Program-made: the position numbers and the translations under genes
Notes under the pieces: generated by a model
Databases searched by the model: none
The model's input: the letters and a program-made list of their open reading frames with translations, nothing else
Told to the model about the DNA's origin: nothing
Source of the DNA: Membranipora membranacea
Lineage: Eukaryota; Bryozoa; Gymnolaemata; Cheilostomatida; Membraniporidae
Assembly (NCBI GenBank): GCA_914767715.1
Contig: OU612071.1
Coordinates: 19,402,948 to 19,466,947, forward strand
Reading direction: 5' to 3'
DNA: 64,000 bases
Part shown: in pieces, positions 1-64,000 of the stretch
Position numbering within the stretch: the stretch's first letter is position 1
Layout: the number at the start of each line of letters is the position of its first letter

Positions 1-499
1 ACGATGCAGAAAGGCACAGAATTAAAGATACAGACAAAAAAAAAGATAGCCGATCTAAGTCAACAAAAATGAAAAATGTAGGTGAATTTATTATGTGCAA
101 ATATATGATTCTTATCAATCAAAATCGAAATGATGTAGCCAATTTGTCATATCACTAGATAGGAATTTTTAGACTGTATTGATCGCTGACGGCTAATTGT
201 GATCAGGGATTATTTCTTGGGACGGCTGCTGTAGAAACTTGTTGGCAACTGCTTAGTCAAATAGATTTCTGAATGAGGCTAAAAGTTTTTGACTTTAAAA
301 CAGAAACAGAGCTCTGTTTCTGTGAACTTCAAATCTGGGATCCCTCTCACGTTATAACTATTATGGTTATAGTTGTAGTTATTATGATTCCAAGGTTCTT
401 ACAAAGAATTTATAATACAATGCCAACTTTCCCATCCATCCGCTCCTAGAACTTTTGCAATTTATTAAATATGTTAATCTTCTCTGCTCTGTATTTTAG

Positions 500-771
500 A
501 ATTACGGTATAGGATTACGAGGATCAAGAAAGGCCTGGGTTTGAGCATGGACGACATCAAAAACATACAGCTACATTCAGACCTTATGTCTTCAGAGGAC
601 GAAGAAGTATGCCATCCTCCATCTTACCGGTTACCATCCTGCACGGCGTATTTACACGAGACAGTGGATAAAGTTAAATTGAGAGGGAGACAACTTGATA
701 GTGTTGTTGTTAGTGTGCGACGCAAGCAGATGCCAAGCCATTTGCTTGGAAACAAAAACTGTACATTTTGA
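500..771 (+). CDS. last exon of an unrecognised, probably repeat-associated protein
   Basis: An acceptor-like TATTTTAG ends at 499. From there one frame stays open for about 90 codons to TGA at 769-771. It opens with a basic run (ITRIKKGLGL) followed by an acidic patch (LMSSEDEE). A similar arrangement, SSEDE followed by a short region with paired basic residues, ends many transposon-associated hypothetical proteins of marine invertebrates; that comparison is from memory of such families and is weak. No catalytic motif is visible and no upstream exon lies inside the window, so the gene would start before position 1. It could equally be a decayed repeat. Confidence 0.35.
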
Positions 772-2520
772 TTGCTCAAGAGAAACTCAACCAGACATTC
801 AATATTTAATTTACGCTTAAATTAATTTTCAACTTCAATATAATAGTGTAAACCTGATTTCCACTGTGATCATTGATAAGACATTTTCTGACAGTCGAAG
901 TAAAGCCTCATTTTAATCCATCATGCCTAATTGTAATTTCAGCATTCATGTAAATGTCCTACAATCTTTGGATAATAGTTTCTCAAATGCTTACTTATTA
1001 GGCTGTCGTGTACTTAGATGACCACCAGTACTAGGTATATTTTCTATGGGCTTGTGTTAGTATGAATTTCCCAGATTATTTCCTGAATCAATGACCGCTT
1101 GATTATGAAAGCTTTCTATCAGCTCTGATTTAACTCCTCACTTCAATCCATCATGCCTATTTACAATCTCAGCTTTCATGTAATAAACTACGGGTTTGAA
1201 TCTCAAAATGTGCTGTTGTATTCCTAATGAATCTATAAATATCACCGGTTACACAATTCGAGTTCCAGATTTTGTCTGAATAAATAGAATAACATGACAA
1301 AATGATCACTTGGTTGGGAAAATTCAAACCAGAAAAGAACGTCCACATTTTACACTCGGTCTCAATAATTGCAGTTCTGAGGCAAAACAGATCTTGTCAT
1401 CTCGACTTTACTGCTGTGCAATCTTAGCTTGTGTTGTTTTCCTAATGAATATATAAATATCACCAGTTATACAATTCGAGTTGCCATTGTTTAAAGTTGG
1501 TATTGTTCTATTAAATTCTAGGATTTATTATTACCCTTTGGCCAGATTCCAAAAGAAAGTGATCAATTTGCCAAAAAATAACTGTAATATGACAGTCTAA
1601 AATTATCTCTTTTGTGACGCAAAGAGCAAAAAGTGGTTTAATTAAATATCCATCACACAACACTGATAACAGGATCTTAACTTTGCTCAATTCCTTCTGA
1701 ACTATTTCTGTCATCTGCAAAAGACGTGATACAGAAGAACTATTTTGAACCAAGACCAAATCATCATCAATATTAAAATATCATTTGCCGGTAATTCTTT
1801 GCACATTATAGCATCATTATATTCTCGAGTGCTTTGCTTTGCCAGGCTTGAGCAATTATTATATTGCTCAAAGTGTTTGTGATGATGATATTGGTACTGC
1901 TATGCTAAGGATTGGAAATACTATAAAAGCTTAGAGGAGACGGAACAAACCATTCATCTCCTGACTTGTGAGAAGACAGCAGCCTTCTTGTCTAGAAGTA
2001 AGTACGCACCAGTTACAATTGACTGACATTTCTTAAGTTGAACAAAAAAGAGAAACTTCCAAGTATAAAAATTATTTTCTTAGCCACAGCATATTTTGAT
2101 TCAGCTCATTGCTTGAGAAGTTTGTTTGACAGCTTCATCAATATTGGAGAAATGTTTTATAATTTTTGTACAAACAACGTGCATAAGTATGACAACTCAT
2201 TAAACATCTAAACAGGTACTCAGGGTTCAATATTTCGCATGACAAGTGTGACAAAGGGCTGACTTGTAAACAGATAAATTGAGTTAGGACCACTTCTGGA
2301 ATCTTGATAGTCACATAATATGCTGGTAGAAACTCAAAAAACTTCAAATAACAGACTTCTCAAAAATGTCTGTCAATCAAAACCGATAATTTCTGGTTTT
2401 TACAAAAGGTTTCAGTAATTTATTAGTGCAAGGTAATATCTCTGTCTCATTTAATCACATGACCCTGTTCTGACAACAATTGCCTGCTTGGATGAAATTT
2501 TACTTTATAAATTTTGTAGA
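772..2520. other. intergenic, with a local duplicated segment
   Basis: No convincing gene. Two pairs of diverged direct repeats occur: about 904-950 with 1140-1185 (shared ATCCATCATGCCTA and TTTCATGTAA), and 1206-1265 with 1431-1485 (shared CCTAATGAAT, AATATCACC, ACAATTCGAGTT). The spacing of about 225-235 bp suggests one ancient tandem duplication. Confidence 0.45.
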
Positions 2521-3256
2521 ATGATTGCCTCTATTCGAAATCCTATGAGATGTTTGATGATTTGTATGCTGGTTGTAACGCTTGTGTTTAGTGCAATACC
2601 TGGAGCTATGTCTGATTTTGATGCTGTAAGTTTCTTAATATTTGCGTGCTATTTACGATCTAATTGGCAATCAAATTCATCTAATTGAAAATGTTTTGCA
2701 CTCAGTGGCAGAAAAAAACAGCGAACAAATTGAATAGAATATCCTTTACATTGTTGACAAAGTTGATAGCATATGGTTGAATATCAATGTTTTACACATT
2801 TTAAATGTGTTTACTCTTGGTAAAAGGTATGGGGATCTTAGGTATGCATAGAAGTCAATTGGAATATGTTCATTCCAGTTGGCTTAGTTTGTGGCTAAGA
2901 TATGAACCCTTTCAACTACATAGCTAGACCCATCCACATGTAGGCCTATCAGTTGTCCTACAAGTAATAGTATAAGTCTCTGCCAATCACTTGAGGTAGC
3001 ATACAAGAGATGTAACTTGTTCACCTGCATGCATTTAAGGGGAAAATTTGCATTTGAAGACTATCAATAGTTTATGAAGTTGTTTAACATCAAGACAAAG
3101 ATCTATGGGTATCAAACTCTTCTTTTAATTCTTTTAATGCTTAGAAACAATAACTAGATGTTATTATTACATTCTCTATTTTAGTATTTCGAATGTGTCA
3201 GCGATTGTCGTGATAGTTCTAAATGTCGAAAAAAGTGTACAGATATACACCTTTAA
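2521..3256 (+). CDS. small secreted four-cysteine peptide, two exons
   Basis: Exon 1 is 2521-2625 and exon 2 is 3185-3256, joined in phase 0 by a 559-bp intron with donor GCT|GTAAGT and acceptor CTATTTTAG. Exon 1 starts MIASIRNPMRC and runs into a hydrophobic core (CLMICMLVVTLVFSAI) typical of a signal peptide, followed by SDFDA. Exon 2 adds 23 residues with the pattern C-x3-C-x5-C-x3-C (YFECVSDC, KCRKKC) and ends at TAA 3254-3256. The pre-peptide is 58 residues and the mature part roughly 25-30. Paired CxxxC motifs of this spacing are known from helical-hairpin peptides, including some defence and venom peptides, but nothing here shows the function. The start was chosen as the first ATG before the hydrophobic run; no earlier in-frame ATG is present. 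I see no close AATAAA. Not in an operon; neighbours are intergenic. Confidence 0.6.
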
Positions 3257-4767
3257 CATAGTGATCGGAAGAGGTAAAACATGGATACCATATGGACCAA
3301 TAAGAGGACTCTGAACAAAGGGACATGTGCTGAACCTGTGAAAATATTTCTCAGATTCATATAAGGATTTTTTTCACAATGATCCTATTATTGCAGTCTA
3401 TGGTATCTGATTATAATGAATACAATGATATAAAACTTAGCAGACAGCAACTTTATTCAGCTAACTCACAACTCAAACGCACATTTACACAAGTTACCAT
3501 GTGGGATTGCCAAAGAATCATAACTGCCCGGACAGTTTTTTTATCTTTGCAAATCATGCTTACTAGCAGGTTTACCAGTGAAAAGATGGCCTAACCCGTT
3601 GTGGCAGTTTTGTGGAAGAAAAACTCTTCTGTTCAAAGAGGACAGTTATGTTCTCACATATACACAAAGAAAATTCTTCTCTATCTTGGCCGGGTTTCTC
3701 TCTTTCTCTGTGAGGGGATAACTCTCTTCTTGACTGCTTGAATGCTTGTTTCTTGAGTGAATAACAATGATTCAAACCCATTACAAACAGCAATAAAAAG
3801 TTAGTGGTTAGGATGTACATGTATTCATGAAGTTATTCTGAACTGATGCGTTTTCCTTCCTCTCGATTGTGGGAGAAGTTTTTATCTGGAAAACAATAAA
3901 GTTCAAAGGTTCTCAAAATCCCAAACAGAGAATGCATGCTGTTGATTGTCTTTTTGCAACAGTGTACATACAGTGGGACCGGTGTCGTTTCTAAAATATC
4001 CACCTTATACAACTGGGTTACTCTTTTGCCAATAGTTGCTTTGTTTACAATAGGGTTTTGAATACAGTATTTGAGGTATTGAGGAATTTCAAAAACTTGG
4101 AGTCATGGATTAGGTCATTGCAATGATATAGAATATGGAGAAGTCTAAGGCAAAATATAGAACAAATGGTTATTCATAAGGCATTCTTGTAATTTTGCTT
4201 GCCACATGACCAAAATAGAATGTCCTGATCGTGCATTTACAAAATTGAAATCTATATATAATAAATTAACATTTTACATATAGCTCTCAATCTGAATCTC
4301 AGCTCCTAGCTGGAATTTGAATTGCATTTGAATTTATTTAGACAAGAAACTTAACACACACCGAGCAGTAAACTGGGATTAAGTTCAACAGCTTGGAGTT
4401 ATCTACTCAGACAACTACACACAACAAAAAACCGAATCAGCCAATCGAAAACAAAGATCAAAGGAGGAGATATAGTACAATACTAAATAAATGCTTGGCA
4501 AAGAAACCGTGTCAGAACACTGTTATGTTTAACTATGTTATATATTTGAGTTAAGCAATATAATTTCTACTGAGTTTAGTTATGACATTGCAGCCTTATA
4601 CTTGTGCGGTATGATGGCAAACTGTTGATACAAAACACCTTTTTTTGCGCTCAAAAGTTTGTGAGATCTGAAAATCCAATGTAGATCTTCTCGCATTTAA
4701 TTGATGAGGATGGGGTAGAGAGGAGTCAACTGTTCAACCTATATCTCCCTCCCCAAATGCAGGTCAA
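3257..4767. other. intergenic, no gene recognised
   Basis: Short open frames only, without splice context or family resemblance. AATAAA motifs near 3784 and 3893 could serve a transcript from the small secreted-peptide gene upstream, but they lie more than 500 bp from its stop codon. Confidence 0.3.
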
Positions 4768-4779
4768 TTATATTCCCAG

Positions 4780-4876
4780 ACCAGATAGAGTCGGCGTACT
4801 GTTATCTTCCCCCTCAGATAGAGTCGGCGTACTCGGTATATTTCCACTCAGATAGAGTTGGCGTACTCGTTTTAGA
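4780..4876. repeat. short tandem repeat, AGATAGAGTCGGCGTACT unit
   Basis: Three close copies of CAGATAGAGT[C/T]GGCGTACT lie at about 4783, 4815 and 4848, spaced by about 32 bp, followed by a fragment GAGTCGGCACGCTC. CpG content is higher than in the surroundings. No coding potential is seen. Confidence 0.7.
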
Positions 4877-4974
4877 GAGTCGGCACGCTCAGCATAAATA
4901 GGCAATGCCCGCGGTTGCAGTGGCGGGTATTGTCGCCTTAGGGTAACCCCCTTAAAATCTCCTACAAATGGAAG

Positions 4975-5346
4975 TAATTCAAGTGATATCTGCAACAAGA
5001 GAAGATCACAATCTAGAGTATTTCTCTCATCATTAATTAATTACAGTTGCTACCATCAAATATCACTGGTAGGAATTTCTAATGAATTTGTGATTTCGGT
5101 ACCGCCAGTCAGTTATGACTGTTTTTTTCAATTCTTTCTTCGATCGTGCCCGATCATTTGAGAATACTATGGGGTTGAGGTAGAGTTAAGCATTGCAAGT
5201 TGAAGCTCATCAGGTTTAGGGATACCTGCAACAAGTTATGGGCATAATCTTTGCACTAGAGTATTTGTCTCACCAATAACTAATTACAGTTACTACCATC
5301 AAATATCATGGAAGGGATTTCTAATTAATTTGTGAGTTCTGTACCA
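4975..5346 (+). repeat. two direct copies of a dispersed repeat
   Basis: The copies are about 4975-5107 and 5212-5346. Both contain ATCTGCAACAAG or CCTGCAACAAG, then CTAGAGTATTT, AATTACAGTTGCTACCATC (or TTACTACCATC), ATTTCTAAT and AATTTGTGA, ending near GGTACCGCCA or TGTACCACCA. Two more copies lie in the opposite orientation at 8384-8660. Confidence 0.7.
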
Positions 5347-6370
5347 CCAAGAGAATAAAATAGAAGATAGTTGTTGCTTGTCCTTGTAAGAGGACAAAAG
5401 TTGAATACAGTATAATCTTCAGAGCAAGAAATTTAGTAAAAGACATCAGAATGAATAGAAACTACCCTCTTTTTTATATACGTAATACATGTACATGAGT
5501 ATACCGTTTTTCGATAGTAAGACTGTCACCAAGATGACAAACAGCTCTGTAGGGTTGTAGTTAAGATAAAATGGGACAGGAAGAGAAAATCCTCGAGAAT
5601 GCAAAGTAACACAATGTCGGGTATGATAGGAAGTGCCCTAACTCACTCAGAACTTTGCGCCTGTTGTAAATCTGTATAAACCTCAATTTCACTCTAACAT
5701 TGTTTTTTGGTTCGAATAAAGGTCAAATGAGTTTGAATTGATAAGTCTACTACCAGCCCTGAACACCTCCTCGGCTTGCAGACCAGTTTGTTGGCACAAC
5801 TAGATTGCTGAAAATTTCAAACACATCAAGGTGTTTGTTTTATCTAATAATTTAGTACAAGTCCTTTTATATGACTGCATGATTCGTCTCATTCAATATC
5901 AGATACATGTGTTTCATTTGACTTGTGGCACTCATCCTAGAGAAGGACATACATTAACAAGGGTGAACTGACTTCGAACTGATCTTTGCACAAAGCTGTT
6001 GTGAGACGGAACGAGTTGTCATCTCCCGAAAAGAAGGAGCACAACTCCAAGAGTCATTTAACACCCGATTACACTAATTGGGCGGCTATAATGACAATCT
6101 CTTGCTGTAACACGGCGACTTCAAGCAGTTGTGTCCCTCAGTCTCACACTCTCCATCAATTTATGCCATGAGACTTCAACCAAGAACATTAACGCAATTA
6201 TCGTCAGCTAGACATATGCTGATATTTGTATTGTACTATTAAAGACGCCCGCGGACAATTATAATGGAAATATCAAGGCTAGTGATGACGGCCATTTTAT
6301 GTAGGGTGAAGCCTCACGTGCTCGGGCGCAGACATTATTGACAAACAGATCAACGCATTCCGGGTTAACA
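5347..6370. other. intergenic, no gene recognised
   Basis: No long open frame with splice context. The interval leads into the U2-like repeats at 6374. Confidence 0.3.
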
Positions 6371-6373
6371 CTT

Positions 6374-6866
6374 GGTTTGTGGATAGCTTCTCGCTTCTCG
6401 CCTCTCAGCCTATTGGCTAAGATCAAAGTGTCATGGCTAATGGCTGATTAGTGCCTGTTTCAGTTTCTGGCAGCTTGCTGCACACTCACGATTAGGAGGT
6501 CCACCATGGCCTCACCTCTAGGATACATTCTAGCTTTCTAGGATGTATCACACTCTCAGTATGAGGACTCCGGGCAACTTGCGTCCCTCTTTAGGGTCAC
6601 CCCACCCTCTGTTTTGTTATAAACGGGTTTGTGGATCGCTTCTCGGCCTATTGGCTAAAATCAAAGTGTCATGGCTAATGGCTGATTAGTGCCTGTTTCA
6701 GTTTCTGGCAGCTTGCTGCACTCTCACGATTAGGAGGTCCACCATGGCCTCACCTTTAGGATGCATTCTAGTTTACTAGGATGTATCGCACTCTCAGTAC
6801 GAGGACTCCGGGCAACTTGCGTCCCTCTTTAGGGGCAGCCCGCCCTCTGTTTTGTCATAACCAGGG
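6374..6866 (+). repeat. tandem pair of repeats with a U2 snRNA-like head
   Basis: Two units of about 240-253 bp start at GTTTGTGGAT (6374 and 6627); a third GTTTGTGGA follows at 6867. In the second unit, from 6635, the sequence ATCGCTTCTCGGCCTATTGG then CTAAAATCAAAGTGT matches the first 30-odd bases of U2 snRNA with few changes. After that it diverges: there is no branch-site recognition GTAGTA, so it is not a functional U2. Both units continue with AGGAGGTCCACCATGGCC, TAGGATGTATC and a CCCTCTTTAGGG segment. The first unit has extra CTTCTCG repeats in the head. SINEs with snRNA-derived heads are a known class; a diverged copy lies at 39987-40175. Confidence 0.65.
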
Positions 6867-7029
6867 GTTTGTGGACCTCAGTCTTAGTTATTTCTTGGAT
6901 TGTGACTTGCTAGCCAGCAGCTTAATACAGGCATTCTGAGCAGCGCAAAACTGTCGCTATACCACCCTCGGGAGTGGCTGATACATAGTATCACTTATAG
7001 CAGACCTTCTCAGCAGCAGGTCCCTGAAG

Positions 7030-7290
7030 TAATGGGTTTAATCCAGAGGTAGAAGACCAGGTTAAATCCTGAGGTAGGAGATCAGGTTAAATCCTGAGGT
7101 AGGAGACCAGGTTAACTCCTGAGGTACGAGACCGGGTTTAATCCCGAGGTAGGAGACTAGGTTAAATCCTGAGGTAGGAGACCAGGTTTAGGCCTGAGGT
7201 AGGAGACCAGGTTAAATCCTGAGGTAGCAGCAGAAAACCAAAAGATATCCTGAAGTACTAGACCGGGTTTAATCCCGAAGTATCATAAAT
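7030..7290. repeat. minisatellite, about 24-26 bp unit
   Basis: About seven clear copies of GAGGTAGGAGACCAGGTTAA-ATCCT follow one another, then degenerate copies up to about 7290. Variants alternate between GGTTAAATCCT and GGGTTTAATCCC, which are partly self-complementary to each other. No coding frame is kept. Confidence 0.8.
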
Positions 7291-7383
7291 CTAGGAGTTG
7301 CCTCTCCGGAGGTGAAGAGGAGATAACCCATCATTTAAGCAAAGCAGGTGAGACCTTTAATCTCATTCCTCTGACAGGCAGGG

Positions 7384-7618
7384 TGGCGTGGTGGTTAGGA
7401 TTCGAGCATCTCAATCTGAGAGTTGCAGGTTCGAATCCCGGTCACTACCCATTCTGCTGAAGGAGGTGAGCTCTCTGGACAATAGCCTAGCTTGCCCACT
7501 CCTACCTTGTACAGGAGTGCGCTAAATTGAAAATGTATGTTTCTGTGTTATATTCATGTAAAGATTGCTGGAGAGCAGCTCAATAAAAAGTGATTTACAT
7601 TTACATTTACATTTACTT
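7384..7618 (+). mobile_element. tRNA-headed SINE
   Basis: The head, about 7384-7450, has an A box-like TGGCGTGGTGGTTAGGA and a perfect B box GGTTCGAATCC, as in RNA polymerase III promoters of tRNA genes. The acceptor stem pairs poorly, so it is not a functional tRNA. A body of about 110 bp unrelated to tRNA follows, with AATAAAAAGTG and then a 3' tail of (TTTACA)n copies ending near 7615. Head, body and simple tail together define a SINE. No target duplication was clear. Confidence 0.65.
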
Positions 7619-7779
7619 TACAAACTGGAATTACCGGACTTACTTATATCGTATGACTATAACCAAGTCGAATCCTATTTGTATTCGAGGTTTGCTTCTC
7701 TTTGCAGCTAAAGAAGAATAGAGACTGAAGAGCCAGCACAGATCAAGAAAGACAGCACAGATACCAAATAATACATTTA

Positions 7780-8036
7780 TTATATACATACATACCATTT
7801 TATTCGTGAACAGTAATAAAAAGTCTTATTACGAAATACACGTCCGGTTTCCGTTTGTTCTTCTGCATCTGTAAAAGAAAATGAACTGCAATTAGCCTCA
7901 AAGAAAATCTAACAGTATTTAGCAAAGCCTTGGCGGCAGCCCCGAGCCGAACCACAAACTCGATCTGATTAGTATCGTTTGAACATATAGCAAAAGCTCC
8001 CGACATTACAGAAAAAGCCCGGTTCTATGTGGCCAA
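7780..8036 (-). other. possible terminal exon, weak
   Basis: On the minus strand TTTCTTTTACAG precedes a short frame (AEEQTETGRVFRNKTFYYC) and AATAAA motifs follow near 7780-7800. The polypyrimidine tract and poly(A) signals suit a last exon, but the upstream part is not recognisable and the frame is short. Confidence 0.2.
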
Positions 8037-8383
8037 TAGCCAGTTAAATGAAACATTCATAGAAGAGGGTTTGTTGGTGCAGCCCATGTAGCATGGTAAG
8101 ACATAGTTTAGGTACTTAGTCTGATCCAACAAAGGATTTTGAATGATATTGGCTTATAACAATGCTGTATTGTATTTAACAACAATGCTGCCATTCCTAC
8201 AACACCCATCGCCAACGGCAGTTTGTAATGCTCATTTAGAACTGCACTTTATTTTGTAATGGAGGTGTCCCAAGATAGAGTGGAGGGGTTTCGTACGCAA
8301 GATGAGACAAATAGAGGTTCTCAGGATGTCTGAACAGACTGCATCTGCACAAGTCAAGTAATTCAAACCAGTTGTATCTGACT

Positions 8384-8660
8384 CGCGGTACAGAAGTCAC
8401 AAATTAATCAGAAATTCCTTCCATGATATTTGATGGTAGCCACTGTAATTAATCATCATCCACAAATGCTCTAGAGTGCCTCTTATCTAAAGGATTTAGC
8501 ACGATCTGTGGAGGTTATGAAACTAATCATATCCCGTCTTGTGGTGCAGAAGTGGCAATTTAATTAGCCATTCCTGCGGTAATCTTTGATAGCAATTGTA
8601 ATTAATTATTGATGAGACTAGACCTCTAGTATGTAGATTATGCTCTTATCCTGTTGTTAT
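8384..8660 (-). repeat. two inverted copies of the 5-kb repeat
   Basis: Copies at about 8384-8490 and 8540-8660 are reverse complements of those at 4975-5346, sharing GATGGTAGCCACTGTAATTA, CACAAATTAAT and the CTCTAGAG segment. Two direct copies on each side, in mirror orientation, enclose 5.35-8.38 kb. Confidence 0.65.
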
Positions 8661-9044
8661 CCTGAATTGTCTACCCTCAGCTTGCAGTGCTAATATACAC
8701 CTTTCATTTGTAACTGGCAATTGAACATAGAACTCATGGATGCCCGATCCGTCGACAATCAGACCACCCCCTCCAAGATTCACTTTAATTTCAATAGTTA
8801 TCACTCTCTCAGCCCTCTGCATTACCACTAATGGAAAGCCCCTAACAATAAAGATAGTGATTGATACCAAAGCAGCCTATGAAGCCAAAGGGTTGCTCAC
8901 TCTGTTGATAAAAATACAGGCCAATAAGTCCAAGTTTGAAATGAATACTGTATTAGATTCATTCATGCCAAACATCCCACCACCTGGTACAATGACTTAG
9001 GTGATCACATTTGCAAACAAAATATCATGTTATGCACCAGCTAG

Positions 9045-9240
9045 GTGATCATACCAATGTCTGTAAATACTCTTCGTACCTTTTCTAGGAGGTCTCTGTT
9101 GCTTGCCAATGGGAACACTCTTCATGATGCCAATGTATTGGCTTGGGGCTTGGTTGACTTGGTCTGTCGAGTTGAACTTGTATCGCTTGATAAAGTCAAT
9201 TTTTGTGGGTCCGTTGACTTTGCCAATTTCCTTTCTCACT
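9045..9240 (-). pseudogene. gag-like relic of a retroelement
   Basis: The minus frame reads KIDFIKRYKFNSTDQ followed by QAPSQYIGIMKSV. This resembles the segment of Gypsy-type gag proteins where RYKFN is followed by a region with SxxFIxxLK. The frame is about 65 codons with no zinc knuckle or protease in continuation; the downstream open frames at 8646-8870 do not show an Asp-Thr-Gly motif. A relic is the likely reading; chance resemblance remains possible. Confidence 0.35.
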
Positions 9241-9484
9241 TCATCCTAGCGGATAGATGTGAAGTCCCGCTTTGTACTGTGTAACATAAAGCATTTTTCA
9301 TGGTTGAATTGAGGGTTAGATTTGTCAGTATATTGAGCTTTTGGTGGTTGTGTACGGTGCTGACCTTGACGTTGTTGTTGTGTTTGTTGCTGCTATTGTT
9401 GTGGTTGCTGTGGTGGATTAGGTTGTTCTCTTTGGTGGAGATTGGTGATTTGGGTTTCTTTGTTCAGTGGAAGCTGACTTAAGC

Positions 9485-10156
9485 CGACTCGATGGTTAGA
9501 TATTTCTCATTGTCGCCTGACGATAATCAGCTGGGAGGAGGAGACCTTGTCAAGTTTGGCCTCCATCACGTCCAGCTTCTCTGCTATTAGTGCAGGAGCT
9601 GACCATGGTTTTTCCTAAAATTCTCAAATTCTGCAAAACGGTGTTCGGAACAGGTTTTTTATAGATTAAGCTTTCCATGGGTGCCACAGGAACAGGATGG
9701 TATGGTGTCGTAAGTTCGAAAACTGTAAACTTGGTGCTGGTGCTGTCGTTAAGTCAGCAACTCATAGTTATCTTTTTTAACAGAAGTGTGACCAAAGAGA
9801 AAGTAAAACGTAATGAGTGAACTCAATATTTAAACAATGATTCGGTGGAATGAAGTTGAAACTAGAACTTTACTTACAAACGAAGAAAGTCAATCAAATT
9901 AATATGAATTTGTCATGCTAATATTGAATTAGAAATTATACAGGAGAGATAACTTCTGGGAATTCAAGGTTAAATTTTATTTGCAATGTGGGAGTTATGT
10001 TAGCATGCCATATTGTTCAATGATCAACGTGGAAAAAAACAACCATTCAACTGTATCCCAAAGACTTGCTTTCAGCTTTTGTTCTGTCCGATCATCAGAA
10101 AATATCTGCATTAACAATATTTATTGTGATTTTACATTAGGCAATTGTTTAAATAA
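9485..10156. other. intergenic, no gene recognised
   Basis: Only short frames. A T/G-rich low-complexity stretch (TTG repeats) lies just before it at about 9370-9425. Confidence 0.3.
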
Positions 10157-10160
10157 TTAA

Positions 10161-10537
10161 AGGGCAACCAAGGTTTCAAACAACTTCTCATTGATGGCCA
10201 TTGATTAATAGCAGATTGCACCTACTGCATGGGGAAAAAGACAAAATATAATTCGGATGATTATTCAGCCAGAATTCTTGTGAAACATTTCTTCCATCAG
10301 GCACTCAAACTCAACTAAAAGAGAATACCACATAGCAGTTTCCTGTTCCTGTTATTATTTAGCCTGTGCTCTATAATTATTACAGCAAAGTCTTGGAACC
10401 TCCCCTAAACTGAAGTGTTACCCGGCTTAGAGTCAGCAACTACTTTGAGTTTTGCATCGCGTAATGCACAAAGCTGATGCTGCCCAGCACATTATTTCCT
10501 ACCCATTAATGCATTGCTGCGAAACCTTGGTTGCCCT
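10161..10537 (-). mobile_element. TTAA-flanked MITE, copy 1
   Basis: The element is 377 bp. Its ends are AGGGCAACCAAGGTTTC and GAAACCTTGGTTGCCCT, a perfect 17-bp terminal inverted repeat, and it is flanked by TTAA on both sides (10157-10160, 10538-10541). TTAA target duplications are the hallmark of piggyBac elements. It has no coding capacity. Compared with the copies at 22617 and 61759 it is in reverse orientation. Confidence 0.85.
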
Positions 10538-10560
10538 TTAATGTTTCAAAGTCACATAGC

Positions 10561-10938
10561 TTATATCGACAAGCCTTGTTTGCGGTAGAGGGAAGAGGTG
10601 TTAATTCTGAGTAATGTATGATAGCCGACAGAATGACCAAGACCTGCGATCAGAGAACTAATGCTCTTCTGACCAGAGTAGTGGCGCAGGGTCATACCAC
10701 ATGCGATTGCTTTTGGGGTTATAACACGCCCTTTAGTAGTGAGAGACACTATGTCCTGCGAGAGGGAGAGAATTATTTTTTGTGAATTGCTCTCTAACTT
10801 CATATATTGTCCGTCTTCATGTACATCAAGAGCATCTGATACACCTGTGATTATTGCTAGGAGATTGTATAGATTGACAGAAACGTATTTCTGGCAACTG
10901 GCCAGATTGAGTTCGCTGAGCTGTGGAGGCCAGTTCAT
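10561..10938 (-). pseudogene. C-terminal fragment of a repeat-encoded hypothetical protein
   Basis: A frame of 125 codons contains YNLLAIITGVSDALDV, ILSLSQDIVSLTTKGRV, TPKAIACGMTLRHYSG and LIAGLGHSVGYHTLL. Proteins with this order (LYNFIAWxTG, CQDIIYxxxxGxxxTPKxxxLxxxVRHLTGS, FGHCVSY) are common in cnidarian, mollusc and bryozoan genomes, usually within repeats; the function is unknown to me. Upstream, the same frame is closed by TAG within about 40 codons, so this copy is truncated or broken. It abuts the TTAA MITE. Confidence 0.5.
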
Positions 10939-11829
10939 TTTCGGTGTGACTTCACATATGTCTCTGTTTATACCTTTCGCTATATGCTAAAGGTCTCTTT
11001 GGTTGAATCCAGTCAAGGAGTAAGGGGCGCAGTCGAGATTGAAAGATTGTTCTTCAGATTCAGTATCCTTTTCGATAATAGTGAGAGAGGTCATCATCGA
11101 GTGAGGCAGTGCGCTAGATAGATCTGTGTCTTCATGATACACCATTCAAAACTCTTTCGCACTTTTCGATCCCTTAAATATCAGGTCAGGTATAGTACTC
11201 TGCAGCAGTTCTTTTAACCTGTTCGGCCTGTGAAACAGTTCAGAGAAATAACATACATTTAATACTAGCACTTCATTGACCTGTAATGGAAGTGTTACTT
11301 GCTGGCAGTAGGAGTTGTCTTCAAGCGTTCATGTATAACCTTGGCTCGCATTCAAACTGTTTCAAGCACACATTTTGTCTCAATCTCAACAGGAAAAGTT
11401 ATAGCATATATCACTGACAAAATATGTGATCATTTGATATTATATTATATCAATACATTAGACATATACATGTACTCACATTTGTGTCGTCTCATTAGGG
11501 TAGCCAGACATAAGATCTTTGTAGAGTTTGTATAAATCAGTGTACTTCATAATCTGATGATTAGCGATGATCTTAGACCTTACTATGTTACAGAACAACT
11601 TGAAGCCTTCTGTGCTGACTGGTTTTATCACCGCTTCACTACAACACGAAAAAGTCAAAGCATGATATTAAGTCAAGTCAGAATGAACCAAAAGTTGATC
11701 AATCCAAGCATAATGTTGTCGTTATCTTATCAATTCCCAAATATGAATACACGTGCACCCGTGATCTAGGAGAACAACTTTGGGTTAGTGATATTATAGT
11801 ACATATTGTCTAGCTGTATAGTGATATGA

Positions 11830-12600
11830 CAAGAAAGAAATTGGATTTTGGTCCACGTTTCCAAAGTTTCCAAGTGCCAAAGAGGGTAATGATTTTAGAC
11901 CCATTGCCCTCACCTCTGTGGCCATGAAATGCTTCGAACATATCAGTTTTGATGAACATCAGTTTGCATATCGAGAAAACAGGAGCACCAAAGATGCTCG
12001 TTTATCACTAGATTATTTTTTCCGTCATCACCTAGAAAAGCCATGTAAATATGCCCGTATACTTTTTATAGATTTTTCATCATGTTTTAATACGATAGTG
12101 CCATCTATTTTACTAGATAAACTTGACAAGTTAGGAGTTCCAACATATCATTAACTTTTATTAATTCATTTTTGACGGATAGGCAGCAATTTGTACGCTT
12201 GGGTAACTCTCAATCCACCCCTTTAAACTGTGATATTGGATGCCCTCAGGGTTGTGTGCTTTCACCAATTTTATTTTCTATATACGCCGATTTTATTCAA
12301 ACAGAGCATGAGAGTATCAAGATTTTAAAATACGCTGATGACATGGCAATCATAGGGCTTTTGGATTTTAAAACTGATGCATCCTTTTATTGTGATGCCA
12401 TTGAGGAAGTTTTAGAGAAATGCAAATCTGTCAATCTTTTAATTAGGAGTAATCACATAATGCCTTAGATACGTACGAGCAGATTTTTACAGAGTTTTGT
12501 ACCAACTAGTATAAAAGTTTTAAACAACAGAGCATTCCATGAATAATTGTAGTTTGTCTTTGACAAAAATACCTAATAAATCTAAATCTAAATCTAAAAA
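11830..12600 (+). mobile_element. broken non-LTR retrotransposon (CR1/L2-like), 3' part
   Basis: Frame 11918-12154 carries NDFRPIALTSVAMKCFE, then QFAYRENRSTKDA and ILFIDFSSCFNTI. After a frameshift, 12172-12468 carries the next blocks: CPQGCVLSPILFSIYAD and KYADDMAIIG with the YADD catalytic motif. These are conserved reverse-transcriptase blocks of the CR1/L2/Jockey type. A stretch between KCFE and QFAYR is deleted. After the last frame, about 110 bp of 3' UTR lead to a tail of TAAATC repeats ending near 12600, as expected for non-LTR elements. The 5' part, including the endonuclease, is absent. Confidence 0.8.
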
Positions 12601-12786
12601 CAAAAGTTGAGAATGGGTTGAAGTTAGCTCACGCAAATAATATAGTAGTTAGTCAGGCAGGTCAATCTGTGACAATGCAAGTTATTCTAGGTAATCACAA
12701 GCTAGCTTTGGTTTGGACTACCGAAGAGATGAGATCATTTAGCAGCAGTTAAAGAGTTATGCAAATCACGTACATAAAATGTATCA

Positions 12787-13062
12787 CACTGTATTGGGAT
12801 GTTTTCTTGAACTGCAAATTTAATTAGCCTATTCATGAATTATCGAATTATTATTATCTCCACTGTGGTTATGCAGCAACCTGCTGGTGTAAATTGTCAA
12901 GTGTCTTATCAGTATCAATTAAAAGTTTGACAAATTGTTTAAATTTGTGGCATCAGGTCAGGTCGCCAGCAAAACCATGTGGCCAAGTTTGTTGTCACCT
13001 CACTCAGATTGCTGCAGGATTCATATTATCATTACCTTAGTCATATTGTCATTACCTTAGAG
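12787..13062 (-). repeat. partial copy of the foldback-element interior
   Basis: Shares TATCAGTATCAATTAAAAGT, TTGACAAATTGTTT and GGGATGTTTTCTT with the element at 26746-29184, in reverse orientation to its left arm. It retains a roughly 140-bp segment (compare 27991-28127) that the right arm of that element lacks. At the end an 18-bp motif, TCATATT-TCATTACCTTAG, is duplicated (13026-13062). Confidence 0.6.
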
Positions 13063-14900
13063 AAGCAGGTCAAAGCAGGACTCTCTCGTTATTTTACTCT
13101 CTGCACATTCGATCAGAAAAATGTAGCCAGAGTTTTATTTACAAAGTTTATCGGCTATCAATTCATTTTCACTACTATACTGACTTACGTGGGAGATGTA
13201 GTATATATTATATTCAAGTACTGACTTTTCAAGAGGATATGTAAGTTTAATGTTTTATTATACTTGTTTTACTATTATTACCTATGTATTATTGTAATCA
13301 TTTTGTAAGAGAAGGCGACTGAAATTAATTGTGACAATTTTCTTTACTTATTTTTCGTTACTTTTCACTGTAGAAACCTGATGGATCAACTAGTATGTAT
13401 GCCTGACACACTTATTAGATCGAGAAGAGACCTAACCATTCACCATTTGTAAGTTGAATCAAAGGAACTGTTGCGTCAGAATTGCGCTATTCCATAAAAC
13501 CACTAGAAGAGGCAGCAATAATTTAGACATGCACTTCCCGTTACTTATAAGAAAAAAAATATCTTGAAATTTAATTAGTCGGTTATTAAAAAAAATATAT
13601 GGCAAGTCTGATACTTTTCCAGGCAGGTCTGAACTGGATTCCCCAAAGCTATAGTTGTTGTTGTTACATTGCCATGGTAACACCTGAATGATTCGGCTTC
13701 AATGCAAACATTGTGATGTGACACAATGTTTGCTGCAGACCACAAATGTTTATAGGGAATTCTGATCATACCAAAAGGCTAATATGACATACACCAGTGT
13801 TATAGTTTATATTACCCACAGATTGTTTCCATCAACAATTATTCAACATACATCCTTCACTCAATGAACTAAACTAGGTTTAGTTCATTGCTTCACTGAT
13901 GATAAAATGATGAATAGTGTGTCTTGTTCATAGCTTGAAAGCTATTGCAATCATCCTAGGCAAGTGTTTGTATAACTGTAATAAACTTATTTTCATAATG
14001 ATAGATTTAGATAAAGAAACAACTGCTTCTCAAACAGTTAGTTCAATGATTTGAATAAAAAAAGCCCCCAACAACAGTCTGTTTATTTATTTTAGCACTA
14101 TGGTGTAAAATTGTTTGGAATACAGATGTATTTGTATAACATGCGTAGTTCATAGATTGAAAAGTTGCCAAGAAAGTTCTCATTATTAAGCTGATTATGG
14201 CTAGGAGGTTCGCCATCGCTGATTCGAGGTTAAGTGATGGTGAGGGCGATAATTATGCTTTGGGGCGGCTATAGACGCTTCCATCAAATAATGATCGATG
14301 AATCAAAGGCAATATTTCTCTTGGATGGAGTGGCGAACAGCCAGCGCAACCTGGAGAGTTAGCAGCTGCGCAGTCGTGGCAAGACCGCCAGGGATGTTTG
14401 CCAAAAATCCTTCAAAGTAAGCTGCTGCCAGGAGTCTGAAGAAATAAAGGCAATGTGTGCTGAGAAAGGCTGTGATGCTAAACACACTATTGCATGATAG
14501 ATGATAAACAATTCAAACACCTAAAAAAATTGTTGTTATGAGTGCAAGTTAATCAGGGTTGCTTGTTGGTCAGTTGTTTTACGCATTCTGATAATGAACC
14601 CAAACAATCTCATATCATTGAGTGGAAAAAACCAATATTTCTAAATTCTTGGAAAACGTTCAATCACGCAGTAGCTACAGACTCTCAATATATCAAACAG
14701 CTTCATCTGCTGCTCATCATACAGCATTAGCCTCATCTGTTGGGTGGCCTAGTTTGCTAGAATAGAGTTGAGTGAAGTAATTCACATTTTGACGATGATT
14801 ACTTAACATCGTCTAGGACTATTCTGCAATACTGCTACAGTTTACTCAACCAAAATTTAGGTTGTAATATTTTCTAGTTTGCGAAATCCATGAAAAAATA
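13063..14900. other. intergenic, one short perfect hairpin
   Basis: No gene is supported; open frames of 60-75 codons show no family resemblance. A perfect 12-bp inverted repeat with a 3-bp loop lies at 13864-13890 (AATGAACTAAAC, TAG, GTTTAGTTCATT). Confidence 0.3.
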
Positions 14901-14905
14901 CTCAC

Positions 14906-16666
14906 TATTTTGCGAAATCTGGAAAGCTGAGATGCTGACCCAGATTGTATATCCTGGTCTTGCATCTCTTCTGGAAACCACTCATCATCGGCAAGAATAT
15001 CAGAGACTGTATCATCTGTGTCAGATTCTGGTTCAGAACACCCATCCTCTATAATAATTAATTCCTATCATCATATCAAAAGATACATTACAGTTTCAAA
15101 GACGCTGTAATTTTCCATAGTTGCTTTCAATTCATCATGACCTTCATTCGGGTGGTTGTGCACTCATGTTGCTGCATAGAAATGAATTATAAATACACAC
15201 CAAGTGCACCCTATAGACACTAAAACAAACAAAACGGCATCATTTTCTTATGGCAGATAAAATTTACTATTATGGATAATAGTGTCAAAGATACTAATTG
15301 ATATCACAGAGTAAGGATATACAGAGCGACACTTCAATGATAGTTATAGTGCCTGTGGTTTATGATTCACTGGGGGAAAATTGTGCACAGCTGGATGCCG
15401 AAAACTCATTATCTCTATATGTTGTAATGTCATTTTTCTTGCAGACATCTCTACCTTTGATGGGCCACAATTCATTCTGTAATTTATCCTAAAGACTGAT
15501 TTCCAACTTTGTTGGAATTTCCAACCTTCAAGCTATACACCTTATTATTGTCATTTTTTGCTACGATACATAGGCTATGAGCTATCTGTGTTTTTAAAAT
15601 GAGTTATAACAAATAGATTTACATGTGGCCTGGGTCAATACACGGACATTTCCTAATTTTTATGACCAGAAGTTTATCAATTGTCACACGTAAATCTATA
15701 TAATAAAACTCATTTTACAAATGCAGATAGCTCATAGCCTATGTATCCTAGCAAAAAATGACAATAATAAGGTGTATGGCTTGAAGGTTAGATATTCCAA
15801 CAAAGTTGGAAATCAGTCTTTAGGATAAATACAGAATGAATTGTGGCCATCAAAGGTAGAGATGTCTGCAAGAAAAATGACATTATAACATATAGAGATA
15901 ATGAGTTTTCGGCATCCAGCTGTGCACCACCAGTGAATCATAAACCACAGGCCCTATAACTATCATTGAAGTGTCCGCTCTGTATATCCTTACTCTGTGT
16001 TGATATGTTAGCTCAAGATGAAGACCACTAAGATAACACCATGTCAAAACATGACAAGCGAAATTTTGATTCACGCTACCAAATTTTCTTTACAAATCAA
16101 TCGGAGCAATATCAAGTAAGAGTACAATCATGGGTAGCACATAAATTATGATTCGTACCTGTAAAAGATGCCTGCGCATTGGAACTTGAATATGGAGAGA
16201 GAATATCTCTTACAATCCGTCTTGAGGCCCTAGTACTACCGCTGCCTTCCTCAGGCACTGCTGGCTCAGGGTTTCGAAGGGTTTACCAGCTCGAGGAACA
16301 GCATCTTTTTTTAACTTCAATCTAATCAAAAATCAACCAGAATTCAGAAAATGTGATAATAGCAATCATAATATAGTCTTGTCTGTTCGAAAGCGCATAA
16401 TACACAGGCATACCTGATGCCATTTCATATAATGTGATCAAGATGACTGTTTTTGCATGATAATGCAACACTAGTAGAAATCAGCGCTTTTGTACTCAAA
16501 ACAAAGCATTAATAGATTGTATTTTAGATGAAAGTATGGAAAATAATATACAAGTATTATAAATTGTGATTAACACTTACGGAAGTGGCTTTTATCCAAA
16601 GTGTTGAGAGTTTACATAGGCGTCCTTGCTGTCACGACCTGCTGCAATGCATCTGTTTGGCATACC
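14906..16666 (-). pseudogene. broken THAP-domain gene
   Basis: Three minus-strand exons are visible. Exon A, 16581-16666, starts MPNRCIAAG, the usual THAP start, but the second zinc Cys is replaced by Arg and TAA interrupts the exon. Exon B, 16159-16321, begins with LKLKKDAVP, which matches the end of THAP domains, then switches frame to RRIVRDILSPYSSSNAQASF. Exon C, 14906-15048, is acidic (SEPESDTDDTVSDILADDEW); exon B to C joins in phase through a GAG codon. All three have GTAAGT/GTACGA/GTGAGT donors. THAP domains are zinc-dependent DNA-binding modules, often in transposase-derived proteins. The middle THAP exon was not found. The nonsense codon, missing Cys and frame change indicate decay. 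Confidence 0.55.
15301..16006. mobile_element. 706-bp palindromic element in a THAP intron
   Basis: The arms are about 15301-15632 and 15683-16006, nearly complementary over more than 320 bp, with a spacer of about 50 bp. Outer ends read ATATCACAGAGTAAGG and its complement CCTTACTCTGTGTTGATAT. Neither arm codes for a protein; frames inside are shadows of each other. It lies between exons B and C of the THAP gene. A foldback-type non-autonomous DNA element is likely. Confidence 0.75.
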
Positions 16667-18317
16667 TACACAAAAAAACACAGTGATGGATGAAAAATAA
16701 ATTGAAGACCAACATCTTGAGTCAGAGATGTTGTTTGCTTTACCGTCATTTGTTGTTCCACCCATCAAAAACTATAAATAGCCACTTTTACTGGTCAAGT
16801 TTGCATTTTTACTGGATTGATTGCAGAGCAGCACCGATTGTATCATAAACACAATAAAAATGTGTCATAATTCTCGACAAAAAATAATTCAATCTACCAT
16901 ATCGAATATTATTTTCAATACTTACTTAGAGTATAGGTTGGCTGCTGCTCTGTCGATATGTTTATCCTAATGCAGAATAAGAGTATAAACGGGTCCGGAA
17001 GGAAGCCTATCATCATGCATATAATATCCTTCTATGAATGTTGACAGCTTTTGAAATCTTACCTGCTTGGCTTGAACAAGGCTTTTCAAATATATCATCA
17101 ATTATCGGATTGAAAGTAGTGCATCATATCATGCTGGTTGACTATTTGTTGTTTACCTAGCCTTTGAAAAATCACTTGAGAAATTTGCCGGCTCATCGAT
17201 AGATATATTGTCGAATTTACTATCTAATACCTTTCATTACCTAAACAGACTATAAAACTGCGTATCAATAGACAAACACAAAATACTAACATGTCATTGG
17301 CTAATCCAAAGACCATGCTGTGAAAGCAACCGAATTACCTAGTATATTCATAAGCAATACCAGAATAATGTTCCATTGGGTCACTCAAAAAATAAAGTTT
17401 AGCAAAATTTTTTACTTCTAGATGATAGACAATGTTTCAATTAGTGGACACAGAAGATCATCCCACTTAGTTTGCGAGATATGACAATTTGTATGAATTC
17501 AATAACATCACTATAATGCATGAATAGCGTTTGTTATTACTGCCTTGAGTCATGAGCAATAATATAAGGACCTTTCTACGTCACAGGGTCATTAACCAGT
17601 CACATCACTTGGGTTAAATAGAAAGCCATGGGCAATAACTATCTACTGCCCAACCCTTGGTACAGGGAATTTCTGACGCAATGGTCCCTTTAAGTTTTAA
17701 GAATTAATTCAGTTATATTTGTATCATAACAGTGTAATTATCACCCCTTCTATCATAGGTTAATTAATGCTGCTAGAGGCTACAATTTTTGAGAAGTATT
17801 TTTTGCCTAATTGGTTGGTTAAATTGTTATTTAATTCTTAGAATTTTATCCATGGCATTTTTTGTGGCTTTTATTATGTATTCTCGTCCTGTTTCTCTTG
17901 GGCTTTCAATAAGAGACTGCCTATAATCACATAAGATAACAATATATATCTGGGTAAAAGTTCTAAGAACTTACTTATATTTATCAAGGGTGCAGAGTTA
18001 GTTAAGTACATAATATAATACTAGTCTAGATACTACTTAGGTAAGCTGTACGGTATACTGCTTGGGCTTCGCAGTAGTTGACTTCCAACTTTGAGTGTTT
18101 AAGAGTAGGTTCAAGCATTTGGTTTGCAGGCATTGTCTGGAAGTTTCGACTCATGATGCAATACAAAGCTTGTGAAAAAGCATAAAGCACTCTATAAATG
18201 TTGCAGTTTAGTAGACAGTGGGATTTATCATCTGCAGGGATTAAAGTTGATTGCATGGTGGTGGTCAATTTAGGCTTTTATGGATGGCTGTACCATCTTA
18301 AAACAAATGAGCCTCAC
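16667..18317. other. intergenic, no gene recognised
   Basis: No supported coding region. A possible next exon for the gene at 18318-18647 was looked for at 18026-18232: an acceptor TTTAATCCCTGCAG exists, but the frame in phase stops after seven codons. Confidence 0.3.
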
Positions 18318-18647
18318 CTTCTTTCTTTTCCTGCAGCTCGCCAGTATCCTTACATGAGTGAACTTCTTGTAGCATTCCTCATGACAGTATACATCAAAGG
18401 CTGGTGCCAGTGTTCTAACTGTTGATGTGGAAGGAGTCAATGTGACAGGCTGCTCTTCTTCTTCTTTACTGGTGTTTGACAGACTCAATAGTAAATGCCC
18501 TATTGTCTTATACGGCTCAATTAGATCAGAATACTGCTGGGCATACTTCAATGCTGTAGATATGCATTGGTCAGATAGTTTAATAAGATTAGTATCCTGA
18601 TTTAGTGCAGGCAAACAATGGAGCATGCAGTCTCGTGCAGTTGCCAT
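18318..18647 (-). CDS. first exon of a repeat-associated Cys/His-motif protein
   Basis: The exon runs from ATG at 18647 to a donor AAGAAG|GTGAGG and is exactly 110 codons. It has an amphipathic first half (MATARDCMLHCLPALNQ), a patch of glutamates (SKEEEEQPV), then CHEECYKKFTHVRIL and a basic end CRKRKK. The H-x-x-C-Y-x-x-(F/Y)-T block occurs in large hypothetical proteins of marine invertebrates that accompany CXC-domain or transposon-derived regions, where it may bind zinc; I infer this from memory of such families. No in-phase second exon was found, so the gene may be truncated. Confidence 0.45.
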
Positions 18648-19590
18648 GTTTCATTTGACCATGCGCGTAGTCACATAATGTAAACAAGCCTATTTACACA
18701 CTTAGAATCATTATAAACAACATTGGCGTAGGAATACTCCGCAGAAGAAAGTAAAAATAATTTGTAAATCCTCAAAATTTTAATTGCATTAACAAGTTGA
18801 TCATGTTCGACTCTTAGCAAAGTTATGATTGTGAGTGTATCTAACTGTGTATATCACCAAACCCTGTTCCGATTGCAGTTTTGCAACATTTCACGAATTA
18901 TATGGTCAGCTCCTGCACTATATAACTCTAACATCTCTCTCGATGGAATTTTCATTTAGTATAGAATGTGTTTCTAGCTAAGTTGAAAAAAATGTGCGTA
19001 TATCAATCAGTTTGCATTGCGTAGCCGCTTTTAAATCTATTGTCATTGACAGAACTTCTACATGCAATTATGAACAATCTTCAAAATTGATTGATATTAG
19101 ATTCTGACAGTTGAGTTTCTTGTTGAACATTTAGACAGTCGTTGAACTTTTTACTTGTGCATTATGCAAAAGAATTGAGGGTCACTAAGATGCAAACACA
19201 TAGTATGATCCAAATGAAATTGAACTCATGTCTGTATGTTTTTGGTCTGCTTCTTACCACAGGGAACTGCTTTGTGTAATACACAATAAGAATTTGCCTC
19301 CATGAGGGCTGTCAATACTCACACGACAGTGCATCATTACTGCTATCCAATTATTTCAGGATTTGTTCAAACTGCCCTGACCTTTTCAGAAACTTTAAAA
19401 CAGCCAATCTTCAGTCTTCAGTAAAAGTAAATGTAGAGCCCCAGGTGTTATTTTGTCACATATATTTTTGTCAAAATGCGTGGATCTCATAACCACAGCC
19501 CCCACTGTTTCCTGTGAAGCAGGCCCACTCCATTTAAGATTCAATGGAGCTGGTTCATATGAAACAGAGCACCCAGCAAATGTTTTGGAA
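18648..19590. other. intergenic, no gene recognised
   Basis: Overlapping short frames on both strands at 19395-19656 have no splice context or recognised motif. Confidence 0.25.
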
Positions 19591-19629
19591 TTCGGATATC
19601 GATGTGGAATCATAACCCACTCTGTGACC

Positions 19630-19945
19630 ACGCACTGTAGTCCAGAAGACACCTAGCTATAAGTGCTCAAAAAAGGTGTTTACTTTAACGAGATGGGGGC
19701 AATATGAAATTAAATTTTTCTAGATCAGAATTTTATGCTGATTTCAAATATCTGGTTTCTACACCTCTCAGTCTGCCAGTTAGAAAGTTATCCAGGGTTA
19801 TAGTCCTGAATTAACGAAAAGCTATCGTTCAGTTCATTATGACTGAAGTGGGCAACAATTTGGCAGCATTTATATGTGAAGATAGGTTGTGTCAATATTA
19901 TGTCTTAGTTCTACACCTCTAAGCTTGTCAGTTAAAGAGAAATTA
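19630..19945. repeat. dispersed repeat with ACACCTCTCAG motif
   Basis: The segment contains GTAGTCCAGAAGACACC, GGGGGCAATATGAAATT and TTTCTACACCTCTCAGTCTG. It recurs in diverged form at 19845-19945 and, in reverse orientation, at 22180-22330 (GGTGTCTTCTGGACTAC, GAGAGGTGTAGAAAC). Non-coding. Confidence 0.55.
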
Positions 19946-20059
19946 AATTTTTAAACTTTAAAAAATGGGGGGATAACTCTTATTATTGCTTTATAATCCC
20001 ATTGTTTTGCCTGTTATGTAATGTCTGATTTGAAACCTCACCGTTCGAGCCTTGATATT

Positions 20060-20158
20060 ATAATGTACATACTGTATATATACTGTATATATATTGTATA
20101 TATGCTGTATATATACTGTAGATATACTGTAGATATACTGTATATATACCTAGATACT
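20060..20158. repeat. TACTGTATATA microsatellite
   Basis: About nine imperfect copies of an 11-12 bp unit (TACTGTATATA, TACTGTAGATA). The open frame through it is an artefact of the repeat. Confidence 0.85.
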
Positions 20159-20433
20159 ACATATATTGCTTTGTTTAAAAACCACTACGGCGTGCATCCA
20201 ACCAATTTCTATCAGCTCGCACAATATAAATTAGATAGGGCTGATTGCCTCTGACAACCGTGTTGAACAACGCCCAGAGAAGATTTTGTAGCTCAACTTA
20301 GAGTCAGTGGATATAATGTATTCAATGACATTGGCTAATGTCTGAACAGAAGAGAAGAATCAGAATGAGTCAAACGGGAGTACCATACCGTAACTTTGCC
20401 TTCCCTAAAAAAGTTTATAATATCACCAAGAAG

Positions 20434-20576
20434 GAAAATTAGAGAAAGATTTTATTCTGTATGGTAGGCCTGAATAGCACATGTCATAACGCTTCTTGTT
20501 TTGATTTTGAATTATTCTAATCACATTCAGTCTCTCTCTATTCATATTATATAAATTGTTTCCCTTCTTGGTGACG
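20434..20576. repeat. short inverted repeat, possible MITE
   Basis: TATCACCAAGAAGGAAAA at about 20434 pairs with TTTCCCTTCTTGGTGA ending near 20575. The interval is small and the outer ends are unclear. Confidence 0.3.
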
Positions 20577-20699
20577 TCTTTTGAATAATTAGCGCAGGGC
20601 TCTGATAGTTCTCGCGGTCTCAGACTTTTAGCCGCTCTGACTTATTCTGTACATCAATATGTTTTCCAAAATATGGCTAAGTTTGATGCATTTTCAATT

Positions 20700-20872
20700 G
20701 TAATCACCACAGGGCTCCGGTGGCCGGGACTCAGCGCACTACCCTGCCGGGGGCATAGGCGGCCCCCTGGACCTCCGGCCTGGTTGGCATCCCCCTACCT
20801 CATATTTCCACTTCTAACACTGTGCGTAGATATCCCATCCTCAACCGCTGAGGCACTGGGTGGGAAGAAATA
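20700..20872. other. CpG-rich patch
   Basis: GC-rich sequence (CCGGGGGCATAGGCGGCC and surroundings) stands out from the AT-rich neighbours. Frames on both strands are open for about 60 codons only because of composition. It may be part of an unrecognised repeat. Confidence 0.25.
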
Positions 20873-20879
20873 GATAACC

Positions 20880-21605
20880 AGGTGTATTATCTGAACTAGA
20901 ATACATTGTTGGCCTTTGAATCTCAATCACATGAAACAGCTGCTTGAACAGAGTTGCTACCTAAGAAATGATCAATACTAGAATCTCAGCTATATATATT
21001 AAATTCATGTCTGTGAAATTTCCAGTTGCCTCCCCTACACCCCAGTTGCCATCACTATCGGATGGTCACCCCCACACAAAAATGTGTACCCATCACAATG
21101 GATTATTTCTTATTAAAAGGCACTGTGTCAAGTCCTCAAAATCAGGTGGGGGAGGGTGGCTTGTCAAGACAGGCTAAAAAACACCAATCACAGCAGCTGT
21201 GCAAATATAATATCGAGCAGAGCCTGCGGGACTGCGAGGGCTTTTGAGATGTTACGAGAGGCGGTGTTGGGTAACTTTGGGTCTTGAGAAGCAGTCATGT
21301 GGCCTAGTACACAGCCTCAGATCATCAGACAGAACAGAATGATTAGGTCAATACCAATACAAATAACATTACCAAAAGATTTTGATAGCCACTGGGTTAT
21401 TTTGCAAGCTATAAGGTGAATGAATTATGTCTGCAAGTGGTGAATGTGGTGGTTTCATTATATGCAAGTGGTTGAAAGTTTTACCCTTGAAGCTCCAGTA
21501 GCTGCTTCTTCCTTTGCCAGCTTCTCTCAATTCAGCCCTCTTACAAAGCAAACTGCGAGCTCTTATAGCAATGGTTGATTAAGAGGTCATAGGATTGATT
21601 AAGAG
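20880..21605. other. intergenic, no gene recognised
   Basis: Nothing supportable apart from the following tRNA-like sequence. Confidence 0.25.
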
Positions 21606-21610
21606 GAGAA

Positions 21611-21690
21611 GGAGGCAGCTCAGTTGGTTAGAGCGCCGTCCCTTCAGCATCCAAATGTTGAAGGTCGTTGGTTCGAATCCCACTGAAGTC
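21611..21690 (+). repeat. tRNA-like sequence (SINE head or tRNA pseudogene)
   Basis: Contains an A box-like AGCTCAGTTGGTTAGAGCG and a perfect B box GGTTCGAATCC with correct spacing, plus a TTCAGCA...TGTTGAA pairing between them. The 5' GGAGGCA does not pair with the 3' sequence as an acceptor stem, so it is not a working tRNA. A GC-richer body follows to about 21830, as in a SINE, but no simple tail was found. Confidence 0.5.
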
Positions 21691-21699
21691 TACTGACTG

Positions 21700-22612
21700 C
21701 TAAGGTTTGGTTGGACCCCCAGGTGTGCTCCGACCTGCCTGCAAACTGAGAGCAAATGGGCGCAGATATTGCAGCCTAGCCCCTAAGGCAACTAGTATTT
21801 CGCCGCCCATGCTTCAGGATGTGGCGTGTGATATGTCATCTGATTTTAATCAATTTTTAATCAGCATATACACTATAATTCCCTCTATTGGATTGAATTT
21901 GGTGGCTGTAGCCTTTAAAACTTTTTCTAAGATGCACTCACATCTCTCTGGATATACATTTGCTGACTTAAATTGACTTTGAGTCATAATTGTACCATGT
22001 CTCATAACATTTCACCATGCAGTAACATTTACAATATTGCTCCAATTCCTTTTAAACTGAGCTTAAAATGGATTAAATGGGAATATTTTGGTATTGTAAG
22101 GCATAATAATGGGATTCAATGGGCAATTATCAGGATTTATCTCCTCCCACATTTTTGAGTTAAAAAACTGATTTTCTACCAAACTGGCAAACTGAGAGGT
22201 GTAGAAACTATGACATAGTATTTAGACAACCTATCTACACGTGTAAACACTGTCAAATTCTTGCCCCCAAGCCGTTAAAGTAAACTGAAGGCTAACTGTT
22301 GGTGTCTTCTGGACTACTGATGTGACTATGCTCTGATATGACCAAGAAATATGGAGAGTATAAAAGCTCAGTTAGAACTGCTATCAAATCACATTTTCTC
22401 CAGATACCGGGCAGTGAACTAATTGTTTGACTACTCATAAGGTAAGTTATATAAAACAATTAGAATTTTGTTTCATAGATTTATCAATAGCTGTGAGGGA
22501 AGTCATATAGCTTAAGTCAAGATAGCCGAGTTGATTTAGTTTGATTACAAATAAGAAGACAGGAAATCTGGTTACAGTTTTCTGATTTGTTGAGAGAAAA
22601 TAGCTTGTTGCC
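21700..22612. other. intergenic, contains an inverted repeat copy
   Basis: No gene recognised. 22180-22330 is the reverse copy of the repeat at 19630-19800. Confidence 0.3.
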
Positions 22613-22616
22613 TTAA

Positions 22617-22983
22617 AGGGCAACCAAAGTTTCGCAGCGATGAACGAATGGGCAGTAAAGAATGTGCTCGGCAGCATAAGCTTTGTGCAAGATGCGGTGC
22701 AAAACTCAATGTAGTTGCTGACTCTATACTGGGTAACACTTCAGTTTAGGGGAGGTTCCAAGACATTGCTGTAATGATGATAGAGCACAGGCTAAATAAT
22801 AACAGGAACAGCAAACTGCTCTGTGGTATTCTATTTTAGCTGAGTTTGAGTACCTGATGGATGAAATGTTTCACAAGAATTCTGGCTGAATAATCATCCG
22901 AAATAGATGTTGTCTTTTTCCCTATAAAGAAGGTGCAATCTGCTATCAATCAATGAGAAGTTCTTTGAAACCCTGGTTGCCTT
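22617..22983 (+). mobile_element. TTAA-flanked MITE, copy 2
   Basis: About 367 bp, the same family as 10161-10537 and 61759-62135, in the orientation of the latter. Its ends are AGGGCAACCAAAGTTTC and GAAACCCTGGTTGCCT, more diverged than in the other copies. TTAA is at 22613-22616 and within TTTTAAA on the right. Confidence 0.8.
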
Positions 22984-22989
22984 TTAAAG

Positions 22990-23900
22990 AGGCAGACAAC
23001 CACGAAAGTTATATTTTGATATTTGATGCGTAATGATGTATTCATTCTAAATTTGGAGGTTATAAATAAATATCAAATTTGAAAATTTTGGTTATTTCAA
23101 TTACAAACTCTCTTCCACCATTTTGTTTCAGTAGCACAAATACCCGTACTCTCCAAATAAATAGATTATTGGAAAAAAATGATGTATAAAAGAATTTTTT
23201 TCTAGAATCGAAGCAGTTATCTTTTGCTGTGTCAATCTTGATATATAACAGTCATCTCAGTTGCAAAATCATCTACACAAACAATATTATTGCTTTCAAT
23301 AACAAAAATTAAGCATTTTCTTTGAGATTGTATTAGCTTCTATACTTAATTCAGTTTATTGCGGCCATGGGATGGAGGGGCTACTGACTGCCCTGTGGTG
23401 CAGATTCAAAGCTTATACCTTGGAAATCTATTGTTGAGTATGTTTCCTACTGGTGAAGGTTAATTGCATCTTGATATGTATTTAGTGGTGCCAGTGTTGT
23501 CTTCCACTTTAAGAATCAGCGGTGAGAGTATTTTTTGCAGTTTCCATTCTACAGTGAGCATGACTAGAAGTCATGATTCAAGCTGTTGCAACAATCATCA
23601 TTAGTTAAGCTAATAACTTCTATCTCATATCATTACAAGAAATATTATTGTTGGTTAGACCAATTGCAACCAGTGACAATTATGCAAATTTGATTTTGAC
23701 ATATTTTGTGCCTACATTTATTTGAGTATACAATATGGGAGGAGGACTTAATGTAAAAACATCTAGGATTGCTGTTTTTCTGGAGGTCTGTTGTTTGGCT
23801 ATAACTATTGGTTAAATTCATAAACGTGAAAATAAAAGAAAACAGAGCAACAGAGGGTCAACATGATACTTTTCAATTGTAAACAGCACATTTTATCACA
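22990..23900. other. intergenic, no gene recognised
   Basis: AT-rich sequence without supported features. Confidence 0.3.
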
Positions 23901-24186
23901 CTGAAAGCTGGTGTTACCTGGTAACACAGCACCCTGCTGTTACCTAATAGTACTCAACTCTACTGTAACCTGATAATACCACACGTTGCGGTTACCTAAT
24001 AATATTTCACCCTGGTATTACCTGATTACATAGCACCCGGGGCGAGTCAAGCTGGACGACTCGGTTGGCCGAGTTTGCCTAGGTCGAGCCAGGCTCGACT
24101 TGACGAGTTTGCATTTGGTCGAGTTTGGTTCTGCAAATGTCGTGACTACTAGCATTGTAAATGATAGTAGCTGGTCAAAATGTTGC

Positions 24187-24251
24187 CTACACACAGACTC
24201 AAACCAGGGACCTTGTTATCAGCAGTCCACGCTCTTACCACTATGCCACGG
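24187..24251 (-). repeat. tRNA-like sequence (SINE head), minus strand
   Basis: On the minus strand GTGGCATAGTGGTAAGAGCG resembles an A box and GGTTTGAGTC a B box, with tRNA-like spacing. It lies in the insertion that splits the satellite. It is unlikely to be a functional tRNA because the acceptor ends do not pair. Confidence 0.45.
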
Positions 24252-24722
24252 ATTTTATACGACGTCATAAGAAATTAAGACTATTAGATTATGAAAAGAT
24301 AGTTATAAGTCATACTTTTGTTGCGATTAATAAACGGCTTACAACACTACATGAAGCTTTCTTTAGGCATCCATAATTCAATAAATACTTGACAGAATTT
24401 GATGAAACTTGGTCTCAACATAGTTCCTTATTTCTAGATGATAAGTTACAAACTGAGTCAAATGTACTATAAGTTGATTGCATTAGTGATAGTGAATGAA
24501 TATCCACATTTCTTTTATATTGTGATATCTGAAGAATGTTTGACATTTTAACCAGTCCAGTCACCATTGAATGTACATGTAGCTTGCCAGCGACCAATGT
24601 CCTCAGCTTTATCGATCCAATTCCCATGTATCATAAAATGTTGTCAGTCATTTGGTATCTCAAATTGCTCCCTATGGTTACGTCGCGCGAAGCCGACTCG
24701 ACTCGGTACTGGTGTGAGCCTT

Positions 24723-24965
24723 GGGGGTCTTTCAATTAGAAACAGCCAAAATCGCAATCATATCGCTCACTAAGTGAGTGAGTGATACCTGTTAGGGCTC
24801 TTGCTTTCTGATCACTCACTCAATGATGGAACTATATACATTCTGAGTGAGTGATTTGGAAGTGATTTTGTTTAATTGAAAGACCAAGTGAGTGATAATT
24901 TTGAGTGATTTGATAGTGATAACTTGCTTTAGTAATGCATCGCTCTTTCTAATTGAAAGACCCCC
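24723..24965. mobile_element. MITE with GGGGGTCTTTCAATTAGAAA ends
   Basis: A 243-bp element whose ends, GGGGGTCTTTCAATTAGAAA and TTTCTAATTGAAAGACCCCC, are perfect 20-bp inverted repeats. The interior is built of GAGTGAGTGAT-like repeats in both orientations. No clear target duplication. It is nested in a larger insertion within the satellite. Confidence 0.75.
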
Positions 24966-25063
24966 CTGCTGGCTTGACTTGACTTGAGCTTTTTCAAATT
25001 TTGCCCATCACTACTCAACCCTGCTGTAACCTGAGTTGATTTATTTATAGAACCACGGCTGGT

Positions 25064-26121
25064 ATGTACACTGTACTCACAATCCTCTGTGCTGCAACTG
25101 TGGCATGCACTAGTAAGTTTTATATTTAATATTATCTCTTTCCAGTAATGCAAAACTAATTTCACGAATTGAATTCTGTTTATCGTGAAAGTTTACTTAG
25201 CTTGACTAATTGAAAATGTATCAGAATTTTTTCAACTATAAAAAAGGTTAATTTGACTACTGAGCATGCAATTCATAAAGGTAAATGTAATGCTTCAAAT
25301 TGAACACAACAAACAGTTCTGATTATTGGTTGCAGGCGTAGAATCTTGTGAGCCTGACTGGGTTCAAGGAGGGAGTACATGTTACAAGTACTATGAGCAG
25401 AAGGTCGCTTGGTATACAGCTGAGCGGATCTGTAGAGATGAAGGAGGGTACATAGCACATATGACTACCTGGGAAGAATTTATGGGATTACTTCGAACTG
25501 TTTAAGATTACGACAGTATGTATTTTTCTAGCCTGTCCTGACAAACTTTGTTCGGTGGGGGGGGGGCTCCTTCCCCGCCCCAGCAAACAATGTTTCCTTC
25601 CCCCTCCCCCGCCCCCACCGAACAATGCTAGTCAACAATGCTTGCTAGTATTGCTCAAGTAAATTGAAGCTAGGGAGATTGAAGCTTTCGTATGTAGCAA
25701 ATTACAATTATAAAGTGTCATTTAGCAAAAAAGGAAATCATGAAATCTAATGTTGATCAAGCTTGAGACAGCTTCTATAGCATCAACAAATTCAAGTGAG
25801 TAGCAAGCTAGCCACCAATAATTTGAGTTTGGAACTTATCTAACTGGTGCAGATAAAGAAGCATCCTTACAAAAAGGGAGTAAAGGTCTGTTTTGTGTGA
25901 CCTCATTCTTAACATATAATGTGAAATGTTTCATATTAAAGGAATTCTGGAATAATGTTTCACTCATACATTTTCTTAATTTCACAGACCTGCGATTTTG
26001 GCTTGGAACAGCTGTAGGTGGAACAGGCTGCAAAGTTTATGGTAAAGAAGGAATAAGGATACAAGTTCTGGAATACTAACCTTATGATACAAGATTAGAC
26101 TTTATCTGTGAGAAGAGATAA
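25064..26121 (+). pseudogene. secreted C-type lectin, broken by two stop codons
   Basis: Three exons join in phase: 25064-25112, 25336-25515 and 25988-26121. Exon 1 encodes a signal peptide, MYTVLTILCAATVACT. Exon 2 starts the lectin domain with paired cysteines, CEPDWVQGGSTCYKYY, then WYTAERICRDEGGYIAHM. Exon 3 has LRFWLG, corresponding to the WIGL core, and ends DFICEKR, the usual end of such domains. TAA at 25503-25505 and TAA at 26077-26079 interrupt the frame. The carbohydrate-binding EPN/QPD and WND motifs are absent and the domain is short. C-type lectins bind sugars outside the cell in recognition or immunity. Splice sites are intact, so loss of function is probably recent, or the stops are assembly errors. 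Confidence 0.7.
25545..25628. repeat. GC-rich hairpin in the lectin intron
   Basis: TTGTTCGGTGGGGG near 25549 pairs with CCCCCACCGAACAA near 25625, with CCCC/GGGG runs between. A short structured insertion in intron 2 of the lectin gene. Confidence 0.5.
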
Positions 26122-26745
26122 AAATGCTCTGATCATTTTCCAGTTTCTATGAACATTCCAAAATATTAACTGTGTTCAAAGAATAAAAACTCGTGTTACG
26201 TGAGTTAAAACTTCTGTCTTTATTCATGTTGCTTTGACAAATAAACTGTAAATATTGAATACGGAATAAATTGTTGACTTATTTTCGTTTCAAAACTTCC
26301 TCTAGAGTGTTCGGGAATCTGTCGGGAGAAAAATTCAAAATGTGAAATGCCATCATCTCAGTCAGGCAGACCGACACATTGCATTTCAATATGGTTCAAC
26401 AAAATTTGTGTGCCCGGGATAATTATACTCCGTTTGAGAGTTCAAGTCAAGTCCGAATCACCTTAATCTTAAAACTAAGCAACACAACATAATATATTAT
26501 TGAAGACAACATCACATCTTGGCAATAAACAACTCCAAAACCTCATTACCTAAAGTCTAAACATTTCTGATCTGGAAATTAATCTTACCGACTTTGAATC
26601 TGTACCAATCACATCGCAAATCAACAACAAAATGTTGAAAGCATCCTCATCACAATTGCATAATGTTGTTGTGATTGTAAGCAAACGGCACACAAAGTTG
26701 AAAATCACTCCAGATCCTCAAATCATGGAGCATAACTGAGATGTA
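26122..26745. other. intergenic, 3' flank of lectin pseudogene
   Basis: AATAAA at about 26181 lies 60 bp after the lectin stop and could be its poly(A) signal. Otherwise nothing is recognised. Confidence 0.35.
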
Positions 26746-29184
26746 CCGTGGCCCAGAAAGCCGGATAAAATTAAACTTATCTGCTGTGAATTTGATTTAA
26801 AAAGGCCTGAATTGAATTAAACATTTCAGTAAATTTAATCAATCTTTTCTGCATTAAACTTTTCTTCATCAAACTTTCAAGTTCTGCATCAAACTCTTCT
26901 CCTCTTAATCAAACTTTTCTACTCTGAATTAAACTTTTCTGTTCTGCATCAAACTTTTATACTCTGCATCAAACTTTTTGTTCTGCATCAAACTGTTCTA
27001 CTCTGAATCAAACTTTTCCGCTCCATTGATATCAACCACCCTATATACTATGTATTACTGTATGCAGGTCCTCAGTCTACAAATTAGCCTCACAGAATAT
27101 TTTGGTGCACTTTTTGTTAGAAGGAAGATAAAAGATGAGTAACCAGCTATCTTTGGGCATTCCCAGTACAAATATTTGTTACCATACATGCAGGTCTATT
27201 AATTAAGATTTGGTACCCTACAGGCTGTTATCCACAGCTTTATCAACTACAAGTTTTTAATCAGGGAATTTCAATAATACACAGGTATTAGAAATCAATA
27301 CATCTATAGATATTTGCTGAATTTTCAAATAGCTTTGACAGCAAATGGAAAATCCTTACAAGTGGGATATTTTGTCGTATACAGTCACAATGAAACTTCA
27401 ATTAAATTTGTGGGCCTAACCACTACTCTTATCATACTTGTTTCGTTAGTCAGCAAGCAAGCCTAGTTTTTTGGGAACTAACTTTAATAGTAATCTATAT
27501 TTATATTTCAAAGGAATTAATGAGGGTGCCGGTAGTTCCAGTTCTGTAAGCTGGGCCAGTTCAGCAATTGTAAAACGTTAGCGACCTTTACTATACTAAG
27601 GGCAACAGCTTATCACCAGTCCTAGACTGACTGGCCTCAGCCACAAATCTTTATTATACTATACAAGAAGGGGATTTTCATTGCTATCTTACTAATGGTA
27701 AAGTCATAAAATTTATTCTTCCACTCATTACCAACAATCGATTTCCATTAAATTTCTATAATAACCAATATAACATTTAAAAAAAAAGAAGCAATGTATG
27801 GACATTGTTTTCTGCTAGCTTGACAATATGAATTCTGCAGCAATCTAAGTGAGGTCTCTACAAATAAATGGGCTTATGGGCCACAATCCACACGGGGGGG
27901 GGGGGGGGACCTTAATCATTATGTTAGCACAGTCTGACCTAATACCACAATGTCAAACAATTTGTCAAACTTTTAATTGATACTGATACAAACATGACAA
28001 TTCACACCAGTGGGTTGCTGCACAACCACACAGGAGATAATAGTACATTGATAATATGGACAGGCTAAAATTGCAGTTGAAGAAAACATCCCAATATATT
28101 AGGGAAATTTACTGGGAGTTTTTACCTAGGTAATACATACAGATGTAATAATAGTATTCCAAGTGGTGCGGAAGGTTTTTGCAAGGGCCAGCCTCTACAA
28201 GGATAATTATTTTAGTAAGAGCAGGACTGTTCAGCAGGTGTCATGAAATAGAATTGAATCTGGTCAGATGCCAGCCTTTTGTTTTCTATGAGGTTTTATT
28301 GCTTGTATTATTTCTTCATGGGTGTTGGATTCTAAACCCATCAAGCACATAGATGTGAAAAGTGTATCATCATAGAAATTGTTGATTGCCTCAACTGACA
28401 GAAAGCCACATTCTCTTTGGACCCATCCCTTCACAAATTGCGCTAGGCTATACGCTGAAGCTAAGCAATTATCATGTATGAATCTGAGTATGTATGAGTC
28501 AGATTGCTAACAAAAATTTATAATATTATTCTGCTGATGCAAAGCAATAAAACCTCATAGAAAACAAAGAGCTGGCATCTGACCGGATTCAATTCTATTT
28601 CATGATACCTGCTGAGCAGTCCTGCTCTTACTAAAATAATTATCCTTGTAGAGGCTGGCCCTTGCAAAAAGCTCCGCACCACTTGGAATACTAGGTAATA
28701 CATCTGTATGTATTACCTAGGTTTGTATCAGTATCAATTAAAAGTTTGACAAATTGTTTGACATTGTGGTATTAGGTCCCCCCCCCCCATGTGGATTGTG
28801 GCCCATAAGCCCATTTATTTGTAGAGACCTCACTTAGATTGCTGCAGAATTCATATTGTCAAGCTAGCAGAAAACAATGTCCATACATGCGGAAAAGTTT
28901 GATTCAGTGTAGAAAAGTTCGATGCAGAACAAAAAGTTTGATGCAGAGTATACAAGTTTGATGCAGAACGGAAAAGTTTGATGCAGAACAGAAAAGTTTA
29001 ATTCAGAGTAGAAAAGTTTGATTAAGAGGAGAAAAGTTTGATGCAGAACTTGAAAGTTTGATGCAGAAAATTTTAATGCAGAAAAGCTTGATTAAATTTA
29101 CTGAAATGTTTAATTCAATTCAGGCCTTTTTTAATTAAATTCACAGCAGATAAGTTTAATTTTATCCGGCTTTCTGGGCCACGG
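26746..29184. mobile_element. 2.4-kb foldback DNA element
   Basis: The ends read CCGTGGCCCAGAAAGCCGG and its exact complement, each bordered by TA (26744-26745, 29185-29186), as for Tc1/mariner-type targets. Outer arms 26746-27021 and 28889-29184 contain 20-21 bp repeats (AAACTTTTCT-CTGCATC). Inner arms 27794-27990 with 28728-28888, and 28128-28315 with 28530-28727, are also complementary, centred near 28420. The left arm carries an extra 772 bp (27022-27793) ending in an A-rich run, probably a later insertion, and about 140 bp (27991-28127) missing on the right. No transposase is encoded; mobility would depend on enzymes in trans. Confidence 0.8.
27022..27793 (+). mobile_element. insertion in the left arm of the foldback element
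   Basis: This segment has no counterpart in the right arm, where the flanks are contiguous (compare 28889). It ends with a run of nine A before GAAGC, as a retroposed sequence would. No coding frame and no clear target duplication. Confidence 0.45.
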
Positions 29185-29384
29185 TACTTTTATAGTTATT
29201 TTATTAGATATTTTATAGTTATTTTATTAGATATTTTAACATGATATAGTTAACACTTTTCAGTTTCTCAGGCACTACTTGTCCCATCTCAAAAATTCCT
29301 TCACTGACACGTTGCCAGTAGTATGACTTATGTTTAATATCGCAAATTTTTTCAGATCGCATGTTCCTAACTTGATTAATTGTA

Positions 29385-29758
29385 CCGTAATCCCTCACCT
29401 ATAGATCGCGTGACGTATAGGTGAAGGCGGCTATAAGAGAGTAGTATATAGACGCGACTATCATTTGAAGCATTATTATATTTAGTTTGGACCAAAACCT
29501 CTTACAATCACCGAGGATGAATAGCTCAGTGGTAGAGCGTTCGACTTGTGAACATGGAGTTGTGAGTTCGAAACCCACTGAGGGCAATTTTTTTCCCAAA
29601 ACTACTTAGTTCATTTGTAGTGAGTGTAGTGTAGTGAGTGTCTTAGAGCGGTGGGGTGTCTTATAGCTGTGGGGTGTCTTATAGCTGGAGCATTTTTATT
29701 TTTTCTGAGGGGGGTGATTCACTTATAAGTCCGGTGACTTATAGGTGAGGGATTACGG
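29385..29758. mobile_element. MITE with TA flanks and an internal tRNA-like sequence
   Basis: A 374-bp element. The ends CCGTAATCCCTCACCTATA and TATAGGTGAGGGATTACGG are 19-bp inverted repeats, flanked by TA on both sides. Subterminal motifs (CTTATAGCTG, GACTTATAGG) repeat inside. At 29519-29590 the interior has an A box (TAGCTCAGTGGTAGAGCG) and a B box-like GAGTTCGAAACC. Terminal CCG and TA targets suggest a Tc1/mariner/pogo relative. Confidence 0.75.
29519..29590 (+). repeat. tRNA-like sequence inside the MITE
   Basis: GATGAATAGCTCAGTGGTAG, GTTCGACTTGTGAAC and GTGAGTTCGAAACCCAC lie in tRNA order. The D arm (GCTC/GAGC) and T arm pair; the anticodon stem is poor and the acceptor stem does not close. 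Probably a captured tRNA pseudogene or SINE head that could still act as an RNA polymerase III promoter. Confidence 0.5.
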
Positions 29759-29761
29759 TAT

Positions 29762-30860
29762 ATTAACTAAAATGCATTGAAAACATATAGGCAGCAACGG
29801 GCAAAATGATGCAGTAAATTACGTTATGCAAATGCGTGATGAAAATCTAAGCAGTATTACATGCAAAGCACATTGTGTACAACAATGGAGATCACCTTTT
29901 TTGGGTGATTGTTTAGCATGGAAAGAGAAACATTTATGCTCATAACTTCTCTACTACTGAATTTATCATCAAACGCCACGATCAAAACCTCGGAAATACT
30001 CTTTAGTTTAATGGAAGCTAGTGTGTATAACATGTTGTTTAACCTATTTTCTGTTTTTTGGCTGGAAAAGAGTGCATTTTTTGGACCATATAAAGCTGGT
30101 TTAGCCACAAAAATCCAAATAGCTCAAGATTTAAAGCCATAATCAACAATCGCTTCGATCAAAACCTAGACAATCTCCTGTTGTTGATCATACTGACAAC
30201 AAATTTGACTGACATCTTTTTGGATTTCTGATTTTTGGCTGGAAAATTTTGACTCAAATTGGTTAAAATTTGGGTTATTATCTGTTACAGTTGTGACAAC
30301 CAGGATCTGTAAGCTGGTAAGATTATTGATTGAAGTGACAGTACAAGACCAAAATGGTATATTGATTTGGAAATTTAAGTTTCTGCATTATTGGGGTTGC
30401 ATGTAATGAGATGTCAGAAGTGGCCCTATTACTATTGCAAAATCAATTTCAAGTCTCGAAGACAGGAGGCCTAAAATCATAAAGTTTCACCATAATGTCA
30501 CTCCTCCAGTTAGTGCCATGCCTCCTCTATATGGTGAAAGCATAAACTAATCAAATACCTCAAAACAAGGCACAGAGGGCACAATTTAAAAAGGGCACTT
30601 TTTGCCCCAAAATGAGCTTCCAGAGGTCACTGGGACTCAACGTCAAATATTTGGGAGGTTTCAACTGTGAAAATAACTATTAGACATGATCACCAATACA
30701 ATATTAAAAAGTTTTAAAAAGCGATATATCTCGTTACCCGATACCAATACAATGTACACACTAGATACTGATACTTAAAGTCAAAGTTAAGTTATAAAGA
30801 TAAAGTAAAGTTATAGATAACGTAACAATGAACTCATGAGATACTTATACAATACAATGA
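29762..30860. other. intergenic or intronic, no gene recognised
   Basis: Searched on the minus strand for the next exon of the SH2 gene (basic beta-strand with HYRI-like residues); none was found. Frames of about 80 codons at 29857-30142 on both strands have no recognised motif. Confidence 0.3.
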
Positions 30861-30866
30861 ACTTAC

Positions 30867-30983
30867 GCGATACCGATAGCGTAGGCGCCAGGCCTGTCTT
30901 TACTTTCTCTCACGAGGAAAACCCCGTCCTCCTGAGCGTTGGGTTTCTGTGAGGCCTCTGTTTTATTATATACATCAATATAC
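30867..30983 (-). CDS. SH2-domain exon
   Basis: This internal minus-strand exon has acceptor TTTTCTGTAG and donor GC|GTAAGT. It encodes 38 full codons containing EDGVFLVRESKDRPGAYAI, an excellent match to the FLVRES core of SH2 domains; the Arg of FLVRES contacts phosphotyrosine. SH2 domains recruit signalling adaptors, kinases or phospholipases to phosphorylated receptors in the cytoplasm. Entry phase needs two bases from the previous exon and exit phase is 2. No matching exons for the rest of the domain were found in the window, so the protein cannot be named. Ser/Lys/Arg-rich candidate exons lie upstream at 31513-32020. Confidence 0.7.
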
Positions 30984-31301
30984 CTACAGAAAACAGAAAA
31001 TAAATTAAAACGTGAAACTAACTCTGAGAAAAGTCAACTACAATGAAGGTACGTAACACATTGCAGCTTGACCATCTCAAGCTACAAGGCGGCTGCATTA
31101 TGGTAAAAGGTGGGGAGAATTTAGTCATCACAATGTTATTTTCTATGCCTCATGTATACTGTATATATGTGTACTGATTCTGATACTGTTTCTGCCTCTA
31201 AATATTAGGGTATAAGAATCTGAGCTGGTAGAATGTGAGAAAGGATGAGAATTTTGATGCTTACTGGTGATAAGGGTAGTCAGGAGAACTGAGTTACCAA
31301 C

Positions 31302-31508
31302 AGAATAGAAGAAATCATGAGGCTAGTAGAGCGAATTACGACGCCTAAAGGTTCAACTGCTCTAACTTTTCGAGGTGTGATGAAGAATCGTGTTGCAAAG
31401 GAAGAATTGACGAAGATAAATTGTATTGAAACTCATGAAGAAAAGACAAATGCAGAAAAGGAGCGCATTGCGGAAGGAGAAGAAAATAATGTGTTTAAAA
31501 AAACCAAG
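31302..31508 (+). CDS. possible lysine/glutamate-rich exon
   Basis: A plus-strand frame begins RIEEIMRLVERITTPKG and continues with charged residues (EKTNAEKERIAEGEENN) to a lysine-rich end. An acceptor-like CCAACAG precedes it. No family was recognised, and its strand is opposite to the neighbouring candidates, so it is uncertain. Confidence 0.25.
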
Positions 31509-31512
31509 GTCA

Positions 31513-32017
31513 TTAGCTATGTATACTCTCTATTCTTTGTGAAGCTTCAGTGCCAGTGGATGATGCTTTGCCTATCAAATCACCAAACGATCTGGTCACA
31601 ACTTTACCATTAATAATTTTAATATTCTTGTTTCGTTTTTTCCAAGCCTTTCTCCTTTTCAAGCTATCTGTGCTAGATTTCTGTTTGTTTTTCTTCTCGG
31701 AATGCATTGATCTCCATAATTTAGAGTCTTTTCCCACTTCTCTCCAGTGATCTAAGCCCACGAAGCTGATTTTGGACGAATTGCGATTCCTGGATGAGGA
31801 ACCCTTAAAGCTTGATTTCAGTGATGACCTGGAGGGAGAACGGCTCGGATCAAAAGCTTCAGACACTAACGACACAGAGGACTGCACTTTAGACTCCGAT
31901 TTTCTCCTCCGTCTATTCGTAGACGGTCTTACTTTACCGCCTCTTGTTCTTTTATTTCCCCCAATCCATTTCTTTGTTGCGGCTTGCCTGACCTTTGCTC
32001 TGCTGCTCGAAGCTCAT
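31513..32017 (-). CDS. Ser/Lys/Arg-rich candidate exon
   Basis: A minus-strand frame of about 165 codons opens after TGA near 32020 and closes at 31513. The composition is strongly basic and serine-rich: RRRRKSESKVQSS, SRSPSRSSLKSSFKGSSS, KRRKAWKKRNK. It contains SR/SP dipeptides typical of phosphorylated, disordered nuclear or signalling proteins. It lies 0.5 kb upstream of the SH2 exon on the same strand and could belong to the same gene as a disordered region, but I could not match a splice phase. No domain is recognised. Confidence 0.4.
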
Positions 32018-32488
32018 GAAGATAAAGAACTATCTGTCCTCAGTTTCTGTAGGTAGTTTGAGGAGGATGAGCGACTTCAAGCTCGCTGTGCTGGATGAAT
32101 CACAGGGTCAGGGTCAGTTACTCAGTGGAGATTTAGACCTCACTTGGGTTGTAGCTCTTATAACACCTTCTGTTTGCTCGACGAGCATGGAGTATATACT
32201 TTTTCCGACCTCCATTCCTTTAAGTGTTTGCTTTTGCTTTTGGGCTGTAGGAATCCAAGCTTTCTGTGTCTTGAACAAATTGGTTGAGCAGCAAAGCTGT
32301 AAACAAGCCTTGATAGGAGACGAATAAATTGTGTATGGACCCAACGGCTGTCTGGTAGTAAGCAGAGACTAACACTAATGTACCAGATACATCATGTATC
32401 TCCTAGATCCGTCCTCCTTTCATACCCACATATTCTCTCATAGAGGCCTGTCCCTCTGATGCAGACTTGAGTAAAACTCTGTCATATT

Positions 32489-32845
32489 TCACGTCCGATC
32501 CGTTCTCAAACCGCTCTCAAACCGTGACACCCAGGCAACAAGAACTTTGCCTTGGCTCAGTGATTCAATATGTAGCTGAGCATTACCAGCACCAAGCTTA
32601 CAATGAAAAAGTTTAAGCAGATTTACAGACAGAAAGTTTGTGAGAGAGGGTGATTGTGTGTGTGGTGAGTGATTGGTGGATGATGAAGGATAGATGACAG
32701 CGATAATGTTAATGTGAAGATCAGGTCTCAGTTGTGAAGGAAGAGGCAGCTGAGGAGAAGGCTGAAAAACATATTTGAGGGTTTTTTTGCGATCAGTTAT
32801 GATATGACATTCTAAGCACACCCATAGCATCAGCGTACAGTGCAC
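32489..32845 (-). CDS. possible proline/serine-rich exon
   Basis: The minus frame includes PSPQLPLPSQLRPDLHI and SSSTNHSPHTQSPSLTNF, preceded by an acceptor-like TATGTTTTTCAG and followed by a donor-like GTAAAT. Proline/serine linkers are common in SH2/SH3 adaptors, which would suit the SH2 exon downstream on the same strand. The evidence is compositional only. Confidence 0.22.
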   Translation of the reverse strand: MHCTLMLWVCLECHIITDRKKTLKYVFQPSPQLPLPSQLRPDLHINIIAVIYPSSSTNHSPHTQSPSLTNFLSVNLLKLFHCKLGAGNAQLHIESLSQGKVLVAWVSRFESGLRTDRT

Positions 32846-32849
32846 TCCA

Positions 32850-33325
32850 AACCTCTGGGGACTACCAACCTTTGTCTTGACTAAGCAGACTTTACATAAT
32901 GTGACATGAAAATATGTTGAAATTTGGCTGATCGGACCAGCGTCCTTGGTCTGAATTAAGAGGATTACACTGTATACTTCAATAATGAGAGTGATGGGAA
33001 CACTGTTGTATTAGGTTATTTCTGACAGCATAATGACTGTTTGATTTGGATTCAGCATATCCTTCTTCTTGTGTCGTTCACTTTCAGATTCCCCGACATA
33101 CTTTTTTCCAATTAAGATTTTTTTGTACATAATTCAAATTTCACACTCACTATTCAAATCCGACTAAGCTTCAACCACACTGACAATGGGATCATGCTAT
33201 TAGCATGTGTATATCTGATCATCAGAGGCAATCCAATCAACGGACCTAACATGTTTCCACTTGTAACTCATAGTCAATCATCAATCAGAGATATGCTAGA
33301 GTATATAAAATGTTGACTCTGACTG
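32850..33325. other. intergenic or intronic, nothing recognised
   Basis: No feature supportable. Confidence 0.25.
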
Positions 33326-33328
33326 GCT

Positions 33329-33535
33329 TTAGAGATGGGGAGAGCCAATTCAAGTTCACTGAAATTACCTGTTGATATTTAGCGAATGTGGGAATAAGTT
33401 TCAATATAAATATCAATAGGTACTTTCAGTGACCTGCCATTGGCTCCCGCCCAAGAGCCAACCAGATCAGAGCAAATAGATTCGCTAGTCATCAGTGTCA
33501 CACTGATCACATGACATACTCTTGCCCATCTCTAA
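33329..33535. mobile_element. 207-bp MITE with TTAGAGATGGG ends
   Basis: Ends TTAGAGATGGGGAGAG and CTCTTGCCCATCTCTAA are inverted. Inside, GAGCCAATTCAAGTTCACTG pairs imperfectly with CAGTGACCTGCCATTGGCTC and TGATATTTA with TAAATATCA. No target duplication could be fixed. Confidence 0.6.
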
Positions 33536-34234
33536 GTGATAGGGAATGCATGAATTCACTTAGCTTGCCTTCTGCCAGAGGGAATTTGGTGCAACAACGT
33601 GAGGTTAATATCTTTAATAAGGGGCTGGCACATTTTAGGTGCCCATAATAAATTGACTAACGATCAGAGATACACGTGCTATCGTAATAAACAGAACTTG
33701 CCTTCCGTATTCCCCAAAAAGACTTGGCCATTGCCCTCGAGAGAATAACAAGCAAGCTAACTCCGAAAGTTACGAATACCTAGCACTCTGTAATTCTACC
33801 AGCGATTAGAGTTCCATGTGAAGTGATTGATGCGCTGTTGCAAATTTAAACCCGAAGCATGCTATAATTTTGATAAATCCAGGCAAGTAAGTTATATTGA
33901 AAGTGGTTCTGCATTACAAATTTGATAAGGTACTTTTGTTTTATACAGCTAAATTATTTGGAATTAGCATGTTGTTGAGATTTACTGCAGCAAAAACTTC
34001 AAAGTTTTAAACCCAGACAGGGCAATGATCAGATTCAATTGCTTCTGCTATGAACATAGTTAATTAATACTAAACCTTTAGATCAAGCGTTTAAAAATTA
34101 GCAAAGTTAGAACTCAATTTATTAACTTTAGACTTGCAAAAACTAGAGTTGACTTTCATTTCTAAAATAATGAAAAAGGAAAAATATAAGTCAAAAATAT
34201 AGAACAAATACTAAAAATTAGTCAGCCAACATAC

Positions 34235-34330
34235 CTGTGCTGGTTTGTGGCTCCGGGTGAACTGGTTTAACATGTTTTACCACTCCAGCTTTTTTACCAG
34301 GAAAATGTTGAGAAAAGCTATTAATTACTT
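34235..34330 (-). CDS. possible short exon with donor CACAG|GTATGT
   Basis: The minus frame reads INSFSQHFPGKKAGVVKHV then KPVHPEPQTST and ends at a good donor. It lies on the same strand as the SH2 exon, upstream, but the exit phase (1) does not match the SH2 entry phase directly. No family recognised. Confidence 0.25.
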
Positions 34331-34671
34331 CAAAAAAATGGTTATAAAACATTCTCGAATAATCCAAAATCCGCTTTAAACGCGTGTTGTGCAGAGAAAA
34401 ATTGCAAGCGGATTTTATTTGAGCTGAAAATGCAAGGTACCACTAGGTGCACATGGTCAAGTAAATCCATAAAGTTATTTATTAGTATTGTGAAACATGA
34501 TGGTTCGGACATAAAGTTAAACCATACAGGTGACCGCATTGTTGACCAGAAAGGCGTATTAATTATAATTATGCAGCAGATTAATTTTGCACCGGACGGA
34601 GAAAGGTAATCCTCTCGGAAAATCCACAAGTAAGGGCATTTATGGAGTTTGGTAATGGACTTTTTTGACAA

Positions 34672-35850
34672 ATGGGCATGACAATTGGTAAAAACAAGAA
34701 CAAAAACAAGAGCTAGCGAGGAGCAAAGGGTGAAACTTAGGTCACAGAAAAACTTGGAAAAATTAGCTTGGGGTGAAAATTGTTCAAATGAATTCTGCTG
34801 TCCATGATGTTTACAGTTATGTTTACACTATTAGTGCAGTATTGATGTCAGTATGGATCAATGGTGGAGCGATCATTGATAAGCTGACATACCAGGGATA
34901 GTCTGAGAGGGCCTGTGTGTTCATGTAGTCATGTTCTGGGTGTCTCCTATTGGGAGATGGAGGCAGCTGTAATAATTAGTACATAAACTGAACATAAGAA
35001 CACATTAACAGTTAGCCTATATGTTGGCTCTGATTGGCTGGTTGGATGGAGCCAGTCAGAGCCAACACATTGGCTAGTAAATAGTAACAACATAACAACA
35101 TGGTTAGAACTGTCAATTGTGACCTCTAGGTACAGCTAAACACTTCTAAGCTTTGTTTGTGCAGAAGATATAATATTTCCATTCATCGATATAAACACAC
35201 TAATGCATGGTGTCGGGCTTCTCAGGCTTTCTCGTAATCAAGTCTTCTGTTGCTCAAAAAATTAATTTACTCATGCAACGCCATCATACAGGGTAAACTT
35301 GGACATTATCAACTTCAGGTTATGAGCAGGTTCCAGAACAAACACCAAGGTCTAAGTACACCTGCATTAGCAATATTCTTTTGAAATACAAAACACTAAG
35401 TCTGGATGTCCTCGCCGTACAGGGTGACTGAAGAGTATAATACTCACATGAGCGGCTGATGAATTGAATTGATTGGTTAAGGAATGTATGGAGATGTGAC
35501 TTGTACTACTTGTTTTGTTTGCTGGCGGATGATTCGAATATGAATGTTATATGATGAAAGTGTAAATGAAGTATTTGTACACAAAAACAAAAACATTGGA
35601 ATTGATGTATCTTTAATGAAATTAGCAATTACTCTTGAGTTCACTTTTCCATCACTTATCATCAAGTTTGCCGTGTGCAAGATTTTTTATACAACAAATG
35701 TTTCAGAGATTTGTTTTGTGTTGTGAATTATATTTTATAGTTCAATTGTGTGAAAAAAATGTGCTGTTGCAATGAATTAGGTTGTTTTCCTTTATTTCTT
35801 ATGGTTGCAATGAATTAAAAAGTGATGACCGGCAAAGAGATGACCATAAC
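34672..35850. other. intergenic or intronic, nothing recognised
   Basis: Short frames only. A local inverted pair, TTGGCTCTGATTGGCTGG and CCAGTCAGAGCCAA, lies at about 35023-35064. Confidence 0.3.
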
Positions 35851-35854
35851 AGAG

Positions 35855-36097
35855 TGGCTCAACGTGCCCCATACAAAATGCGTACCTGGCTCAACGTGCC
35901 CCGTGCTTGGGGCACATTGAGCCGCTTCCCGATTTTTTTTGAAACAGCAATATTTTTTTTTCCTGCTTCAATAGGTTTCTGATCTCACTCATGTTGATGG
36001 AAGATATGAAGACCAATTTCAGTACCAATTCTTGTCAATCTGGCACAGTTCGACTGCATGTTACAATCCAATATGTAAAAACTGGCTCAACGTACCC
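35855..36097. repeat. GGCTCAACGTGCCCC repeats with a hairpin
   Basis: GGCTCAACGTGCCCC occurs at about 35855 and 35892, its complement GGGGCACATTGAGCC at about 35911, and GGCTCAACGTACCCC at about 36084. The two middle copies form a hairpin with a short loop. Looks like a terminal repeat of a small DNA element. Confidence 0.5.
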
Positions 36098-36099
36098 CG

Positions 36100-38290
36100 C
36101 CTTCACCTACTCTCTTTTGGAATCTGACTATTTGGCTATGATAGTTTATGGTATTTAGTCCTAGTAGAACCTGATTATATTTTGACTGTGTATAAATTTA
36201 TGATAGTTATACACACAAATGTTTTTTTAATTACTATAAAGCATATGCCCTGTCAACCCCCCTCCCAAAATCATGACTCTGTAGCACAGTACAGTTATGT
36301 AACATGTCAGTGGTCTCCAGTATATTTACATGTTCCTTGATATTTGGTGCGATAATGACAGGTGTTCTTTTTTTGGTATCATTGGAATGTTCCTAATATT
36401 GTGAGTAACAATATAGGGACCTAGTGTGCATCATACCTGCCAAAAATGATTTCAATTTTGATTTTCAAAAAATGTATGGGCCATGATTGGATCTTCCCAG
36501 GTTTATCTCCCCTGCAGAATGCAGAAGCAAAAGTGCAGAGGAGAAAAGGGACTTAGGCGTGCACAAAAAAAAAGAATTCTTTCATCCATTAATGCCTTAT
36601 ACTACTAGATCACATGTGATTGGATATCATCCCTTAGCATACTGCCTCAACTACAGACTTGGAGCTCTTGGTTGAGGGACAACTTCAAAATCATAAACTC
36701 ATTTTTTCGAGAAATTCTTAGAAATTCAGCATCTTGGGCAAGTGGACATCGATCTGATGCCAATTTGACGCAGACGCCGGACATCAATATCAAGTCTGTT
36801 TTTGGGTCTGAGGTAAAACACTAATCAACGTCAATATTAAGTTGATCATGGACAACAGTTAGATATCCAACTGACGTCCAACTGACATCAATATGAAAGA
36901 GATTTGGAGGTGATGAGACATCAATCTCAGGTCAATATTTGCTCAGTATAAGGTGTATTCGGAGTTGTTTGCACTTTAATGACAAAGTTATCTCTCTTGT
37001 CACGTAGCTATTTTTCATCAATCACTTTGCTTTTGTGAACGAGAGTGGCAAGTCATGCTATTATTCTTATTGTGAAGATGGAGATTTTATAATTATACTC
37101 CAATCTTGTACCATATCTACACTACACTAGTCTGGTCTTCACACCTGATCTTTTCTGTAATAGCATCACACGACGTAAGTTATTTTAATAAGTAAAGTAA
37201 CCTATTATGTTAATGTCGCATTGCTCGATCTGACCTCGCTACTTGTATAACTTGGCAATTTTATATTAATTGACAATTAGGCTACTGGCTAAATATTTTC
37301 TTTTCCTTTTTCCTTTTTTGGCACTTTGTTCACACGTATGCATTGTCAGTTTGGAATGTCAGTTACTAGAGTAATACTTTTATAGGGATTCGTTATACCC
37401 GTCTGCCGAGCTCGACTATATTCTAAAGTCCCGGCACCGAGATGTGTAATAGACACATTTAAGTTGTAAGTGCATTTCCATTTTTCCTTGTGAACAAAAC
37501 CTTGGCGTATTACAATGTATGAATGAGAAACTGTATTTGATGTAATTACTAATTAATTACGTTCCGTTTGATATAACTCTATTATAACGATAGTAATAGT
37601 TTCTGTCCAATATTATAGACGATGCCGGTATCAGACAAATTTAATACTTGTATACTTTAATCTCGGTTCAAGTCGGATCGGAAAATTAATTGTAAGTTTG
37701 AATTGATGATCATTTTTGTCATGTATATTTCTTTACGTATTTTAATGTCAGGCTTATGCGTTTTATGTAATGTTCACTATAATTCTCATAATATGTAGCT
37801 GGCATGACTAATGCATTGTTTTGTTATTCACAGAGCACGATTTCAACAATAAGAATATTAACAACAAAAGAAAAGCATTCTATTGTTCAGTTGCTGATAA
37901 TCATTCCTGACCTGGTCCGAGTACATATATAATCTCAATTCTGGGTCCATAAGTAGTCAAACTGGGGTCTATTTTTAGTCAGTTTGGGAACACTATTTAG
38001 CAATGGCTGCTTCAACAATTTTTTCATTCACTACTATATATTTGGGTGGCTGGGTAGAGGCCATAGAGAAAGAGTCATCTTGTTGAAGGTGAAGATTATA
38101 AGCCCCACAAGTTGTTAAATTTGGCCATCAATATCTCCGGCAATTTGGGAAACAAGCAGCATTGCTGGGAAATGACATGATACACATTTTGAATAATTTC
38201 ATGTTTCCAAGCATGTATAGATAATACAAACACAGTTTATTTTGAGTGCCGGGTTATGATCACTTGTCTCTTCCTCAAACTATCTGAAAT
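36100..38290. other. intergenic, no gene recognised
   Basis: Around 36740-36950 the motif GACATCAATAT recurs with small changes, suggesting an old repeat. The rest shows no supported feature. Confidence 0.3.
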
Positions 38291-38427
38291 TTAATATTTA
38301 TTCCCTCTGGCAATCAATCTGTCATCAGGTTGCCATTGGGTGATGTAGGATACAGAACGTTCAAACTGAAATGTTGGTCTACAATCGTTTTCAGTCGGCA
38401 CTTTCCCATTGTTCCCTATGCAACTAA
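38291..38427 (-). CDS. probable last exon of an unrecognised gene
   Basis: On the minus strand a strong acceptor TTGTTTTCTATCTTAG precedes an open frame of 44 codons with two cysteines: CIGNNGKVPTENDC then ITQWQPDDRLIARG, ending NKY and TAA. AATAAA overlaps the last codons. The entry phase needs two bases. The GNNGKxPTENDC segment looks extracellular, but no family is certain. Possible upstream coding (ARSFCVSYRSIFSGRCLH) lies at 38631-38790 on the same strand; the phases could not be joined. Confidence 0.35.
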
Positions 38428-38630
38428 GATAGAAAACAAGACAACAATAATTCCATCCAATTGGAGATTGATTCAATTACTTATCTTCTCATTTAAACTG
38501 TGTATGCAACTCCTTTTAAAGAACAAAAACTTTTTGCAGGATACTCAACTCTTTAGGTTCACATGTTATTATTTTATTTACATGTCCAATGAATATCCAG
38601 TGACCAGTTCGCCTTTAATGTGACCAGTCT

Positions 38631-38790
38631 CTAAAATAAGCTATCCCTTGTTTTACATTCTACCTCTTCCGTGTTATATGAAATGTTGTGTTCACCCAAT
38701 TGAAAACTCTTATGACAAGAGAGGTGGAGACATCTGCCAGAGAAGATGGAACGATACGAGACACAAAAACTCCTTGCTCCTAGGAAAATA
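38631..38790 (-). CDS. possible cysteine-containing exon
   Basis: The acceptor ATATATTTTCCTAG is followed by a frame with SFCVSYRSIFSGRCLHLSC and NTEEVECKTRDSLF, stopping at TAG. Cysteine spacing suggests a secreted or extracellular domain. It is on the same strand as the exon at 38291-38427 and may be part of that gene; the donor is not resolved. Confidence 0.25.
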
Positions 38791-39134
38791 TATTGTTTCA
38801 CGTTCAATATGGTACTGTCCAGTGACCATTTACTTGCAACACAGCTTGAGTTGTCCGTGAAAATAATATTCATTACGGTACAATATTCAATATGGTAAAG
38901 TAATCCGTATGGTATAAAACCTTCTATGTGTCTGTGTGCATTATAATTCATTATAATTATATCTTATTTCTATTGTCCTGACCTTGTCACTTTAATGTAA
39001 AAAGTTACCAAAAATGTGAAACATATACATGACGACAATACCACTCCATTATGGTAATTTGTGCACCAGCCTCATTCAGCACTCCTTTACAGTGTAGTGT
39101 CATAACAGTAAATTTTGAGACATCCTAAGCTTAC

Positions 39135-39590
39135 TTGTGGCCATATTCACTTCACTACAAATACACAGATTTCTACTACAGCATGGTTCCTCCCTACCAT
39201 CAAATATATAAAAAAGCTCTTGCAACAGGATATGACATTCAAATGGAATTCTTGCAGTGTCGCATCAATGGGGGAATCAATCCAAAACAGAGAATTGAAT
39301 ATTGGGGAGCATTATATTTAAAGTGTTTAGATCCAACTTTAATTAACTCACTCATGCTACAAATCAGCTCTGCTTCATCATAACTAAGAGGCAGCGCCTT
39401 GGTGACCTCCATATCCTGGTGCACACCTCTATTCTTTCAGAGGATCCTCTAGGTGAGCTTTTCAGCTCTATCAATTCTTCTCTAGCATTTCCCTTTGTAA
39501 TCAGATTTGATGTCAAGTTATCTCCTCGCGCTAAAAGAGAGGACAACTGCACACTAGGTACAGTACAACCTCGTCGTCTTTTTAGACTGT
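39135..39590 (+). pseudogene. possible coding remnant of an unrecognised protein
   Basis: The frame 39135-39383 has YKKALATGYDIQMEFLQCR, INPKQRIEYWGALYLKCLD and PTLINSLMLQ. After a stop and a frame change, QRLGDLHILVHTSILSEDPL and AKREDNCTLGTVQPRR follow to about 39590. The protein-like composition in successive frames on one strand suggests a broken gene or transposon ORF. I do not recognise the family. Confidence 0.28.
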
Positions 39591-39986
39591 AAGGTATATT
39601 TTCCATCCTTCCATGGAATATGGCATTCAACATGAGAAACTAAAATGAGCTGGTTTGTTGATGGATTGAGTGAAACATTACTATTTTTGATGAAGACTGA
39701 AATAAAATGAATCCCTGCAGGATTTTTCTGCGAGCAGTAGCTGCATCATTGTGATCAACATGTTCACTGGAAACTAACCGTGAATTGAAAATCATCGGTG
39801 TTTATGTGGAAATTAATGCCAATTCCATTCTGAAGCTTCGGGAGAAATGACAACCCTCAGTTGGAAGATATCGGAGGGAGAACACTGCCCGTTCGGATTC
39901 CCATATCAACAGAGACAGCGTTTGGCAAATCACTATCAATTTTGACGGGATAGGAATTACCTGGACGGTCAAACAGTAATACCAAA

Positions 39987-40175
39987 GCCTATTGGCTAAG
40001 AATTTAGTGTGACGATGGCTGACTACTGCAAGTTTCAGTTTGTCTAGTCTTTCATGGTCTCCCACTTCTAGCTTTGCATTCTAGTTTTCTAGGATGTATC
40101 ACATTCTCAGTATGAGGATTTAGTGCAACTTAAGTCCCTCTTTAATGGCAGCCCAATCTTCTGTTCCTTACTAAA
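39987..40175 (+). repeat. diverged third copy of the U2-headed repeat
   Basis: Shares GCCTATTGGCTAAGA, TTCTAGTTTTCTAGGATGTA, CTCAGTATGAGGA and the GTCCCTCTTTAATGGCAGCC segment with the units at 6374-6866. The first bases of the U2-like head are lost. Confidence 0.6.
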
Positions 40176-40689
40176 CAGCAAGGACAGATTACCACCATGG
40201 GGAAATATGACGATATGTCGCAAAGATGCTTGTGTGACATGGTGTCAAAGCAGCAGATAATTCTATCAACATCAAAAATACTGAATGTCCTCATTTCAGC
40301 TGCTGGGAGATTGATGTTTGTTATGACTATATAATTTTATTTTTTATTTCCATTAAATATAGTACATGCTATACAATCCCAGTCATACCCACCTTAAAAA
40401 AGTATGTTATCTTCTTTATACATGTCATTGGCTCGTAACCGATTTAAATCTAGAGGAATTTTATTTGAATTAAATATGAAGATTAAAATCAGTGAAATAT
40501 TTATAGTCAATTTTCAAGTGTAACACAGTATACCTTCAAAAATAACAGAAGAGTTCCTCTCAGTCAGAGATGAACAACCTCTTATCACTCTTCATCGTAA
40601 TGCAATTAAATTTGCAGCAACTACTTATCTTATATGGCATAACGGGAATAGTTTAATTAATAATGATAGCAGTGTTCTGGTGATTGATT

Positions 40690-41042
40690 CGATTGAATGC
40701 TAGAAGGCTGAAGGCTAGTTGCTGCTTCATGCTGATCAGTGTCCTGGCGTATTTGAATAAAAAAGTTTGTGAATTTATACGCATGAATCCATGTTCTCGT
40801 CGAATATTTTATCCTGAAGACATGAGGAGGTTAACACCAGCTCAGCATAAGCTCCTATTTTAGTCTTAGTCGGGTAAACCAGCCTAATGAATGAAAAGAA
40901 CACAAAAATCAAGTGACCGTCTTATTGCCAAGCAAGAAAGCTTTACAATATGAACCATGAAAAAGACCAGGCAAAGGTGTAGCAAAATGTTCTTTGTGGA
41001 ATATAAACATAGCTTCATATGTGCCCCAAAACATACAAGGCG
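40690..41042 (+). repeat. dispersed repeat, forward copy
   Basis: Contains ACTGATCAGTGTCC-like, GCATGAATCC, TATTTTATCCTGAAGACATG and ACCAGCTCAGCATAAGCTCC segments and AAGTGACCGTCT. The reverse copy is at 52210-52570. The pair brackets the NHL gene. Confidence 0.65.
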
Positions 41043-41070
41043 TTATCAGCATTTACTAAGATCAGATCAC

Positions 41071-43282
41071 TCACGGGGGAATCTTTGTGGTGACAATGAG
41101 ACTCAGAGTGGGGTATCTACTCTCCTCAATTAGTCTGTCTGTAAGTCTCTGCTTTAAGTCATCAGGTATTTCGGTAACTGTACCGTCAAAGGTGACATCA
41201 GTAGACCAGGTTACTGTCAGAGTATCTTTCTGACAACTCAGCCTTGCCTCTGAACCACTTGATGTGCTGCAGTCTGTAAGAAATAGAATAAAATGGCTAA
41301 AAAATTTGAACAAAGCAATGAGAGTGATTGAGTTCTAGTTTTACAGTTCAATATCCTGAAAGGTGATTTCAACAAGACTAGAAGTTATGGAACCATCCTT
41401 AACTCAGCAAAGTGTGCAACTGATAAACTCCTGTTTTTCAATGATGGATGTTGAGGTTCTTTCACTGGGGAATTACATGTGGAGAAAGTTTCTAACTTCT
41501 TAGTTGGGGTCCATGCAAGTGTTAAGAAAGAAAAAGCAAAGAAAAGCAGCTATCTATCACAGGGCAGTTTGATGCAAATAGTTTGGCTATGCACTCACTA
41601 TCGCCCACTCACCTCCTTGACATATTTTCCTTATCTGGTTGACATAACCATTGGCGACAGTTGTGAGAGTAGATAAGACAACGTTATCAGTCAACAAAGA
41701 ACACCTTATATCATACTTGGCCACCATCTCAATACGTCGCAGCAGCAAAGAGTCTGAAATGTTGAAAATCAGGTTTCTACGCATCGACTAAGTTTATGGA
41801 TAGAACGCCCAATTGTTAAATGATATACCTTAATTTTTTGATGTGAAACGTTCATAGGAAATGATTAAAGCATTTGTTGATATTGAATAACCAATAATGG
41901 TCTGTACCTTTGATCTCTATTTTCAGTGAACAGTTTGTGTTTCCATATGTATGGTAGTTGTAGACTCCAACGGGTAGTTCAATTCTTTTTACTGTGCCAT
42001 CTAAGTTTATATCTACAGCTGATAATCCAGTAGTAGAAGAGACAACTCCTCTGAGCACATCCGGACATTTTCCAATTTCTGATGTTGTACCTGATAAACA
42101 GTAACACATGAGAGTAACTTGTTATTACAATTAATTCAAAGGCTCCTCTACATCAGATGCCCTGACAATATGGTCTGGTTGTCGAGTCTAAAGGTAAATA
42201 GATTTCATCAATATGATGACAATACTGAAGCACAAAAGATCAGAGCTCGGGTACTTGTGTAATGAGTGGGTTATTTATGTAAATATTCATATAAGCCTGT
42301 GTCCCAGGTTTTGCCTACTACATTAGCTATGATGGGAAACTTAAAATTGATAAATGAATGTTTATACTTATACTCACTATTACTGATGACTATAATATTT
42401 ATAGTACATTTGTTTGTATGAATTACGTGACTTCCCACAGCAAATCCAGTCTTGACACCAGGAGTTATCTCACCAAAAGCTCTCTCCTGATGAGATGTCA
42501 CATATAGAGTCATGTTACTGTCCTGACAAGGTGCTCCGGTGGTCGATGTGTGTGTCATAGCAGTTGTCGCTGCAGTTGTCGCTGCAGTCGACAGTGTAGA
42601 AGCTTCAATGATGGTAGTTGTCAGTGTGGAAGCTTCCATGAAGGTAGTTGTAAGTGGGGTAGTTACTGGGGTGCTAGTTGTTGTGGTAGCTGTTGGTGTG
42701 GTAGATGTTGATGTGGTAGTTGTTGGGGTGGTAGTTGCTGGTGCAGTGGCTAATTTTGGATCTAAATATAAATGAGTTCACCAAATTTGTGATTATTGAA
42801 AATTGGAAATATGAAATACAGCATCTTTCTGCATGTATCAATACCAAACTACAATTTTATAAAATCATGTAACTTGAACCATACGAAATAGGTTGTTGAG
42901 TCACTGGTATATGCAATGCCTTATGTACTTCAGACTGCGCCAGAAGGTTAGCCATCTCAAGAGAAACCTTTATCAAGGTCATACCAATTACAAAGTATTG
43001 CATACTTATTTCCTTAAAAATATGTATATACTGTATACTCACATATATACTGCTGCATCCTACAGTATTGTCCGACATATAGAGAGTGATTAGTGATAAG
43101 AAGAGAAGAGGGACGGACCAGACATCCTGAACAGAGATCCAGTGTGGATACTCTGTCTGTGCTCATATCTACAAGTCGGATCTTGTTATTGTTCTCTTCA
43201 GCGACAAGAAGAGCCTGATGACCGATGAATACAATGTCACGTATGTATGAGAAGAGTGAGTTGAGCAGAGAGCTGTCTTGGT
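41071..43282 (-). CDS. NHL/mucin secreted protein, 3' part (exon 3 end to exon 7)
   Basis: This is the downstream part of the host gene cut by the transposon at 43288-50048. Coding pieces: 43043-43282 (end of exon 3), 42378-42761, 41908-42090, 41613-41753 and 41071-41273; every junction is phase 1 and in frame. Exon 3 finishes with an NHL-like blade, LLVAEENNNKIRLVDM. Exon 4 begins with a threonine-rich run (STSTTPTATTTTSTPVTT), probably O-glycosylated, then CQDSNMTLYVTSHQERAF. Later exons add single cysteines (IGKCPDVLRGVV, YDIRCSLL, CSTSSGSEARLSC) and end TTKIPP. Lacking a membrane segment, it should be secreted. This part alone has no start codon. Confidence 0.75.
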
Positions 43283-43287
43283 ACCCT
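43283..43287. repeat. left 5-bp target duplication, ACCCT
   Basis: ACCCT directly precedes TGTTACACCC at the left end of the transposon and is repeated exactly at 50049-50053 after GGGTGTAACA. Confidence 0.85.
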
Positions 43288-43672
43288 TGTTACACCCACA
43301 AGTGTAATAATTTTCAATACTTGTAATAACACCCACAAATGTAATAATCTCTTCCCTCAAATGTAATAACCAACCACAAGTGTAATAACTTCTTCCCTCA
43401 AGTGTAATAAAATGCTTCATCCACAAGTGTAATAATCTGTTCCCTAAAATGTAATAAAAAAAAATCACCAACATGTGTAATAATCTCTTCCCTCAAATGT
43501 AATAATTTTATTCACGGTTAACTGTATTGGAGAATAGAGAGGTTAGATCATCTGACAGCGCTATTACTGTGTTATATGCGCCTTTTGGTGTTTTTTTTGC
43601 ACTCCAAATTGTCATAATAGGGCTTTAAATCATATGAAAATCAATCCGTTTGAGTTGTATAGGGGAGACAAC
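43288..43672 (+). repeat. left terminal inverted repeat of the transposon
   Basis: Outer part, to about 43506: alternating CACCCACAAGTGTAATAA and TCTTCCCTCAAATGTAATAA units. Inner part shares CCAATACAGTTAACC-like, TAGCGCTGTCAGATGA and GTTGTCTCCCCTA (as complements) with the right repeat. Regular subterminal units may be transposase binding sites; this is inference. Confidence 0.8.
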
Positions 43673-44068
43673 GTAATTGTAAACGGCTAAAAATTTGACT
43701 CCTATGAAAATCAATCCATCATTCATCCATCCATGTAATCATTTTTCACCATACCTATTCTGCAGCTAGCGGGCCATTTTTCTTTCCTAGCTTTCAATAA
43801 AACTCCTAAATTTGACCTGCAGTGGAGCACACCTAGTTAGTAGCACCGCAATGGACTGGGGGAAAAGGTTATGAGTTAGAGGCCTAACTCATTCTAGTTA
43901 TAAACCTATTGATTGTATCATCAGCCGGTGTGAAAAAAACCAGATTCGTTTGGAATGTGTTGGAATAGCATGGGCATAGGCTTAGTGCAAGGAAGACAAA
44001 GCTGATAAAAATTACACTACCTACTGTCAGTGGATGAAGCACAACTTGAGTTTTAGTGATGAGTTAAT

Positions 44069-44265
44069 ATGCCAACAATTTTTTATCAAAGGCTGCGCCG
44101 GAACCCAGTCATGGTCGTAGTAAGGCAAAAAGTCTCCACAGTACTTGTTTATATACTGCTCATTACCAATAACATTAATTTTGCGAATGCTTGCAATAGT
44201 TTTCAATCAAGCAATGGAACCTATACATTTCCTAGCTATCTCTGCGCATGTCCTTGGTGTCAAGG
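44069..44265 (+). CDS. possible signal-peptide exon inside the transposon, plus strand
   Basis: An ATG-started frame ends at a good donor, CAAGG|GTAAGTGG. It has a hydrophobic core (VSTVLVYILLITNNINFANA) preceded by basic residues and followed by CNSFQSSNGTYTFPSYLCAC and PWCQ. This looks like a secreted, Cys-containing N-terminus. It lies between the left repeat and the 3' end of the transposase gene, on the opposite strand. No second exon was identified, so it may be chance. Confidence 0.3.
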
Positions 44266-44726
44266 GTAAGTGGTGACAAACCTGATGATTCAGAAATAGA
44301 ATGAACATTATGTGCTGGCAGCCCACCAGACAGCACTACCCAAGACTATAAATAGACTATAAATTCATCTAATATTTTATATATATATATATGCATATGT
44401 ACATTGTACCTTTATTGACATAAGACTGCTGCTTATAAAGTACAGGAATATAGCAGAGTAGGTGTTGGACAGGCCAGTACAGAAATTTAAGACATAATTT
44501 TTTATTATGGAACGGTAATAAGAGTATGAAAATAAATGCTACATGATGTATGAGACCTATGACCTGACTTCTATTTTAAAAGATGAACAGAAAGTCAGTA
44601 CTACTGATAACTAATCTACAGTTTAATACACACAAGCACACAACATGATATAATGATTGAAGTAAGAAAGCTAAATGTATAGTATCGAATCAGGGAACAA
44701 ATATACATCGGATTTAATTAGATTAA

Positions 44727-47700
44727 TCATTTCCAGTGTATGTCTATGACTCGATACCATCCGAATCTTAGTTTCTCCAAAGTAATGTAACCGTTTATCC
44801 AGCCAGTGCCGTTGCCCTGCAACATTTCTCGCAGTTCTAGCGCCACTCCACGGCCTCTTCAACAATGTAGCATGATCGTTCTAACACCGATCACTGGGTT
44901 TAGTTCCAACTTCAGCGCTCTCTCATCCATTAGATTGAAATATACCAGTGGGCATGATTTACGGGATTCATACACACACACAGGAAATTGAGTTCCAAAG
45001 ACGGTCTTTATATTGAGGAAATCATATATGCTGCCCGTGGCAGCATACCGGAATATGCGCTCAATATCAGCACATTTCAAGTCGAAAAACTTGCAACAAG
45101 GCTTCCGGCGCATGTTGAGGGCTAAATCACGCCACAGCCGACACACACTCCGTATCCTTGTCGGACATCTGAGATCGACGGAACATAGCTGAAGTAGGAG
45201 CATAATCACTAGTAGAGGCAGTTCATCGATATGAAGTGGGGATCTTTAAAATATTAGACAGAAAAGATGAATCACACTTTCATATCATAATCAGATCGAT
45301 ATAAATCTCCCTCCCAGTGAAACGCATTCTGATAACCCTAATCACAATGATGTAGTATAAACATACAAAATATGTCACTTCCTACTATATATCTTCTTAT
45401 TTCCCTGATGGTAATTTTAAAAGTAGCAATATAACATCAAGCGGATTGGGTATAGATATTGTAAATGAATAGTGCCATTTACATACCGTTCCTCAGCTGA
45501 CTCCTTTGATGATGGAGTTTCCCTATCACTGTCAGTGGTCTTTGGCAGACGGGTTGGTTCTCGCTTTACTTCTACAGTGCTGGTACTACAATGGTAGAAA
45601 TCAAAATACATGTTATCAAGAACGTAATACATCTTTGCCCTTGATCAAGAAACACGTATCGACAATATATAGGCAATGACGGTCAGAATAAATAGTCTTT
45701 ACTTTGCTCTTTGTCTTTGATAAGTATGTGTTCAGGGGCCCCGCAGCTTACCATATTTTCAAGCTCCTATACCGAGCTTGATGAATTTATTCACGGTTAT
45801 TCTGACTTGGCAAGGAAAACCTACCAGATTTTGAACCTGAAAGCTGGAAGCGACAATAGGAGTTATCCTTCCATGTATTTAGGCCTTACCTGATATTAAA
45901 TGCTGAATTCTGTGCTTTAATGCGGCTGCTGTTAGACTCGATAATTGTATGATTGATGGGAATGTCTGTTGCTTCTGATGTACTGGCGCTACAACCATTG
46001 AAAGAAAAAGAAAATTTTATTATCGGTTCTATCACTGCCCCGGTTTTCCCAGTCTTAATTGTGCAACATATTCATATAGGTGATTGAAGTTATCTGTAAA
46101 CCAGGAAGCATCTCTAGTTTGTCTCCTGTCCACTACTCATTGTATCACATTCCGTTTATACTGTATAATTGAGTCATCGTGGCTTGCACAAAATAAGTTT
46201 TACTATGTTTTGGTTTGAACATTAATGATCATGCGATTAGAATGAATCAATGGAAACAAAATTAAATACCTGGTTGTAGGGGAGGGTCTTGTGGAATCTG
46301 TTGTAATCTGCCTTGAACTCTCAACGATTTGATGTATGTCCCTCATGTCATTCCTAAGGACTACATAATGGGTACCTCTCGTCTCGTCTTGATGGTCAAG
46401 TACAATCGTGGGCAGCGCTCTATTGAATGCTGTGCTTCCACTTGGTGTTAGTATTGTTGATCCATGTTGAATAGTAGAATCAATGAGTATCTGCACAAGG
46501 AAGATTTCTTCAGCTACCTGGAGCGTTAGATGGTCGCCAAATTCTGAATTTTGGCTCATCCGTGTGATGTATTCGTATTCATCCTCCCCAATTGCTTCAG
46601 TCCACAACATGCTGTTTTGGATTCCTACATACCTGTTTCTCATGAGATATTCAATAACCTCACATCTGAGTGTGTCCGCCGAACGGTATATTCCTAACTG
46701 TTGAATAGCGTACGCTATGGCTGCAAATTGACAGTTCCCAACCGGTGCTGGGTTGAAAATGGTCGGCGATGCAAAGAGTTGAGAGCTGTTGCTTATCTGC
46801 ACGTCCAATCTGGTTTGCTGCATTCGTTTCTTTTGGAGACTAAGTGTACTGCCAGTCAGGTCCCTGACTGAAATCCACATTGTTTTGGCATTGTTATTCA
46901 CGTGATATTTTACTTTATACAAGTACAGTTTTTCATTTCTCTGGATTACATTTCCCATCACAACCTTTGCCTTGGATATTCTTTTGTTGCCTGTCCTTAG
47001 CCGTATCAGGACTCTGTCATTTATTTCATATGGCGGTGTTTTTAATGACTTGATTGACCGTCTTATAACTCTCTCATTTTCCTTTTCACTGGCTATTCTT
47101 GCCTCACTTTGAATTCTCTCAGTTGTGTTCTCGGATGTTGTGAGGAACTTCTCCCGTCCGTAATACACATTTAGTGGACTCCACCAGGCTAGTTCTCCTC
47201 ATGGCATATCGTTCAACTGGAGTTCATATGTAGGAAGCTCATTTACCCAGTTTGTACCATTGGGATTCGAGATGAGGTCGTACTGCATTTTGTACTTCAA
47301 CGTACGGTGGGACTTCTCTACTTTCCCCTGCGACTCTGGGTGATATGGGCTGCTGAATATTTGTCAAATGTCTCTTGCCTTCAGCAGTCTGGACACATCC
47401 TGCTTAAATTCTGTACCTTGGTCATTCTGGACTATCTTTGGGCTACCAAACGTGGCAAATATCGCCTTCAGCTCCTTTGCCACATTTTTTGAAGATTTTC
47501 TTGTCAACGGTCTCAGCCAGGTGTATCTAGAGAAGACATCGAGCACAGTCAGAATATATCGATATTCTTTACCATTATGATACGCCGGATTGTTGCGAAA
47601 GTCAACTAAGTCGATTTGTACTCGCCACATGACGGTCCTACAGCATATCGGTGTAATGGGAGCCTTGTTACTGAACCTAGCAGACAGTCTTTGCCGGGTG

Positions 47701-49108
47701 GTTGAGTGTTGTAACGCAGATGCAATAGTTGCCTCAGAGAACCCTACGTATGTGCCTTTCATTTTTAACTGCAAACGTCGTGGTCCAAGACCCTTCTCAA
47801 TATCAAAGTGTTAAGCAATCACCGGTGCCTTCTCGGATTGTCGTATCACTCGTAATCCATCTGCAAAAAATCAGTAAAATATGGCATTACGGTCTGAGAC
47901 ATATTGACAATGTAGTATGCAGATGCTTTGTGTTGTGTGATTAAACACCTAGGGACTCCAATCAAAGGCATGAAGATATGTTCTTGTTCAAATTCACACC
48001 AAATGTCATACACCTGGAGCTGTCTTCTATGTATTTTTATATCAGTTGACTCCAACAAAAAGGGCGGACAACTCCAATATTCCACACAAACTACATTAGC
48101 TACTGCTATTTATATGAATGCAGTATGAATGAGTAAAGTCATAGTGTATGCACCAAGGTTATTTCAATTAAGTTTCATTGACATCTTCTTGTTTCATGAA
48201 TGAGGATGTGGAGACAAGAAAATTCATCACAATTGACCGTCTTCAGCGTAATAGCCAATTAACACTAGGGGTGGAATGAGACAGTTTTTGAAAGTCAAAA
48301 CAAGATGAGAAGGGACAGCACGAAGTAAGGACAAAGTAGGAACAATTTAATCATTTTTTTCCTGGTTCGAAAATGAGATTGGGGAACTTATTTTTGTGTC
48401 AACGAGACTGCGTCACCCCGACTCGAAATCCATCTCGAAACGGAGGGGCGTCTCATTCCTAATGAAGACAATTAATAGTCATGCATTACCTAAAATAAAC
48501 ATTACCCGGAGAGACAGGTAATTCGAAAATGCTGTGCTACAAATTGGGCTGTGTGTAATGAAATATTCAATGAGTACATTGTGGATTAGGCTCTGCTTAC
48601 CAAGGAGAAGAATCTGTTCTGAGTCTTTGATTTCCACGCTCCAACGCCCCATGTAGCGCCAGTGATGAACATATGCAGAACGCTCCAATTTACTGCGGTC
48701 CTTGACTGCGGATTTAAAGTTTCCACTCTCTATTTTCATAATCACATCATATATGCCATCATTCATCACAGTAGGTTTTCTCTTTCCTCTAGCATACACA
48801 CTGTCGCAGCATATGAATATCGAAAAGACAAGTAGTCAAATCACTCTGAAAAAGAATAAACAGATTTCATTGATGACAATTCAAGTTATAGGTTTCATCA
48901 ATGACTTAGATCATTGGTTTCATGTATAATACTATTATTTGTAGCCGAACCGCTTAACATCTGAAACCTGGTAACTAATTGTCAGTTCCTTGTCAGGATT
49001 GATGATGGAATGCCAATGACAGGCAGTAACTTTAAAACGCTTGTAGGAACAATGAGATGAAAATGAGATAGTGATTGTTTTTGCTCACCTGAGGAGTGAA
49101 GTTGACAT
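44727..49108 (-). CDS. transposase: DDE integrase - OTU protease - F-box-like, four stops
   Basis: Six exons: 49089-49108, 48601-48800, 46270-47860, 45890-45988, 45487-45585, 44727-45243. All phases match, giving 841 codons. Residues 8-70 form an N-terminal basic region (ARGKRKPTVMNDGIYD, YMGRWSVEIKD). The integrase core has Asp157 (VQIDLVDF), Asp220 (VQNDQGTEF) and Glu255 (SQGKVEKSHR). A SH3-like module follows at about 350-405 (YEINDRVLIRL). An OTU domain spans about 440-580, with nucleophile Cys450 (PVGNCQFAAIAYA), FGDHLTLQVAEEIF and His571 (THYVVL). A disordered linker (exons 4-5) leads to an F-box-like segment at 676-715 (IDELPLLVIMLL, IRSVCRLWRDLA). Codons 90 (TAA), 239, 294 and 798 (TGA) are nonsense, so this copy cannot make the full protein unless they are recoded. 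Confidence 0.8.
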
Positions 49109-49653
49109 CTTGGTCGCTGCAATGAACAGCAATAACTGATGAAAAATTCTACTTTCTTTTACACTGTGATATATTGGGGTAATAATGTCCAGCTGAGTCT
49201 GTTTATTTTTGACTTTTGCTTTTGTTCAAGTTATGTAACATTATGATTGATATTTTGTGCCTAAAAAGAGAGGAAAAATTAACACGTATTTATTAATTGG
49301 TTGAATGTACAATAGAATTAGAACAATTAAAGTCAACTGTGACTATCCTATGCTATAACGTTTTCACACATAATCTTGATGATTGTCCAAGTTTATGTAA
49401 ATCCTAGCCACCCTAAATGACGGCTCCAAAAAAATAATAAGGTGGGCAGCATCAGTAATATCATAGTTTGACCATCGTGAATCTTGATGTGCTCTGGCTG
49501 GCTTAATTAATACCATGACTCTTCCTACTAGACATATAAAGTTTGGTAATATTGTAGAGTACAATGAGATTGATTGTTAATACCCGTATTAAATTTGTTA
49601 GAGATGATCTCTCTAAGTGGAAGATTCTTATCAGTTTCAAAATTTATAATAAA

Positions 49654-50048
49654 GTTGTCTCCCCTACACAACTTAACGCCTTTGCATGGATTTTCATAGG
49701 ATTTACGTTAAAACCCTATTATGACAATTTGGAGTGCAAAAAAACACCATAGGCGCATATAACACAGTAATAGCGCTGTCAGATGATCTGATCTCTCTAT
49801 TCTCCAATACAATTGCCCGGCAAGTAAAATTATTACGTTTGAGGGAAGAGATTATAACACTTGTAGGTGATTTATTTTTTATTTCATTTGAGGGAAAAAG
49901 TTATTACAATTGTGGGTGAAGCATTTCATTACACTTGAGGGAAGAAGTTATTACACTTGTGGTTGGTTTTCACATTTGAGGGAAGAGATTATTACATTTG
50001 TGGGTGTTATTACAAGTTTTGAAAATTATTACACTTGTGGGTGTAACA
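49654..50048 (-). repeat. right terminal inverted repeat of the transposon
   Basis: Reverse complement of 43288-43672 with scattered differences. The outer part holds about ten alternating TTACACTTGTGGGTG and TTTGAGGGAAGAG units. It probably also holds the transposase promoter side, since the gene reads away from it. Confidence 0.8.
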
Positions 50049-50053
50049 ACCCT
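50049..50053. repeat. right 5-bp target duplication, ACCCT
   Basis: Identical to 43283-43287 and adjacent to the GGGTGTAACA end. One copy belongs to the host exon. Confidence 0.85.
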
Positions 50054-51565
50054 CCCCTCCCTCCAGCGATGCGTTTGATCATCTTATCACTGTATGTGAT
50101 ACGGTAGAGGACATGAGATGCTGCTATGACATAAAGATCTCCTTCTATGTCCTGGGTCAGAGCTGTGATAGCCCGAAGTATATCAGACTTTACGAAAGTA
50201 CAAACAGTTTCTGTGCTAATACTTACAGTCCTAACAGCCTTGTTACCCCGGTCGGTGAAAAGGAGCTGCCCGCCGTCTTTATTGTCTCTCATTACAGACC
50301 GGGGCTTGGAGATGAGACCAGGACGACCATCTGTGTAGCCTGATGTCTCACACTGTCCACTGAAGGTAGAGGTGATCCATGTGTCGAGGTCAATCACTCG
50401 CAGACAATTATTAGTTTGATCAACAACAACTACATGCTTATGAGTTATCTGTGTGAATCCAGTGATCTCTCCAAACAAAGCCTCAGCTCGACTCCCATCT
50501 TGGTATCCACTTGCCTTAGGATTTAATCCAGCTATTGTTGTTGAGGTTGTTCCATCAGTAGACTTCAGCGATCTTTTATCAGTGTAGATGACGTTTCCTG
50601 GTCTGTACATATCAAGTTCCATGTGCCACACATAGTAAGAAGTGGTGGTGGTTGTCTTAGCTGTGGATCTCGTCAATCTGTTAATGAAAATGTTCAGTAA
50701 ATGAAAATAGTATTGTGATGTTTTATCAATGTATTGCTCACAGGCTAGAAAAGAGAATAACGGATTTTGAAATATAGCTGCACGAGGGAAACCATTCAGC
50801 ATCACCTTATGGGTACTTAAAAGTCAACATAATTATGTTGCTTGTTTTTAAAAATGATATCTTATGGTGTTACCAAATCAACTTTAGTATCGAGTTGCAC
50901 CATTTATAACTAACACAGAATGTGAATATTATACTCTGTTACTTAGCAGTTCACAATGAATATCGCACTTGGGGCTGAGATCACAAGGCCTGTCTCAGTA
51001 CATAAGAGTGAAGGGCTCTGTTTACAGGCAGGTTGACACACCAGGGACTGTCTCACCCAGCACAGCCCAGTCTGATAATGCACACAAAGCGATTGCAGCA
51101 CAGTCCAAATACACATTAGTCAATGTGGATTTGAGAATGGATATTACATATTTGTCAACTTTTGTTCAAGAATTGAACAGCTCACCGGTCAACTAGAGAC
51201 TGTGTGCCCTGATCCATACACCAACATGACCTCAGTGTCACACAACATAACACCTGTAAAAAATATAGCCCTGCTTTAGTTTGCTGCAAGAGGTATCTCC
51301 AAGGAAGTTAAAGTTTGGAGAAGAAGAACTCAAAAATTTGGCAAAAAACTGATCCAACATTGAGAGTTAGACTTTTCGAGGCTTTATTAATTTAATGTAA
51401 TGTTAGGATCTAATCAAGTCATATTAAAAATCTGAAGATACTAACTACACTAGAACATCACTGAGGTGCAATGTTTATTTGTGCTATGCCTATGTTGGTT
51501 ATCACAAATCGTCGGTTCACCATTCTAATTGTACTTACAAGTAAAAGAGCCAATCTCAGCACCAT
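50049..51565 (-). CDS. NHL/mucin secreted protein, 5' part (exons 1 to 3)
   Basis: Upstream part of the interrupted host gene. Exon 1, 51539-51565, encodes MVLRLALLL; exon 2, 51186-51253, continues the signal peptide (VLCCVTLRSCWC) and ends in phase 2. Exon 3 starts at 50677 and is cut by the transposon after the duplication at 50049-50053. It contains a short Thr run (AKTTTTTSYYVWHM) and NHL repeat blades: GNVIYTDKRSL, VVVVDQTNNCLRVIDL, LLFTDRGNKAVRTVSI and DLYVIAASHVLYRI. NHL repeats form a beta-propeller that binds protein, sugar or RNA; with a signal peptide this one should act outside the cell. Joined to 43043-43282 the frame stays open and gives 624 residues over seven exons. In this assembly the frame instead runs into the transposon and stops after a few codons. 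Confidence 0.75.
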
Positions 51566-51599
51566 GATTCAACATAGACTGAGTTTTATGTTGACAGGA

Positions 51600-52205
51600 A
51601 ACGAGTAATACTTCCCCTACACCTCCGGTCTCACCACAGTATGGTAAGCGGATGAAGCTTGTGTAAATGCTACATAGTAATTTCAAGGTCAACTATTTAT
51701 AACCTGGTATCTTTTATGTGCGTCAGATTTCTGATAAGAGAGAGACACGTCACCTTTCACTGCCTAGTACTTAAATCTGTTGATGTGATAATCTCTTATC
51801 AGTGTAAATATCACAAGTTAGTTAAAAACAAACGATGCCCTGTATATTGTGTTGATAAATCTCACAAAATTTATCCTAGTTAATGTATTACGCGCTACCT
51901 TGTGGTGAGAAGAACAAGTGAAACTTTACTGCTCAATAGTGAATCCTGCATTCATTACTTTCCCTTATCAACTTAAAAGGAAACGTCATGCCAACTGGCA
52001 TAAAACAATTACACGGTTTCAATGAGCTAGTACTGTGAGGAATCAAATTACAGCACAAAGTCATCCTTGTGCAATCAATAGGTTGATAAGGCTAATAGCC
52101 AGGCCCATAGTATTTACTCAAGGTCAGGTACACGCAGCACGGTTATTGATGATAAGGGAAGACAACTCTGTATATTTAGCTATAAACTATTCATAACACG
52201 CAATT
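51600..52205. other. 5' flank of the NHL gene
   Basis: No gene recognised. It should contain the promoter of the minus-strand NHL gene, but no TATA box or initiator can be assigned with confidence. Confidence 0.3.
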
Positions 52206-52209
52206 CTAG

Positions 52210-52570
52210 TTATGTATGTTTTGCAGCACATATGAAGCTAGGTTTATGTTCCATAAAGAACATATTGCTGTTTTTTTGCCTGGTCTTATCCGTGGTTCAT
52301 ATTTGCAAAGCTTTGCAGCTGGGCAATTAGACGGTCACCGATTTTTATTTATTAGGCTGGTTTACCTGACTAAGACTAAAACAGGAGCTTATGCTGAGCT
52401 GGTGTTAAATTCCTCATGTCTTCAGGATAAAACATTGAGAGCATATTAAAATTGCGAATTTACATGCATGAATCCGTACATATTCATGCATGTAAGTTTG
52501 CAATTTTGATATTTAAAAACACTCTGACACTGATCAGCATGCAGTTGCAGCAAGCCTAGCTACATTCAGT
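52210..52570 (-). repeat. dispersed repeat, reverse copy
   Basis: Reverse complement of 40690-41042, sharing TATGAAGCTA, TTGCCTGGTC, GGAGCTTATGCTGAGCTGGT, CATGTCTTCAGGATAAAA and ACACTGATCAGCATG. Confidence 0.65.
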
Positions 52571-52984
52571 CAAAACGATCACAAGACCATGCTCTGCGAT
52601 CATTAGTTATTGAATGTTGACCTCATGTCAGATGACATAATGGTTGGTGCCAATTTAAGTGCACTACAATGAATTGTGAAAAGGAGTAGTTTATCTCTGA
52701 TACAGAGGGACCTGTTCTGCTATTGGTGAAGGTGTACTTTGTTACATCTGAAAATTGAATATATTTCTCACTGATTTTTACCTTTGTGTTTAATCCAAAT
52801 AATTCAAATATTATTGGATAATATTAGAAATTATGCATGCAAGACTTGTTGGTCTGTAATTGTTGACATTGTTGCGCTGACCATACTGTAATAATAAAGT
52901 TTCTACTCGATGATTTTTGTCTAGCCGTATTTTGGCAGTTTATTTAAGGCAGTATATATCTTGATGAGTGTTTATTTTGGTTAG

Positions 52985-53190
52985 CTAGAGAGTTGCCAGG
53001 CGTTGGTCATCGTCATCTTGATAGGGCAAGATAGCTCTCAAGCACAGCCGCTGGTATTTTTCCAGTCTCTGCTTGTCACAGCCCGACAGGAAAGATTACC
53101 ACAAAGGTGACGCATAGGACAAGATGGAGATTATTCTAAGGAAAAGATAGATCTTGTGGTAGGGGATACTGTTGGAGAACAGCAGATAGT
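52985..53190 (-). pseudogene. non-LTR reverse transcriptase relic, C-terminal end
   Basis: The minus frame reads RIISILSYASPLW, a stop, then SGCDKQRLEKYQRLCLRAIL and ends DDQRLATL. The LSYASPxW...LEKxQRxxLRxI pattern is the C-terminal end of CR1/Jockey-type reverse transcriptases. It is short, with an in-frame stop and no 3' tail seen. Confidence 0.55.
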
Positions 53191-53815
53191 GACAATAAAA
53201 TAAGCTTGATGAAAGCAGATGGATTTGTATCATATAATAATACTGGTGTTGATATCCTAATCATCAACCTCAGTTCTAGACTTCATAATTAAGAATAAAA
53301 CAAGTATTCACTCTGCGACTCCGGTTGACCTTCTATTGGATTTTATACATCAATCAAATAAATCATAGACACATTTCTTCGCATGATATAATTAAAGGCG
53401 GTGACAACAGTTGGCTGTCATTTCGTCTAATCCGGTGTTTTTATCCATCATATTTTAATCACCACGTCTAGTATTAAAACACAACCCATTTACACATTTA
53501 CGATCCCAATTACAGCCTGAGTCATCTGTGCACCCTGTTATGCTGACCACTTCTAGCATAAGATGCTGTGGAGCCTGGATGCCCAACCTTTTTGAAACAA
53601 TAAGCCACTTCAAATTTTACAACACAGTATTGAGCCGCACCTACCGACACCAATAGGAAACATTTGACAATAGACTTAGATACACATTTGTGTGCTATCA
53701 GAACAAAATATCGTTGTTTTAGCCATGGAAGGTTTTATTACTGCTGCACAGTTTTCATGGTCAAGAGTAAGAGAAAAGTAAACTTGTTACAGATATAATA
53801 TGAATGTAACAAAGC
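53191..53815. other. intergenic, no gene recognised
   Basis: No feature supportable. Confidence 0.25.
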
Positions 53816-53824
53816 AAAAGTCTG

Positions 53825-56384
53825 TTAGAAATCAATGGGCGCCCTGACATTGTTTTCGGCTATACTACCCATGAAGTCTGGAGCATTTTCTGCTGACGCC
53901 ACCATCAGTAGCTGTTTGATGTGTTCATCAGTAATCAGGATCTGTATTTGTTTTTTTATGAAAGCTAACTTGGAGAACAAAGACTCACATAAATATGAAC
54001 TCCCAAACAAAACTACAATCCCATGCCAATTTGACTTAACAGCACATACTTTTCCCTTACTACTGGCGGTGATCAGAAAACAATACCCTTCTCAGCCAGC
54101 TCTCTGGTACTGGCTGTGTCAGCCAAAAAATCACAGAGCTCAAGGACAACATCAGATGCTCTTATTGCAGGTTTAAACTGAGAAAGCTGCTCTTTCCATG
54201 CATCTGAGTTTGACATAGCTGGGACAGTAATCATTATCTATGATAGCACTGATATTCTTACAAGCCTTAAATCTACTGTTAAATTCTGTCATAAGTTGAG
54301 TTATAAATGTAGCTGCAGCTGCAGTTGTCACAGTATCGGGGTTGTCGAGTGTGTGTGAGTATGCCTTCAGAGTAGGAAAGTGATCCATATCATTCATAAC
54401 ATCATGATGAAAACATCTAGCTTGTTCAGGAAACCTTTTACAGAAACCAACATCGTAGCTATATCTCCGTCTCTTCCTAAAATTGTAAACAGAGAGCAAG
54501 CAATTTTTTTTTGGAAAAAAAGGAGCCAATTACAATCCAGTATTTTCAATGGATTTACTGACACACATCTAAGGATTTCAATTAAAATTACCTTGTAGTT
54601 TTAGATTGAGATCATTCAGCTTTGCAAGTATGTCTACCAAGAATGCCATGTCACACACCTTTTGTTAGCATTTCGATGTATCTGTGTGCATCGGCACTAG
54701 TTTGACTCTGAAGAAACTCCAATACCTCAGTCCTCAAACACCAGATACGCTGAAGAGATTTTCCCTTACCATATGTGCCCAAAAAAAAACAAATACTGAG
54801 AATTCATATAATTTCATGCTAGCTTTGAGTTAGATTTATTGAGCTTGCATGAATTACTTTATATCAATACGTACTTTTATTAATAATTACAAGCAGTGTA
54901 AATCGGCTACAATTTCTAATGATTAGGATGGTCAATAATATGTAATTGATTATTTACATGACACTGTTGTATGTCAGGAAATCATCGTACTCAGTCTCCA
55001 TTTCCTGGAGAAATGATATCAACTGGCGGTGACGCAGGCCAGATTGAGACTTCAAGAAGTTTATCATCTTCATGGCTTTTACCATCAGATCAGCGTAGCT
55101 GTCTTTTAGCTTGGCACATAAAACGGTGTCGTGTATGATCCGATGACACGCCAATAGATTCAGGCACCTATCCTTCAGATACTTTACAGAGCCAGAGTGC
55201 TTTCCTACCATTGCTGGCACTCCATCTGTTGCAACACCCACGATTTTGTTCCATGCTGGTATTTTTGATTCTATCAAATATGATGGCACCAGTTGCTCAG
55301 CCTTTCAGGCTAAGAAGTGTTAGCAGTCGCTCATGATATTGCTCGTTTGAATAGTATCGCACAAAAACAGCAAGTTGTGCAGTATCTCTGATGAGATAGA
55401 GAGATAGATTCATAATTCATAACGTCCTACAGTGTAGAATTTGTTAGCTCTTCACGATTTCTTCAATCCTTCGAGTGAAGGTGTTTCGTCCTAATGGGAC
55501 TTTCTCTACTGCGGTCTTTAGTTCTGGTTTATTGGGAAATAACATCTCTATCGTACTGACCATGCACATCTTCACAAGCTCGCTTTGAGAAAACGGCACC
55601 ATATTCTTCCCTAATTCAAATGCGACTTTATAGCTTGCCAATGTAGCAGCAGTTGCCGCATCTGTTGGTTTTCTCCGCAGCATCTTCTCAGCTTCTTCAG
55701 CTTGGCTAATCAGTTTTTTTCAGCCTTTCTTTTCTCATTTCAGTGCCAGGCGGATATCTGCTGTCATACTCTGAATGTACGGAGGCATAATGCCTTGAAA
55801 TCTATGGCAACGAAATATGGCCAATAACAGGACATCTGTCAGATAAGATGGCCTCATGCGAAATGCGCATGGTCCGGTACTGTCTTGGAATTAGCTTTGA
55901 GGAACATAGGAGGAACGAAGATATTTTACAAGAAGCAAAAGTTGTGCCAATTAAAGGCCTGATGAGAAGAAAGAGAATGCAGTGGTTTGGACATGTTCAA
56001 AGACAAGATAGTCAGGAAGACATCAGAAAAGTATGTGAGATGGAGATAAATGGCAATAGATCTAGAGGCCGCCCTAAGCAGAGATGGAGTGGTACAATAA
56101 ATGCGGACCTCAGATGGCTGGATCTTGATAGCAGCGATGTGGAAGACCGGAGCAGATGGAGAAGTCTGGTTGAGCTTGGTATCAAGCAAAAACCCGCCAC
56201 CCGTACAGGACAAAGGTGGTGAAAGGTGAGAAAGGTGAGAATAATGCCTTGAAATATTGCTCAGTTTGTTGAAAGACTGCGTCTTGTTACATATCAAGCA
56301 AACTGGTTTTCCTTGCACCTGTCTGACAAAATACTTATCAACCCAACCATCATTAAAGCTCCTTGCTTTCTCAGCCATTGTCAC
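53825..56384 (-). pseudogene. hAT transposase relic (DUF4371/GTF2IRD2-like)
   Basis: In order on the minus strand: an N-terminal zinc-finger-like start, AEKARSFNDGWVDKYFV and CLICNKTQSFNKLSNISRHY (to 56256); after an insertion, ASVHSEYDSRYPP; at 55444-55683 NMVPFSQSELVKMCMVSTIE and LGRNTFTRRIEEI; at 54954-55289 VGVATDGVPAMVGKHSGSV and LACHRIIHDTVLCAKLK, the catalytic-core region; near 54600-54780 remnants; at 54173-54529 a spacer; at 53825-54010 FGSSYLCESLFSKLAFIK and LITDEHIKQLLM, the hAT dimerisation end. The order and motifs match hAT transposases of the GTF2IRD2/ZBED/SPIN type. Frames change several times and stops are present, so it is inactive. Confidence 0.75.
55802..56240 (+). mobile_element. 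5'-truncated non-LTR insertion in the hAT gene
   Basis: Perfect 15-bp target duplications ATAATGCCTTGAAAT flank it (55787-55801, 56241-56255). The open frame 55848-56222 encodes the C-terminal end of a reverse transcriptase protein: RMVRYCLGISFEEHRRNEDI, RKRMQWFGHVQRQDSQ, RSRGRPKQRWSGTI. The 439-bp copy ends in GAAAGGTGA repeats. Removing it rejoins SNISRHY with ASVHSEY in frame. It is intact over its length, hence younger than the hAT decay. Confidence 0.8.
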
Positions 56385-56389
56385 TGCAA

Positions 56390-57600
56390 TAAGACGTTGT
56401 AAAAATGGAAAAGCTGGGAATTAGAGTGGGTGGAGTTGCATTTCCTATATATATGTTCAGATAACTCTCATGATATCAACAAACCAATGATTAACATCAA
56501 TCAATGAACAAAGCATCTACAGCATCTACCTACAGTGTAATTGTGATTGTTATGGACTACAAGGCCTCTTGATTTATTTACACGAGATTTGAGAGATTAC
56601 CTATAGTATCACAGGTTTTATTCTAATCCCCAACGGTTCCGTGAAACTGGAATAGAAAATGGTGCAATTAATGGTGGTGCATAAAAATGTGCCTCTTCAA
56701 TAAAAATGCCGTCAATAATTAACTATTCAATTTAACGCAAACTATAAGGAACAATATACTCAAAGATCAAATAAACACAAATCTCAACCCTATTAATTAA
56801 TTTTGAATGTACTGAGAAATAAAAAAGATATTGAGTCAAGTGAAGTTGGAGTAGAATTATTTTAACCTACAGAAAACGGAATTTAATTTATAACATAACC
56901 CTTTTGCTCTTTTAGTAAATCCCCAAATATCACCTTTGCCCAGAAAAATAGATAAATACAGATAAAGTTTATACGCAACTCAAGTTTACTGAGCCTGTGA
57001 GGAAAACCTCAAACACCAAGGCTCACAGGGCAACTAAAGGCTTGAGGAATTTGCTCGCCAAATTAATCCATCAATGCAGATAATTGGACACAAAACACAA
57101 TAGCCCGGTACCACACAAAGCTATGCAGCTATGGCCAATTAGGCACAACTCCCAGTGAATGGCAAAGGATCTAAACCGCCGTGAAGCAGCCACACTCCCG
57201 GCCAAATCACCTTGTGATTTCTCCCATCAACCATGACTGAAGATCGCAATTAAGAACTGATCAGAAAGAGAAAAAGAAGCCTAGTATATTTCTCAATCCA
57301 ATCCAAACATTTAGCAACACCAATCATGAATACAAAAACTGACATGCGAGAGGTTTGATCGAGCAAACAAATTAATTAACAAACGACAAGTTATTGAGGC
57401 AGCGACTGGCACTATCGAGAATAAATACAAATGAGAAGTGCCTATCGCTGTATGAAATGATAATAAATGCAATGCAATACAATAATGATTTAGTGCAGAG
57501 CAAAGCTTAACGAGTGAAAAAAAAAACACCATGAGGTGGGACGAAAAAGCAACAATTTAGAGTTGCTCCTCCATGAGTCCTGATAAAAGTCCAGTATTTA
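56390..57600. other. intergenic, possible 3' end of the BEL/Pao element
   Basis: No gene. A long terminal repeat of the BEL/Pao copy might lie between about 56.9 and 57.6 kb, but no matching 5' repeat is present for comparison because the element is truncated. Confidence 0.3.
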
Positions 57601-57613
57601 CATTGTATCCCTA

Positions 57614-60430
57614 TTACAGAGCTTCGTATTCGACTAGGCACACCAGTTTGTTAACTGGGCGAGTGAATGTTGAGTGATTGTTACTGATTACATCATAACA
57701 CAGACCTTTGACAGATCTGACTAGATTATCTACACTAGGTAAAACTTCGGTTATTCGTCCTAGTTTCCAAATACGTCGACCACAGTCATCACTGAGAATA
57801 ACGATGTCATTGATTGCGAGATTTCTTCTGGATTTTACCAATTTCTGTCTCTGCTGAAGATTTTGCACATACTCCTTATGCCATCTATTTCAGATTTTGT
57901 TGGCTAGCAGCTGTACTGCATGCCATCTCTTTCTGGCATAGACGTCGCCATCATCAAAATTACCCGGCATAGGTAAAATAACAGAGGACTTCATATGAAG
58001 TAAATCATTCGGTGATAAGGTTTTACAATCTGAGCTGGCAACCGTCAGAGGGCGACTGTTAATGATTGCCATACATTCATATAGTAGAGTACGCAGTGAT
58101 GTAGTACTGAAGTTATGCATATGTGGTGTCAAACCATTGAACACAGAGCGTATTGTCCTAATCATTCTTTCCAAACACCCGCCCATATGACTAGCGTGAG
58201 GGGTATTGAAAATAAACTCGCAGTGGTGTTCCTGTAGATATTTACTGAATGAACTATCTTGAGACATTTCATCATAGAGTTTCAGAATTTCGTTGTTTGC
58301 ACCAACAAAATTAGTGCCATTGTCACAACGCACAGAACTGACATTGCCTCTTAGAGCCACAAAGCAGCGCCAGCTCTGCAAGAAACAGTCTGTAGAGAGA
58401 TCGTCTAGAACAGGGCTGCCCAACGGGTGGCCCTGGGGCCGCATGCGGCCCCCTGACCCAATTATATGCGGCCCTCGACCCGACTGAGAGGATCGCGTAG
58501 TCGCAAAAACAATTTTCACCCCTTTATTTATTACATTCCTCATTTGTACAATAACAAGGAACGCTCTACATCTGGTCACAGTATTTTGGAATTCCCCACC
58601 ATTGCATTTGAGTGAGCTCCAATAAATAAAATTCCCACCTGCAGAGATGAAAATACTGCACGCCCATTATGAATGTTTGATTTATGGCGAGGTTGCGGGC
58701 CCCCAGGAACATTGCAATATGTGGATGCGGCCCCCTCAATGAAAAGGTTGGGCACCCCTGGTCTAGAGTTTCAATATGTACAGCTCTACTGAACAAGCAT
58801 GTGATTATTAGCCCATACTTCTTCATGTGTTTTCGACCGTCTTTTATGAGAAAGGGGCCAAAACATCACATCCTACATGTGTGAATGGGGGAACGGCTTC
58901 AACACGCTCAGGTGGAAGTCTGCCATTTTCTGACTTTCTACTGGCCTCCTGAGTCGAAGACAAAATGAGCATGTGTAAATCAGAGATGAGACCGCATTAC
59001 TCAAACCAACCACCCAACATCCAGCAGACCACACAGCTGACATGGTAAAAGTACGTCCCTGGTGAGCTTCTTATTCATGATAATGCTGCAAAATCTGTTT
59101 ACTGAGATTAGACTGTTTTGGTATGACAATGGGATGCTTGTCTGCTAATGACAGAGACGACAGTTTTACTCTACCACCCACTTGTAACAGATTATCACTA
59201 TCAATGAAGCAATCCAGTCTCCATAATGAACTAGATTTATCGATTGAACACCCTGACTGGATTGACTGAATTTCATTCTGATAGCTGATACTCTGGACTA
59301 GTGAAATGATGTAGTTTGATGCATTCTGGGTATGCTGAGCAGACAACTTCCAGCACCCATCAAATGAATGGTTTGACTTGATATTTTGGAACATGGCTAC
59401 ACATCTGACAGTTTGATTCCATGGTGATGATTAATTCACCAAACTCAAAACTATTTTATCAAACCCTGACATTCTTTCAGCTCAAAGTCATCAGGATCAA
59501 CAGTAAATGAACAGTTTGAGCTAGGATCGGTCTTCCACAGAAAGTCGGGTCCATGAAACCACATAGAATTGACCAGGAATTCTACTGTGCTTAATCCACG
59601 GGATGCAATATCTCAGGATTCAAACTAGTATTCACATAGTCTCATTGGGATATCAACGCGATTTCATTGATTTGAGTCACACAATTCGCAACAAATGTTT
59701 GGAACCGTTTCGAGTCATTATTGATATAGCCTAAGACGATTTTTGTGTCTGACCAGAGATAACTATCACACTGTTTGCCTAGTTCAGTTTTGAGAGAGTT
59801 ACATTGCTTAACAGCTAGTAATTCTGCTTGTAACTCTAGCCTAGGAATGGTAATACATTTCTTTAACGGAGTCACATGAGTTTTTCCTAGCATTAGACTA
59901 CAATTTACAGCATAATTTTTATCAAATGTCCTAACATATGAGCATGCTCCATACCCTAGCTCGCTATCATCTGTGAATGTATGGATTTCTTGTTTGACTG
60001 GCATGAATGAGTGTGGGTGATTACACCTGGGAATGGACAGACTGGAGATTTTGGAGATTTCAAAGTCCCAGATTTACCACTTATCACACATGTTTTGATC
60101 AAGTTCCTGGTCCCAACTCAAACTGTCTTTACATAAGTTTTGTATCATTACTCTAGCTGGCAGAATAAGAGGACTTATGAGACCCATACCCATACCGAAG
60201 CTTCATTAGCTAACACAGATCTCCTAATAATTTTCTTAGCAGGTACAGGCTGATATTTATAGGTGATTGGATCCGAGTGCAAGGCCCATAGCATGCCTAG
60301 AGCTCGCTCTGTTGAGTCGAGCAGCTGAATATTGTTCTGTGGTTTGAGATTCTTTAAAACACAAGAATCTAATCCTAAACTATTATTCCGAAACTTAATC
60401 TATTTGACCCCCAAGCAGATATGACTACTA
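57614..60430 (-). pseudogene. BEL/Pao retrotransposon polyprotein, 5'-truncated and broken
   Basis: Reading the minus strand: reverse-transcriptase connection remnants at about 60050-60430 (STERALGMLWALHSDP, LILPARVMIQNLC); RNase H at 59642-60004 (IHTFTDDSELGYGAC, CITIPRLELQAELLAV, LWSDTKIVLGYI); linker and zinc-binding-like region at 59071-59394 (LLQVGGRVKLS, HPIVIPKQSNL); integrase at 57890-58900 with VRCDNGTNFVGAN and SHMGGCLERMIRTIR; then DUF5641-type C-terminus at 57614-57880 (RNLAINDIVILSDDC, WKLGRITEVLP). The codon expected for the first integrase Asp, before CFGPF, is TGA. There are frameshifts, TGA before NRWHKEY, and a hAT MITE within the integrase. The gag, protease and N-terminal RT parts are missing. 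Confidence 0.8.
58411..58760. mobile_element. 350-bp hAT-type MITE in the BEL/Pao integrase
   Basis: The ends CAGGGCTGCCCAAC and GTTGGGCACCCCTG are inverted repeats, flanked by 8-bp duplications GTCTAGAA (58403-58410) and GTCTAGAG (58761-58768), one mismatch apart. CAGGG...CCCTG ends and 8-bp targets are typical of hAT elements. The interior carries further GC-rich inverted segments (GCATGCGGCCCCCTG, GGATGCGGCCCCC). Removal restores the integrase frame as AVHIETLDDLSTDCF. Confidence 0.85.
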
Positions 60431-60479
60431 CTTATTTCTGTTCTGCTTTAACAGTAGTTCCCAATGATACTTCTCAATA

Positions 60480-60680
60480 GTTTCCGACTTTGATATGAGC
60501 ACAGACGCGAATCACATGCGTTTAACTGTGGGTCACAATGATTTCCGACTTGATATGAGCACAGAGGCGAATTACCTGCGTTTAACTGTGGGTTCCAATG
60601 ATTTCCGATTTGATATGAGCACAGACGCGAATTACCTGCATTTAACTGTGGGTCACAATGATTTCCGACAAAAGGCTTGA
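60480..60680 (+). repeat. 60-bp tandem repeat, open in one frame
   Basis: Three full units and part of a fourth, each 60 bp, include GATATGAGCACAGA-GCGAA, TTTAACTGTGGGT and AATGATTTCCGA. Because 60 is a multiple of three, one frame stays open and repeats a 20-residue unit of the form MSTDANYLRLTVGHNDFRLD. No signal, start context or splice sites support a real protein. Confidence 0.7.
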
Positions 60681-60689
60681 GACAATGCT

Positions 60690-61750
60690 GAAAGGATTTC
60701 CTTCAATCTGCATGTTCCATATGTGTATAATGAGATATACCTGTCGGTTATGTCAAGGTCTACCCTTAGTAAGTTAGCTCCTATAATTCATGACCCATCA
60801 ATTATCTTTTGCAAAGGTAAAGTCTACATATTAGCTAAATTGTGGCATCAGCCTTAAATAATTTGAAGATCAGATATGGCATACCAATAAAAGCTGTGAA
60901 TGTCAAAGTAAAAAGGAAGTGACGTTGGTTGACCATTTATTGAGGACTTGAGGCGATTATGGTAATATTCATATTGTTATTTTGAAGATAAACAAAGATG
61001 ACGGAATACCAGACTTCAGGTGGTTCTGAGGAGTCATCGATCGAAACATCCCTACATATCGTCAATCATATTTTATATCAAAACTTCGATATAGACTAAT
61101 AAATCTTCCAACTCACAGGATTCAAGTCATTTCTCATATCTGTACTGCATTGCCTTATGATTTTTTTTTTAGGGAAGTTGTCTCACATCTGACGAAACAA
61201 ATAAGACAATTCCTACATAACTATATTACACATTGGCTGAGACCAGTCAATTCGCATGAGCACCTAATCACTCATAACATTTCAAAACTCCACACAGCCA
61301 ATTAATCCAAAAACTGATATGTCCTATTGACACAAATATATACACAAAGCACAGTTGATCAACTTCTTGCACACATAATAATAAAAGGAGCCCAACATCG
61401 AAATCAGGATCAGAATTAGAATGCTATAACTAATATTTATCTTTGAATTTTCCATAGACTTTACTTTACTCATTTTGTTTATGTTTCTTTTTGGTATTCC
61501 CTACTCATGTAACAGTATAAACACTCAATCTCACAGCATACCTAACGTTTGTGACAAAATAAACCAACCAACCAACCAGCCAATCATGCCTTCTTGGTAA
61601 AGCTAGTTATTTATCGCTATGAATTAATATTAAGAACATTCTTCTTTCATTTTACTTCTCACCAACCCGCCCATCTTAATATTTATCGTACGTAAAATGT
61701 AATCTTATTATCTTAACTGCTTACTAAGAATTTAGTTTGAATTATTATGA
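60690..61750. other. intergenic, no gene recognised
   Basis: AT-rich; AACC-rich short repeat near 61560-61580. No feature supportable. Confidence 0.3.
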
Positions 61751-61758
61751 TTGCTTAA

Positions 61759-62135
61759 AGGGCAACCAAGGTTTCGCAGCAATGCATTAATGGGTAGCAA
61801 ATAATGTGCTGGGCAGCATCAGCTTTGTGCATTACGCGGTGCAAAACTCAAAGTAGTTGCTGACCCTAAGCTGGGTAACACATCAGTTTAGGGGAGGTTC
61901 CAAGACTTTGCTGTAATAATTATAGAGCACAGGCTAAATAATAACAGGAACAGGAAACTGCTATGTGGTATTCTCTTTTATCTGAGTTTGAGTACCTGAT
62001 GGAAGAAATGTTTCACAAGAATTCTGGCTGAATAATCATCCGAATTGTATTTTGTCTTTTTCCCCGTGCAGAAGGTGCAATCTGCTATTAATCAATGGCC
62101 ATCAATGAGAAGTTGTTTGAAACCTTGGTTGCCCT
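61759..62135 (+). mobile_element. TTAA-flanked MITE, copy 3
   Basis: 377 bp, the same length as copy 1 and in reverse orientation to it. The ends AGGGCAACCAAGGTTTC and GAAACCTTGGTTGCCCT are perfect inverted repeats with TTAA on both sides (61755-61758, 62136-62139). Copies 1 and 3 are the best preserved. Confidence 0.88.
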
Positions 62136-62201
62136 TTAAAACTCACATTAAAGTAGTTTATTCACTGCAGGGCGCAACATCAAAGTGATTCTGACTTAGA
62201 T

Positions 62202-62450
62202 CTACAGCATTGAAAAATTTGCGCTGATGGATAAAAGAGATGGATCGAGATGCTCATCAACACACAAGGGCGGCTTCATGCTGCGAGGCCCGTCATGAGG
62301 AAGTTGTACTAGAGAAGGCCTTGGAACAGCGCTTGACTCATGAGTTTTAGCTGATGACCTCTGTTGCGCAGTTGTATGCGTACAACTGTGTGTTGTAACC
62401 TCCCTGACCCTTTCCAATGCACTTTTTTGCGCTTCCAATAGAAGATGCAA
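62202..62450 (-). CDS. possible short coding segment
   Basis: The minus frame begins LLLEAQKSALERVREVTTH, passes through a Ser/Thr/Gln region, and ends LDPSLLSISANFSML. It has protein-like composition and lies between two BEL/Pao pieces on the same strand. No family is recognised; it may be part of a retroelement or an isolated exon. Confidence 0.25.
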   Translation of the reverse strand: MHLLLEAQKSALERVREVTTHSCTHTTAQQRSSAKTHESSAVPRPSLVQLPHDGPRSMKPPLCVDEHLDPSLLSISANFSML

Positions 62451-62459
62451 AGTTTACAC

Positions 62460-63290
62460 CTGACTGTCCCTCAATTAATGGTTGTGGATAACACATGTTT
62501 ATTTTCCGGTGGCTTATCATTGTTGGTAATGTATTGTTATAATATTTTATGCGGGAATACTAAGAACTCTATATACAAATACCTGAGTTCTGTTGATTAT
62601 ATCCTCTCAGAGCCAACTACCACCGTAATCCTTAGTTTATATCCCTACCTAACGAACCTAGCTGAATATTAGAGTTGATACATTGAGAAATCTGGTATTA
62701 CATAGACACAAAATTAGCATTGAACATTACAATTGATACAAAACTCACACATTATGGGGAATAGAAAATCCGATAGTGAGCAATAGTGAGCAATTATGAA
62801 TGGTGACTAGTCGGGATGACAACTAGCTAAAATAAGAATGCCAAAATGATAATGGTATGTCTGATAAATGCAACTGAAATGAATATCTGATACAACAGAA
62901 AGCAATGTCCACATGTTATGTAATGAGATGAAATGTAATGCATGTATCAGTAAGTTATTCAACTGTAGGAATATAAAAAAAAAGAACCACTTACAATATT
63001 GATCAGAGCTCTAGGCTAAAAGATGTATCCTTTCCAATGTCTGGGTGACTAGTGACAGTAAATGGGTGAAAAGGTGCTTTAAATGGGTAAATGGGTGAAA
63101 AAGCTTTCAACATTGTATTGAAAGCGATGACTCGCGGTTAGAAAGAAAGATTAATAGATGAAGCAGTACATTTATCATGAACGCAGTTTTAGAACAATGG
63201 TGGGCTTTGTCAATGCTATAACACCGATTACCAGACCCCTAACGCCAAGCGCAACTCCTACGGTTACACCCCAAACAGAATACGCAGTTT
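62460..63290. other. intergenic, probable 3' flank of the second BEL/Pao copy
   Basis: No gene. AAATGGGTGAAAA-type short repeats at 63060-63105. A long terminal repeat cannot be assigned without its partner. Confidence 0.3.
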
Positions 63291-63295
63291 TCTCT

Positions 63296-64000
63296 CTAGT
63301 CAGTGGTAGGTTGCTGTTGATGTGGAAGTAGGAGGACTAGTTTGTGTATGGGTCTGTCAAGAAGCTGACCATTGCCAAGATGCAGCTGCACCTTGCGTAC
63401 TAGACCATCTTTGCTTGGGTAGACTGCATTTACTAGCGAGAGCTTCCATTCACATCTTGGCTGATGCGATTCAGTGAGCAGCACAACATCTCCAGGCTGA
63501 AGGTTTGGCTGAGGGGATCTCCACTTCTGCCTAGATTGAAGATGATGCAGATATTCCTTTCTCCATCGTGAGCAGAATTGTTGAGATAGAAACTGCAACC
63601 GCCGCCATCTTTTCCTAGAGTACAGACCAGGCTCATCGAAGTCACCTGGTGGTGATGAGTGAGGTTGTCCTTTAATAGTAAGCAGCATGTTCTGAGTAAG
63701 TGGAAGAGGTTCTTTTGTGGTTTCTTGATTCAGCTGCTCTACTATTAGAGGTCTGGAGTTGATGATAGCCATACATTCATATAGTAGTGTCCGGAGACTA
63801 GCTGAGTTGAGTCGACATGATGATTGTTCCAGGAGAATGCCTTTCATGACATTCCTCACTGTTCTTATTAGTCTTTCCCAGCATCCGCCCATATGACTAG
63901 CGGAAGGAACGTTGAATTTGAATTGACAGTGCTTAGATTTCAAATAGGTTTGGGTATCGATATCCATCATATCTTCTAGTGATTTCTTGAATTCGTTTCT
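63296..64000 (-). CDS. BEL/Pao integrase C-terminal part, runs off the window
   Basis: One uninterrupted minus-strand frame continues past position 64000. It contains the last catalytic Glu block, SASHMGGCWERLIRTVRNVM, then SLRTLLYECMAIINSRPLIV, the conserved FDEPGLYSRKRWRRLQFL region and SRWRKEYLHHLQSRQKW. The DUF5641-type end follows (LQPGDVVLLTESHQPRCEWK, GLVRKVQLHLGNG, RPIHKLVLLL) and the stop is at 63296. The integrase joins retrotransposon cDNA to host DNA. It has no stops or frameshifts within the window, unlike the copy at 57614-60430, and differs from it enough to be a separate subfamily. It may be part of an intact element beyond the window. Confidence 0.85.
   Translation of the reverse strand, partial: RNEFKKSLEDMMDIDTQTYLKSKHCQFKFNVPSASHMGGCWERLIRTVRNVMKGILLEQSSCRLNSASLRTLLYECMAIINSRPLIVEQLNQETTKEPLPLTQNMLLTIKGQPHSSPPGDFDEPGLYSRKRWRRLQFLSQQFCSRWRKEYLHHLQSRQKWRSPQPNLQPGDVVLLTESHQPRCEWKLSLVNAVYPSKDGLVRKVQLHLGNGQLLDRPIHKLVLLLPHQQQPTTD

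Follow-up and report, generated by a model that had tools for sequence, protein, structure and literature searches.

Ginger1 elements, described in 2010, are DNA transposons with a Gypsy-like integrase, an H2C2 finger, TGTNR ends, terminal inverted repeats (TIRs) of 40-270 bp and a 4-bp CCGG/CCGT target site duplication (TSD); according to the consulted part of that description, some families encode a C-terminal OTU or Ulp1 domain and one a PHD domain (PMC2836005). The term ‘F-box’ is absent from the main text of the same paper. Ginger2/TDD-4 and TDD-5 combine an integrase-type transposase and an H2C2 finger with TGTNR ends and a preference for AT-rich RTATAY targets, TDD-4/5 having a 5-bp TSD, and we found no mention of an OTU domain for them in the consulted part of PMC2836005. 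IS3EU/GingerRoot and IS481EU are eukaryotic integrase-like DNA transposons without the HHCC motif, the former with a 6-bp TSD with mostly TA..TA ends and the latter with TSDs of ~4/15/25 bp; the paper's main text mentions no OTU and no F-box (PMC10045372). F-box genes fused to transposable element (TE) domains have also been published, namely genes that captured a Tc1/Mariner HTH, including C. elegans proteins (PMC12062965).

The element analyzed here lies in a 64,000-nucleotide stretch of Membranipora membranacea DNA (the window; GCA_914767715.1, contig OU612071.1, 19,402,948-19,466,947), and belongs to the first of two related families in this genome (family 1 and family 2). As far as the consulted description goes, it resembles Ginger1 in its Gypsy-like DDE integrase, TGT...ACA ends, single intron-bearing gene and OTU domain after the integrase; the TGTNR terminus is TGTTA in family 1 and TGTAG in family 2. 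It differs from Ginger1 in having 5-bp TSDs of varied sequence (12/13 exact in family 1; ATCCC in family 2) and longer TIRs (~390 bp in family 1, 274 bp in family 2), and goes beyond it in two F-box-like blocks, a further C-terminal domain and a predicted hydrophobic leader. The integrase-type transposase and TGTNR ends are shared with Ginger2/TDD, and the 5-bp TSD with TDD-4/5, but no H2C2 match was obtained here (12 of 29 relatives reach far enough upstream) and none of 13 left-hand 5-mers fits the TATA core. The 6-bp TSD with mostly TA..TA ends of IS3EU/GingerRoot was not found in families 1 and 2. The published F-box fusions likewise join an F-box to a TE-derived domain, but those are genes capturing a TE, whereas here a transposon carries the F-box-like blocks. 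Among the literature matches listed, whose coverage leaves out Repbase and most subscription papers, no paper title or abstract start reports an integrase transposon with an F-box.

The element and its gene

Features of the element, in window positions, are as follows.

43283..43287, no strand: left TSD, ACCCT
43288..50048, no strand: whole transposon, 6761 bp (from its ends, TIRs, TSD and 12 further two-ended copies in the same genome)
43288..43683, + strand: left TIR, outer part made of ~41-48-bp subrepeats
44727..45243, - strand: exon 6, encoding both F-box-like blocks and the C-terminal domain; stop expected at 44727-44729, preceded by a premature TGA at 44859-44861
44727..44903, - strand: conserved C-terminal domain (AF2 block means 81-94)
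44904..45086, - strand: F-box-like block 2, approximate borders, degenerate in family 1 (aligned with the single block of relatives; clearer in family 2 and P0003)
45087..45243, - strand: F-box-like block 1, approximate borders (the corresponding block of the copy L013 has an F-box-like match, E=1.6e-4)
45487..45585, - strand: exon 5, linker
45890..45988, - strand: exon 4, linker
46270..47860, - strand: exon 3, integrase core, linker and OTU (from Pfam rve and OTU)
47610-47612, 47421-47423, 47316-47318, - strand: integrase D, D and E codons in exon 3
46731-46733 and 46368-46370, - strand: OTU Cys and His codons in exon 3
47811-47813, 47364-47366, 47199-47201, - strand: premature stops in exon 3
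48601..48845, - strand: exon 2, remaining hydrophobic leader, then N-terminal region; premature TGA at 48836-48838
49089..49108, - strand: predicted exon 1, the opening 20 bases of the frame, where the leader starts (GT-AG junctions, conserved in copies)
49643..50048, - strand: right TIR
50049..50053, no strand: right TSD, ACCCT

The termini read TGTTACACCC at 43288 and GGGTGTAACA at 50048. An initial annotation of this DNA had claimed such ends, a 5-bp duplication and inverted repeats near 390 bp, all of which we confirmed: ACCCT stands on both sides, and the inverted arms of ~390 bp span 43288-~43683 and ~49643-50048. The predicted protein runs from a hydrophobic leader through an N-terminal region, a DDE core, a linker and an OTU protease to two F-box-like blocks and a C-terminal domain. 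The six-exon, in-phase gene proposed in that annotation holds as a model, with splice junctions predicted only from sequence, in that all five introns are GT-AG, the exons join in one frame and L013 reads through without a stop; the window gene itself is broken, with premature in-frame stops at codons 10, 105, 254, 309 and 813. Its proposed protein end had to be moved, as comparison with copies and relatives shows the stop at 44859-44861 to be premature and the true end to be 44727-44729.

Removing the element and one ACCCT in silico leaves a continuous 347-aa open frame (window 43000-43287 + 50049-50823, minus strand) resembling, by eye, an NHL-repeat gene; the element was therefore probably inserted into a coding exon of an NHL-repeat-like host gene. 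Elsewhere in the window, minus-strand ORFs resemble (by eye) a BEL/Pao-type integrase fragment (57890-58666) and have a BED-finger-like start (55926-56420).

An integrase core with TIRs of this kind is typical of cut-and-paste transposons with 5-bp staggers. Judging from the sequence, we are almost certain that the element is real and has the architecture given above. The best explanation as a whole, which we consider probable, is that the element is a dead member of a family of integrase-type (DDE) cut-and-paste DNA transposons.

Integrase and OTU domains

Pfam rve was matched in the window (E=5.2e-12, 46.4 bits) and in L013 (53.7 bits), with a cut-off of 32.6, and OTU (PF02338) in the window (E=4.8e-6, 27.5 bits) and in L013 (40.5 bits), with a cut-off of 23.3, so both domains lie above their cut-offs in both proteins. 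The integrase triad is D, D-34-E (residues 172, 235 and 270), and the OTU residues are Cys465 and His586 in window numbering; these are the residues previously called Asp157, Asp220, Glu255, Cys450 and His571, at a constant offset of 15. PDB integrases match the whole protein with E-values down to 1.3e-17, and OTU proteins are absent among its PDB matches at E<=0.01. A DNA transposon with a Gypsy-like integrase and an OTU domain had thus been recognized correctly; the occurrence of OTU in Ginger1 was already published (PMC2836005, consulted in part).

Copies in the M. membranacea genome

When the 24 terminal bases of the element were searched against the genome (339 Mb in 18 contigs), 13 two-ended family-1 copies and one single-ended copy (L020) were recovered. 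Exact 5-bp duplications of varied sequence surround 12 of the two-ended copies, with one base mismatch at L015, and all copies except L020 share 94-97% of aligned bases with the window copy. In tblastn comparisons, the ‘F-box’ exon was matched in 13/13 two-ended copies (interrupted in L014), the OTU part in 12/13 (some below full length), and exons 4 and 5 in 12/13 each, L016 lacking them through an internal deletion. The only uninterrupted six-exon frame among the 14 copies is that of L013 (856 aa).

Some stops are common to several copies, that at codon 10 (48836-48838, in the leader) to the window copy, L011 and L012 (3/14) and that at codon 254 to the same three and L021 (4/14); a damaged subfamily may therefore have moved in trans or used another start. 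A reading of the stops by another genetic code was rejected, since one copy has none and the codon-10 and codon-254 stops occur in only 3/14 and 4/14 copies. Between family-1 subfamilies (3 and 6 of 14 copies), constraint is seen in the integrase only, and differences elsewhere are near neutral. At one further locus (L022, C9:22526336-22527527), two inward copies of the inner TIR repeat lie ~0.8 kb apart, perhaps as a short non-autonomous derivative.

With the linker-OTU part of the window as query, at least 49 places were found in the same genome. These include family 2, which has the same layout at ~34% identity to family 1. Its stop-to-stop open frames comprise 736 aa (L036, without the last residues), 739 aa (L037) and 739 aa (L039, without the OTU Cys). 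Besides integrase and OTU, L037 encodes a pair of F-box-like blocks, with the motifs LPVEI and LPNHI, and the C-terminal domain seen in family 1; its Pfam matches are rve (3.8e-12), OTU (7.3e-12) and F-box-like_2 (0.026, below its cut-off). One family-2 element could be delimited (C11:15774065-15781040), with TGTAGAACCC ends, 274-bp TIRs that are 94.5% identical and the TSD ATCCC. Of 2220 positions compared between L037 and L039, 5 are different, suggesting a recent transposition or duplication.

The 3' exon is matched in all two-ended family-1 copies and occurs in family 2, and unrelated captured 3' exons, named in the initial annotation as a possible outcome, were not observed; L013 and L037, with open frames, have rve, OTU and F-box-like matches, the last below cut-off. 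The first bases of the two families (L053-L055 vs. L009-L021) are equal at 11/14 positions (TGTNNNACCCACAA), despite ~34% protein identity. In the family-2 copy L062 (C7:698500-703000), a minisatellite coding for ~SLYVTRPSPFLL has grown between the positions of the two F-box-like blocks. Closely similar damaged family-2 copies stand in a row on C7, a few hundred kb apart (6.07, 6.33, 6.58, 6.86, 6.99 and 7.45 Mb), and may belong to a larger unit that was duplicated.

F-box-like blocks and C-terminal domain

The F-box-like region of the initial annotation resolves into two blocks, the second degenerate in family 1, where it has lost the LP motif. Pfam F-box models gave no match in the window's own exon at E<=1. 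In L013, F-box-like was matched with E=0.0097 in the 823-aa protein, 0.0011 in the exon and 1.6e-4 in a 55-aa piece, all below the curated Pfam cut-off (24.3 bits; best F-box score among those listed, 21.8); whole proteins reach 16.1 bits (L013) and 18.2 bits (P0013), also short of it. Pfam F-box models match 11 of 20 isolated blocks, in which they are the most frequent matches, and 0 of 20 shuffled blocks. In a structural comparison, the best alignments of one predicted block structure were to F-box proteins, whose entries fill the first 22 rows; the scores were modest. The F-box-like domain is therefore supported by the profile and control tests and, less strongly, by the fold comparison, and we regard an F-box fold of the blocks as likely.

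Alternatively, the blocks could be helical interaction modules that resemble F-boxes and, without binding Skp1, serve transposase multimerization or DNA binding. Such modules would agree with the sub-threshold Pfam scores, the block 2 without LP motif in family 1 and the modest structural scores, but less well with F-box models being the most frequent matches in isolated blocks and absent from shuffled ones, or with 22 leading structural rows of F-box proteins; we consider this possibility rather unlikely.

The C-terminal domain has a motif, read by eye, of approximately SVRxxxKxxGxGSGLxxxLRxIxxxxxWxNAWxxLxxxxxGWYxIxxIFWK. In eight chosen pairs of relatives, identity is 21-65% in the F-box, 35-72% in the C-terminal domain and 16-46% in the preceding linker, which varies in length; the F-box is more identical than the linker in 6/8 pairs and the C-terminal domain in 8/8.

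A predicted hydrophobic leader

Predicted exons 1-2 of L013 read MSTSLLRVMLLLVFSIFICCDSVYARGKRK, a hydrophobic, signal-peptide-like stretch that is open in 9 of the 14 family-1 copies. Sea-urchin proteins P0006, P0007, P0008 and P0010 have MKFQRCIGLLLLLVAVVKSQGKKR and similar at the same place, and family 2 has a candidate leader exon, MRLLWYLSIFY joined to VLIEAHRTSARGPRS, seen in 3/6 further pieces; P0013 and P0021 are without a leader. Peak hydropathy over 11 residues is 3.23 in L013, 3.41 in P0006, 2.96 in P0010 and 2.10 in family 2 (in a control of 5000 30-mers drawn at random from the relatives, a value of 3.0 is reached by 0.08% and of 2.0 by 2%). The leader call rests on splice signals and on gene models by others. 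Given the leader stop common to the window copy, L011 and L012, a subfamily without leader seems to have spread. A membrane leader would not easily match the nuclear and ubiquitin functions predicted for the protein.

Possible ubiquitin editing by the transposase

By binding Skp1, F-box proteins deliver substrates to Cul1 ligases; OTU domains are deubiquitinases, and SCF adaptors usually undergo self-ubiquitination. F-box and OTU in one chain suggest ligase recruitment with built-in protection. The integrase core would act on the long TIRs and insert at 5-bp-staggered sites, as expected from family knowledge; the F-box-like blocks would dock the protein on the host Skp1-Cul1 ligase, the C-terminal domain or the integrase would hold the substrate, and the OTU domain would trim ubiquitin in cis. 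Most likely, the ligase would be directed at a host factor present either at the target or at the ends of the element itself, the built-in OTU shielding the transposase from self-ubiquitination. Skp1 binding and ubiquitin cleavage by the element protein are predicted from its domains, and we offer the mechanism tentatively, as a minority possibility.

A narrower scheme, in which OTU and F-box switch the stability of the transposase alone and address no host protein, is doubtful to a like degree: their location in the same predicted polypeptide as the integrase and the self-ubiquitination of SCF adaptors speak for it, while the conserved C-terminal domain, as a potential substrate receptor, speaks against it.

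A transposase with F-box-like blocks, kept in two families of this genome and in several animal groups, would offer a concrete, testable reason for the proteases of such transposases (transposons both adding and removing ubiquitin). It would also open a route to the host factor targeted by the putative ligase, and the C-terminal domain is a fold worth solving. More speculatively, and in our estimate improbably, an old, still-spreading clade of animal integrase transposons might encode a self-contained ubiquitin editor. The transposase chain would then also comprise a deubiquitinase and an SCF adaptor, the latter made of a substrate domain and one or two F-boxes, and this editor would remove a host silencing factor but leave the transposase untouched; in some members the signal-peptide-like leader would direct a fraction of the protein across the secretory membrane or anchor it at the nuclear envelope.

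Relatives, classification and age of the combination

A search with the L013 protein returned 65 proteins at E<=0.001 among 7994 scored candidates. The integrase-OTU set (P0001-P0029, its named members being from Lytechinus, Diadema, Epinephelus and Montipora) has OTU in 29 and rve in 28 proteins. Inspected by eye, 15/29 show an F-box-like block ahead of the C-terminal domain (coral and grouper among the sources; the P0011 record ends inside the C-terminal domain), 7/29 stop or change shortly after OTU, and 7/29 have a C-terminal stretch without a visible block, P0022 of these keeping the C-terminal domain.

The H2C2 models PF17921 and PF09337 gave no match in L013, L037, P0006 and P0013 at E<=1, or at E<=0.1 in any of the 29 relatives, 12 of which extend sufficiently far upstream; as a control, they match 33/36 and 23/36 Gypsy proteins, respectively. 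Because of the 5-bp duplications and because no H2C2 finger was detected, the element, on its sequence features, is not a Ginger1 as defined in the consulted part of the published description. That it is nevertheless a Ginger1 of a not-yet-catalogued species would accord with the Gypsy-like integrase, TGTNR ends, single intron-bearing gene and C-terminal OTU (PMC2836005), but a variable 5-bp TSD instead of 4-bp CCGG/CCGT, and a finger unmatched in these proteins and matched in most Gypsy proteins, make this unlikely.

The integrase-core tree (63 of 67 rows; four with too short a core, including P0028, were dropped) carries a long-branch warning, and with that reservation separates the integrase-OTU rows from Gypsy by a 100/100 branch, with F-box rows scattered over the integrase-OTU set. 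The F-box therefore appears to be an old feature of this clade, its absences reflecting losses or truncated records, and the combination of integrase, OTU and F-box, recurring in distant relatives, seems to be a long-standing character of the family rather than a peculiarity of the window copy. That the window element alone took its 3' exons from a host gene, with no function for the transposon, would be allowed by published fusions of F-box genes and TE domains (PMC12062965) and by the near-neutral differences outside the family-1 integrase. It is nevertheless very improbable, because the exon is matched in 13/13 two-ended family-1 copies, in family 2 at ~34% identity and in 15/29 relatives across the integrase-OTU tree. 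Recent capture of a host F-box gene by the window copy was accordingly rejected, the exon occurring in all 13 two-ended copies and the second family; ancient capture, before the family spread, is possible and compatible with the best explanation.
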